A stretch of 44,174 nt of DNA, taken from positions 1 through 44,174 of the forward strand of contig NZ_CAIZIZ010000144.1 of assembly GCF_903933125.1 (NCBI RefSeq), given 5' to 3'. Source of the stretch: an uncultured Lamprocystis sp. Its GTDB lineage: Bacteria; Pseudomonadota; Gammaproteobacteria; Chromatiales; Chromatiaceae. The notes under the pieces are model-generated. The model was not told where the DNA came from and did not search any database. It was given only the letters and a program-made list of their open reading frames with translations. Position numbers and translations under genes: made by a program. This document shows positions 1-44,174 of this stretch, piece by piece (the first letter of the stretch is position 1; each line of letters begins with the position of its first letter).

Positions 1-50
1 CGTCGCGGCCGCGGGCCGCTCCTACGGTAGGAGCGGCCCCGGCCGCGACG
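1..50. repeat. Long GC-rich palindrome (REP-like)
   Basis: Bases 1-25 and 27-50 are reverse complements with one unpaired base, so the segment can fold into a near-perfect hairpin. The arm sequence GGAGCGGCC..GGCCGCGA resembles the pair of arms at 27205-27302, so it is probably one member of a dispersed REP-type family. It begins at the window edge and may be incomplete. Confidence 0.7.
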
Positions 51-516
51 AGTGCCGGCTTGGGTCTGGCCGGATTAATGATCAAGGCCGATGTTTCATG
101 GGTACCAAGGCCTGCGCAGAGGTGCGGGGGACGCGTCGTGCAATCGGATGCACGGGATGGATTTCGCTGCGCTCTGCCCATCCTCCAGGTGACTTTCCCG
201 GTCCCGAAGCGACCTGATCCAAAGGGGGGGAACGACGACCGACGGCAGTACGCGTGGACCGATGCTATCCTGTGGTTGACGAGTGCGACCTTAGAGCAAC
301 GGCCCGAACGATCGCTTGAGTCAACACTCACGTCTTGATGATTTCAAAAAGTGTAAGCATTCTGACGCCCGGAAGGAAGGTCGGAGCCGAAACCGCTGCG
401 CTCGTGCTCAGCCGCACCGATCAACCGGAGTAAAGGTACCGGCAACGGGTCGTTGCGCAACCTGCCGGTGCCGCCCCGGACCGGCAACACCATACAGCAC
501 AACAGGAGTCGATCTC
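51..516. other. Gene-free stretch
   Basis: I see no convincing coding sequence here. An open frame runs from 316 into the exported protein gene, but its first 67 codons are compositionally unlike a protein and end at a better start at 517. The region probably carries the promoter of that gene; I could not identify a clear -35/-10 pair. Confidence 0.5.
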
Positions 517-1560
517 ATGTCAATCAGGTCCCTGCCCGCGGCCTTGGCCGCAGCGCTGCTGAGTCTGTCCGTCCTGCCGGTCTTGGCGGCAGAGACGGCG
601 CCCGCCATGGTGACCTTCACCGGCGAGGCGAACATGCCGTCGCTTAAAGACGCGAAACAGCGCGACAAGTTCACCATCGGACTCACCGATAGTCAGGTGA
701 TCAGCACCTTCAACCTCGAGTGCAGAGCCGGCACCAGCGCGCTCGGCGGACTGGTCAAGGGCAATGAGGAATGCGCAATTTCCGGCAACGGGGCCATCAT
801 CAACCCGCGCGACGCCAGCCAGCGCTTCCCACGCGCCCAATACACCGGCGGATTCGTCGTCGAGACCGATGGGACGACGGATATGTCGAAGATCCTGGTG
901 ACCTATCTCCCGGTCGGCAAGGTTCCGGCGTCCTCCAGCAGCGTGGCCGGGATGATCAAACTCAAGCCCGAGAATCCGTCGGCCACTGCCGGGATGCTCA
1001 AAGACTCGGTCCTCAAACACCTGCGCGATACGGTCGGTGATGCCGGAACCATGGTCGATACCCGCGTCGACACGGTCGAGATACCCGATCTCTTCATCCC
1101 CTCCGCCGGTTTTGCCAGCGACAAGGGCTGCACCTGGCGCGGGAGTATGGCCTTCGCGTACCAATCGAAGAGTTGGTTCATGGATTTGACCGCCACCTGT
1201 GGCGACAAATCCTATGCCTTGAAAGGGAACATGCCGTGGGTCGACGTGCCGGGCGTCAAGGACCGCACTCAATACAATCTGGTCCTCACGCTCCCCAGTG
1301 CCGAAACGGCGAGCGACGATGCCATGTTTGCCGCGCCGACCGGGGACGGCGACATGTTCGCGGCGGCCGACGGTCTCGGCGGCGCGATCATGATGGACCA
1401 GGGCATGTACGTCGAGACGCTGGTGGACGGCAAGACCGAGCGCCTGCCCATGCACACCAAGATCAGCGGCAGCCTCAGCGGACAGGGCGTTCCGCTTGAA
1501 ACGGTGCGTTCCTTCAGCCAACTGATCACGCTGCTGGCACGCACCTTTTTCGGTGCTTGA
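517..1560 (+). CDS. Exported protein of unknown function
   Basis: The product is 347 residues. The ATG at 517 is chosen because AGGAG lies at 504-508 and the N-terminus is a classic Sec signal peptide: an Arg, a Leu/Ala-rich core, then Val-Leu-Ala before Ala-Glu, with predicted cleavage after residue 24. The mature protein has four cysteines (in the LEC, EEC, GCT and ATC contexts), which could make two periplasmic disulfides. I recognise no domain. The C-terminal third contains Met/Asp/Gly-rich stretches around DDAMFAAP and GDMFAAADG. It stands alone: the next gene is on the other strand and a palindromic repeat follows its stop. A secreted or periplasmic location is inferred; function is unknown. 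Confidence 0.8.
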   Translation: MSIRSLPAALAAALLSLSVLPVLAAETAPAMVTFTGEANMPSLKDAKQRDKFTIGLTDSQVISTFNLECRAGTSALGGLVKGNEECAISGNGAIINPRDASQRFPRAQYTGGFVVETDGTTDMSKILVTYLPVGKVPASSSSVAGMIKLKPENPSATAGMLKDSVLKHLRDTVGDAGTMVDTRVDTVEIPDLFIPSAGFASDKGCTWRGSMAFAYQSKSWFMDLTATCGDKSYALKGNMPWVDVPGVKDRTQYNLVLTLPSAETASDDAMFAAPTGDGDMFAAADGLGGAIMMDQGMYVETLVDGKTERLPMHTKISGSLSGQGVPLETVRSFSQLITLLARTFFGA

Positions 1561-1580
1561 GCAATCGCGTTGAGGGCGGA

Positions 1581-1648
1581 CATAGCCTTGATCTAGGGGC
1601 GGGTTTAAAACCCGCCCCTACGTCAGGTTATCACGTCCGATGGCTATA
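1581..1648. repeat. Palindromic dispersed repeat, GGGTTT-core type
   Basis: The centre (1594-1620) is a perfect 27-nt palindrome, TAGGGGCGGGTTT-A-AAACCCGCCCCTA. Outer ends CATAGCC (1581-1587) and GGCTATA (1642-1648) are also inverted. The right flank matches the copy at 24019-24112 nearly base for base and, inverted, part of the cluster at 6180-6236. It lies between two convergent genes and could act as a bidirectional terminator. I read it as a small MITE/REP-like element. Confidence 0.75.
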
Positions 1649-1665
1649 TGATCCAGGCCCTGCGA

Positions 1666-2109
1666 TCAAGACTCCGGCAACCAGTCCTCATCCAGGATTT
1701 GCTCGAGGCGATAGGGGCATACCACCGGAAACAGATGCTGCTCCAGATCCGTTTCAATCACCGTATCGCGCACCGCTTTACCGTAGACCTTGACGAGCAC
1801 ATCGGCGTTGAGTAAGTTGTTCAAACTTGGCGACTGTTCCAACAAACGCTCGATGGCCGTGCGTTGATGATTGATGGTCAATCGCCAACTCTTGCTGCGG
1901 CGCTCCGGCTGATACTGGTGTTTCAGCAGATGCAGAAGCAACACTTGCAAGCGGCTCAGCAACTCACGACGTTCGCTCGCACTCATGCCTTCCAATTCCT
2001 CGGCAATATGCTCGGTATCCAGTTGTGTCAGCTTGCCTTCACGCAGCAACCGAGCGCTCTGTAACGCCCACGCGTGGAAGTCGGTGTCATAGCGTGCCGT
2101 CTCTATCAT
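1666..2109 (-). CDS. DUF29 family protein
   Basis: The 147-residue product has the DUF29 pattern: N-terminal YDxDFHAWALQSARLLREGK, then HIAEELEGMSASERRELLSRLQVLLLHLLKHQYQPERRSKSW, and a short C-terminal CPYRLEQILDEDWLP. DUF29 proteins are small, soluble, mostly helical and of unknown function; they occur in many copies in cyanobacteria and purple sulfur bacteria. A second member is at 18093-18530 (145 residues). Both genes have a (CGACAA)n-containing repeat upstream. Family assignment is firm; no biochemical role can be given. Confidence 0.9.
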   Translation of the reverse strand: MIETARYDTDFHAWALQSARLLREGKLTQLDTEHIAEELEGMSASERRELLSRLQVLLLHLLKHQYQPERRSKSWRLTINHQRTAIERLLEQSPSLNNLLNADVLVKVYGKAVRDTVIETDLEQHLFPVVCPYRLEQILDEDWLPES

Positions 2110-2117
2110 GACTACCT

Positions 2118-2170
2118 CTATGCCAAACTTGAATCGCTTATCCGATTACGACAACGACAACGATTGTGTT
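2118..2170. repeat. DUF29-linked repeat with two CGACAA-type units
   Basis: Just upstream of the DUF29 gene lies ATGCCAAACTTGAATCGC, then CGATTAC, two GACAAC units (2150-2161) and GATTGT. The same arrangement, with six GACAAC units, sits at 18730-18795 upstream of the other DUF29 gene. The shared flanks show this is one repeat family with a variable hexanucleotide tract, not chance low complexity. Confidence 0.7.
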
Positions 2171-2191
2171 TAAGTTGTTCTTGACTCGTTG

Positions 2192-4834
2192 CTAATCTTC
2201 CAAGGTCTTTGCCGCCACCTCATAGACATCCTTCGACAGCGCATCGACCGCCAGGATGCGCGCGATCTCGGCACGCATCAGGGCCTGACGCGCCGGGTCA
2301 TAGCGCCGCCAACGACTCATCGATTTGAGCAGTCGCGAGGCGATCTGCGGATTCAGCGGATCCAATTCGAGAATACGGTCAGCGAGAAAACGGTAGCCTG
2401 CCCCATCAGCGGCATGGAAGCGCACCGGGTTGGCGGTACAGAAGGCGCCGATGAGACTGCGCACCCGATTGGGATTCCGCATCGAGAAATCAGCATGCGT
2501 CATCAGTCCCACCACGCGCTCCAGCACATCCGCGCGACTGCTGGTCGCCTGAATACTGAACCACTTGTCGATCACCAGTGGCTGCGCGGACCAGCGATCG
2601 TAGAAAGCGGCCAACGCCTCCTCACCCGCGGAACCGCCGTGGTCGACCAGCAGCCGCAGCGCGGCCATCACATCGGTCATGTTATGGGCGGCGGCGAATT
2701 GGTCATTGCACAATGTCAGGGCGTCCGGCGTGTCGGCCGCCATCAGATAGGACAGTGTCAGATTGTTCAGAGCACGCCGACCGATGGCCTCCGGAGTGAA
2801 GGCGTAGGGTCCGGACTCCGTCTGGGCCCTGTAAACAGACAGCAGGTCCGTACCGAGTTCTTCCCCGATGCGACGGCGCAGCGACTCGCCGGCACGGTGG
2901 ATACCGTCGACGTCCACGACCGCCATCTGATCCGCCAGGTAAGACTCCCCAGGCAGAGTCAACACTTCGGCGCGCAGGGCCGGCTCGCCCCGGGCGTCGA
3001 GCAAGGTGTCACGAAATGCCGCAAAGAAGGATGTCGGCACCGACTTGTGCGGACTTGCGACCAAGCCGAGCAGAATGCGCTGCATCAGCGTCTGAGCGGC
3101 ATCCCAACGGGCGAAGCCATCGGTGTCCTGTGCCATGAGGAACTGCAAGTCGTCGTCACTGAAGTCACACTGCAGCTTGACCGGGGCGGAGAAACCACGC
3201 AACAAGGAGGGGACTGGCCGCTCTTTGAGTCCGACGAAACGGAACCGCTCCAGTACGGCGCGGACCTCCAGCATCCGGGTACCGTGCGTGGCGGCGGCTT
3301 CGTCCTCGCCATCAAGACGCAATGGCAAGGCCTCACCGTCGCGACCCAGCAGCCCGACCGCGAACGGCAGGTGCAGCGGCCCCTTTTGCGGTTGACCCGG
3401 TGTGGCCGGGGTGTGTTGACGCACGGTCAGCGTATAGCTGCCGTCCGCCGCGACATAATCGCCTTTTACCCGCAGTTCGGGCGTTCCCGCCTGCGCGTAC
3501 CACCGACGGAATTGCGTGAGATCGCGACCGCTCGCGTCTTCCATGCAGGTCACGAAATCATCCGTGGTCACCGCCTGACCGTCATGCCGCTCAAAGTAGA
3601 GATCAGTCGCCCGCCGAAAGATCTCGGGGCCAAGCAGATTCGCTTGCATGCGCACGACCTCGGCGCCTTTCTCATAGACCGTCGAGGTGTAGAAATTATT
3701 GATCTCAATGTATGACGTCGGTCGCACCGGGTGAGCCATCGGCCCCCCGTCCTCGGCAAACTGCGCCGCACGCAGCGCGCGAACATCACTGATGCGCGTG
3801 ACCCCCCGCGAGCCCATATCGGCCGAAAACTCCTGGTCGCGAAAGACGGTGAAGCCCTCTTTGAGACTCAATTGAAACCAATCGCGGCAGGTGATCCGAT
3901 TACCCGTCCAGTTATGGAAATACTCGTGGGCGATGACCCCCTCGACACCCAGAAAGTCCTGGTCGGTCGCGGTCTCCGGGCGCGCCAGGACAAACTTGTC
4001 ATTGAAGACATTGAGCCCTTTATTCTCCATGGCCCCCATGTTGAAATGACTGACCGCCACGATCATGAAGAGATCCAGGTCATACTCACGGCCGTAGTGC
4101 TCCTCGTCCCAGCGCATCGCCTTCTTGAGCGAGCGCATGGCGTGATCGCACTTGTCCAGATTCTGGGGCTCGACATAGATGCGCAAACCGACCGGCCGAC
4201 CGGAAGCGGTGGTGAAAGTGTCCTCGACCACGCCCAGTTCCCCGGCAATGAGCGCGAAGAGATAACTCGGTTTCGGGAACGGATCCTCCCAACGGACCTG
4301 ATGCCGGCCGCCCTCGAGATCACGTGCCTCAAGCAGATTCCCGTTCGACAGGAGCACCGGGAACCGCGTCCGGTCCGCCGCCAGGGTCACGGTATAACGC
4401 GCCATCACGTCCGGCCGATCGAGAAAATAGGTGATGCGCCGGAAGCCCTCCGCCTCGCACTGGGTGCACAACATCTCACCGGACTGGTAAAGTCCCTCCA
4501 GCGCGGTATTCTGAGCGGGATGGATATGCACCCGGGTCTGCAGGCGGAAGCGATCCGGCACGCGCAGCAGCGTCAGGGACTCGGCGTCCACCCGATATTC
4601 CGCCGGGGTCAGGCGATGCCCGTCGATGGCGACCTGATCCAGCGCCAACTGCTCACCGTGCAGGGTCAGGCTGCCGTCGCCGCGGGTTGCCGCCGGATTG
4701 CGGCGGATTGTCAACTCCGCCGCGACCCGCGTGAAAGCCAGGTCCAGGTCGAAGTGCAGATCCACCTGGTCGATCAGAAACTCCGGCGGGCGATAATCTT
4801 CCAGGCGGGTCGGATGGGGGGCGTCTCGATACAT
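2192..4834 (-). CDS. pepN: Aminopeptidase N (M1 family, alanyl aminopeptidase)
   Basis: This zinc metallopeptidase removes N-terminal residues from peptides in the cytoplasm. From the ATG at 4834 the protein is 880 residues, close to the roughly 870 of E. coli PepN, and starts MYRDAPHPTRLEDYRPPEFLI as the family does. An open frame reaches 62 codons further upstream but that stretch is unlike PepN. The exopeptidase motif GAMEN is at residues 267-271, HEYFH at 303-307 and the third zinc ligand Glu at 326 (in LKEGFTVFRDQEF). All expected catalytic residues are present. It is divergent from grxC, sharing the 4835-4994 promoter region. No signal peptide, as expected for PepN. Confidence 0.97.
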   Translation of the reverse strand: MYRDAPHPTRLEDYRPPEFLIDQVDLHFDLDLAFTRVAAELTIRRNPAATRGDGSLTLHGEQLALDQVAIDGHRLTPAEYRVDAESLTLLRVPDRFRLQTRVHIHPAQNTALEGLYQSGEMLCTQCEAEGFRRITYFLDRPDVMARYTVTLAADRTRFPVLLSNGNLLEARDLEGGRHQVRWEDPFPKPSYLFALIAGELGVVEDTFTTASGRPVGLRIYVEPQNLDKCDHAMRSLKKAMRWDEEHYGREYDLDLFMIVAVSHFNMGAMENKGLNVFNDKFVLARPETATDQDFLGVEGVIAHEYFHNWTGNRITCRDWFQLSLKEGFTVFRDQEFSADMGSRGVTRISDVRALRAAQFAEDGGPMAHPVRPTSYIEINNFYTSTVYEKGAEVVRMQANLLGPEIFRRATDLYFERHDGQAVTTDDFVTCMEDASGRDLTQFRRWYAQAGTPELRVKGDYVAADGSYTLTVRQHTPATPGQPQKGPLHLPFAVGLLGRDGEALPLRLDGEDEAAATHGTRMLEVRAVLERFRFVGLKERPVPSLLRGFSAPVKLQCDFSDDDLQFLMAQDTDGFARWDAAQTLMQRILLGLVASPHKSVPTSFFAAFRDTLLDARGEPALRAEVLTLPGESYLADQMAVVDVDGIHRAGESLRRRIGEELGTDLLSVYRAQTESGPYAFTPEAIGRRALNNLTLSYLMAADTPDALTLCNDQFAAAHNMTDVMAALRLLVDHGGSAGEEALAAFYDRWSAQPLVIDKWFSIQATSSRADVLERVVGLMTHADFSMRNPNRVRSLIGAFCTANPVRFHAADGAGYRFLADRILELDPLNPQIASRLLKSMSRWRRYDPARQALMRAEIARILAVDALSKDVYEVAAKTLED

Positions 4835-4994
4835 GCTGCACTCGTATGGTCCTTGGCAGAGACAGTCTGCCTTGGGACAATTGTATTCCGGGCGCGGCAA
4901 CCAGATTTCAAGATTCCGTACAAAATGCCGGCTCGGACCCTTCAACTTGCAACCACGAACCATCAACCAAGAAGCAACGACAGGGAGCGCTTCG

Positions 4995-5249
4995 ATGCCC
5001 CAGATCGTGATGTACGCCAAGGCGTTCTGCAGCTACTGCACCCGCGCCCGGAAACTGCTGCATGCCAAAGGGGTCGAGTTCGCGGAAATACGCGTCGACG
5101 GCGACCGCGACCAGTTGCGGATCATGATCGAGCGCAGCCGCCGCCGCACCGTGCCCCAGGTCTTCATCAATGACCGGCACGTGGGGGGCTATGACGATCT
5201 GGCCCGACTGGATGCGCGGGGCGAACTCGATACGCTGCTCGGACGATGA
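4995..5249 (+). CDS. grxC: Glutaredoxin 3 (GrxC-type)
   Basis: A small cytoplasmic dithiol-disulfide oxidoreductase of 84 residues. It has the glutaredoxin fold signature: MPQIVMYAKAFCSYCTRARKLL with active site CSYC (CPYC in E. coli), TVPQVFINDRHVGGYDDL (cis-Pro loop and glutathione-binding GGYDD), and a C-terminal LDTLLGR. The ATG at 4995 is favoured by AGGGAG at 4982-4987; a frame from 4833 lacks any glutaredoxin-like extension. Its TGA overlaps the ATG of hslR by four bases (ATGA), so the two are translationally coupled. Pro-to-Ser in the active site is a modest departure that could shift redox potential. Confidence 0.95.
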   Translation: MPQIVMYAKAFCSYCTRARKLLHAKGVEFAEIRVDGDRDQLRIMIERSRRRTVPQVFINDRHVGGYDDLARLDARGELDTLLGR

Positions 5250-5641
5250 ACAGTGCCGCGCCACCCGACGAGGTTCGCCTGGACAAGTGGCTCTGGGCAG
5301 CGCGCTTCTTCAAGACGCGCCGGCTGGCGGTGGAGGCCATCAATGGCGGCAAGATCCAGGTCAACGGCCAGCGCGCCAAGCCCGGACACGGCATCCGTGC
5401 CGGCACCCGGCTCTCCATCCACAAAGACACCTTTGCCTGGGAGCTCGACGTGCTGGCGGTCAGCAACCAACGCCGCCCCGCCAGCGAGGCCGTGCTGCTG
5501 TACCGCGAGGATGAATCCAGCGTGCTGCGGCGCCAGGATCTGCTACGCCAACGGCGTGAGGCCGGGCCTGTCGATACCACGGGCGAGCGGCCCACCAAAC
5601 GCGATCGGCGCCAGATCCAGCGCTTCACGAGCGCGGACTAG
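5246..5641 (+). CDS. hslR: S4-domain RNA-binding protein, Hsp15 family
   Basis: The 131-residue product has an N-terminal S4 RNA-binding domain (VRLDKWLWAARFFKTRRLAVEAINGGKIQVNGQRAKPGHGIRAG, about residues 10-55) and a basic C-terminal tail (RPTKRDRRQIQRF). Hsp15 binds 50S subunits carrying a stranded nascent chain and helps recycle them. Length matches the E. coli protein (133). The start overlaps the grxC stop. hslR next to a redox gene (E. coli hslO) is familiar; here grxC takes that position. Confidence 0.95.
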   Translation: MNSAAPPDEVRLDKWLWAARFFKTRRLAVEAINGGKIQVNGQRAKPGHGIRAGTRLSIHKDTFAWELDVLAVSNQRRPASEAVLLYREDESSVLRRQDLLRQRREAGPVDTTGERPTKRDRRQIQRFTSAD

Positions 5642-5654
5642 CGAACGCCCCGCC

Positions 5655-6131
5655 ATGGACAATGACGCCTTCCGTGACACCTACCGAGCGGTCAACACCC
5701 GCGCTTGTGTGTTTGAGAAAACCATTCTGACCAGCAATGGTGCCTGTTCCCTGGCCCAAAAGTTCTGTATCGCCGAACGCGAGGGCGTCCGTTGCGCAGC
5801 AGACCAAGCACTGGCCGACTGCACCGAACTGCTGAGCACCCTGCGGCGTCAGGCGCGCTTCGCCCTCAAGACCCCCGCGGGTGTCGGGACCCCCGACGCC
5901 GCCGCCCTGCCCCACACCAAGGCCATGCGCATCCAGGTCGGCGGACTGCGCGGACTCCAGGCGGCGCTGACGCCGGACCAACCCATCCCCGTGCGTATCG
6001 CCGATATCCACGATACCGTCCGCACCGCGCTGGTCCGCTTCGGTGGACTGGACGCCCTACCCTTTCAGGACATCATCAAACAGATCGCCGCCTACCAGGG
6101 GCGTCGCCGCCGGCTGAAGAAACGCAAGTGA
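5655..6131 (+). CDS. Conserved cysteine-rich protein of unknown function
   Basis: The 158-residue protein starts MDNDAFRDTYRAVNTRACVFEKTIL. It carries five cysteines in its first third, C18, C31, C38, C47 and C56, and none afterwards. From memory, related proteins of beta- and gammaproteobacteria share the pattern CVxEK-(C)-AxxFxIAEREGVxC, followed later by KAMRIQVGGLRGLQ. The cysteine cluster suggests metal or Fe-S binding, which is inference. It starts 13 bases after hslR and is probably in the grxC-hslR operon. The open frame extends upstream antisense-free through hslR in another frame; that extension is a shadow. The basic tail GRRRRLKKRK could contact nucleic acid. Confidence 0.8.
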   Translation: MDNDAFRDTYRAVNTRACVFEKTILTSNGACSLAQKFCIAEREGVRCAADQALADCTELLSTLRRQARFALKTPAGVGTPDAAALPHTKAMRIQVGGLRGLQAALTPDQPIPVRIADIHDTVRTALVRFGGLDALPFQDIIKQIAAYQGRRRRLKKRK

Positions 6132-6553
6132 CGCCCTAAGGCGACTTCCGGCAAAGGGTCTACCGATCGGTAGGGGCGAGATTAGCTGTCGGACGTGATA
6201 GCCGGACTTAGCGGCGGGTTTTTAGCCCGCCCCTACACGAGTGTCTGTCCGGATATCAGGTACGAGGGCTAATGTAGGGGCGACTTCAGTCGCCCCTAAT
6301 GCCCTACCAATCGTACAGAAATGCGCTGTCGTGATATTGCCTCCCAGGAATCGCGTAAGGCGATTTTCATGAAAAGGTTTGGGCGCGGTGGCGCGCCCGC
6401 CGCGACGCAGCACCAAGCACGCTTGGTTTTGCCGCCTGAGGACGTCGGTCAGCCGGATCTGACGAGATCCCGAAACCTTCATGCCGCAGCAGGTGGGATC
6501 CAGATCGTCCAGGTCGCCAAATTCGCCGACCCCGTCGGTGCGTGCAGGCGGCC
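6132..6553. repeat. Cluster of palindromic dispersed repeats, otherwise gene-free
   Basis: At 6134 begins CTAAGGCGACTTCCGG, the end sequence of the element family at 16410-16519 and 17488-17566. At 6180-6236 is an inverted copy of the GGGTTT-core type (GTCGGACGTGATA.. then GCCCGCCCCTAC). At 6275-6298 is an 11-bp stem palindrome TAGGGGCGACT-TC-AGTCGCCCCTA. A further GTAAGGCGATTTTC lies near 6354. It appears to be several elements inserted into each other. From about 6370 to 6553 I see no gene or recognisable structure. Confidence 0.65.
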
Positions 6554-8518
6554 TCAAGCCGCACCTGGACCCGCAATCCGCCGCCGCGATAATCCCCCCC
6601 GACTGGCACGCGCCACCCGCGCCTTGGCCGTGGCCAGCAGGCGCCGATCCTCGTCGGTTTGAACCATGCCTTCCAGACTGGCGATCAGGGCATCGGCGGA
6701 CGCGTACTCGCCCGTGGCGCGGTTGAGCATCGCCAGGACACCGTAGAGGGCAAACGCCTCCTGAATGTGGAGCCGCGGGCGGCTCCCAAGACCGCTCAGC
6801 AAGGTCTTGGCCTCCTCCAGATCCCCGTCCTCGATCAATAAGCCGGCCAGATTCACACGGGCGAACAAATAGTCGGGATGCGCCGTGATCGTCCGTCGCA
6901 ACTGGTCCCGGCACTCCGCATCCCGTCCCTGCATGGAGCGGATAGCCGCCAGGTTACCCATGGCAGCCTGATGGTCCGGGACGCGCCCCAGGACCGCATG
7001 GACACAGGCCTCGGCGGCCACCAGCTCGCGATCGTGAATCAAACCCACCGATTCATCGAGCAGGGCCTGAAGATCCTCCGGCAGATCGGGCGGATCAGGC
7101 TGGCGATAGATTTCGGTCTCCAGCAGTCTGGCCTCACGCATCGCCGTACTGCCCCAGTATTGAACGGTCTCATGGTCCCCGACCAGACCGCACTCGCGGA
7201 GCGCGCGCAGCAACCCGAGGCGCTCTTGCTCGGTACCGACCGGCAACCGTGCCAGGTCGCGCAGGATGGTTGCCGCGCGCCGTTCGGGTTGACCGTCCGC
7301 CGGAGGCTCGGTCTGCGACTCGCGCGTCAGCCGATGCTTCAGCAGTTGCGTGGCGAAGAAACGCACCAATGAGTCGCCGGCCAGATAGCTCGCCTCCAGA
7401 TAGGTGTCGGTCGCGCTCAGCTCGTCGAAGCAGGTATCCACGGACGCTGGGTCCGCCGCGCGCAGTCGGTTCACCCAATCGATAGGCAGCACATGGGTCC
7501 AGTTGAACAGTGCCGGGTGAGCCGGGGGCCCCCCGTCCCGTTCCAGGATGGCCAGATTCTCTTCCGCCGCCGCATGATGCGGGGCACGCTCCAGAGTCTG
7601 CCGCCACAACGCCGCTGCCTGCTCGGCCTGTCCCAGCCGACTGGCGGCACCCGCTCCCAGGTTGAGCCGTTCGGTAACCAGGGGATCGGTCTCGCTGTTG
7701 ATCCAAGCCGCCTGATCGGCACCCGCGAACGCCTCCCAGGCGGCTTGGTCCTCCCGGATCAGCAACAGGCCGGAGAGCTGACCATAGGCATCCTCGACAC
7801 GGCGCGCCTGGACTTGAGCCAAGGGGGCAACGAGCGCGCGGACGCCGGTTTCATCGCCCTGATACAGCCGCAGCCGCAACGCCCAACCCAGGGCGAAAAG
7901 GTTGCCCTGGTCGTGCTGCCAGGCATCCAGGAAACACGCCAGCGCCTCCGCGATACGGTCCTGGTGAAAGAAGGCGACCGCCCGGTTGTTGCGGGCCGAG
8001 GTGAGGGCAAGACCGTCCAATGCCCGGACGGCACCCGCGAAATCATTGGCTTCCAGGTACAGCTTGCCGATATCAAACTGTTCCATCTGCGCGCGGGTCG
8101 CCCGCGAACCGTCGGGCTGTTCCAACAACGCATCCAGGTTTGCGATGTCGGGGAGCGCACTCCCGGCCAGAGCACCCAGGTCCCGTAACTGGTCCGCGAC
8201 CCGATTGGCCAAGAACAGATGATGGCCCGCGAGGGCAAACCGAAACAAGGTTTCCAGCGCCCGCGGACTCCGCGGCCGACGTTCCGCCCAATGATATGCG
8301 GCCAGGGTCGCCGCGCCGCGACTCTGACCCCGCTCCAGGGCCTGCAGCAACAGATGATTGGCGCCGCCGTGATCGGGAAACCGTTGGACCAGGATCTGCG
8401 TCCGCTCGACCGCCCGCTGGTAGTCACCGTCCCTGAGCAACCGTTCGATGGCCTTGAACTGGGCCGGCTCGGGCTGCGGGGTCTTGGCTTGCTGGGTCTT
8501 CGACGGCTTTTTCGGCAC
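6554..8518 (-). CDS. Large TPR-repeat protein, paralogue 1 (C-terminus altered)
   Basis: The 654-residue protein uses a GTG start (8518) and opens with the lysine-rich MPKKPSKTQQAK, almost the same as the paralogue at 9114-11099. It is mostly helical tetratricopeptide-like repeats, e.g. DYQRAVERTQILVQRFPDHGGANHLLLQALE, RNNRAVAFFHQDRIAEALACFLDAWQHDQGNLFALGWALRLR and a C-terminal DYLFARVNLAGLLIEDGDLEEAKTLLSG. No signal peptide or membrane segment is visible, so a cytoplasmic scaffold is likely. The paralogue ends with FIENLTALLRVP; this copy instead ends SRGGLSRRRIAGPGAA, so its last ~25 residues have been replaced. Function unknown. Confidence 0.8.
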   Translation of the reverse strand: MPKKPSKTQQAKTPQPEPAQFKAIERLLRDGDYQRAVERTQILVQRFPDHGGANHLLLQALERGQSRGAATLAAYHWAERRPRSPRALETLFRFALAGHHLFLANRVADQLRDLGALAGSALPDIANLDALLEQPDGSRATRAQMEQFDIGKLYLEANDFAGAVRALDGLALTSARNNRAVAFFHQDRIAEALACFLDAWQHDQGNLFALGWALRLRLYQGDETGVRALVAPLAQVQARRVEDAYGQLSGLLLIREDQAAWEAFAGADQAAWINSETDPLVTERLNLGAGAASRLGQAEQAAALWRQTLERAPHHAAAEENLAILERDGGPPAHPALFNWTHVLPIDWVNRLRAADPASVDTCFDELSATDTYLEASYLAGDSLVRFFATQLLKHRLTRESQTEPPADGQPERRAATILRDLARLPVGTEQERLGLLRALRECGLVGDHETVQYWGSTAMREARLLETEIYRQPDPPDLPEDLQALLDESVGLIHDRELVAAEACVHAVLGRVPDHQAAMGNLAAIRSMQGRDAECRDQLRRTITAHPDYLFARVNLAGLLIEDGDLEEAKTLLSGLGSRPRLHIQEAFALYGVLAMLNRATGEYASADALIASLEGMVQTDEDRRLLATAKARVARASRGGLSRRRIAGPGAA

Positions 8519-8554
8519 TGCGGTTTCTCCGGCGGCTTGGGGTTGAACAGTGTA

Positions 8555-8632
8555 CTACCCCCGCGGCACCCCGTCCGCTCGGTGCGGCACCCTGAGCAAG
8601 GCGGTGAGGTTCTCGATGAAAGGCCGCCCGTC
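8555..8632 (-). pseudogene. C-terminal stump of a third TPR paralogue
   Basis: Reading the minus strand into the TAG at 8557-8555 gives GRPFIENLTALLRVPHRADGVPRG, nearly the same as the C-terminus of the TPR gene that ends at 9114 (GRFIENLTALLRVPPQSDAVLRGK). No body of a TPR gene precedes it; upstream the sequence runs into an antitoxin gene on the opposite strand. It sits 36 bases upstream of the GTG of TPR paralogue 1, where the end of a preceding tandem copy would lie. I infer a lost middle copy of a three-gene array. Confidence 0.75.
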
Positions 8633-8712
8633 GGCATCCGCATCAGTCGGCCTTGTCGCGCCGATCTTTTGTCCCTAAGCTCACCCCATTCACAACAATT
8701 GAGGTGATTGAC

Positions 8713-9078
8713 ATGGTTCGTGAAGCCCCGGCGATGACGGTCCGGCAGAATCTCGGGGAGTTACTCAACGAGATTCAGTACCGTGGCGATTCGATCGTCA
8801 TCACCAAGAGCGGGAAGCGGGTCGCGGCAATCGTCGATATCGCCCTCTTTGAGCGGTTGCATACCATAGACGAGGACCGCGCCCTGCAGCTTGGCAACCG
8901 CGCTCAGACACTCCCCCCTGCCCCGCCAAACGAGCACCTGGTCAGCATTGATGCGGCGCAAGCGGACGCTGAGGGATTCGGTCGCCTCGCGGCCCTGCTG
9001 GCCCAAATCGACCTGATCCCGGAACGAGAGGACGCCTATGATCCTCTGCCCTGGGATGAGCATGGCCTGCCGCAATGA
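8713..9078 (+). CDS. Type II antitoxin, Phd/YefM family
   Basis: The 121-residue protein matches the Phd/YefM fold in its N-terminal half: MTVRQNLGELLNEIQYRGDSIVITKSGKRVAAIVDIALFERL. This part binds operator DNA; the acidic C-terminal part (ERLHTIDEDRA.. to DAYDPLPWDEHGLPQ) would wrap a toxin. GAGGTG at 8701-8706 supports the ATG at 8713. A reading frame beginning MIVVD overlaps its stop (ATGA at 9075-9078), as a PIN toxin gene should, but it is lost within a few codons. The antitoxin is therefore an orphan, sitting where the middle TPR gene used to be. Confidence 0.85.
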   Translation: MVREAPAMTVRQNLGELLNEIQYRGDSIVITKSGKRVAAIVDIALFERLHTIDEDRALQLGNRAQTLPPAPPNEHLVSIDAAQADAEGFGRLAALLAQIDLIPEREDAYDPLPWDEHGLPQ

Positions 9079-9092
9079 TCGTGGTTGATATC
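9075..9092 (+). pseudogene. First codons of a lost PIN-domain (VapC-like) toxin
   Basis: ATG ATC GTG GTT GAT ATC starts on the A of the antitoxin stop and encodes MIVVDI, the typical beta-1 strand and first catalytic Asp of VapC toxins. Homology stops there: the next bases are intergenic and the 3' end of the TPR gene starts at 9114. Six codons are too few for proof; the ATGA overlap after a Phd antitoxin is the main support. Confidence 0.4.
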
Positions 9093-9113
9093 CGGCCATC
9101 AGGTGTGAAGGCT

Positions 9114-11099
9114 CTACTTCCCCCGCAGCACTGCGTCCGATTGGGGCGGCACCCTGAGCAAGGCGGTGAGGTTCTCAATGAAACGCCCCATAGGCGGCGT
9201 GGCCAGCGCCACCCGCGCCTTGGCCAGCGCGAGCCGGTGTCTGTCATCATCGGTTTGGGCCAATTGCTCCAGATTGGCAATGAGCGCGTCGGCTGATGCG
9301 TCCTCGCCTTGGGCACGGTGCAGCATGGCCAAGGCACCATACAAGGCAAAGACCTCCTGCAGGTGGAGCCGCGGCCGTTGCAGCAGACCATCCAGTAACG
9401 CCCCGGCCCTGGCCAAGTCGCCATCCTCGACCAGCAACACCGCCAAATTGCAGCGCGCGAACAGGTAGTCGGGGTGAGCCGTGACCACCCGAGCGTAGAG
9501 TTCCCGGCACTCGGTGTCCCGACCCTGCCGGGCCCGGAGTACCGCCAGGTTACCCAGCGCGATCGGATGGTCCGGAACGCGTTCCAGAATGGCGTTGAGA
9601 CGCGCATCAGAGGCCGCGAACTCACCCATCCGAGTGAAGTCCGCGGCCTCGATGAGCAGCGCCTCGAGGTCGGCTGGAAGATCGGTCGGCCGCGGCGCCC
9701 GATCGATCTGGGTCGAGACCAGTTGAACCGAGCGCAACACCTTGCCGTCCCAAAACTGCACTGTCTCGTCACTGTCGACCACACCGCTCTCGCGTAGCGT
9801 GCGGAGCAATTCGCCGCGTTCCTGCGGGGTGCCGACGGGCCGGCGCGCCAGATCCCGAAGAATGGCTGCGGCGCGCCGTTCGGGCGGCCCGCCTGGGATG
9901 GGCTGAACCGGTGACTCGCGCGTCAGCCGATGGGTCAGCAATTGTGCGCCCAAGGCACGCACGGTCGCATCGCCGGCCAGATAGATCGTTTCCAGATAGG
10001 CATCGCGGGCGGTCAAGGCGCCGAGCGCTGACTCCAGGTGTGCCTCGTCAGCCTCCGACAGTCGACGCATCCAGTCGATCGGCAGCACCTGGCGCCAACC
10101 GAAGAGCACCGGACAGCTCAGGGGTGCCGCATCCCGTTCCAGGACGGCGAGGTTTTCCGCGGCGGTCGCATGCCGCGGATCCTGCTCCAGCGCCTCCCGC
10201 CACAGCGTGCGTGCCTGATCGGCACGCCCCAGCCGACTGGCCGCCCCGGCAGCCAGATGGAGCCGTTCAGCGACCCGGTGACGGCGCTCGCTCGCGGCCC
10301 ACGCGGCCCGCTCCATACGCTCGAAGGTGTCCCAGGCCGCCTGATCTTCGTGGATCAACAGCAGCGCGGTGAGCTGCCCGTAAGCATCCTCGGAACGGCG
10401 GGCAGGTGCCTGAGCCAAGGGGACGCCAAGCGCCCTGGCGCCGGTCTCATCGCCCAGATACAGGCGCAGCCGCAGTGCCCAGCCCAGGGCAAACAGGTTC
10501 TCCGGATCTTGCGCCCAGGCCTCCAGAAAAGCGGTCAGTGCCTCCTCGACGCGGTTCAGATGAAAGAGCGCGAACGCGCGGTTATTGCGGGCGGAAAGAA
10601 TGCTGCAGCCGTCCAGCACCCGCACCACGCCCTCAAAATCATCGGCATTCAGATGCAATCGACCGATATCGAACTGCTCCGCCTGCTCGCGGGTGATCTG
10701 CGAGCCGTCGGGCTGGCGCAGGATCTCCTGCAGACCCGCGGCGTCGGTCAGGTCGACCCCCGATAAGGCGCCCAGGGCCCGGGCGCGCTCCGCGACGCGG
10801 TACGCCAATGCGAGATGGCGGGCCTCGATCGCCAACGGGAAGAAGGTCTCAAGCGCACGTGGACTGTTGGGACGGCGTTCCAGCCACTGATAGGCGGCCA
10901 GGGCCGCCGCACCCCGGTCGCGGCCCAGGTCCAGGGCATCCACCAGTAATTGGTTGGCGCCGCCGTGATCGGGGAAGCGCTGGACCAGGACCCGTGCCCG
11001 CTCGATCGCCCGCGGATAGTCCCGGTCGCGGAGCAGCCGCTCGACGGCCTTGATCTGAGCCGGCTCGGGCGGCGGGGTCTTCGACGGCTTTTTCGGCAC
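9114..11099 (-). CDS. Large TPR-repeat protein, paralogue 2 (full length)
   Basis: The 661-residue protein starts at a GTG (11099; AGAGGA just upstream) with VPKKPSKTPPPEPAQIKAVERLLRD, the exact counterpart of paralogue 1. A frame from 11204 exists but its 35 extra residues are unrelated to paralogue 1. Helical repeats fill the chain (DYPRAIERARVLVQRFPDHGGANQLLVDALD, NNRAFALFHLNRVEEALTAFLEAWAQDPENLFALGWALRLR, DYLFARCNLAVLLVEDGDLARAGALLDGLL) and it ends RFIENLTALLRVPPQSDAVLRGK. Overall identity to paralogue 1 is clearly above half by eye. There is no signal peptide. TPR proteins of this kind usually scaffold protein complexes; the partner is unknown. Confidence 0.85.
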   Translation of the reverse strand: MPKKPSKTPPPEPAQIKAVERLLRDRDYPRAIERARVLVQRFPDHGGANQLLVDALDLGRDRGAAALAAYQWLERRPNSPRALETFFPLAIEARHLALAYRVAERARALGALSGVDLTDAAGLQEILRQPDGSQITREQAEQFDIGRLHLNADDFEGVVRVLDGCSILSARNNRAFALFHLNRVEEALTAFLEAWAQDPENLFALGWALRLRLYLGDETGARALGVPLAQAPARRSEDAYGQLTALLLIHEDQAAWDTFERMERAAWAASERRHRVAERLHLAAGAASRLGRADQARTLWREALEQDPRHATAAENLAVLERDAAPLSCPVLFGWRQVLPIDWMRRLSEADEAHLESALGALTARDAYLETIYLAGDATVRALGAQLLTHRLTRESPVQPIPGGPPERRAAAILRDLARRPVGTPQERGELLRTLRESGVVDSDETVQFWDGKVLRSVQLVSTQIDRAPRPTDLPADLEALLIEAADFTRMGEFAASDARLNAILERVPDHPIALGNLAVLRARQGRDTECRELYARVVTAHPDYLFARCNLAVLLVEDGDLARAGALLDGLLQRPRLHLQEVFALYGALAMLHRAQGEDASADALIANLEQLAQTDDDRHRLALAKARVALATPPMGRFIENLTALLRVPPQSDAVLRGK

Positions 11100-11217
11100 C
11101 GCGGTTCCTCTGGTGGGTTGGTGTTGAACAGGCGTCCAGTGTAGCGGAACTGGGGCGTTGCGCTGTCGTACCGGCACCGTAACGCGCCCGGCGTCTTCGG
11201 ACACCGTCTTGCGTCGG

Positions 11218-12279
11218 CTAGGCCTGCAGCGACGCCAGATCGATGACGAATCGGTACTTGACGTCGCTCCTGAGCATCCGCTCGTAGGCCGTGTTGATCT
11301 CCTGCATCTTGATGACTTCGATGTCCGAGGTGATGCCGTGCTCGCCGCAGAAATCGAGCAACTCCTGGGTCTCGGGGATGCCGCCGATCACCGACCCGGC
11401 CACTGACTTGCGACCCAGGATCAGCGGAACCGTGCTGAGGGCGGGCTCCAGGTCGCCCACGAGCCCGACCAGCACCAGGGTGCCGTCGAGCGTCAGCGTG
11501 GACAGATAAGGGTTAACGTCGTGAGCATAAGGGACAGTGTCGACGATCAGATCGAAACGCCCTTTCGCCGCCTCCATCTGCGCCGCCTCGGTAGACAGCA
11601 CGATGTGCTCGGCACCCAGTCGACGGGCATCCGACTCCTTGCCGGGGGAGCGCGTGAAGAGCGTCACCTCGGCCCCGAGGGCTTTGGCCAGCTTGAGCCC
11701 CATGTGTCCCAGACCGCCCAATCCGATGATGGCCACCCGGCTCCCCGGACCGACCTGCCAATGCCGCAGCGGCGACCACAGGGTGATTCCCGCGCAAAGC
11801 AGCGGCGCGGCACCGGCCAGATCGAGCCCCGCAGGTACCTTCAGCACGAACCTCTCGGAGGCGACAATCCGCTCCGAGTAGCCGCCATAGGTGGGGCGCT
11901 GATCATGGCGGTCGTACGAGCTATAGGTCAGGGTGTGTCCCTGCTCGCAATACTGCTCCAGCCCCTGTTCGCAGGGCGTGCAGTGCCGGCAGGAGTCGAC
12001 CATGCAGCCGACGCCGACGGCATCCCCCGGCTGGAAGCGCGTGACGTCGGCGCCAACGCTGACCACCCGCCCGATGATCTCGTGACCGGGAACCAGCGGA
12101 TAGAAGCTCCAGCCCCAGTCGTTGCGGGCCATGTGCAGATCCGAGTGACAGACGCCGCAGTAGAGGATCTCGATCACCACATCGTCGGGACGCGGATCGC
12201 GGCGCTCGAAGTGGTATGGCGTCAGATCATCGGTGGCGGATTGGGCGGCATAGCCGAAGACGTTCATCGTCATGGTCAT
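11218..12279 (-). CDS. Zinc-dependent alcohol dehydrogenase, YahK/cinnamyl-alcohol dehydrogenase type
   Basis: This MDR-family enzyme interconverts aldehydes and alcohols. In the 353-residue product the catalytic zinc ligands are C41 (CGVCHSDLH), H66 (PGHEIIG) and C162 (LLCAGIT). The structural zinc ligands are C97, C100, C103 and C111 (CRHCTPCEQGLEQYC). The nucleotide fold is GLGGLG (186-191), followed by LFTRSPGK, which with Arg/Ser after the second strand points to NADP(H). Length and order match YahK/YjgB. GGGGA precedes the ATG at 12279. It seems monocistronic. Substrate cannot be told from sequence; broad-range aldehyde reduction is usual for the family. Confidence 0.93.
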   Translation of the reverse strand: MTMTMNVFGYAAQSATDDLTPYHFERRDPRPDDVVIEILYCGVCHSDLHMARNDWGWSFYPLVPGHEIIGRVVSVGADVTRFQPGDAVGVGCMVDSCRHCTPCEQGLEQYCEQGHTLTYSSYDRHDQRPTYGGYSERIVASERFVLKVPAGLDLAGAAPLLCAGITLWSPLRHWQVGPGSRVAIIGLGGLGHMGLKLAKALGAEVTLFTRSPGKESDARRLGAEHIVLSTEAAQMEAAKGRFDLIVDTVPYAHDVNPYLSTLTLDGTLVLVGLVGDLEPALSTVPLILGRKSVAGSVIGGIPETQELLDFCGEHGITSDIEVIKMQEINTAYERMLRSDVKYRFVIDLASLQA

Positions 12280-12399
12280 TTCCCCGTAGAGACAGGTGTT
12301 GAAAGTGAGCGGCTGGAGTGCGGGCGCGGCGGCGGCAAGCCCGCGGAACGGGAGGCCGAGCCGGACGGCTCGGGATACTCACACGCGAGCCCGTAGCCC

Positions 12400-12472
12400 G
12401 TAGGTTGGGGTGAGGAACGAACCCCAACATCCCGGCCGCCGATCGTTGGGGTTCGTTCCTCACCCCAACCTA
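12400..12472. repeat. 74-bp palindromic element, copy 1
   Basis: GTAGGTTGGGGTGAGGAACG starts at 12400 and its inverse CGTTCCTCACCCCAACCTA ends at 12472. Inner arms AACCCCAA and TTGGGGTT flank the loop CATCCCGGCCGCCGATCG. The copy at 13014-13087 has the same loop in the same orientation. Both are preceded by AGCCC. No open frame is inside. I read it as a non-autonomous mobile element of MITE type. Confidence 0.85.
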
Positions 12473-12482
12473 ACAGGCTAGC

Positions 12483-12933
12483 TTAGGCCGCCCGGCTACG
12501 ATTGCGAACCTCCCAGCCCTCGCACGCCAAGCCAATGTAGATCGGGATGGGCTTTTGACCGGTGTTGTAATAGACGATGGTTCGGCGGGACAGCCCGAGC
12601 GCTTGAGCCGCGGCGCTCAAGGTGAGCCCGTTGCGCTTCATCCAGGCATTGAAGCCTGCGGTGGGGAAGGCGGTGCCGGCCTGTTCGCGCGCCATGCGAT
12701 TCATGGTCTCGACCGACAATCCCTGGTCAATGGCTGGCCATTCGATACCGTGGCCCCAATCCGCTACGACGATATTCGCGAAGCAATCAGCGTCCGTCAG
12801 CGCCTCATAGCCGGCAGAGCCGATGATCGTCGCAACCTCCAATTAACGTTCTGCCGTCGGAAAGGGTAGCTTCGATTGTCGCGGGCGCAACGGCCTTGAC
12901 GGAAATAACGGTCAGCATCAGCGAATACCTCAT
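12483..12933 (-). pseudogene. Frameshifted DUF2442 plus helix-turn-helix protein
   Basis: From the ATG at 12933 the product reads MRYSLMLTVISVKAVAPATI..TLSDGRTL, a DUF2442-like N-terminus, then stops at 12805. In the next frame, from about 12842 to the TAA at 12483, it continues EVATIIGSAGYEALTDADCFANIVVADWGHGIEWP and an HTH region GLTLSAAAQALGLSRRTIVYYNTGQKPIP. One lost or gained base near 12840 explains this. A TTG at 12842 could restart the second part but has no good ribosome site. The 12933 start overlaps an upstream stop (ATGA), as in DUF4160-DUF2442 toxin-antitoxin-like pairs, where DUF2442 would be the antitoxin-like partner. Confidence 0.65.
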
Positions 12934-13013
12934 AACTGAGGGTTGAGCTTGCGCCATTCGGCAAGCAGGTCGACCGTGTGTCCAGCGGACCATTGCCTAG
13001 CCTCGGCCAGCCC
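12930..13013 (-). pseudogene. 3' fragment of the gene upstream of the DUF2442 gene
   Basis: Immediately after the palindromic element, in frame to the TGA at 12932-12930, the minus strand reads GLAEARQWSAGHTVDLLAEWRKLNPQL. The stop overlaps the start of the DUF2442 gene by ATGA. The run xWxxxHxxxLLAEWxxLNPxL resembles the tail of DUF4160 proteins, usual partners of DUF2442, but 27 residues are too few to be sure. The rest of the gene is missing. Confidence 0.4.
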
Positions 13014-13087
13014 GTAGGTTGGGGTGAGGAACGAACCCCAACATCCCGGCCGCCGATCGTTGGGGTTCGTTCCTCACCCCAACCTAC
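13014..13087. mobile_element. 74-bp palindromic element, copy 2, at a broken-gene junction
   Basis: The sequence starts GTAGGTTGGGGTGAGG at 13014 and ends CCTCACCCCAACCTAC at 13087. It matches the copy at 12400-12472 in arms and loop and has the same orientation. To its right is the 5' part of an Rpn-like nuclease gene, to its left the 3' end of a different gene. So it either inserted with a deletion or was the site of recombination with another copy. Confidence 0.8.
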
Positions 13088-13345
13088 CGCGCTCCAGGCG
13101 CGATAACGGCGCACCTGCATCTCGATATTGCATTGGCGGCCCGCGGCGTCTTCGGCCCGCAGGTCCAGAATGATGTATTTGCCGTGCAGTTCCGCGGCAT
13201 CGATAGCCGGATTCTTCACCGCGATGTGCGTGATCGGCGCCGCGCAGCGGCGCACGGCATTGATCAGCGCCACCAGCAGGTCCGGAGCGTCGGCGAACAG
13301 ACGCTTGAATACATAGTCATTCTTGGGGTCGAGCAGGTCGCACAT
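13088..13345 (-). pseudogene. Truncated Rpn/PD-(D/E)XK nuclease family protein
   Basis: The minus-strand start MCDLLDPKNDYVFKRLFADAPD is typical of the Rpn/transposase-derived PD-(D/E)XK family. It continues through KYIILDLRAEDAAGRQCNIEMQVRRYRAWSA with the catalytic D and ExQ positions (DLRAED..NIEMQ). After about 86 codons it enters the palindromic element at 13087. Family members are about 300 residues, so at least two thirds is lost. Read-through translation into the element is not meaningful. Confidence 0.75.
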
Positions 13346-13392
13346 CGCAACGGATGACGCCGGTACGCGTGTGGCGTCGCGCTGTCACAGCG

Positions 13393-13716
13393 TCAGTGAG
13401 GCCGGGCGCTCGAACACTGATCGCAGCGATCGGCAGCGACGAACTCGATAATGGCACGCGTGTCGTCCGAGCAGTTCATGAAGACGATGCGGTCAAGAAT
13501 ATCGGGACCATGACGCAGGATCAGTGCGCCGATCAACTCATCAACAAAGGACTGGGTCACCGCCAGACCGGCGAAGTCGAAAACCACCTCATGGCCTTGC
13601 AGCAACGCCTCTTCAGCCTGCTGTCGAGGGGGCACGGCAACAGAGCGCAGGCCCGCAAAACGACCCTTCGATTGGGCGCTGAGCAGCAGATGTTTACGGT
13701 GGGTGGGCGTGTCCAT
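13393..13716 (-). CDS. STAS-like DUF4325 domain protein
   Basis: The 107-residue protein starts MDTPTHRKHLLLSAQSKGRFAGLRS. It has the DUF4325 core VVFDFAGLAVTQSFVDELIGALILRHGPDILDRIVFMNCSDDTRAIIEFV (about residues 45-95), an STAS-like fold that in relatives follows or partners a histidine-kinase-like ATPase. Here such an ATPase gene lies directly upstream on the same strand, 40 bases away, which supports a two-gene unit resembling anti-sigma/anti-anti-sigma switches. The ATG at 13716 has no strong ribosome site, and a longer frame to 13860 overlaps the upstream gene. Function in this organism unknown. Confidence 0.75.
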   Translation of the reverse strand: MDTPTHRKHLLLSAQSKGRFAGLRSVAVPPRQQAEEALLQGHEVVFDFAGLAVTQSFVDELIGALILRHGPDILDRIVFMNCSDDTRAIIEFVAADRCDQCSSARPH

Positions 13717-13756
13717 GGCAGGATAATGGGGTCGAAGCCAGAGGAAAGTAAAGCAC

Positions 13757-14724
13757 CTACGAAGAACGCAGCGGTCTGCGCACCCCCTCCGCGCTCGGCA
13801 GAAGTGTGGCAATGCGGATATCTCTGAGCCTATCGCGTCGTAACTCCAGCCCGATGGCAACCCCTTGCCAGAACGCCTGGTTCGTCAGCAACCCGGTCGC
13901 GCTCGTCGGATTGTGATAGGCATCGCCGCTGACGATCAATGCCTTGCCGCCCGCGCTCTGCGCAACACCGTTGTCAACCCGACCCCCTCGTTGGTCGTGT
14001 CCTCGCGAAGCCCTAAGTCCCGGTTGCAACTCACCCGCGGCTTCATCGCGGTCAGGATCGCGTCACGGTGGGTCTCCCCCCGAAGATCGGGATGATTCCG
14101 CAGGGTCGCCAGAAACCCGCAGCCGTTATCAGTGACCGCCAACCGCACCAGGTCATTGGTTGGGTAGTATTGCCCGGCGACCCAGACACGCGCCCCCTGG
14201 TACCCCACGCGGCGCGCGTGGGTCAGGGCATTTTCGAGCAGTTCGCTCAGGACGTACTGAATCGGCATGCCGAGTCGGTCCACTTCGGTAAGTCCGGTCA
14301 TCTGGTCAGGCGCCTCGTCGCGATCGACGCCAGGAACGGCCCCAACCAAGGCGTTCGTCAAGCGCCCCGCCGCATCGCTGGCCGTGTCTCTGTCAAGAAT
14401 ACAGGTCAGTTCGACCAGCGCGTCTTGGCGATTGCGGCGTCGGGTCATGACAGGAGCGCAGTCGCGCAGTTCCACGCCCGCAAACAGGTCCATGCGCCGT
14501 AGATAGCCGCCCACGTCGGCGCTGAGCCCATGGACGACGACCCTCTGCCCCCATGTGATCAACTCCTGGAAACCGGCACCGAGGAGGGTCAGACCAAAAG
14601 GATCAACGAACTTTAGTCCGGAGGCATCAAGGACCACATCGTCCTCCGCTGCCTGAATCGCCCGGCAGATCGAGATGGTTTGCCCGCACGAGCGGGCGGA
14701 CAGGAATGTGGGTAGGCGGATCAC
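13757..14724 (-). pseudogene. STAS plus HATPase signalling protein, frameshifted near its C-terminus
   Basis: From the start at 14724 come an STAS-like domain (VVLDASGLKFVDPFGLTLLGAGFQELITWGQRVVVHGL) and an HATPase_c domain with the N box YVLSELLENALTHA, G1 box AVTDNGCGF and G2 region NEGVGLTTVLRRA. The frame then ends at 13936 with ARAARH. One frame over, the expected continuation is intact: GGKALIVSGDAYHNPTSATGLLTNQAFWQGVAIGLELRRDRLRDIRI to the TAG at 13757. The shift falls in AGAGCGCGGGCGGC near 13960, a GC run where a sequencing error is also possible. The ATPase core itself is complete. Confidence 0.7.
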
Positions 14725-15359
14725 AACTTCAAACGCTCTGTTGCCTACGTTGATTGCAGCGCATCAGGGCCGGCATGTCATGGACAGAATGAGGAGATTC
14801 GCGGTTTCCATGATGGATATGTGCCATAAAATGCGCGGTTTCTGAAAGAGCAGGCAGTGTTCGCTATCCCCGGCGCGCCCGGTTAAACGTCTGCGGCCTT
14901 GGCCATGGTTCCGGCCAGCTCAGGCGCCGCCCGGCTGGTGTCCCTGGCTTCAGCCTTGGATCGGCAGGGTAAGGCTGGAGCCTTCCTGCCCAACTGAACG
15001 AGCAGGCTCGCCGCCACAGATCGCCGACTAGGGTTCGGTATCCTACGAATACAACAGTTGATTGACAGTACTCAGATCACCCGCAAGATGAGTTACCGAA
15101 CGGCTATAGCACAACAAGAGATATTGCCGGGCCTGGCGCCTTGGCGCAACAACTTATCTTTCAAGGACTCGCGATCCGGCACCAACTGTTAGAGGGTCAT
15201 ACCATGTTACACTCCACCCTGGGTCACGTGAGAGAATCCGATGCCTCGGCGGAGAGGACGCTTGCGTGACGAAAAGTGACAGGTGATTCAGTCTGTGCGG
15301 ACAGACAGGCGTGGTACCAACCTGCGTTCAATTGCGTTTATGGTGGGGGTCAGGTTAGG
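14725..15359. other. Gene-free stretch with a small hairpin
   Basis: No coding sequence is convincing in these 635 bases. At 14946-14957 and 14971-14982 GGCTTCAGCCTT and AAGGCTGGAGCC are near-inverted; the arms resemble the repeat at 39093-39180. A TTGACA occurs near 15063 but no matching -10 is clear. The promoter of the HNH gene should be in the right half. Confidence 0.5.
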
Positions 15360-16274
15360 ATGGCCAGCAAGGACCAGAGCATCCGTTTGGCGGCATTCAC
15401 TCAGTGCGCTCGGCTGATGCAGGAATATAGTGGAACTGTGCCCTGGGCAGCGATTTCGCAGGGTTTCGACTTCGAGGGTGAACGGGTCTACCTCGGCAGC
15501 AGACCACGTGGCATCCACAGGCCGACCCAGATGACATGCGGCGTCCTCAGCATAAAGACAAACCAACCGCGGCAAGGTCGCAGCGCCCGCTATGACGACG
15601 CGCTAAGCGGTGATGGCTATTTCGTTTACGCATTCCAAGGAACCGACGCCGCCAATCGTGATAATACTTGCTTGCGGGAAGCGTTCGATGATCAGACGCC
15701 ACTCGCATATTTCTATGGCATTAGCCCCGCTGTATACCAGATACTTTTCCCCTGCTATGTGACAGAATGGCAACCAACTCTGCTATCCTGCATGGTTGCT
15801 GTAGGCAGTCCGTATGAAATGAATCAGCGAGAGCCAGATCCGCCGGCATATCGAATCGACCGGCGATACAGCACGATCGAGGCAAAGGTGCGACTGCACC
15901 AGGCGGAGTTCCGTGAGTTGGTGCTCACCGCGTACGGACGGCGCTGCGCGATTTCCGGATTGCCGATCCCTGGTTTGCTGGAAGCCGCGCACATAGTCCC
16001 GGACCGAGATGAACGCGGGCACCCGGAAGTGAGCAACGGACTGTGCCTCTCGACATTACACCATGCCGCCTACGACCGAAACCTGCTGGGCATTGATCCC
16101 GATGGGGTAGTCCATATACCCGCCGCGGTCTTAGCGCAAAAGGATGGACCAACGCTCGAAAAGGCGATAAAGGCTTTCAACGGCGCTAGAATCTTTCTTC
16201 CGCACCATCCCTACGATAGACCGAATCAGGACTACCTGGCAGAGAGATTTGATGCTTTTCGACAAGCGTCGTAG
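15360..16274 (+). CDS. McrA-like HNH restriction endonuclease (putative type IV)
   Basis: The 304-residue product ends in an HNH_2-type nuclease domain: RRCAISGLPIPGLLEAAHIVPDRDERGHPEVSNGLCLSTLHHAAYDRNLLGI, with H211, N226 and H234/H235 as metal and catalytic residues. The first ~190 residues (MASKDQSIRLAAFTQCARL.., YDDALSGDGYFVYAFQGTDAANRDNTCLREAF, PLAYFYGISPAVYQILFPCYV) match the recognition part of short McrA-like putative restriction enzymes related to ScoMcrA. Such enzymes cut modified DNA; whether the mark is methylation or phosphorothioation cannot be read here. The internal ATG at 15360 fits the family start better than one 28 codons upstream. No methylase is nearby, which fits a modification-dependent enzyme. 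Confidence 0.85.
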   Translation: MASKDQSIRLAAFTQCARLMQEYSGTVPWAAISQGFDFEGERVYLGSRPRGIHRPTQMTCGVLSIKTNQPRQGRSARYDDALSGDGYFVYAFQGTDAANRDNTCLREAFDDQTPLAYFYGISPAVYQILFPCYVTEWQPTLLSCMVAVGSPYEMNQREPDPPAYRIDRRYSTIEAKVRLHQAEFRELVLTAYGRRCAISGLPIPGLLEAAHIVPDRDERGHPEVSNGLCLSTLHHAAYDRNLLGIDPDGVVHIPAAVLAQKDGPTLEKAIKAFNGARIFLPHHPYDRPNQDYLAERFDAFRQAS

Positions 16275-16409
16275 TTAGGCAGACCGAGTCGGCGGCGGTT
16301 ATTCAAGTTGAAGGCGCAACGACTGGGCTAGCAGGCGGCGCATCGGCGCGGGTCGAGCCAAGGGGTGGCGCAGGACGCGCGGATGAAGACAGTGGCGCAG
16401 AAAAACATA

Positions 16410-16519
16410 CTAAGGCGATTTCCGACAATTTGGATACCGGTCAGTGTAGGTGCGACTGAAGTCGCATCGACATCCGAGCCGATGGTTGGTGGTATCCGGT
16501 GTTCCGGAAATCGCCTAAG
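16410..16519. repeat. MITE-like element with CTAAGGCGATTTCCG ends
   Basis: The ends CTAAGGCGATTTCCGACAA and TTCCGGAAATCGCCTTAG-like (GTTCCGGAAATCGCCTAAG) are inverted. The middle has GTAGGTGCGACTGAAGTCGCATC, a degenerate form of the GTAGGGGCGACTT palindrome. Relatives are at 17488-17566, 18553-18618, 36302-36362 and 6134. The rest of 16275-16731 shows nothing I can name. Confidence 0.75.
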
Positions 16520-16731
16520 TTATCGATAGATGTCACACAGGGACGAGCGAAGCGGCAGGGTGTTGAACAGATGCGTCAAGCGTATAAGGAAGTGTCCTTG
16601 CGCCAGTGCTTTGGGCCTCAAGCTGGTATCCCCCTACCCCTTTGAGGTGCTAATGATCGTCACTTGAAAGCATGGCGAACCCGCGGCCCGTGTCTGGAAA
16701 AGATCACCAGATGCGCGCAACCCCGTAGGCA

Positions 16732-16830
16732 TTAATGTTCATCGCCGATCCGGCGCCGGGCCTCCGGGGAGAGTTGCGGGTCTTCGTCCCCCCACTACAG
16801 GAGGCTGTGGATATCAAGCAAGAGCCGCAT
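16732..16830 (-). pseudogene. vapC: VapC-like PIN toxin remnant with in-frame stop
   Basis: The ATG at 16830 overlaps the antitoxin stop by one base (TGATG). Translation gives MRLLLDIHSLL, a stop codon, then WGDEDPQLSPEARRRIGDEH and another stop at 16732. Intact PIN toxins read MRLLLDTHxLLWWLxDDPxLSPxARxxI, so the alignment is clear and the stop replaces a conserved Trp. One frame over, INAYGVARIW continues the likeness briefly (NAVYVSAASxW) before it fades. The toxin is dead: two stops, a frameshift and a missing C-terminal half with its last catalytic acids. Confidence 0.8.
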
Positions 16831-17057
16831 CAGGTGTAATCCTTGAACTCTTCAGGGATGGCATCGAAATCCGTCGCCATCCAGAGCAATTGCCCTTTGC
16901 CTGAACCGGGCTGCCTGGGTCGCTTGGGTGGCTGAACCGGCACAAGCCGGACCAAGGAAACGCTGTCTCGGGCTATAACGATCTCTTCCCCGGCCAAGGC
17001 GCGGCGGGTCAATTCGGAAAGTTGGGTCTGGGCTTCGGCGATGTTGTACTGGCTCAT
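16830..17057 (-). CDS. Type II antitoxin, Phd/YefM family (partner of a dead toxin)
   Basis: The 75-residue protein MSQYNIAEAQTQLSELTRRALAGEEIVIARDSVSLVRLVPVQPPKRPRQPGSGKGQLLWMATDFDAIPEEFKDYT is a textbook short Phd antitoxin: an N-terminal DNA-binding dimer, then a toxin-neutralising tail with FDAIPEEFKDY. I start at the ATG at 17057 because the family begins MxxYNIAEAKTQLSEL; a frame to 17090 adds 11 unlikely residues. The gene is intact although the vapC that follows is not. It may still repress its own promoter or counter toxins elsewhere in the genome. Confidence 0.9.
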   Translation of the reverse strand: MSQYNIAEAQTQLSELTRRALAGEEIVIARDSVSLVRLVPVQPPKRPRQPGSGKGQLLWMATDFDAIPEEFKDYT

Positions 17058-17245
17058 GGTGGAGTCTCGGTGAGCATCTTTGCTCACCATTCTAACCTAA
17101 GCGTAACATCCTAGTTTATTCTACTTATAAGATCATCCACTTACAACGGATAACATCGCTAAGTGGCACTACAAGAGCGCGGCCTTGATCATGGTTACGG
17201 CGATTTCGGAACCGGTCACGACCCTGACCAGTTCCGAAATCTCTT

Positions 17246-17311
17246 GACAGGATTAACAAGATTTACAAGATTGAAAATGAATAACATCTTGTAAATCTTG
17301 TTAATCCTGTC
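17246..17311. repeat. AT-rich perfect inverted repeat, 26-bp arms
   Basis: GACAGGATTAACAAGATTTACAAGAT (17246-17271) and its exact inverse (17286-17311) flank a 14-base loop. The arm itself is a run of 9-mers of the type GATTWACAA. Its low GC contrasts sharply with the surroundings. Similar ACAGGATT-based hairpins occur in many unrelated bacteria. In RNA form it would be a very stable hairpin. Confidence 0.85.
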
Positions 17312-17344
17312 TAGATGCATTGGCTTCGGCCTCGCCGTGCTGGC

Positions 17345-17464
17345 CTCGATCAAGATTCCGGCCACTTGAACTCGCCGGGTGCGTGGTCAGGCCATCCTGG
17401 CCTGACACCGTCAGGGCTGGAAGCCCTGACTACGCACGCCGCTGGCCGGGATTACGATCAAGGC
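17345..17464. repeat. Nested palindromic element
   Basis: The outer arms CTCGATCAAGATTCCGGCCA and TGGCCGGGATTACGATCAAG are imperfect inverses. Inside, 17379-17437 has GTGCGT..ACGCAC-type arms enclosing two separate perfect hairpins, GTCAGGCC-ATCCT-GGCCTGAC and GTCAGGGCT-GGA-AGCCCTGAC. This cruciform-like arrangement has no open frame and looks like a small mobile repeat. Confidence 0.6.
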
Positions 17465-17487
17465 CGCCGTGCTGTTCGGGATCGCCC

Positions 17488-17566
17488 CTAAGACGATTTC
17501 TATCATGTAGGGGCGACTTAAGTCGCCCCTACACGTCGGTAGATCATGTCCCGGAAATCACCTTAG
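17488..17566. repeat. MITE-like element with perfect GTAGGGGCGACTTAAG palindrome
   Basis: CCTAAGACGATTTCT at the left and CCGGAAATCACCTTAG at the right are inverted ends. The centre, 17508-17533, is a perfect 26-base palindrome identical to that at 36337-36362. It truncates the adjacent vapC remnant: that reading frame ends in the element's right end. Confidence 0.8.
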
Positions 17567-17655
17567 ACATGGGCGGTTGATGTTCGAGATGGCGGCGGCC
17601 GACCGGCCGCGAACAAGGCGATCAATGGACCGGCATCAACCAGGATGGTTTTCAC
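17564..17655 (-). pseudogene. vapC: VapC-like PIN toxin, 5' remnant
   Basis: From a GTG at 17655, overlapping the antitoxin remnant, the minus strand reads VKTILVDAGPLIALFAAGRPPPSRTSTAHV and stops at 17564 inside the end of the palindromic element. VKTILVDAGPLIALF is the standard first strand, catalytic Asp and helix of PIN toxins (MKxVLVDAGPLIALFD). Only about 20 of the usual ~130 residues remain. Confidence 0.7.
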
Positions 17656-17875
17656 GGAGCCTCGCTTTGACCTTGTCCGCGATGTTCTCCGAGGCGCTTG
17701 GATCGCCCATCGGCGTGAAACTGCACACCTGACGATAGATCTCGGCAGGGTTCTTCATGCCGAGTGCCCGCTCCAGAACCTCGTTGATGAAGTCCGATGG
17801 GCTGACACCGAGACGGCGCGCCTCCTCGGCGATGCGGGACTCCAGCAGTGGATCGAGTTGGAGATAGCGTCATGG
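17636..17875 (-). pseudogene. vapB: RHH-type VapB antitoxin with frameshift after the start codon
   Basis: The minus strand encodes RYLQLDPLLESRIAEEARRLGVSPSDFINEVLERALGMKNPAEI..ENIADKVKARLRENHPG, a ribbon-helix-helix type antitoxin reading frame ending at 17636. A GGGAG ribosome site precedes an ATG at 17875, but that ATG is one base out of frame (ATGACG-CTATCTC instead of an expected ATGACGCGC-like start), and the antitoxin frame has a TGA directly before Arg. A single-base loss explains it. With vapC also truncated, the module is dead. Confidence 0.65.
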
Positions 17876-17979
17876 CGTTCTCCCGTGCAGCAATTCCAAA
17901 TTTGGGCGGCATCGCGCGACCCCTGGTGGATGCGGCGCGCGCGACCGCCGTGCCGGATCCCTGACACCGAGCGGCGCGC

Positions 17980-18022
17980 CTTATCCACCCTACAGCGGTG
18001 TCGGTTTTGTAGGGCGGATAAG
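17980..18022. repeat. Hairpin of the GTAGGGTGGATAAG type
   Basis: CTTATCCACCCTACA (17980-17994) and TGTAGGGCGGATAAG (18008-18022) are inverse with one mismatch. The sequence then continues CGCAGCGCATCCACC. Repeats of this GGATAAGCGCAGCGCATCC form are common between genes in gammaproteobacteria. It lies just downstream of the DUF29 gene and may terminate transcription. Confidence 0.6.
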
Positions 18023-18092
18023 CGCAGCGCATCCACCTTCAGCCTCGCCGCTGGCACTTTGGAACTGCTGTCTCCCGTGTTGCCCGCGATGG

Positions 18093-18530
18093 TTATTGGG
18101 GGTAGTAATCCAGGTCGCGGGTCTCTGTCAAAGAATAGGGGCAATCCCGCGGAAAGGTGCTCTCTTCAAGATTGGTCTCCTTGACCGCAAGCAGACGGGC
18201 CAGGCGGTACGCCTTTGGGATCGCCTGCTGCTCCAGCAGCGCCTCGAAGCTCGGATTTTCATCCACCAGATCTTGGAGCGACAGGCGCTGCTCCTTGATC
18301 GTCGCTTCCCAGCTTCGGCTGCGCAGGTGCGGTTGGAATTGCCATTTGAGTAAATGCGCCAGCAGCACCTTCAGTCGACTGATCAATTCCCGACGCTCGC
18401 GCGCGCCCATGGCATCGAGCTCCTCGATCAGATGATCCACATCGATCTCGGCGAAGCGCTGTGCGCGCAACAAGTCCGCCTGCTCCTGCGACCAGGCATG
18501 GAAATCTCGGTCATAGGTCGAGGTGGTCAT
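18093..18530 (-). CDS. DUF29 family protein, second copy
   Basis: The 145-residue product has the same layout as the protein at 1666-2109: YDRDFHAWSQEQADLLRAQRF, then DHLIEELDAMGARERRELISRLKVLLAHLLKWQFQPHLRSRSWEATI, and CPYSLTETRDLDYYPQ at the end. Identity to the first copy is moderate, so the two are diverged paralogues rather than a recent duplicate. A MITE-like repeat (18553-18618) and the six-unit CGACAA tract lie upstream. Function is unknown for the whole family. Confidence 0.9.
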   Translation of the reverse strand: MTTSTYDRDFHAWSQEQADLLRAQRFAEIDVDHLIEELDAMGARERRELISRLKVLLAHLLKWQFQPHLRSRSWEATIKEQRLSLQDLVDENPSFEALLEQQAIPKAYRLARLLAVKETNLEESTFPRDCPYSLTETRDLDYYPQ

Positions 18531-18552
18531 TGGCTCACCGGCTTTAGGGACC

Positions 18553-18618
18553 GTTCACTTAGGTGATTTCCGACAATTTAGCTACCGGTCAATGTAGGTT
18601 CGACTTCAGTCGCACCTG
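18553..18618. repeat. MITE-like element, left half
   Basis: ACTTAGGTGATTTCCGACAATTTAGCTACCGGTCAATGTAGG matches the left half of the element at 16410 base for base at most positions. The GGTTCGACTTCAGTCGCACC palindrome follows. No right end is found, so the copy seems truncated. Confidence 0.65.
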
Positions 18619-18729
18619 CGTCCGCGCGTTGACGGCATCGCAACGACTCGTTGGTCCCGCTTGGCCTGGTACACCCCAGCTACGTCGCGAATCGAAACCC
18701 AATAGACATCGGGCTGCTCCATGCCCAAA

Positions 18730-18795
<66 letters not shown>

Positions 18796-18841
18796 CGTTG
18801 GTTATCCGATTTCCGACTCGCCACTGACCAGCCCAAAAACA

Positions 18842-18863
18842 AAGGGCGCCCTGAGGCGCCCTT
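18842..18863 (-). terminator. Rho-independent terminator of the glycolysis/CBB cluster
   Basis: AAGGGCGCC (18842-18850), loop CTGA, GGCGCCCTT (18855-18863), then on the minus strand TGTTTTT. It lies 30 bases after the fba stop. On the plus strand the hairpin is followed by eight Ts, so it can act in both directions. A second hairpin, TTTTTTTGGC-GCGA-GCCAAAAAAA (18867-18890), lies between it and fba. Confidence 0.85.
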
Positions 18864-18892
18864 CATTTTTTTTGGCGCGAGCCAAAAAAAGA

Positions 18893-19957
18893 CTACTTGA
18901 TCTGGGGATCAAGCTCTCCCTTGGCGTAGCGAGTGGTCATGGCATCCATGGAGAGCACCTTGATCTTGCCGGCGTTGCCGGCGGTACCGAAGGCTTCGTA
19001 ACGATCCTTACAGATGCCCTTCATCGCCTTGGTGGCGACCGCGAGGAACTTGCGGGGGTCGAATTCCTTCGGGTGTTCCGCAAAGAACTGGCGGATGGCG
19101 CCGGTGGAGGACATGCGCAGGTCGGTGTCGATGTTGACTTTGCGCACGCCGTGCTTGATGCCCTCGACGATTTCGGAGACGGGCACGCCGTAGGTCTCAC
19201 CCATGTCGCCGCCGAACTTGTTGATGATCGCCAGCCATTCCTGGGGCACCGACGAGGATCCGTGCATCACCAGATGGGTGTTGGGGATGCGGGCGTTGAT
19301 CTCCTTGATGCGCTCGATCGCCAGGATGTCGCCGGTGGGCGGACGGGTGAACTTGTAGGCGCCGTGGGAGGTGCCGATGGCGATGGCGAGCGCGTCGACT
19401 TTGGTCTTGGCGACGAAGTCAGCAGCCTCTTCGGGGTCCGTGAGCAACTGGCTGTGGTCCAGCGTGCCCTCGGCGCCGACGCCGTCCTCTTCACCGGCCT
19501 GGCCGGTTTCGAGCGAGCCCAGGCAGCCCAGTTCGCCTTCGACCGAGACGCCGCAGGCGTGGGAGATGGCGACCACGGCCTTGGTGATGTCGACGTTGTA
19601 CTCGTAGGAGGTGGGCGTCTTGCCGTCCTCGCCGAGCGAGCCGTCCATCATGACGGAGGAGAAGCCGAGCTGGATGGAGCGCTGGCAGATGGGCATGGAG
19701 GTGCCGTGATCCTGGTGCATGCACACCGGGATATCCGGCCATTCCTCGATGGCGGAGAGGATCAGGTGGCGCAGGAAGGGCGCGCCGGCATACTTACGGG
19801 CACCGGCGGAGGCCTGGACGATGACCGGAGAGTTGGTCTCGGCGGCGGCCTCCATGATCGCGCGCATCTGTTCCAGATTGTTGACGTTGAACGCCGGGAC
19901 GCCGTAGCCATGCTCGGCGGCATGGTCCAGCAGTTGACGCATTGTGATCAAAGCCAT
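18893..19957 (-). CDS. fba: Fructose-bisphosphate aldolase, class II
   Basis: It joins glyceraldehyde-3-phosphate and dihydroxyacetone phosphate (also erythrose-4-phosphate in the Calvin cycle), with zinc. The 354-residue protein has [18 protein letters not shown], the motif VCMHQDHG with catalytic D83 and zinc ligand H84, zinc-binding GTSHGAYKF and VMHGSSS, and the phosphate-binding [18 protein letters not shown]. Length matches the CbbA-type enzyme of autotrophic proteobacteria. GGAG precedes the ATG at 19957. It is the last gene of the tkt-gap-pgk-pyk-fba series and is followed by a strong terminator. Confidence 0.97.
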
Positions 19958-20023
19958 GGTGGTTCTCCTCGTTCTTGGTGGAAAGGTGGGTTAGGGTTGG
20001 ATTCGGGGGTTCGTCGGGCCGAG

Positions 20024-21472
20024 CTAGTCCCGTACCAGCAATTTGTGTTCGCCGACCCGCATGATCTTCATGATGTTGGTCTGGCTTCCGACACCGGAAC
20101 GGTCACCCTTGGTGATGATGACCAGGTCGCCGTTGCGCACGGTGCCGCGCCGCAGCAGTTCCTCGACGACCTCCATGTTCAGTTCGTTCACGTCCTTGCT
20201 CGCCAGCTCGAAACTAACCGGGTAGACCCCGCGGAAGATCCGCACCTTACGGCGGGTCTCGGCATTGCGGGCCATCGCCAGGATGGGGATGCCGGAACTG
20301 ATGCGGGACATCCATTTCACGGTGGAGCCGGTCTCGGTCAAGGCCGCGATCGCCTTGACGCCCAGGTGATTGGCCGTGTACATGGTGGCCATGGCGATGG
20401 CCTCGTCGACCCGGCCGAACACCGTGTCGATGCGATGCCCGGAGCGGGTGACGTGCCGCTCGGCCTCGGTGCAGATGCGGTCCAGTGCTTCCACCACCCG
20501 GGCCGGGTCCCTGCCGATGGATGACTCGGCCGAGAGCATCACCGCGTCGGTGCCGTCCAGCACCGCGTTCGCCACGTCGAACACCTCGGCCCGCGTCGGG
20601 ATGGGGTTGTCGATCATGGACTGCATCATCTGGGTGGCGGTGATCACCACGGTGTTGAGTACGCGGGCGCGGCTGATCAGGTGCTTCTGCACCGCGGGCA
20701 GCTTGGCATCGCCGATCTCCACGCCCAGATCGCCGCGGGCGACCATGATGACATCCGCCGCCTGGATGATCTCGTCCACCGCGTTGAGCGACTCCGCCCG
20801 CTCGATCTTGGCGACGATGCCGCCGCGGCCGCCGGACGCCTGAAACAGCTCGCGTGCAAGCTGCACATCGGCGGCGTTGCGCACGAACGAGACCGCCAGG
20901 TAGTCCGCACCCAGTTCGGCGGCAAGACGGATGTCGGCTTCGTCCTTCTCGGTCAGTGCCGGGGCGGAAAGACCACCGCCCTTCTTGTTGATGCCTTTGT
21001 TGTTGGAGAGCTTGCCGCCGGCCACGACCGTGCAGTTGATGCGTCCGCTGCTGACCGATTCGACCCATAGTTCGATCGCCCCATCGTCCAGTAACAGGGT
21101 ATCGTCCGGGTAGACGTCATCCGCCAGGGTCGCATAGGTGGTGCCGACCCGGGTGCGGTCGCCCTCGGTGAGCGGACAGGCGGTATCGATGGCGAAGGCG
21201 TCGCCCAGCGCCAGGTCGATCGGCCCGTCTTTGAAGCGGCCGATACGGATTTTCGGTCCCTGCAGATCCAGCAGGATCGCGATCTCCTGGCCGGCCGCCG
21301 CGGCCCGCTCGCGCACCAGGGCCACCCGCTCGCGGTGACGCTCATGGGTGTCGTGGGAGCAATTGAGCCGCACCACATCGACACCAGCGGCGATCATTGC
21401 GTCCATCATGGCCGGCGGATCCGTGGCCGGCCCCAGGGTCGCGACGATCTTGGTACGTCTGGGTATGCGCAT
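20024..21472 (-). CDS. pyk: Pyruvate kinase
   Basis: It converts phosphoenolpyruvate and ADP to pyruvate and ATP. The 482-residue protein starts MRIPRRTKIVATLGPATDPPAMMDAMIAAGVDVVRLNCSHD and has the signature VAKIERAESLNAVDEIIQAADVIMVARGDLGVEI with the catalytic Lys and magnesium-binding Glu/Asp. It continues TATQMMQSMIDNPIPTRAEVFDVANAVLDGTDAVMLSAES and a C-terminal domain. The ATG at 21472 is preferred to the one at 21478 because GGGGGG is then at proper spacing. A long upstream frame is a shadow of pgk. It starts 26 bases after pgk. Pyk inside a CBB-gene cluster is usual in sulfur-oxidising gammaproteobacteria. Confidence 0.96.
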   Translation of the reverse strand: MRIPRRTKIVATLGPATDPPAMMDAMIAAGVDVVRLNCSHDTHERHRERVALVRERAAAAGQEIAILLDLQGPKIRIGRFKDGPIDLALGDAFAIDTACPLTEGDRTRVGTTYATLADDVYPDDTLLLDDGAIELWVESVSSGRINCTVVAGGKLSNNKGINKKGGGLSAPALTEKDEADIRLAAELGADYLAVSFVRNAADVQLARELFQASGGRGGIVAKIERAESLNAVDEIIQAADVIMVARGDLGVEIGDAKLPAVQKHLISRARVLNTVVITATQMMQSMIDNPIPTRAEVFDVANAVLDGTDAVMLSAESSIGRDPARVVEALDRICTEAERHVTRSGHRIDTVFGRVDEAIAMATMYTANHLGVKAIAALTETGSTVKWMSRISSGIPILAMARNAETRRKVRIFRGVYPVSFELASKDVNELNMEVVEELLRRGTVRNGDLVIITKGDRSGVGSQTNIMKIMRVGEHKLLVRD

Positions 21473-21498
21473 GGTCATGCCCCCCCGGCGCGCCGCGC

Positions 21499-22680
21499 TC
21501 AGCCCTTGGCCCGCGCTTCGAGCATTGCCACCGCCGGCAGCGTCTTGCCCTCCAGGTACTCCAGGAAGGCGCCGCCCGCGGTGGAGATGTAGGACACCTT
21601 GTCGTAAATGTCGTACTTCTGGATGGCCGCGATGGTGTCGCCGCCGCCCGCCAGGCTGAAGCCCGCGGCATTGGCAATGGCCATGGCGATGGTCTTGGTG
21701 CCGCCGCCGAACTGGTCGAACTCGAAAACGCCGACCGGCCCGTTCCACACGATGGTCCCGGCCTTGGCAATGATGTCGGCCAACTGCTGGGCGGACTTGG
21801 GGCCGATATCGAAGATCATGTCATCGTCGACCACGTCGTTGGCGTCCTTGGTGACGGCCGGCTCGGTCTCAGCGAAGTTCTTGCCGGTGACCACGTCGAC
21901 CGCGATCGGGATGGTGGCGCCGCGTGCCGTCATCTTTTCGATCAGCGCCTTGGCCGTGGGGATCAGGTCATGCTCGCACAGTGAATGACCGATGTTGTGA
22001 CCAGTCGCCGCCAGGAAAGTGTTGGCGATGCCGCCGCCGACCACGAGTTGGTCGACCTTCTCCGACAGGGCTTCGAGCACCGTGAGCTTGGTGGAGACTT
22101 TGGAGCCGCCGACGATGGCGACCATGGGCCGGGCCGGATTGGCCAGGGCTTTCTTCAGTGCATCCAGTTCCTCGGCCAGCAGCAAGCCGGCGCAGGCGGT
22201 CGGCGCGAACTTGCCGACGCCGTGGGTGGAGGCTTGGGCGCGATGCGCGGTGCCGAAGGCGTCCATGACGAAGACATCGCACAGGGCGGCGTATTTCTTG
22301 GCCAGTTCCTCGTTGTCCTTACCTTCGCCCTTGTTGAAGCGGACGTTATCGAGCATGACCAGTTCGCCGTTCGCGACCTCCGGCGCATGCTCGAAATAGT
22401 CACGAATCAGGCGCACCGGCTTGCCGAGCTTCACCGCCAGGTCATCGGCCACGGGCTTGAGCGAATCCGCCTCGGAGAAGACGCCCTCCTCCGGCCGGCC
22501 CAGATGGGACATCACCATGACCTTGGCGCCGGCCTTGATGCAGTGCTCGAAGGTGGGCAGGGAGGCGGTAATGCGGGCATCCGAGGTGACCTTGCCGTTC
22601 TTGACCGGGACGTTCAGGTCGGAACGGATCAGCACCCGCTTGCCGGCGAGGTCCAGGTCGGTGAGCTTGATGAAGGACAT
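21499..22680 (-). CDS. pgk: Phosphoglycerate kinase
   Basis: It interconverts 3-phosphoglycerate and 1,3-bisphosphoglycerate. The 393-residue protein shows [32 protein letters not shown], the substrate-binding [31 protein letters not shown], and the nucleotide-binding [10 protein letters not shown] and [11 protein letters not shown]. The C-terminal [40 protein letters not shown] is also present. GAGGG lies 8 bases ahead of the ATG at 22680. It is close to pyk; gap is 270 bases upstream across a repeat-filled spacer. Confidence 0.97.
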
Positions 22681-22812
22681 GGGGGCAACCCTCTTATTTG
22701 GTGGTGAATCGAGCCATCTGGAAAGCCGCGGGGCTTTCCGGAGGACTCTCCGGCCTGGTCGCAGAGCGCGCGAGGTGCTCCGCGATCAGGCCGGGACGTC
22801 CGTGCCGGTGGT

Positions 22813-22942
22813 GGGTTACGGCGCGCACAGGACTTGGAGCTAACCCCAAGCCTGGTTCCGGCGCGCCTAACCCGAATCGGCGGGTTACGGCGCGCGCGGA
22901 ACTCGGAGCAGATCCCAAACCTTGTTCCGGCGCGCCTAACCC
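22813..22942. repeat. Two tandem ~61-bp copies of a GGGTTACGGCGCGC repeat
   Basis: 22813-22873 and 22882-22942 each run from GGGTTACGGCGCGC through a central GGAGC(T/A)...TCCC/CCCC..CAAxCxTTGTTCC to CCGGCGCGCCTAACCC. The ends of each copy are inverted. They fill the gap-pgk spacer together with GGCTTTCCGGAGGACTCTCCGG-type small hairpins at about 22728-22770. They may separate gap and pgk transcription or stabilise mRNA. Confidence 0.7.
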
Positions 22943-22950
22943 ACCCTACG

Positions 22951-24112
<1,162 letters not shown>

Positions 24113-24156
24113 GCCCCAGGCCTGCGGCTTAGAGCCCGGCCGCAAAGGGGGTGAGG

Positions 24157-26163
24157 TTAGAGGACGCGCCGGACCGTGGCAACCACATTGTCTACGGTGA
24201 AACCGAATTCCTTGAACAGCGCACCGGCCGGCGCGGACTCGCCGAAGCGGTCGATGCCGACCACGGCGCCGTTGGAGCCGACATATTTCCACCAGCCGTC
24301 GGTCACCGCGGCCTCCACGGCCACCCGCGCGGTCACGGCCTTGGGCAGTACGGATTCCTTGTAGGCGGCGTCCTGGGCGTCGAAGGCGTTGGTGCTGGGC
24401 ATGGAAACGACCCGGACTTTCTTGTCGGTCATGGCCTCGGCTGCCTTCACCGCCAACTCCACCTCGGAGCCGGTGGCGATCAGGATGGCGTCCGGGGTGC
24501 CGGCGCAGTCGCGCAGCACATAACCGCCGCGGGCGATATCGGCCACTTGGGCCGGGGTCCGCGCCATGTGGGCCAGGTTCTGACGCGAGAAGATCAGGCA
24601 GGAGGGCCCGCTGCGCCGCTCGATGGCAAGCTTCCAGGAGACCGCAGACTCCACAGCGTCGCAGGGGCGCCAGACGCTCATGTTGGGGATCATGCGCAGC
24701 GTCGGGATCTGCTCCACCGGCTGATGGGTGGGGCCGTCTTCGCCCAGACCAATGGAGTCATGCGTATAGACGAAGATCGTTGGGATCTTCATCAGTGCCG
24801 CCATGCGCAGCGCATTGCGGGCATACTCGGAGAACATCAGGAAGGTGGCGCCGTAGGGGATGAAACCGCCGTGCAGCACCAGGCCGTTCATGATGGCCGA
24901 CATGCCGAACTCGCGCACGCCGTAATAGACATAGTTGCCCGAGGCATCGGTCTTGCTCACGCCCTTGCAGCCCTTCCACAGGGTCAGGTTGGAGCCGGCG
25001 AGATCAGCCGAACCGCCCAGAAACTCGGGCAGCAGCGGGCCGAAGCCGTTCAGGGCGTTCTGCGAGGCTTTGCGTGAGGCGATGGTCTCGGCCTTCTCGA
25101 CGACAGCGGCGATAAAGGCGTTGGCCTGCTCATTCCAGTCGGCGGGCAGTTCACCGGCCATGCGGCGCTTGAATGCGGCAGCCTCCGCCGGATGGGCGGC
25201 GGCATACGCATCGAGCCGCGTGTTCCACTCCGCCTCGGCCTTGGCGCCGCTCTCCTTGGCGGACCAGCCGGCATAGATGTCGGCCGGGATTTCGAAAGGC
25301 GCATAGGGCCACCCTAAGGCCTCGCGGGTCAAGGCAATCTCAGCGTCGCCCAGGGCCGCGCCGTGGCATTCTTCCTTACCCTGCTTGTTGGGCGAGCCGA
25401 AACCGATGATGGTCTGACAACAGATCAGTGAGGGCCGATCCTCGACCGCCCGCGCCTCTTCGATGGCCGCCTTCACGGCTTCGGCGTCGTGCCCGTCCAC
25501 CTTGGGGATGACATGCCAGCCGTACGCCTCGAAGCGCTTGGGAGTGTTGTCCAGGAACCAGGCGGGGGTGGTGCCGTGGCCGCGCACCTCACCGTCGATG
25601 GAGATGTTGTTGTCGTCGTAGACCGCGATCAGCTTGCCGAGCCCCAGGGCGCCGGCCAGCGAGCACGCCTCATGGGAGATGCCTTCCATCAGACAGCCGT
25701 CACCCAGGAAACAGTAGGTGTGGTGATCGACGATCGTATGCCCCGGCTTGTTGAACTGGCCTGCCAGGATTTTCTCCGCCAGGGCCATTCCCACCGCGTT
25801 GGTGATGCCCTGACCCAGGGGACCGGTGGTGGTCTCCACGCCGGGGGCGTAGCCGTACTCCGGATGACCGGGGGTCTTGGAGTGCAGTTGGCGGAACTGC
25901 TTCAGGTCCTCGATGCCGAGCCCGTAACCGGTCAGGTGCAGCAGTGAGTAAATCAGCATGGAGCCGTGCCCGTTGGAGAGCACGAAGCGGTCGCGGTCAG
26001 CCCAATGCGGGTTGCCCGGATTGTGCTTCATAAAGTCGTTCCACAGAACCTCGGCGATGTCCGCCATGCCCATGGGTGCGCCGGGGTGGCCGGAATTGGC
26101 CTTCTGGACCGCATCCATGCTGAGCGCGCGGATGGCGTTAGCGAGTTCTCTGCGTGAGGACAT
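24157..26163 (-). CDS. tkt: Transketolase
   Basis: A thiamine-diphosphate enzyme of the pentose phosphate and Calvin cycles that moves two-carbon units between sugar phosphates. The 668-residue protein has [44 protein letters not shown], the ThDP motif [38 protein letters not shown], and in the pyrimidine domain [47 protein letters not shown] is 4 bases before the ATG at 26163. It heads the tkt-gap-pgk-pyk-fba cluster, so its promoter should be in 26164-26300. Confidence 0.97.
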
Positions 26164-26207
26164 GGCCCCTCCTGATCGTTGTAAGCTGACTCATTAAATT
26201 ATGCGGC

Positions 26208-26242
26208 CCGTCGCCCCCGACCCGACAGGTCGGGGGCGACGG
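26208..26242. repeat. 15-bp perfect hairpin upstream of tkt
   Basis: CCGTCGCCCCCGACC and GGTCGGGGGCGACGG flank the loop CGACA. It lies 45 bases before the tkt start, so it is either in the 5' leader or at the promoter. No T-run follows on either strand. The rest of 26164-26536 holds no gene that I can see; 26386-26480 is notably AT-rich and is a candidate promoter area. Confidence 0.65.
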
Positions 26243-26536
26243 CACGAATGCGGGTGGCGCAGTGCGGGAAGTCTGAGGCCGGGCGCTCGGCCGCGACCGA
26301 CGCCGGGCCTGCCCGTTCGCGGCCCACGGGCCAAAACGGGATGACCTATCGCCGAGCGGACTCAACGGCGACCTTTCCAGCGGCCCGGTATTGTGACCGA
26401 AAGGCCGTATCCGGAACATCAAAACAAATTGATGCCGGCACAAGACGATTCATCATATCAGAATATTCAATATTGACAAAGATCATGGCGAATTTTGGAA
26501 TCAGCGCGACAGGCGGGCGCGCGTGCCGCGCCGGCA

Positions 26537-27091
26537 TCAGGTCTTCCACTTGATCGAGCATCCCATACTCGGGATTTGATCGGCGGGTCCGCGCCCGGTT
26601 GCGGCGACCTCCCGCATCGCCTCGAACAGGTCCCGCCGCACCCCGGCGGGCGCGGCTTCCTTGCGGCTCTCGTCGAGCCGCCCGCGGTACTGCAGACCCA
26701 GGTCCGCGTTGTAACCAAAAAAATCCGGGGTGCACACCGCGCCATAAGCACGGGCGACCGCCTGCGTCTCGTCGAACAGGTAGGGGAAGGGATAACCGAA
26801 GGTCTCGGCCACCTGCCGCATGTTCTCAAACCCGTCTTCCGGGTAGTCGGCGGGATCGTTGGACATGATCCCGACACAGCCGATGCCAAGCGCCTGAAGC
26901 TCCCGGACGTCCCGCACGATACGCTCGCGCACGGCCTTGACGTAAGGACAATGGTTGCAGATGAACATCACCAGCAACCCACGCTCACCTTTGCACTGGT
27001 CGCGGGTCCAGATCCGGCCGTCCACGCCGGGGAGTGAGAAATCAGGCGCGGCAGCGCCAAAGTCACAGACTGGGGTTTGCAGTGAAGCCAT
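26537..27091 (-). CDS. Thioredoxin-like/AhpC-TSA family protein
   Basis: The 184-residue protein begins MASLQTPVCDFGAAAPDFSLPGVDGRIWTRDQ and has the redox motif CNHCPYVKAVRERI (C45 and C48). Later come IMSNDPADYPEDGFENMRQVAETFGYPFPYLFDETQAVARAYGAVCTPDFFGYN and IPSMGCSIKWK. This is the widespread thioredoxin family protein whose CxxC is CNHCPYVK; relatives have disulfide reductase or peroxidase-like activity, mostly uncharacterised. GGAGG precedes the ATG at 27091. No signal peptide, so cytoplasmic. It could in principle serve the neighbouring peptide-modifying operon, but a 237-base gap with a palindromic repeat separates them. Confidence 0.88.
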   Translation of the reverse strand: MASLQTPVCDFGAAAPDFSLPGVDGRIWTRDQCKGERGLLVMFICNHCPYVKAVRERIVRDVRELQALGIGCVGIMSNDPADYPEDGFENMRQVAETFGYPFPYLFDETQAVARAYGAVCTPDFFGYNADLGLQYRGRLDESRKEAAPAGVRRDLFEAMREVAATGRGPADQIPSMGCSIKWKT

Positions 27092-27204
27092 GGCAGTCCT
27101 CCGGGCTCTTGAAGTGACGGTCGGGGCCGGGCGACCCAGGTTCCCCATGGTAACCAAATTGATCGGGATTCCAAACCCCGTGCGCGCGGCACTGCAACAG
27201 TCTC

Positions 27205-27302
27205 CCGTGGGAGCGGCCTCCGGCCGCGATGAGGTGCCGCGGTCAGCGCCCGATGCTCGCTCATTCGCGAGGCCCCATCGCGGCCGGAGGCCGCTCCCAC
27301 GG
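27205..27302. repeat. REP-type inverted pair
   Basis: CCGTGGGAGCGGCCTCCGGC begins the left arm (27205-27231) and the right arm (27276-27302) is its exact inverse, 27 bp each, with a 44-base spacer. The unit GTGGGAGCGGCC..GGCCGCGAT is also seen in the hairpin at 1-50. It separates the radical SAM operon from the thioredoxin-like gene and probably ends transcription or protects the 3' end. Confidence 0.8.
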
Positions 27303-27328
27303 GGTCGCGGTGTGGTGTGACGGCCGCC

Positions 27329-28474
27329 CTACTGCGTTTTTGGATGTTCCGGCCGAAGCCGGGCGCGGCGCACCGCGGCGGCGTTCATGTGCGCGAACAG
27401 TGCCCGATAGAGCGCGCAGTAAGGGTCCTTCTCGAACAGGGTGCCATGGACGGTGAAGGCCCGCACCGGGCATCCGCCGTGGCAGAGCGCCAGGTAGTCG
27501 CAGGCGATGCAGTCGCCCTGCAGTAAGGCTGCGGGGCGTTGACGGAAACGCTCCCTGGCGGGGCTTCCGGCCAGCAGCGTCCCCAGGTCCGCATCGGCGA
27601 ACAGGTTACCGAACCGGTGCTCGGGGTAACTCGTGACCCAGCAGTCGCATTGGGCCACATGGCCGTGCGGGTCGATGGCGACCAGATGGTTGGTGCAGTC
27701 GTCGGTCCAGATACAGGGAAGGACCGCATGAGCGCCGCTGAAATACCGCAGCAATTCGTCGAACGGGCCGACCCGGACGCCATCGGCCTCGCCGCGCTCC
27801 AGCCAGACGTTTGCCAGTTCGATGAAAAAACGCACCAGCGCCTCGGTCTCCAGGGGTAACAGCCGTTTGACCGCGTTGGCTTGCCCCCCCGGAAAAGGCG
27901 TGTTGACCTGGAAACTGTCGACCCCGAGTGCTTCGACGAAATAGCGGTAAAAGCGCTCGGCACCGATCTCCAGGGTGGCGGGGTTCGCCACCGCGATGAC
28001 CTGGACCTCGATCCCGGCGGAACGGGCCAGGCGGACGTTACGCTGCAAAATCCGGTCATAGTCGGCCGGGTCCCGCCCCCGCCGATGTCGGTAGTGATTG
28101 GGATAGTCCAGCGAGGTGCTGACGCTGTTGTCGAACATCGCACGGATCACGCCGTCCCAGGCCGGGCTGTAGCCGATCATGTTGGTCTGCAGCGCATGGA
28201 TTACCGTCCGCCCGCGCGCGGCTGCGGCGGCGTCGATCAGATCATGCGCCTGGGAGAACCAGGACGGCGGCAACGTCATGACCTCGCCGCCCTGCCAATG
28301 GATCTGGAGTTCGGCGATGCCCTTGGCGACCAGATGATCCAAGACTTTGCCGATCAGCACCGGCAGACGGTCCAGGGTGATCCAGCTCCCGTCCTTGTCC
28401 TCGAAGCAATAGTCGCAAGCGGCATTGCACCGCAGCGTCGGCAGCAGGATCAGCGAGAAGACCCTAGACCCCAT
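27329..28474 (-). CDS. Radical SAM/SPASM peptide maturase, GrrM/OscB-like
   Basis: The 381-residue enzyme carries the radical SAM cluster motif CNAACDYC (C16, C20, C23) preceded by LPTLR, and GGE at 62-64. Its SPASM-type C-terminal part has C254, C260, C276, C278, C322, C325, C331, C335 and C353 (CDCW.., CIACDYLALCHGGC), enough for two auxiliary Fe-S clusters. This architecture is that of sulfatase-maturase-like enzymes that modify peptides, including those that join Trp/Phe ring carbons to side chains three residues on. The start at 28474 overlaps the partner gene's stop by 11 bases, so it is translationally coupled. Substrate is most likely the 97-residue peptide encoded at 29399-29692. The longer frame to 28924 is a shadow. 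Confidence 0.85.
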   Translation of the reverse strand: MGSRVFSLILLPTLRCNAACDYCFEDKDGSWITLDRLPVLIGKVLDHLVAKGIAELQIHWQGGEVMTLPPSWFSQAHDLIDAAAAARGRTVIHALQTNMIGYSPAWDGVIRAMFDNSVSTSLDYPNHYRHRRGRDPADYDRILQRNVRLARSAGIEVQVIAVANPATLEIGAERFYRYFVEALGVDSFQVNTPFPGGQANAVKRLLPLETEALVRFFIELANVWLERGEADGVRVGPFDELLRYFSGAHAVLPCIWTDDCTNHLVAIDPHGHVAQCDCWVTSYPEHRFGNLFADADLGTLLAGSPARERFRQRPAALLQGDCIACDYLALCHGGCPVRAFTVHGTLFEKDPYCALYRALFAHMNAAAVRRARLRPEHPKTQ

Positions 28475-29261
28475 CGCCGGACCCGTCCCGCTCCGCGGCA
28501 TAGGCCGCCAGACTCTGGCGCAGTTCGGCGGCGGCGGCATCGAGATCCGCGAACAACCGCTTGACGCCGTCGCAGGCAAAATCGATCCGTGGCCACTTGA
28601 AATAGCCGCCGCAGGAGGCGAGCCACGGACACGCGCAACACTCGGCGGCGGCAGCGCGCAGCGATTCACGGAAGCCGGACAGGGACTCAGGCCCCTGATC
28701 GGACAGCGGTTCACCGCGCTCGTCCAGGACGCGGATCTGTGCCGGATCGCGCTCCAGCAAGTCCCAGAGATCGACCGGCGTCTGGTGGAGGAACGCGATG
28801 AGCAACCCGTGAAACGGCTCCACGGGCTGGGCCACGGTGGGGTTATGCAGGAACATGTCGAGTGCCTGCCGCGCCTCTTCGACTGTTGCCGCAGACGGCT
28901 GAGAACCGACCAGACGGACCGCAAAGCCCAGTGAGACCGCCAGCTTGACGGCCCGGGCCAGACCCGGAAGCCAGGGAATGGTCACGCGCACGGGATGGCG
29001 TGCCAACAAGGGCGTGCAGCGGTAGAGCAAGGGCAACTCAGCCTCGGGATCGGCCATGACCAGATCGACCGCCAGCCCGTCGCCCCAGTCCGCAAGCGGT
29101 GCCAGGTCCCCGGTGAGGGCGGTGAGTTGCACGAACGCGACCCCGTCGGGGATCTCAGCCCCGAATGCGGCCCGCAACTGCCCGCCGGCAGCGGCGCGCA
29201 CAATGACGGGGCGATCGGGAAAGGCGCGAAACAGGGCCGCGGGGATGTTGTGGACCATCAT
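28464..29261 (-). CDS. Partner protein with SPASM-like cysteine cluster but no radical SAM motif
   Basis: The 265-residue protein starts MMVHNIPAALFRAFPDRPVIVRA (AAGGGG lies 6 bases before the ATG at 29261). It looks like an alpha/beta barrel-type chain (VAVDLVMADPEAELPLLYRCTPLLARHPVRVTIPW, GFAVRLVGSQPS), but the CxxxCxxC motif is absent. Near its end sits ECCACPWLASCGGYFKWP (C208, C209, C211, C217) with C230 further on, which resembles the SPASM region CxxC-x5-CxGGC of the enzyme next door. I infer a degenerate radical SAM paralogue that serves as a peptide-recognition or scaffold subunit. I do not recognise a named family. It overlaps the maturase gene. Confidence 0.7.
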   Translation of the reverse strand: MMVHNIPAALFRAFPDRPVIVRAAAGGQLRAAFGAEIPDGVAFVQLTALTGDLAPLADWGDGLAVDLVMADPEAELPLLYRCTPLLARHPVRVTIPWLPGLARAVKLAVSLGFAVRLVGSQPSAATVEEARQALDMFLHNPTVAQPVEPFHGLLIAFLHQTPVDLWDLLERDPAQIRVLDERGEPLSDQGPESLSGFRESLRAAAAECCACPWLASCGGYFKWPRIDFACDGVKRLFADLDAAAAELRQSLAAYAAERDGSGDGV

Positions 29262-29398
29262 GACCAGCCCCTTCAGGATCGCGTCCGGTGCCGCCGTTCG
29301 ACCGGATGATCGCGGTGGCCGCAACGGCGATCATGACCGTGGCGGCACCATCGAGTCGGAGACCAGGACAAAACCCAGGTCAGTCCGAGCCGCGACGA

Positions 29399-29692
29399 TC
29401 AGCGCCGGTTGATCCAACTGCCGCCGCCACCACCCCGGCGGTTGATCCAACCGCCGCCCCCGCCATTGATCCAGCCACCGCCGCCGCCCCCATTGACCCA
29501 ACCGCCACCACCGCCGCGGCGATTGATCCAGCCGGCCTCGGCGTCCGTCCCGCCCCCGGCCATACCGCCAAAGACCGCGACACCGATCGCGATCTTCGAC
29601 CAGCGACCCAGGCCGATCAGGAAGTCCCGACGGCCTGGTTCGTCGAGGTGATCCAGGTCGGGATCGGGCACGGTTACAGGCTTATCACTCAT
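29399..29692 (-). CDS. Gly-rich RiPP precursor with Tat leader and five W-[I/V]-N motifs
   Basis: The 97-residue product is predicted as a ribosomal peptide precursor. Residues 1-20 are acidic and polar; RRDFLIGLG (R21, R22) and a hydrophobic IAIGVAVFGGMAGG form a twin-arginine signal. Ala51-Glu52-Ala53 is an AxA signal peptidase site, leaving a 44-residue core that begins GWINRRG. The core has W-I/V-N at 55-57, 65-67, 74-76, 82-84 and 93-95, divided by runs of 4-7 Gly and by RR pairs, ending WINRR. Aromatic-x-Asn triplets in Gly-rich repeats are the hallmark of GrrA/OscA-type substrates of cyclophane-forming radical SAM enzymes. GGAG precedes the ATG at 29692. The reading frame upstream of it to 29932 is a shadow. 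Confidence 0.85.
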   Translation of the reverse strand: MSDKPVTVPDPDLDHLDEPGRRDFLIGLGRWSKIAIGVAVFGGMAGGGTDAEAGWINRRGGGGGWVNGGGGGGWINGGGGGWINRRGGGGGSWINRR

Positions 29693-29748
29693 CTCGGTTC
29701 TCCGCAACGGACTTCTGTTGGCCTCACAATTGGACTCCCGATTGGCTT

Positions 29749-30213
29749 CTAAGGCGGAGTCGGATTGGAGTAGTGCATGGTGCGCAGCTTCCAGGCCCCG
29801 TCCAGTCTCTGGAGGAGCGCCGAGACATTCAATGCAAAGGTGCGGGGTGCACCCTTCAGCGAGTCCTGATAATCGCAGGTGGCCGTGAGCCAGCCGACAT
29901 CGCCGCTGCTGTCGCTGATCACCCAGGGGCAACTGCGCTTCAGGGTGCCGGCGTCGAAGTCCGCGAAGAAATTCCGGTACGCCTCCTCGATCTGCGTCGT
30001 GCCGACCCAGCGCTCGGCGGGGATAGTACCCATGACCACGGTCGTCTCGCCCGGGGCATACAGCTTCATCACGCCGGCCAGGTCGTGGGCGTCGAGTGCC
30101 TGTTCGTGGGCCTCGAACACCTCACCCAAGCCAGGTACCGGTGCGTCCGCGGCGATGGCCGGAACCCAGCACGCCGAGAGGACGGCCGCGAGCAATAAGG
30201 GTCTGGAAGTCAT
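29749..30213 (-). CDS. Exported NTF2/SnoaL-like protein
   Basis: The 154-residue protein has a signal MTSRPLLLAAVLSACWVPAIAADA; LSAC could be a lipobox (Cys15), or cleavage may follow AIA. The mature part is NTF2-like: LGEVFEAHEQALDAHDLAGVMKLYAPGETTVVMGTIPAERWVGTTQIEEAYRNFFADF and DVGWLTATCDYQD..NVSALLQRLDGAWKLRTMHYSN, as in DUF4440/SnoaL-like proteins. AGG lies 8 bases before the ATG at 30213; a GTG three codons upstream is the alternative. It is the first gene of the operon with the peptide precursor 56 bases on. It might bind or process the exported peptide outside the cytoplasm; this is inference. Confidence 0.8.
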   Translation of the reverse strand: MTSRPLLLAAVLSACWVPAIAADAPVPGLGEVFEAHEQALDAHDLAGVMKLYAPGETTVVMGTIPAERWVGTTQIEEAYRNFFADFDAGTLKRSCPWVISDSSGDVGWLTATCDYQDSLKGAPRTFALNVSALLQRLDGAWKLRTMHYSNPTPP

Positions 30214-30396
30214 ATCTTGCACCTATGGTCGACTGGGACCGGCCATTGCCGGAAACCCCGGGAAGCGGTTGGCAGTCCGGCCGGCGTCGAATCGGCTGCA
30301 CGACGGGTCTGCGCCGGCTCGAAATTCGTTGCCCCGACTGTGTGAATCAGCATAGCAGTATTTCCGGTACTGAACCTGAAAGCGCACCGGGCACCC

Positions 30397-31287
30397 TCAG
30401 GGGCACGCATCAGGTGCGGCGCAGGTCACACGATTGCGCCCATTCTGTTTGGATGCATAAAGGGCGCCATCCGCAATCTTGAACAGCGTCGTGATATCGC
30501 GCCCCTGAAGCGCGGGGACAGCGGTGATGCCGAAGCTCAAAGTCAGGTTCAAGGGGTCACCGCCCCCATCGGTCAGGACGGTCGCGGCGATGATCGAGCG
30601 GGCCCGCTCGACCCGCTCGCACAACTCGGCCGGGGTGCCGTTGCGCAACAACAGCCAGAATTCCTCACCGCCCACGCGAGCGACGATCCCGTCAGGTTCG
30701 AACAGCCCACGCAGCAGCTCGGCGATCTGCTTGAGCACCAGATCGCCGCGATCGTGCCCGCGGGCATCGTTGATTCGTTTGAAGTGGTCGATATCCGCCA
30801 CCACACATCCGAGCGGTGCGTCCGCCGAACCGCTTTGCGCCAGCGTTTCTTGCAGCCCGCGCCGATTCAGCAGCCCGGTGAGGGGGTCGGTCATCGCCAG
30901 GCGTTCCAGCCGCTCGGTGAGTTCGATAATGCGCTGTCCGGCGCGGATGCGCACCGCCAGTTCCTCGTTATCGAAGGGTTTGTGGATGAAGTCGTCCGCA
31001 CCCGCGTCCAGCGCTTCGACAATACCCGACTTCTCGTCGCGGGCGGTCAACAGGATCACATAGACCCAGCGGTCGAGGCTGCGCCCGCGGATGGCGCGGA
31101 TCAGTTCCAGTCCGCTCATACAAGGCATCATCCAGTCGGTGATGACAAACCGGATCGGTTCGCGGGCCAGCACCTCCATGGCCTCGCAGCCGTCCTGCGC
31201 CTCCTCCACCGCGTAGCCCGCGTTGGTCAGAAAGCGCACCAGCATACGCCGGGTGAAGCGCTGATCTTCAACCACCAGGATCTTCAT
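30397..31287 (-). CDS. Response regulator with GGDEF diguanylate cyclase domain
   Basis: The 296-residue protein has a CheY-like receiver (about 1-120: VVEDQ, phosphoacceptor D51 in TDWMMP, T81, K103) and a GGDEF domain (about 130-290: MTDPLTGLLNRRG, DIDHFKRINDARGHDRGD, GGEEF at 206-210). GGEEF is an active-site form, so it should make cyclic di-GMP when phosphorylated. The usual RxxD inhibitory site nine residues before GGEEF is EPDG here, so product inhibition is probably missing. Its start overlaps the hybrid kinase stop by four bases (ATGA), so that kinase is its likely phosphodonor. Confidence 0.95.
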   Translation of the reverse strand: MKILVVEDQRFTRRMLVRFLTNAGYAVEEAQDGCEAMEVLAREPIRFVITDWMMPCMSGLELIRAIRGRSLDRWVYVILLTARDEKSGIVEALDAGADDFIHKPFDNEELAVRIRAGQRIIELTERLERLAMTDPLTGLLNRRGLQETLAQSGSADAPLGCVVADIDHFKRINDARGHDRGDLVLKQIAELLRGLFEPDGIVARVGGEEFWLLLRNGTPAELCERVERARSIIAATVLTDGGGDPLNLTLSFGITAVPALQGRDITTLFKIADGALYASKQNGRNRVTCAAPDACP

Positions 31288-34200
31288 GACGGCGCCCCGT
31301 CCAGATACGCGCGCAACCCGGCAAGCAGGGCGTCGATACGCCGGGCGGCCCGTGTCACCAGGGCCTCGACCGTCCCGTCGACACCACCGGCGCCCAGTCC
31401 CTCGAGGCGGCTGAACAGCTCACCCAACTCGCTCAATCCGACGTTACGGATCAGCCCCTTGAGCGAGTGTGCAAGCCGCACGATGGTGGCGGCATCGCCG
31501 ACCGTCACGGCCGCCTCCAGCGCCGCCAGATCCCGCTCGGCATCTTCGATGAAAAGTGCGACCAGTCCCGCCAGGCCCGACGGATCGTCGCCGAAGGCCG
31601 CCGCGATCCGCTCAATGGCCACGGCGCTGTCCGGATGCATCGGCGCCACCGCCGCCCCCGGCGATGGCGTCTCGATCCCCGCGGACACCGGCGACGGCAC
31701 CCCCTCCGAGCGCCCTGACCACAGGCGGACCTTCTCGCAAAGCCGCTCGGCATCAATGGGCTTGGTCAGGTAGTCGTCCATGCCGGCGGCCAGACAGCGC
31801 TCGCGATCACCCTTCAGCGCATGCGCGGTCATCGCGATGATCGGTGTGCGACGCCGGGGCCGCCCCGGCTGGCCGACGGCCGTGGCGGACTCCCGCTCCC
31901 GGATCGCGCGGGTGGCGTCAAAACCGTCCATGACCGGCATCTGCACGTCCATCAGGATCAGATCGAAGGGCACCGACGCGTGAATCTCCAGCGCCTGCCA
32001 ACCGTCATCCACCGTGGTGACCAGGACCCCGCGCCGGGCCAGGAGTTGGACCGCCAGACGCTGGTTGAAAGGTTTATCCTCGGCCAGCAGGACGTGTAAC
32101 CCGGCGAGACTGGTATCGCGGCCCGCACGCACGGGCCCGGCGAGCGCCGGCGGCACGCTCCCGGCCGTCCCCAACGCGGGCACCCGCTGCATGGCCTGGG
32201 TCAATGTCTCAAAGAGCAGGGCGCGACGGATGGGTTTGAGCAAACAGCCAACGACACCCTGACCGGCCAGACGCTGCGCCTCCCCGCGATGACCGACCGA
32301 GGTCAGCACGATGACCCGCGGCCGGCCGCTGGCGGGATCGGCCTGAATCAGGCGGGCGGTCTCCTCGCCGTCCAGATCCGGCATCATCATGTCCAGGAGC
32401 ACCAGATCATAGGGCGTCCCCGCCGCGGCCGCCCGCTTCAACTCGGCCAGCGCGTCCCGCCCGCCGGTCACCGCGACGGCGCGGCAGGACCAGGCACTCA
32501 GGGTCCGCTCCAGCACCAACCGATTGGCGCGATTGTCGTCGACGATCAGACAGTGCGCCCCCGCGAGCACGGCGGCCGCTCCCTCCGTCGGCACGACCGG
32601 CGCCTCGGCCGACCCGAAACGCGCCGTGAACCAGAACCGACTCCCCCCCTCCGGACGATCCTCCAGCCCGATCTCCCCGCCCATCATCCGCACCAACTGG
32701 CGACTGATGGTGAGGCCCAGCCCGGTTCCCTCATAACGACGGCGCGTCGTGTTGTCGGCCTGGACGAAGGCCTCGAAAATGGCAGCGCGCCTGTCCACCG
32801 GCACGCCAACGCCGGTGTCGGTAACCGTGAAGCGCAGCATCAGGCCCGGACCATCCTGAGCCGCCGGAGTCACTTCGAGCAGGACTTCGCCCGTCTCGGT
32901 GAACTTGAGTGCATTGCCGATCAGGTTGACCAGAATCTGGCGCAAGCCGCTGGGGTCCCCACACAAATTGGCCGGCACCGCCTGCTCGATCAGGTGAACA
33001 AGCTCGACTCCCTTCTGGGCGGCGCGGTAGCCGAAGCTGTCCATCACGTCCTCGACCACCGCGGCCAGTTCGAAGTCCACCGCCTCCAGTTCGACCTGGC
33101 CGGCTTCGATCTTGGAGAAATCCAGCACGTCGTCGATCAGCGACAGCAGGGCCTCGGCCGAAGCCTCCACGATCTCCAGGTTCTCCCGCTGCTCGGCGTC
33201 CAGATCGCTATCCAGGGTGAGCTTGGTCATGCCGATGATCGAGTTCATGGGCGTGCGGATCTCGTGGCTCATCTTGGCCATGAACTCGCTCTTGACCAAG
33301 GCTGCCTGCTCCGCCTGTTCCTTGGCGGCACGCAGCTCCTGCTCGGCCCGCTTGCGTTCCGTGATATCAACGAAACTCTCCACCAGCAGGCGCCGCCCGT
33401 TCAAATCCAGAGCGACCCCGCTCTTCAGCACGGTGATCGCGCGCCCATCAAGACCACGCAGGCTGATCTCGCTCTGCCTGCGCTGGTGAAGGTCGGACAG
33501 GAAGGGACAGGCGAGCGGGTCGGTGCAGAAATGCTCGTAGCAGCGCGTACCCACCAGCGCCTGACGGTCGATCCCCAAAATTTCAGATGCCTTGTCGTTG
33601 GCGTCGACGACGCGGTGCGCCTCCAGATCGATGATGGCGATCCCGGTCTGCACGGCGGTGAAGACCGCATGCAGGCGGCGCTCATTCTCCCGGAGCTGAT
33701 CGGCAACGCGCTTGCGTTCGGTGATATCCGTGTGGGACCCGGCCATGCGCAGAGGCCGGCCGTCGGCATCGCGCACGCAGGCGGCACGCGCCAGGATCCA
33801 ACGCCAGGTGCCGTCCTTGTGGCGCATCCGGAACTCGATGTCGAGGTGATCGATGGCGCCCCGCAGATGGGCATCGATAGCCGCCAGCGCACCCGCCAAA
33901 TCGTCGGGGTGCACCCGCGTGCGCCATTCCTCGAAGCGGCTGGGAAGCTCCGCATCGTCATAGCCCAGTATCGCCTTCCAGCGCGGCGAGTAGTACACCT
34001 GATCCTCGGGAACCTTCCAATCCCACAGACCGTCGTTCGCACCGGCCACGGCCAGGGCGTAACGCCCCTCGCTCTCGCGCAGCGCCGCCTCGACCGCCTG
34101 CGCCTCGGACAGGTCGGCGATCACCCAGACCACCCCGCTGCCCAGATCGTGGCCGTTCAGCGGCTTGCCGGACAACTCGGCCGGGAACACCGAGCCATCC

Positions 34201-34826
34201 GCGCGCCGCATGGGAAAGCGGATATTGACGACGCCCGCCTCGCCGACCTGTGCAAAGAACTGGACGCCGAAGCGCCGGTAATGTTCGGGGGAGCAATGCA
34301 GCAGCGCGACCGAACTGCCGACCGCCTCCTCGACGCTAAAACCGAAGATCTCACAGGCGCGCTGATTGATCTCTTCGATCACCCGCTCGCGATTCACCGT
34401 GAAGATGCCGATCAGGCTGTTCTCGAAGACCGACTGGTAGCGGTTGCGGATGGACACTTGGGCGCGATCCGCCGCCACCCGCGAGGATTGATCCTCGAAT
34501 ACTGTCGCCAGTTCCCCCGAAGCCAGGCGGAACACCCGGTTGGCGGCCCACAACTCCAAGTGATCGTCCTGATACCGGCTGGCTTCGAGCAGCCCGGGCT
34601 CGCCGGTGGACTGGACCTGCCGCAACAACTTCAGCAACCCCATGGCTGCCGCACCGGGGAAGGCCTCGCGCAGTGTCTGCCCGATCAGTTCGGCAGGGTC
34701 GCGGCGCACCAGGCGAGCCGCCGCTGGATTGAGGTAAGTCAGCAAAAAATCCTGACCATCGGCGGTCGGTCGGTAAACCGCCACGCCCTGAGTCAGACCC
34801 TCGATGATCTCTTGAGTGAAATGCAC
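31284..34826 (-). CDS. Hybrid sensor histidine kinase (PAS x4, HisKA, HATPase, REC x2, Hpt)
   Basis: The 1180-residue protein starts at a GTG (34826) with GGGGAG six bases before it; a frame to 34985 is unlike a PAS protein. Order: four PAS domains (about 5-115, 125-245, 253-372, 378-492), HisKA with H521 (SHEIRTP), HATPase_c (NLIGNALKFTE, DTGVGV, GTGLGLTI), receiver 1 (D812), receiver 2 (D960, MDVQMPVMDG) and a C-terminal Hpt with H1120 (RLAHSLKGLIRNVG). No membrane segment is visible, so it is a cytoplasmic sensor. The fourth PAS has C429, C434 and C440, which could respond to redox or metal. It is a BarA/ArcB-like phosphorelay feeding the linked diguanylate cyclase. Confidence 0.95.
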   Translation of the reverse strand: MHFTQEIIEGLTQGVAVYRPTADGQDFLLTYLNPAAARLVRRDPAELIGQTLREAFPGAAAMGLLKLLRQVQSTGEPGLLEASRYQDDHLELWAANRVFRLASGELATVFEDQSSRVAADRAQVSIRNRYQSVFENSLIGIFTVNRERVIEEINQRACEIFGFSVEEAVGSSVALLHCSPEHYRRFGVQFFAQVGEAGVVNIRFPMRRADGSVFPAELSGKPLNGHDLGSGVVWVIADLSEAQAVEAALRESEGRYALAVAGANDGLWDWKVPEDQVYYSPRWKAILGYDDAELPSRFEEWRTRVHPDDLAGALAAIDAHLRGAIDHLDIEFRMRHKDGTWRWILARAACVRDADGRPLRMAGSHTDITERKRVADQLRENERRLHAVFTAVQTGIAIIDLEAHRVVDANDKASEILGIDRQALVGTRCYEHFCTDPLACPFLSDLHQRRQSEISLRGLDGRAITVLKSGVALDLNGRRLLVESFVDITERKRAEQELRAAKEQAEQAALVKSEFMAKMSHEIRTPMNSIIGMTKLTLDSDLDAEQRENLEIVEASAEALLSLIDDVLDFSKIEAGQVELEAVDFELAAVVEDVMDSFGYRAAQKGVELVHLIEQAVPANLCGDPSGLRQILVNLIGNALKFTETGEVLLEVTPAAQDGPGLMLRFTVTDTGVGVPVDRRAAIFEAFVQADNTTRRRYEGTGLGLTISRQLVRMMGGEIGLEDRPEGGSRFWFTARFGSAEAPVVPTEGAAAVLAGAHCLIVDDNRANRLVLERTLSAWSCRAVAVTGGRDALAELKRAAAAGTPYDLVLLDMMMPDLDGEETARLIQADPASGRPRVIVLTSVGHRGEAQRLAGQGVVGCLLKPIRRALLFETLTQAMQRVPALGTAGSVPPALAGPVRAGRDTSLAGLHVLLAEDKPFNQRLAVQLLARRGVLVTTVDDGWQALEIHASVPFDLILMDVQMPVMDGFDATRAIRERESATAVGQPGRPRRRTPIIAMTAHALKGDRERCLAAGMDDYLTKPIDAERLCEKVRLWSGRSEGVPSPVSAGIETPSPGAAVAPMHPDSAVAIERIAAAFGDDPSGLAGLVALFIEDAERDLAALEAAVTVGDAATIVRLAHSLKGLIRNVGLSELGELFSRLEGLGAGGVDGTVEALVTRAARRIDALLAGLRAYLDGAPS

Positions 34827-35073
34827 TTGAACTCCCCGTCGCCCGAGCGCAAAACGCACGACGCCCAGACCGGACGGCCCGATTTGGCGACAAGCATAAG
34901 CCACCCGAGGGACAAAATGGCAGCCGCGATGCGCCTTCAATGCATCATTCGGCGGTTGTTGCCGATCAGGCAGGCACATTTCCAAGTTCGCCGGGCTGGA
35001 ATCTGCATCGGCTAACCGTTATCATAATCGGCTGAATGTCAGTACCACAGCACCCCACACCAGTTTCAAGCCA

Positions 35074-36264
35074 ATGAGCAAAGACTACATCTTCACCTCC
35101 GAGTCCGTTTCCGAAGGCCACCCTGACAAGATGGCTGACCAGATCTCCGACGCGGTGCTCGACGAGATCTACCGGCGCGACCCTAACCATACTAAGGCCC
35201 GGGTGGCCTGCGAGACCCTGGTGAAGACTGGCTTCGTCATGCTGGCCGGAGAGATTACCCTCACTGACGCGGACCTCAAGATCGACTACGAGCGGGTCGT
35301 GCGCCAGGTCGTCAACGAGATCGGCTACGACAACTCGGAGGTCGGCTTCGACGGTCACACCTGCGGTGTACTGGTCGCCCTCGGCGAGCAATCCAAAGAC
35401 ATTAATCAGGGCGTGGACCGGGAGACCGAGGAAGCACAGGGGGCCGGCGACCAGGGGCTCATGTTCGGCTACGCAACCAACGAGACCGACCTGTTGATGC
35501 CGGCGCCGATCGACTACGCCCATCGACTGTGCAAGCGCCAGGCCGAGGTACGCAAGAACGGCACCCTGCCCTGGCTACGCCCGGACGCCAAGTCTCAGGT
35601 TACCTTCCGCTACCAGGATGGCCGGCCGGTAGCGGTCCAGGCCGTCGTGCTCTCCACCCAGCACAGCCCCGACGTCAGCCAGGAAATGCTCCACGAAGCG
35701 GTGATGGAAGAGATTATCAAGCCCGTACTGAGTGAGACCGGCTGGCTCAAGGGCGAGACGCAGTACCACATCAACCCGACCGGCAAGTTCGTCATCGGCG
35801 GCCCCGTCGGCGACTGCGGCTTGACCGGACGCAAAATCATCGTCGACACCTACGGCGGTATGGCCCGGCATGGCGGCGGCGCCTTCTCCGGCAAGGACCC
35901 ATCCAAGGTCGACCGCTCGGCGGCTTACGCCGGGCGTTATGTCGCCAAGAACATCGTTGCCGCGGGCCTGGCCGACAAGTGCGAGATCCAAGTCTCCTAT
36001 GCGATCGGCGTCGCCGAGCCGACCTCGGTCTCGATCGACACCTTCGGCACCGCCAATGTCAGCGAACACCGGATCATCGAGCTGATCCGCGAACACTTCG
36101 ATCTGCGGCCCTACGGTATCATCCGCATGCTCGATCTGGGCAACCGCGACCTGATCAAGTACCGCACCACCGCCGCCTATGGTCACTTCGGACGCACCGA
36201 GCCGGGTTTCTCCTGGGAGCGCACCGACAAGGCCGAGGCGCTGCGCGCGGCGGCAGGAATCTAA
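35074..36264 (+). CDS. metK: S-adenosylmethionine synthase
   Basis: It makes S-adenosylmethionine from methionine and ATP. The 396-residue protein has [19 protein letters not shown], the ATP motif [17 protein letters not shown], the P-loop-like [50 protein letters not shown] and a C-terminal YGHFGR. Full length. No good Shine-Dalgarno is visible before the ATG at 35074, so translation may be weak or leader-dependent. It is divergent from the hybrid kinase and upstream of the ahcY-metF pair. Confidence 0.97.
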
Positions 36265-36301
36265 GGCGGTCGCAACGAAACCCCATAGAGAGATACGGGG
36301 C

Positions 36302-36362
36302 GGTAGGGTGATTTTCGGGAAAGGATCTGCCGAGGTGTAGGGGCGACTTAAGTCGCCCCTAC
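36302..36362. repeat. MITE-like element with perfect 26-bp palindrome
   Basis: GTAGGGTGATTTTCGGG at the left resembles the CTAAGGYGATTTCCGG end of the family. GTAGGGGCGACTTAAGTCGC begins the perfect palindrome 36337-36362, the same as that at 17508-17533. It follows the metK stop closely and may serve as its terminator. The minus strand over 36363-36500 reads WWRRRDGKRLLGNSREYMSRLR, which I do not recognise. Confidence 0.7.
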
Positions 36363-36544
36363 AGTCGCCCCGACAACCCTGCGGATTTTGCGGACCTGCG
36401 CAGTCGGGACATGTACTCCCGGGAATTGCCCAGCAGCCGCTTACCGTCACGACGTCGCCACCAGCGGGTGTCGGATGACAAGCCCAGACTTGAATTGCGC
36501 TGATTAGCGTCCATTTGCGGATTGACATTTTTCCAACACCTCGC

Positions 36545-36627
36545 CACCGAGGAGCGTTGCGACCTGGGACCTGGCGGTCCCAGGCCAGGCTCGGCGGCCG
36601 GGTCGACTCTGACAACGGCGCTCACTC
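36545..36627 (+). promoter_or_regulatory. S-adenosylhomocysteine riboswitch
   Basis: The conserved blocks of the SAH riboswitch appear in order: CCGAGGAGCGTTGCGACC (36547-36564), a variable hairpin CTGGGACC-TGGC-GGTCCCAG (36563-36583), CCAGGCTCGG (36585-36594), then CAACGGCGCTCAC (36613-36625). GAGCG in the first block pairs with CGCTC in the last, and GAG with CTC in the middle, as in the known pseudoknotted fold. It ends 25 bases before ahcY, the standard target, and turns expression on when SAH builds up. Confidence 0.93.
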
Positions 36628-36652
36628 ACGTTTAACACTGGAGCTTAAACCC

Positions 36653-38059
36653 ATGAGTGAGTTCACCGACTACAAAGTGGCGGACATGTCCCTGGCCGAT
36701 TGGGGCCGCAAGGAAATGCGCATCGCCGAGACCGAGATGCCGGGCCTGATGGCCCTGCGCAAGAAATACGGTCAGTCCAAACCGCTGACCGGGGCGCGCA
36801 TCACCGGCAGCCTGCACATGACCATCCAGACCGCGGTGCTGATCGAGACCCTGGTCCAACTCGGCGCCCAGGTCCGCTGGGCTTCCTGCAACATTTTCTC
36901 CACCCAGGATCACGCCGCCGCCGCCATCGCCGCGGCCGGCGTGCCGGTCTACGCCTGGAAGGGTGAGAGTCTGGAAGACTACTGGTGGTGCACCGAGCAG
37001 GTGGTCAACTGGCCTGACGGCGGCGGCCCCAACATGATCCTGGACGACGGCGGCGATGCGACGCTGCTGGTCCATAAAGGCGTGGAATTCGAAAAGGCCG
37101 GGCGCGTCCCCGCCCCCACCGCGGACGACAACGAGGAATGGACCGCCATCCTCGGCGTGCTCTCCCGCACCTTCCAGCGCGATCCGCGCCACTGGCACCA
37201 TCTGGCCGAGGCGATCAAGGGCGTGACCGAGGAGACCACCACCGGAGTGCATCGTCTCTATGAGATGGCCAAGGCCGGGAACCTCCTCTTCCCCGCCATG
37301 AACGTCAACGACTCGGTCACCAAGTCCAAGTTCGACAACCTCTACGGCTGCCGTGAGTCGCTGGTGGACGGCATCAAGCGCGCCACCGACGTGATGATCG
37401 CCGGCAAGATCGCCATGGTCTGCGGCTACGGCGACGTCGGCAAGGGCAGCGCGCAGTCGCTGCGCGGTCTGGGTGCCACTGTCTGGATTTCCGAAATCGA
37501 TCCGATCTGCGCCCTGCAGGCCGCGATGGAGGGCTTCCGCGTCGTCACCATGGAGGAAGCCGCGCCACTCGCCGACATCTTCGTCACCGCCACCGGCAAC
37601 CTGGGCATCATCACCCACGATCACATGGCCGCCATGAAGGACCAGGCGATCGTCTGCAACATCGGTCACTTCGACAACGAGATCGACATCGCCGGCATTG
37701 CCAAGTACGAGTGGGAGAACATCAAGCCGCAGGTTGACCACATCATCTTCCCGGACGGCAAGCGGATCATTCTGCTGGCCGAAGGGCGTCTGGTGAATCT
37801 GGGCTGCGGCACCGGGCACCCGAGCTTCGTCATGTCCAACAGCTTCACCAACCAGGTGCTGGCGCAGATCGAGATCTACGCCCACACCGAGAAGTATCCG
37901 GTCGGGGTCTATATCCTCCCCAAGCAGTTGGACGAGGAAGTCGCGCGGCTGCACTTGGGCAAGATCGGCGCCAAGCTCACGACGCTCTCCAAGACACAGG
38001 CGGACTATCTTGGGATACCGGTGAACGGGCCTTACAAGCCCGAGCACTACCGGTACTGA
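36653..38059 (+). CDS. ahcY: Adenosylhomocysteinase (S-adenosylhomocysteine hydrolase)
   Basis: It splits SAH, the product of methylation reactions, into homocysteine and adenosine, with bound NAD. The 468-residue protein has [59 protein letters not shown], the NAD-binding [19 protein letters not shown] and C-terminal KPEHYRY. It is of the longer proteobacterial type with an extra ~40-residue loop (about 150-190). GGAG lies 9 bases ahead of the ATG at 36653; 46 extra upstream codons would run through the riboswitch and are rejected. metF follows on the same strand. Confidence 0.98.
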
Positions 38060-38066
38060 GGCAACG

Positions 38067-38201
38067 CCGCCAGCCGCCGACGGGCCGCACGGCCCGGTCG
38101 GCCGCAGCTGGAACTGGCACCACCGATCGCTTAACCGCCGGCCACCCGCAGCCACGCGGGGCTCAGGGTTTCACCCCTGATCCCGAGTCGGCGGCTGGCG
38201 G
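38067..38201. repeat. Inverted repeat between ahcY and metF
   Basis: CCGCCAGCCGCCGAC (38067-38081) is the exact inverse of GTCGGCGGCTGGCGG (38187-38201). Inside are smaller hairpins, GGGCCG-CAC-GGCCC at 38082-38095 and CAGGGTTTCACCCCTG at 38164-38179. As the two genes belong together, the structure may lower metF expression relative to ahcY or be a mobile repeat. Confidence 0.6.
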
Positions 38202-38225
38202 TCGGCGGCTGGAGGCTCTCCACGT

Positions 38226-39083
38226 ATGTCCTCGCCAACCGGCTCCAAACCCTCGTTCAGTTTCGAACTCTTCCCGCCCAAGACCCCCGAGGGTATGGAG
38301 AAACTCAAGGGCGCGATTGCGGAACTCAACGCCGTCGGTCCTGAGTATTTCTCAGTCACCTACGGCGCCGGCGGCTCCACCCGCGACGGTACCTTCGAGA
38401 CCGTCGCCTGGCTGCGCGGCCAGGGTATCGAAACCGCCCCGCACCTCGCTTGCATCGGCTCGAACCCGGACGAGGTCCGCGCCATCCTCGATCGCTATCA
38501 CACGCAGGGAATTCACCGCATCGTCGCGCTGCGCGGCGACCTGCCTTCCGGCACCGGAACCGGTACCGCCGGGGCCTTCCGCTACGCCAATGAACTCGTC
38601 GAATTCATCCGCGCCGAGCGCGGCACGACCTTCCATATCGAGGTCGCCGCCTACCCCGAGTACCATCCCCAGGCAGCCAACCCGGCGCAAGATCTGCAAC
38701 ACTTCAAACACAAGGTCGATGCCGGGGCCGATTCCGCCATCACCCAGTACTTCTACAACGCCGACGCCTATTTCGGCTTCGTCGACAACGCCCGCGCCCA
38801 GGGCATCGCGATCCCCATCATCCCGGGCATCATGCCGATTACCAACTACACCCAACTGGCCCGCTTCTCCGATGCCTGCGGCGCCGAAATCCCGCGCTGG
38901 GCACGGCGTCGGCTGGAAGGCTGCGGGGACGATCTGGACGCGGTGCGCGCCTTCGGACATGAAGTTGTCCTGCGCCTATGCCGCAACCTGCTGGCCGGCG
39001 GCGCGCCGGGTCTGCACTTCTACACCATGAATCAGTCCGGTCCGACGCTGCGATTGTGGAATGACCTGGGCCTGGCGGCCTGA
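38226..39083 (+). CDS. metF: 5,10-Methylenetetrahydrofolate reductase
   Basis: This flavoenzyme makes 5-methyltetrahydrofolate, the methyl donor for methionine synthesis. The 285-residue protein has FSFELFPPKTPEGMEKL, VTYGAGGSTRDGTFETV, the FAD-binding region GIHRIVALRGDLP and FRYANELVEFIR, AAYPEYHPQA, and FKHKVDAGADSAITQYFYNADAYFGFVD, PIIPGIMPI. Length is as in E. coli (296). Together with metK and ahcY it forms an activated-methyl-cycle block; the riboswitch upstream of ahcY probably also controls it. Confidence 0.97.
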   Translation: MSSPTGSKPSFSFELFPPKTPEGMEKLKGAIAELNAVGPEYFSVTYGAGGSTRDGTFETVAWLRGQGIETAPHLACIGSNPDEVRAILDRYHTQGIHRIVALRGDLPSGTGTGTAGAFRYANELVEFIRAERGTTFHIEVAAYPEYHPQAANPAQDLQHFKHKVDAGADSAITQYFYNADAYFGFVDNARAQGIAIPIIPGIMPITNYTQLARFSDACGAEIPRWARRRLEGCGDDLDAVRAFGHEVVLRLCRNLLAGGAPGLHFYTMNQSGPTLRLWNDLGLAA

Positions 39084-39092
39084 CGAAGCCAA

Positions 39093-39180
39093 GGAGTCCA
39101 AGGCTTCAGCCTTGGCGCCCCATCACCGGGGGCTGCCTGGCTATCAATAATCCCGGGCCAAGGCTGAAGCATTGGACTCC
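39093..39180. repeat. Inverted repeat with GGAGTCCAAGGCTTCAGCC arms
   Basis: Arms 39093-39115 and 39158-39180 are inverse over 23 bases with one mismatch, with a 42-base spacer. It lies between the convergent metF and the propeller gene and may stop transcription from both sides. The central part of the arm recurs at 14946-14982. Confidence 0.75.
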
Positions 39181-39196
39181 TGCGACGGCCTGGTCT

Positions 39197-40678
39197 CTAC
39201 TCCTCGGTCCCGCCGCAGGCCGGATTGCCGCAGTACAGAAACTTGAGATTCCCATTGGTCTCGTCGTAATAGCTCACGATCGGCAGTCCATCGGCACCGA
39301 TGGCGATGCTGATATGCCACCCCACGGACCCGTCGGTGTCCGGGGCGGAGATCCGCACACGGGCACAGCCAGGGTCTTCGCAGTAAGCGATCTTGAGGTC
39401 ACTGTTGGTGTGGTCGTGATAGCTGATGATGGGATTGCCGTCGCGGCCCAGGGCAATGGCGGCGTTGGAACCGACCGCTCCGGTGCTGTCGATGACCCGC
39501 AACTGTGCCTTGGTGCACTCCGGGTTGGTGCAGCGTGCGAGTTTGAGGTCATCATTGAAGAAATCCCAATAGACGATGAACGGCAGTCCGTCGCCAGGTA
39601 CGATGATGCCGGTTCCCAGACCCACACCGCCGGTATCCAGCACCGTGATGGTCGCGGACGAACAGGCGGTGTTCTCACAATGAGCCACCTTGAGGTCGCG
39701 CCGCGTCACGTCGAAATAACTGATGATCGGGTAGCCCTTGGCACTGATGGCCATGCTGCCGTACCAGCCCACGTTACCCACGCTGTCCACGATCGAAAGG
39801 GTGACCTCCGCGCAGTCCGGATCACCGCAATGGGCCACCTTCAGATCGCCGCGGGTCTTGTCGTAATAACTGATCACCGGCAACCCGTCGCTTCCCAGCA
39901 GCAGTGAAATATGCTGACCGACCTGACCTTCGGTATCGATCGACCGCGGCTGGAAGTCGCGGCACTCCGGGTCGCGACAGCGTGCGAACTTCAGATCCTT
40001 GAGGGTATTATCGAAATACGCGATGCGCGGCAGGCCATCGGCCCCGACCACCACCGCGTTGCACCAACCCTGATCTCCATCGCTATCGAGCACGCGCGGG
40101 CTCGCGCTGCCGCACGCCGGAGTCCGACACTGGATGAACTTCAGGTCGCGCTTGGTGTAGTCGAGATAGGCAACCAGGGGATTGCCGTCGGCGCCCACCG
40201 CGGTCGCGGTGTGCCAGCCCACATCCCCGGCCGAATCCAGAACCTGGATCTGATTCTGCCGGACGGGCGCCGGGCGCGTGACCGCCGCGGATGGTTGGCC
40301 GATGATCAGATTGTAGACATCAAAGCGGGTCCGGTCGTTACCCGCCACCACCGTCACCAGATGGGTGCCGACATCCAGTACCTGCGGCAGCGGGTCGGTG
40401 ACCAGCATGTTATCGGTGGAGCGGGACAGGCTCAGGAAAAGCGAATCCAGCTTGACCGTCGGCAGACGGTGACCGCCGAAGTTCTGGCCATTGATGGTCA
40501 GCCGCCGCGTCTCCGGGTCAAGCGTGACGGCGGTGATCAGCAGTTGCGGCTCATCCGACCAGAACTCGTCCGCGGGCACACGTTTGCCCTCCGGCACCGT
40601 AGCCGCCGGGGCACCGTCAGAGGGCGCGGCGACGGTGTACGCCATCACGGCCGCCAAGATCAGACAGATACTGCGCAT
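39197..40678 (-). CDS. Secreted seven-repeat Cys-rich protein, probable beta-propeller
   Basis: The 493-residue protein has a signal peptide (MRSICLILAAVMAYTVAAPSDGA), an IPT/TIG-like segment at about 45-130 (LLITAVTLDPETRRLTINGQNFGG..VKLDSLFLSLSR..GTHLVTVVAG), then seven ~50-residue repeats from about 143 to the end. Each repeat follows VLDSxGxVGWHxSIAIGADGLPIISYYDxTxxDLKVAHCxDPxC. Every repeat has the same C-x4-C pair, 14 cysteines in all, so either seven small disulfide loops or metal sites. Seven equal repeats with this strand pattern suggest a seven-bladed propeller. Family and role are unknown; surface adhesion or ligand binding is plausible. It is a single gene. Confidence 0.85.
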   Translation of the reverse strand: MRSICLILAAVMAYTVAAPSDGAPAATVPEGKRVPADEFWSDEPQLLITAVTLDPETRRLTINGQNFGGHRLPTVKLDSLFLSLSRSTDNMLVTDPLPQVLDVGTHLVTVVAGNDRTRFDVYNLIIGQPSAAVTRPAPVRQNQIQVLDSAGDVGWHTATAVGADGNPLVAYLDYTKRDLKFIQCRTPACGSASPRVLDSDGDQGWCNAVVVGADGLPRIAYFDNTLKDLKFARCRDPECRDFQPRSIDTEGQVGQHISLLLGSDGLPVISYYDKTRGDLKVAHCGDPDCAEVTLSIVDSVGNVGWYGSMAISAKGYPIISYFDVTRRDLKVAHCENTACSSATITVLDTGGVGLGTGIIVPGDGLPFIVYWDFFNDDLKLARCTNPECTKAQLRVIDSTGAVGSNAAIALGRDGNPIISYHDHTNSDLKIAYCEDPGCARVRISAPDTDGSVGWHISIAIGADGLPIVSYYDETNGNLKFLYCGNPACGGTEE

Positions 40679-40945
40679 CTGTAACCAGTCGACGATTAGG
40701 GATGAAGATCTTTGATGGATGTTAGGCCGTCAATCATTCGCGGAGTGTCGCCCAGGTCTGCTATTCAGCGAATAATCGCTTCTTTTTCCGCATCGCCGAG
40801 GCCGATCGCGCCTGGCGCGGTTGCATCGGGGCGACTCCTGTCCGGTCAGACGCGCTGACACGGCCGCGTCGCTGGGCATGCGCGCGACTGCCCAACACGC
40901 GACCGCCATGCTACCGTTGTATCTTAACCCGCGAGGACTGCGTCC

Positions 40946-43657
40946 ATGGCCGCCAAATATCCCCTCCTGTTGATCGACGGTTCAGGCTATCTGTTCCGCG
41001 CCTATCACGCCCTGCCCAAGCTGACCAACGCCCGGGGCGAACCCACCGGCGCCGTCGTGGGCGTGCTCGCCATGCTGCGCAAGCTGATCGAGGCGCAGCG
41101 CCCGGAGTTCATCGGCGTGGTCTTCGACGCCCCCGGCCAGACTTTCCGCGACCAGATCTTCCCCGCCTACAAGGCCCAGCGGCCGCCGATGCCGGATGAA
41201 CTGCGCGCCCAGATCGAACCATTGCAGGCCGTCGTCCGCGCCATGGGGCTGCCGCTGCTGGTCATCCCCGATGTCGAGGCGGACGACGTGATCGGCACCC
41301 TGGCCACTCAGGCCGCCGCGCAAGGCATCCCGACCCTGATCTCCACCGCGGACAAGGATCTGGCGCAACTGGTCGACGCGCAGATCACCCTGGTCAACAC
41401 CATGACCGACACCCTGCTCGACCGTGCCGGGGTCATCGCCAAGTTCGGCGTGCCCCCGGAGCGGATCATCGACTATCTGAGCCTGGTTGGCGATACCGCC
41501 GACAATATTCCTGGTGTTCCTAAGTGCGGTCCGAAAACCGCCGTTAAATGGCTCCAGGACTACGGCGATCTGGACGGCGTCATCACCAACGCCGACCGGG
41601 TGTCGGGCAAGGTCGGCGAAAACCTGCGCCAAGTGCTCGACCAACTGCCGCTCGCCCGCCGCCTGACCAGCATCAAGCGCGATGTCGCCCTGGAATGGGG
41701 GCCGACCGACCTTAAACCCACGGCGCCGGACAACGCCGCCTTGCGCACCTGGTTCGAGCGGCTGGACGCACGCCGGCTCCTGGCCACCCTGAACGATGTT
41801 CCGGCCGACAGCGGCCCGGACGCGCCCGCCGCGTTCGCCGGCCCGACCGCGGATTACGAGACCGTACTCACCACCACCGCACTGGACGCCTGGATCGAGC
41901 GCCTCACCGCGGCCGACCTCTTCGCCTTCGACACCGAGACCACCGGTCTCGACTACATGCGCGCCGAACTGGTTGGGCTCTCCTTCTGCATCGAGCCCGG
42001 CCGCGCCGCCTATGTGCCGGTCGCCCATGTCTACCCCGGCGCACCGGATCAGTTGCCCCGCGAGCAGGTTCTCGAACGCCTCAAGCCGCTGCTGGAGGAT
42101 CCGCGCCGCCCGAAGGTCGGCCAGAACCTCAAGTTCGACATGAGCATCCTCGCCCGCCACGGCGTCAACCTGCTGGGCATCGCCCATGACACCATGCTGG
42201 AGAGCTATGTCCTCGACAGCACCGCCACCCGTCACAACATGGATGCGCTGGCCAAGAAATACCTGGACTATGACACCGTCCAATTCGAGCAGATCGCCGG
42301 CAAAGGCGCCAAACAGCTCAGCTTCGACCAGATCCCCCTGGAACCGGCCGCCCACTACGCGGCCGAGGACGCCGACATCACCCTGCGTCTGCACCAGGCG
42401 CTGTGGCCGCGGCTGGAAAGCACCGGCCGCCTGGCGCTGCTCTACCAAGAGATCGAAGTCCCGCTGATCCCGGTGCTGTCGCGCATCGAGCGCACCGGCG
42501 TGCGCATCGACTCCGACCTGCTGGCCGAACAGAGCCAACAACTGGCGGCGCGCATCCACGCGCTGGAGTTGCGCGCCTATGAGAGCGCCGGACGCCGCTT
42601 CAACCTGGGCTCACCCAAGCAGATCGGCGAGATCTTCTTCACCGAACTCAAGCTCCCGGTGATCGCCAAGACCCCCACCGGCGCCCCGTCCACCGGCGAG
42701 GAGGTTTTGGAGCAACTCGCGGCGGACGGGCACGAACTACCCAAGCTGATCCTGGAACACCGCGGGCTGTCCAAGCTGCGCTCGACCTATACCGACAAGC
42801 TTCCGCAGCAGATCGACCCCGACACCGGCCGCGTCCACACCTCCTATCACCAGGCCGTGGCGGCGACCGGCCGGCTCTCCTCCACCGACCCCAACCTGCA
42901 GAACATCCCGATCCGCACCGAGGAGGGTCGGCGCATCCGCCGCGCCTTCATCGCCGAGCCGGGCTACCACATCCTGGCCGCCGACTACTCACAGATCGAA
43001 TTGCGCATCATGGCCCACCTGTCCGGCGATGAACGCCTGCTTGCCGCCTTCGCCGGCGGCCAGGACATCCACCGCGCCACCGCCGCCGAGGTGATGGGCA
43101 TTCCCCCGGATCAGGTCACCACTGATCAGCGCCGCTCGGCCAAAGCCATCAACTTCGGACTGATCTACGGCATGTCGGCCTTCGGCCTGGCCCGCCAGCT
43201 CGGCATCGAGCGCGGTGCCGCCCAGGACTATGTGAACCTCTACTTCCGCCGCTATCCGGGGGTGCGCGCTTTCATGGACAACATCCGCGCCCAGGCGCGC
43301 ACCGACCGCTATGTCGAAACCGTCTTCGGCCGCCGCCTCCATCTTCCCGAGATCGGCCACAGCAATCAGGCGCGCCGCGCCGCCGCCGAGCGCACCGCCA
43401 TCAACGCCCCCATGCAAGGCACCGCGGCCGACATCATCAAACGCGCCATGATCACCGTCGACCACTGGATCGAAACCGAACGCCCCGCGGTGCGCATGAT
43501 CATGCAGGTTCACGACGAGCTCGTGTTCGAGGTCGCCGAAGAAACTCTGGGCACCGCCGCCGCGCGTATCCGCACCGCCATGGAAGGCGCCGCCGACCTC
43601 GCCGTCCCGCTGGTCGTGGACATCGGCATCGGCGAGAACTGGGATCAGGCCCATTGA
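40946..43657 (+). CDS. polA: DNA polymerase I
   Basis: It fills gaps and removes RNA primers during replication and repair. The 903-residue protein has the three expected parts. The 5'-3' nuclease (LLIDGSGYLFRAYHALP, ADDVIGTLA, SLVGDTADNIPGVPKCGPKTAVKWL) fills about 1-300. The proofreading domain has intact ExoI FAFDTETTGLD near 330 and NLKFDMSIL. The polymerase domain has DYSQIELRIMAHLSGD, RRSAKAINFGLIYGMSAFGLA (O helix) and VHDELVFEV near the end. Proofreading seems active, unlike in Taq. Length is near the E. coli protein (928). Confidence 0.98.
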   Translation: MAAKYPLLLIDGSGYLFRAYHALPKLTNARGEPTGAVVGVLAMLRKLIEAQRPEFIGVVFDAPGQTFRDQIFPAYKAQRPPMPDELRAQIEPLQAVVRAMGLPLLVIPDVEADDVIGTLATQAAAQGIPTLISTADKDLAQLVDAQITLVNTMTDTLLDRAGVIAKFGVPPERIIDYLSLVGDTADNIPGVPKCGPKTAVKWLQDYGDLDGVITNADRVSGKVGENLRQVLDQLPLARRLTSIKRDVALEWGPTDLKPTAPDNAALRTWFERLDARRLLATLNDVPADSGPDAPAAFAGPTADYETVLTTTALDAWIERLTAADLFAFDTETTGLDYMRAELVGLSFCIEPGRAAYVPVAHVYPGAPDQLPREQVLERLKPLLEDPRRPKVGQNLKFDMSILARHGVNLLGIAHDTMLESYVLDSTATRHNMDALAKKYLDYDTVQFEQIAGKGAKQLSFDQIPLEPAAHYAAEDADITLRLHQALWPRLESTGRLALLYQEIEVPLIPVLSRIERTGVRIDSDLLAEQSQQLAARIHALELRAYESAGRRFNLGSPKQIGEIFFTELKLPVIAKTPTGAPSTGEEVLEQLAADGHELPKLILEHRGLSKLRSTYTDKLPQQIDPDTGRVHTSYHQAVAATGRLSSTDPNLQNIPIRTEEGRRIRRAFIAEPGYHILAADYSQIELRIMAHLSGDERLLAAFAGGQDIHRATAAEVMGIPPDQVTTDQRRSAKAINFGLIYGMSAFGLARQLGIERGAAQDYVNLYFRRYPGVRAFMDNIRAQARTDRYVETVFGRRLHLPEIGHSNQARRAAAERTAINAPMQGTAADIIKRAMITVDHWIETERPAVRMIMQVHDELVFEVAEETLGTAAARIRTAMEGAADLAVPLVVDIGIGENWDQAH

Positions 43658-43674
43658 CCCGATGAACGGTCGAA

Positions 43675-43857
43675 AAAATTTGACGAACAGCCGCCAACAG
43701 CAGAGGAACTCTGTCGGAATTCGGCGCTCTCATCCATCAAGCCATCAATGCTCGGAGCCGCTGATCCCCCCGACAGCGGCTCCTAATTCCCGGCCGGCCA
43801 AGCCGGGGAGGCGATTACCCCGTAGCCCGCTCGCGGACTACGGGGTTTCTTTTTTTT
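43675..43857 (+). ncRNA. Possible small RNA or polA 3' region ending in a strong terminator
   Basis: Between polA and the next gene lie several hairpins: GGAGCCGCTG..CAGCGGCTCC (43756-43785), CCGGCC..GGCCAAGCCGG-type pairing (43792-43806), and an intrinsic terminator CCCCGTAGCCCGC-TC-GCGGACTACGGGG (43818-43845) followed by TTTC and eight Ts. The terminator is 160 bases after the polA stop, a long trailer. TTGACG at 43680-43685 could be a -35, but no good -10 follows. Terminator confidence is high; an independent RNA is speculative. Confidence 0.35.
43817..43857 (+). terminator. Rho-independent terminator downstream of polA
   Basis: ACCCCGTAGCCCGC pairs with GCGGACTACGGGGT around a two-base loop with one mismatch (43817-43846), and TTTCTTTTTTTT follows. 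It is the first intrinsic terminator after polA on the plus strand. Confidence 0.9.
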
Positions 43858-43967
43858 GTCTTCGCCCAATTTCCACCGAAACCGTTCGGAAGATCCCGAC
43901 CGGGGCCTCCCGGCGCTGCTTCCATCACTCCCCCCAGCCGGACCGCAACGCGGCCAAGGTATCAGTC

Positions 43968-44174
43968 ATGAGTATGTTCACGCGAATCGTTGAGGGTCTG
44001 CATGGCGCAAAGATCGAGGGTCTGGCCAAGACTTTTTCCCGTTTGGGGAAGATCGGTTTTTGGCTCCAGGTGGTGCTCGGCTCGATCCCCCTGGCTGTTA
44101 CCTTCTTTGTCTTTGTGTTTTCAGGCAGCATCTCAGGCCCGCGCAGCGGCCTGCCGATTGTCGGGCTGCTGAGC
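43968..44174 (+). CDS. DUF3611 family membrane protein (partial, cut by window end)
   Basis: The ATG at 43968 opens a frame still open at the window edge after 69 codons. It reads MSMFTRIVEGLHGAKIEGLAKTFSRLGKIGFWLQVVLGSIPLAVTFFVFVFSG.. and contains one clear membrane helix (residues about 31-53). LAKTFSRLGKIGFWLQVVLGSIPL matches the DUF3611 start (FRRLGRIGFWxQLVLGxIP), a family found in cyanobacteria, plant chloroplasts and purple bacteria. AAGG lies 9 bases upstream. More membrane helices are expected beyond the window. Confidence 0.75.
   Translation, partial: MSMFTRIVEGLHGAKIEGLAKTFSRLGKIGFWLQVVLGSIPLAVTFFVFVFSGSISGPRSGLPIVGLLS

Follow-up and report, generated by a model that had tools for sequence, protein, structure and literature searches.

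A predicted Tat-exported, glycine-rich W-x-N polypeptide with a radical SAM/SPASM maturase and its partner in an uncultured Lamprocystis

What do four closely spaced genes in an uncultured Lamprocystis sp. produce, and by which route might the product leave the cell? The genes (Table 1) lie within the window, a stretch of 44,174 nucleotides, and were read in an original prediction as one functional unit that makes a cyclophane-type RiPP. All four minus-strand genes are present at the places given there, and the 11 bases shared by the partner and maturase reading frames were seen as well.

Table 1. Genes of the operon in the window.
Feature	Coordinates	Strand	Description
NTF2-like (SnoaL_3) protein P0003	29749..30213	-	154 aa; optional member; Pfam SnoaL_3
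Precursor P0002	29399..29692	-	97 aa; Tat-type leader; poly-Gly core with five W-[IV]-N triplets
Partner P0005	28464..29261	-	265 aa; probable pseudo-radical-SAM protein keeping an AuxII-like four-Cys site
Radical SAM/SPASM maturase P0004	27329..28474	-	381 aa; CX3CX2C and SPASM Cys set

The order precursor-partner-maturase was found in 16 of the 19 loci of Chromatiaceae, the taxonomic family of the window, with the maturase intact in 15 of these and broken in L033; all four genes stand together in 11 of the 19. Precursor, partner and maturase genes are also carried by Lamprocystis purpurea DSM 4197 (L045), and the operon occurs in a cultivated Thiorhodococcus. Outside the family, the same order is seen at six loci (L053, where a contig end truncates the maturase, L054, L057, L063, L065 and L069), five of which also have the NTF2-like gene. 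A survey of co-occurrence in Chromatiaceae, proposed along with the original prediction, revealed the partner in 18 of 210 genomes in a search with P0005 alone, and the maturase in the identical 18 among 204 genomes at E ≤ 1e-50. The precursor was detected in 16 of 202 family genomes at E ≤ 1e-6, all of them within the 18 that encode maturase and partner. The profiles used, A1-A4, derive from 12-18 family members, and the refinding of those members is therefore by construction. Outside the family, the maturase is present in all 11 genomes found through partner matches, lying away from the partner elsewhere in the genome in four of them (L055, L056, L059 and L066), and the partner is present in both genomes found through maturase matches. 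Gene order and co-occurrence across genomes thus back the reading of one functional unit, and on sequence grounds the four genes are a coherent, unnamed family. Two loci with partner and maturase yielded no W-x-N precursor, L060 in the 1.3 kb read upstream and L067, of Desulfococcaceae HSG9, in 3.8 kb on the upstream side and several kb on the downstream side; none was found downstream at L070.

In the window precursor, the five triplets are separated by Gly runs, and this Gly-rich core, predicted as W-I/V-N, is conserved as W-x-N in relatives beside the maturase. Over 39 of the 40 distinct precursors, 253 of 295 core Trp residues belong to W-x-N and 15 to W-x-D. The pattern is not due to chance, as the maximum in 2000 shuffles was 51 W-x-N and the observed number exceeds the shuffle mean about 7.5-fold. 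The count omits only L054 (leader with RRELL; seven W-x-N by eye), includes L112 and L114, truncated by contig ends, as well as L051 from a broken operon, and takes L157, a repeat of L056, once. In a slightly smaller precursor set, Asn follows Trp at +2 in 236 of 279 cases, at +1 in 12 and at +3 in one. The cores also hold 82 Tyr, 41 His and 15 Phe, only one of which stands two residues before Asn or Asp, and position 1 of the triplets is almost exclusively Trp. Only eight Cys occur across the 39 cores, and therefore no recurrent Cys target is seen. A single precursor carries up to 17 W-x-N/D triplets. The layout is that of triceptides: the precursor repeats an aromatic-x-N/D triplet and is encoded next to a SPASM radical SAM enzyme, with L060 and L067 as the exceptions.

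The leader of the window precursor contains RRDFLIGLG and an AEA site. The Arg pair is present in all 40 precursors kept, in 39 by the entry rule RRxF[LIVM] and in L054, the sole profile match without that pattern, as RRELL. A loose A-x-A-like pattern was found in 38 of 38 precursors, and a block LG[KR]WS is conserved inside the leader. The precursors therefore combine the features of a Tat substrate, namely the RR motif, a hydrophobic stretch and an A-x-A site. A Lys or Arg lies inside the hydrophobic stretch, which is unusual for Tat signals. None of 17 precursors matched a Tat model at E ≤ 1, and one of seven further precursors reached 14.3 bits on TIGR01409 (cut-off 16.7). The predicted Tat leader thus stands by its motifs, RR and A-x-A, but reaches no curated Tat model. 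From these motifs we infer that export of the product would depend on Tat.

The partner had been described as a non-catalytic protein with a SPASM-like Cys cluster, and this part of the original prediction holds. Cys208, Cys211, Cys217 and Cys230 are invariant in 31 of 31 partners, and CX3CX2C occurs in none of the 31, therefore the partner is at most a pseudo-enzyme. (The 31 omit pieces shorter than 600 bases from L043, L052, L068, L070 and L071 and the repeat L157; the L066 partner is represented by the longer of two pieces.) What the partner derives from is less obvious. An unrelated Fe-S or zinc protein acting as a substrate carrier, with no radical SAM kinship, would agree with its low pairwise identity, and no Pfam or NCBIfam family rose above noise for 16 partner members. 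Searched against PDB sequences, the partner profile gave nothing at E ≤ 10. The AF2 model of the partner (pLDDT 89.5) has ChlB 9gmc as its best Foldseek PDB match (E 9e-5, rmsd 6.7) at a TMq of just 0.50, and fructose-6-phosphate aldolase TIM barrels appear at similar E-values with TMq 0.24-0.29. However, the four Cys (CX2CX5C...C) are in register with the AuxII ligands of the maturase (hhalign, 60% probability, E 8.8e-5), and in G213 the SPASM region of the maturase is itself matched by the partner profile (E 5e-4). We regard the carrier reading as unlikely, though it keeps some weight; judged from the alignment and the model, the partner is probably a whole inactivated radical-SAM/SPASM paralogue, which is likelier than a SPASM fragment.

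The maturase scores 31.8 bits on Pfam Radical_SAM (cut-off 29.5) and 50 bits on the SPASM model TIGR04085 (cut-off 27), with 18 bits on Pfam SPASM, below its cut-off of 21.5. CX3CX2C, eight SPASM-region Cys, Asp277 and an extra Cys278 are invariant in 33 of 33 maturases (pieces under 250 aa, L051 and L053, were left out). With the exception of Cys278, these residues align with anSMEcpe 4k37. The AF2 model, of low quality towards the end of the SPASM region (pLDDT <50 at 314-349), has anSMEcpe as its top fold match and also matches the cyclophane synthase ChlB. As the anSME-like Asp is kept, oxidation instead of a cross-link is possible: the maturase might modify individual residues such as Trp or Asn Cβ, Asp277 serving as the base, and both the shared Cys set with its CD motif and the top fold match would suit such an activity. 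However, the few Cys in the cores do not form a recurring target, both residues take part in the strict i,i+2 spacing of Trp and Asn, and the DynA-like sequence L161 (228 bits, cut-off 450) keeps the Asp too. We therefore hold single-residue oxidation to be improbable and favour cross-linking.

The original prediction further set the maturase beside GrrM/OscB and related enzymes and proposed a search against NCBIfam models. In this search, the window maturase fell far under every full-length cut-off. The nearest model was DynA NF041298 (133 bits, cut-off 450), matched by 18 of 18 maturase members at E ≤ 1e-5, whereas the GRRM/OscB model TIGR04261 gave only 78.5 bits (cut-off 310); on NF041718 of the multiple-cyclophane system AmcA/AmcB it scored 69.8 bits (cut-off 425). 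A GRRM/OscB system in the strict sense with a divergent GrrM would share the same kind of core, Gly-rich W-x-N, and TIGR04260 (GrrA/OscA1, cut-off 31 bits) is weakly matched by 8 of 17 precursors (best E 1.2e-4). The window precursor has no match to this model; among seven further precursors L057 scores 17.8 bits and the other six have none. The 33 maturases, however, form one clade apart from two GrrM-type sequences (99/98 support, with long branches and few references). All 33 keep four AuxI Cys and Asp277, whereas the two GrrM-type sequences have 0/4 and 1/4 of these Cys and no Asp. GrrM membership was rejected on the cut-off, the separate clade and this residue difference, which leaves the strict GRRM/OscB reading very unlikely. 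A simple filter found no GrrA-like ORF beside the two GrrM-type genes. The prediction that the operon differs from the described GRRM arrangement was thus borne out: both pair a radical SAM/SPASM maturase with a Gly-rich precursor that carries aromatic-x-Asn triplets, but here Trp occupies position 1 almost alone, the leader is of Tat type and a pseudo-radical-SAM partner is present. An ordinary anaerobic sulfatase maturase beside an unrelated Gly-rich exported protein can practically be dismissed on sequence grounds, as the original prediction expected: TIGR03942, whose proteins share the Cys set and CD motif, is the second-best model, but 120 bits are far under its cut-off of 349, the same genome encodes a separate TIGR03942 protein at 466 bits, and the family precursors occur only in genomes with maturase and partner.

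Judged by sequence, the operon is most likely a variant of the three-residue-cyclophane RiPPs, distinct from GRRM. As described in PMC11002830, the bond made by OscB runs from Trp C7 to Asn/Asp Cβ, that of XncB from Trp C6 to Arg/Asn Cβ, and that of the dynobactin enzyme from Trp C6 to Asn Cβ at i+3. Dynobactin is alike in its Trp-Asn Cβ bond but differs in the i,i+3 spacing and an additional Tyr-His C-N link, and it is an isolated antibiotic, not a long repeat protein. The multiple cyclophane synthase ChlB (9gm3, 9gmc) resembles both the maturase and the partner models in fold, whereas identity is 14-18%; the passage of PMC12636437 concerned describes it as a radical SAM enzyme fused to an αKG-HExxH domain. 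For thuricin CD, the part of PMC12093266 on TrnC/TrnD describes a two-radical-SAM complex in which radical SAM activity is needed in only one protein; however, both are active enzymes and the chemistry is that of thioethers. The AmcA model NF041721 (cut-off 40) was matched at E ≤ 1 by none of the 17 precursors, the window's own included, and by one of the seven further precursors, L113, with 36.8 bits over residues 139-162. The weak GrrA and AmcA precursor matches may reflect Gly/Trp/Asn composition. Within the open-licence PMC papers, no description of the operon type was found, nor any paper that links a Tat signal with a radical SAM RiPP precursor.

Based on these comparisons, we propose, with fair confidence, that the maturase and its partner turn the precursor into a Gly-rich poly-cyclophane polypeptide that is exported via Tat. 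The leader would act at once as recognition element for the enzyme complex, through its LG[KR]WS block, and as Tat signal peptide. The maturase would bind three clusters, the radical SAM cluster, AuxI and AuxII, and the partner, keeping only an AuxII-like site, would work together with it. With its help the maturase would abstract a hydrogen from Cβ of Asn, rarely Asp, and bond this carbon to the indole of the Trp that stands two positions before, once per W-x-N triplet and with the loss of two hydrogens each. The cross-linked protein would no longer thread through Sec, and would for this reason exit folded through Tat, upon which signal peptidase might cut at the A-x-A site, with neither a protease nor an ABC transporter of its own. 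Within 6 kb, any family of ORFs of at least 100 aa is common to 3 of 21 loci at most, therefore a peptidase or transporter of this size shared by the loci was not seen. Outside the cytoplasm, the product might be handled by the NTF2-like protein in some hosts and occasionally by a DUF3313 lipoprotein.

We put forward a broader version more tentatively, as possible but still short of probable: the Tat signal is itself the RiPP leader, export goes through Tat because stapling of the core comes first, the dead AuxII-only paralogue is an obligate subunit, and one enzyme pair serves several precursor genes scattered over the genome, the products being large exported proteins with many cyclophanes (up to 17 W-x-N/D) instead of small antibiotics. 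If true, a RiPP leader would be coupled to Tat, which would explain the need of a stapled polypeptide for an exporter of folded proteins. In addition, a natural dead radical-SAM subunit with an auxiliary-cluster site would make the role of auxiliary clusters directly testable, peptide-genome mining would gain an unnamed family present in several phyla, and long multi-cyclophane materials could be drawn from it.

The NTF2-like protein matches Pfam SnoaL_3 with 45.9 bits (cut-off 22). Direct reading revealed a hydrophobic stretch at its N-terminus, by the look of which the protein may be exported. It was predicted as a member of the operon and is present here, but it is optional, as its gene adjoins 21 of 40 precursor loci. 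A DUF3313 lipoprotein is occasionally present in some hosts. A stem-loop attenuator between precursor and partner is unsupported, because the intergenic stretch folds ordinarily (z -1.0; 27 of 200 shuffles fold equally well) and neither a terminator-like nor a promoter-like site turned up in a scan of 27150-30420. No relative was found in the viral contigs searched, and a search of the maturase against plasmids gave 211 matching records, with identities of 27.9-28.6% among the 15 matches listed. The gene set itself occurs in purple sulfur bacteria, in sludge bacteria and in several phyla.

Successive genes of the window operon are separated, in transcription order, by 56, 137 and -11 bases. 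The precursor runs from RRDFLIGLGRWSK through a hydrophobic stretch and AEA to five W-[IV]-N triplets with Gly runs between them. Comparison of the 40 distinct precursors gathered, 39 of which fit the leader pattern, upheld the core repeat of the original prediction: 253 of the 295 core Trp residues in these 39 lie in W-x-N and 15 in W-x-D, versus a mean of 34 and a maximum of 51 W-x-N in 2000 shuffled cores. In a slightly smaller set, Asn is found at +2 from Trp in 236 of 279 cases, at +1 in 12 and at +3 in one. The residue x is chiefly V, I, Y, A or G, and the first position is nearly always Trp: of the 138 Tyr, His and Phe residues, just one sits two residues before N/D. The triplets number from one, in a contig-cut precursor, to 17. 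For the leader, neither NCBIfam nor Pfam yielded a model, and none of the scanned precursors reached the cut-off of the curated Tat models.

Features of the window operon and of loci compared with it
Feature	Locus	Position	Strand	Remark
NTF2-like protein, 154 aa, hydrophobic N-terminus	window	29749-30213	-	first in transcription order
Precursor, 97 aa	window	29399-29692	-	second
Partner, 265 aa	window	28464-29261	-	third
Radical SAM/SPASM maturase, 381 aa	window	27329-28474	-	last
Perfect inverted pair of a 21-base unit	window	27210-27297		directly 3' of maturase
AhpC/TSA-type thioredoxin-fold gene	window	26537-27091	same as operon	downstream of operon
DUF3313-type gene, directly upstream of precursor or NTF2-precursor pair	L151	2412-3161		124.7 bits
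DUF3313-type gene, same placement	L148	3799-4548		
DUF3313-type gene, same placement	L030	9093-9845		
DUF3313-type gene, same placement	L048	about 230-890		
DUF3313-type gene, same placement	L051	about 1464-2156		
Maturase interrupted by stops, in pieces	L051	2295-4403		Candidatus Thiodictyon intracellulare
Second radical SAM/SPASM gene	L054	5764-6858	same as operon	Geobacter MAG
Leftover of third partner gene	L043	8643-8923		genome G182
Type II secretion/pilin-like genes, then three radical SAM/SPASM genes in a row	L165	1-9095		Pseudomonas putida plasmid pKF715A

The expected co-occurrence was borne out in the Chromatiaceae. The partner, as sole query, was detected in 18 of 210 family genomes and the maturase in the identical 18 (of 204; profile, E ≤ 1e-50), while the precursor was found in 16 of 202 (profile, E ≤ 1e-6), all within those 18; since the profiles were made from rows of these same genomes, the weight falls on the lack of hits elsewhere and on the concordance of the lists. 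The two genomes without a precursor match, whose membership in the 202-genome sample is uncertain, are G056, where a contig end cuts the locus inside the partner, and G116, where the partner is broken and no precursor was found. Precursor, partner and maturase follow in this order at 16 of the 19 loci fetched from the family (the maturase is broken in one), and all four genes are present at 11. Outside the family the three genes are in order at six loci, five of which also carry the NTF2-like gene. The partner profile, run against one genome per GTDB species, yielded 28 named loci, from Lamprocystis, Thiorhodococcus, Thiodictyon, Halochromatium and Rhabdochromatium in the Chromatiaceae, and from Contendobacter/Competibacteraceae, Accumulibacter, Geobacter, Desulforhabdus, Desulfobulbaceae, other sulfate reducers and one deltaproteobacterial, one Acidobacteria and one Hydrogenedentes MAG; the majority come from MAGs, and individual host labels may be wrong (e.g. 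the Synechococcaceae bin, L066). G182 has two operons, with two full copies each of maturase and partner besides the partner leftover.

The genes are not always linked. Three loci (L056, L059 and L066) hold precursor and partner only and a fourth (L055) begins at the partner; in all four cases the maturase lies elsewhere in the same genome. Genomes G288 and G418, class-level relatives reached via the maturase, and G211 have one maturase and one partner each, versus 5, 4 and 4 dispersed precursor loci, respectively. A single maturase/partner pair thus appears to act in trans on several precursors. In two sulfate reducers (L060 and L067) partner and maturase are present, and no W-x-N precursor was found in the readable sequence nearby; L070 and L071 are cut within the partner, and no precursor was seen downstream of it in L070. 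In that branch the precursor is thus of another kind, encoded apart from the enzymes, or absent. The NTF2-like gene occurs at 21 of 40 precursor loci. At L148, L151 and L158 it adjoins the precursor with neither enzyme within the 10-11 kb read, indicating that there it accompanies the precursor and not the enzyme. The DUF3313-type gene is carried by three Thiodictyon-type loci and two of G288/G418 (L151, L148). No recurrent neighbour of at least 100 aa was found within 6 kb, any one being common to at most 3 of 21 loci, several of them contig-cut. The AhpC/TSA-type gene was left out of the system, since of 19 family loci just the two from the closest relatives (L025 and L026) have it next to the operon. 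The 21-base unit (GGAGCGGCCTCCGGCCGCGAT) has no further copy in the window at ≤2 mismatches, and its inverted pair looks like a REP-type element.

A branch (support 99/98, 1.4 changes per site) separates the 33 maturases from 15 other radical SAM/SPASM sequences. The tree program flags long branches, including a Pseudomonas plasmid sequence, which is placed next to the maturase clade with weak support (86/79). The maturase profile scores its worst member at 517 bits and the best outsider at 143. The CX3CX2C motif, eight Cys of the SPASM region, Asp277 and an extra Cys278 are invariant in all 33, and all except Cys278 align with the anaerobic sulfatase maturase anSMEcpe, in which we take AuxI to be C255/C261/C276/C330 and AuxII C317/C320/C326/C348. 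In contrast, two GrrM-type sequences (347 bits, above cut-off, and 298, below) have 0 and 1 Cys at the four AuxI positions and both lack the Asp277 equivalent, whereas three anSME- or DynA-like sequences (L161-L163) retain all four Cys and the Asp. Assignment to the radical SAM/SPASM superfamily stood, but GrrM/OscB as nearest relative did not: the top NCBIfam model is the dynobactin maturase DynA, at 133 of 450 bits and thus below cut-off, a model matched by 18 of 18 members. The AF2 model (pLDDT 78, weak at 314-349) matched anSMEcpe about as well as it did the cyclophane synthase ChlB. The second radical SAM/SPASM gene of L054, located some 0.2 kb ahead of the operon's NTF2-like gene, groups with anSME/DynA-like sequences. 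On pKF715A the three radical SAM/SPASM genes are followed by a small protein with terminal Cys-His repeats (CHTACHGACHGACHG), which may be a further peptide modified by radical SAM enzymes.

Against 16 partners, no Pfam or NCBIfam family scored above noise. The partner AF2 model is good (pLDDT 89.5). Among PDB structures it matches ChlB best (E 9e-5, TMq 0.50); 8 of 11 matches at E ≤ 0.001 are TIM barrels of fructose-6-phosphate aldolase/transaldolase (TMq 0.24-0.29); the predicted fold is therefore TIM-barrel-like, leaning toward radical SAM. Profile comparison aligned the C-terminal part with the maturase SPASM (E 8.8e-5, probability 60%), CX2CX5C and the last Cys being in register, so that C208/C211/C217/C230 match maturase C322/C325/C331/C353; the partner profile also hits the SPASM of the G213 maturase (5e-4). 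These four Cys are invariant in 31 of 31 partners, and CX3CX2C is found in none. Such a pattern would be expected if a radical-SAM paralogue had retained AuxII after losing both SAM cleavage and AuxI.

In published work, OscB and XncB form a Trp-Asn Cβ bond spanning one residue and the dynobactin enzyme one spanning two (PMC11002830). Given a repeat that places Asn at i+2 from what is nearly always Trp, next to an enzyme from this superfamily, Trp-Asn cyclophanes are the likeliest product. Thuricin CD provides a case where two radical SAM proteins are required in complex, with radical SAM activity strictly essential in one only (PMC12093266); the partner may take this arrangement further. The product would be exported by Tat and cut by signal peptidase, which would suffice without dedicated machinery, given the lack of a recurrent neighbour, and rings stapled before export would account for Tat instead of Sec. 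Because the repeats are long and no immunity gene recurs, we conjecture an envelope or matrix component and not an antibiotic. Three-residue cyclophane chemistry, if confirmed, is of an already known kind; no papers joining Tat/twin-arginine with radical SAM RiPPs were found in the open-licence literature, and no NCBIfam/Pfam model turned up for the partner or the precursor leader. In Candidatus Thiodictyon intracellulare the precursor has two W-x-N triplets only, and this decay, with the maturase in pieces, fits a function dispensable to an endosymbiont.
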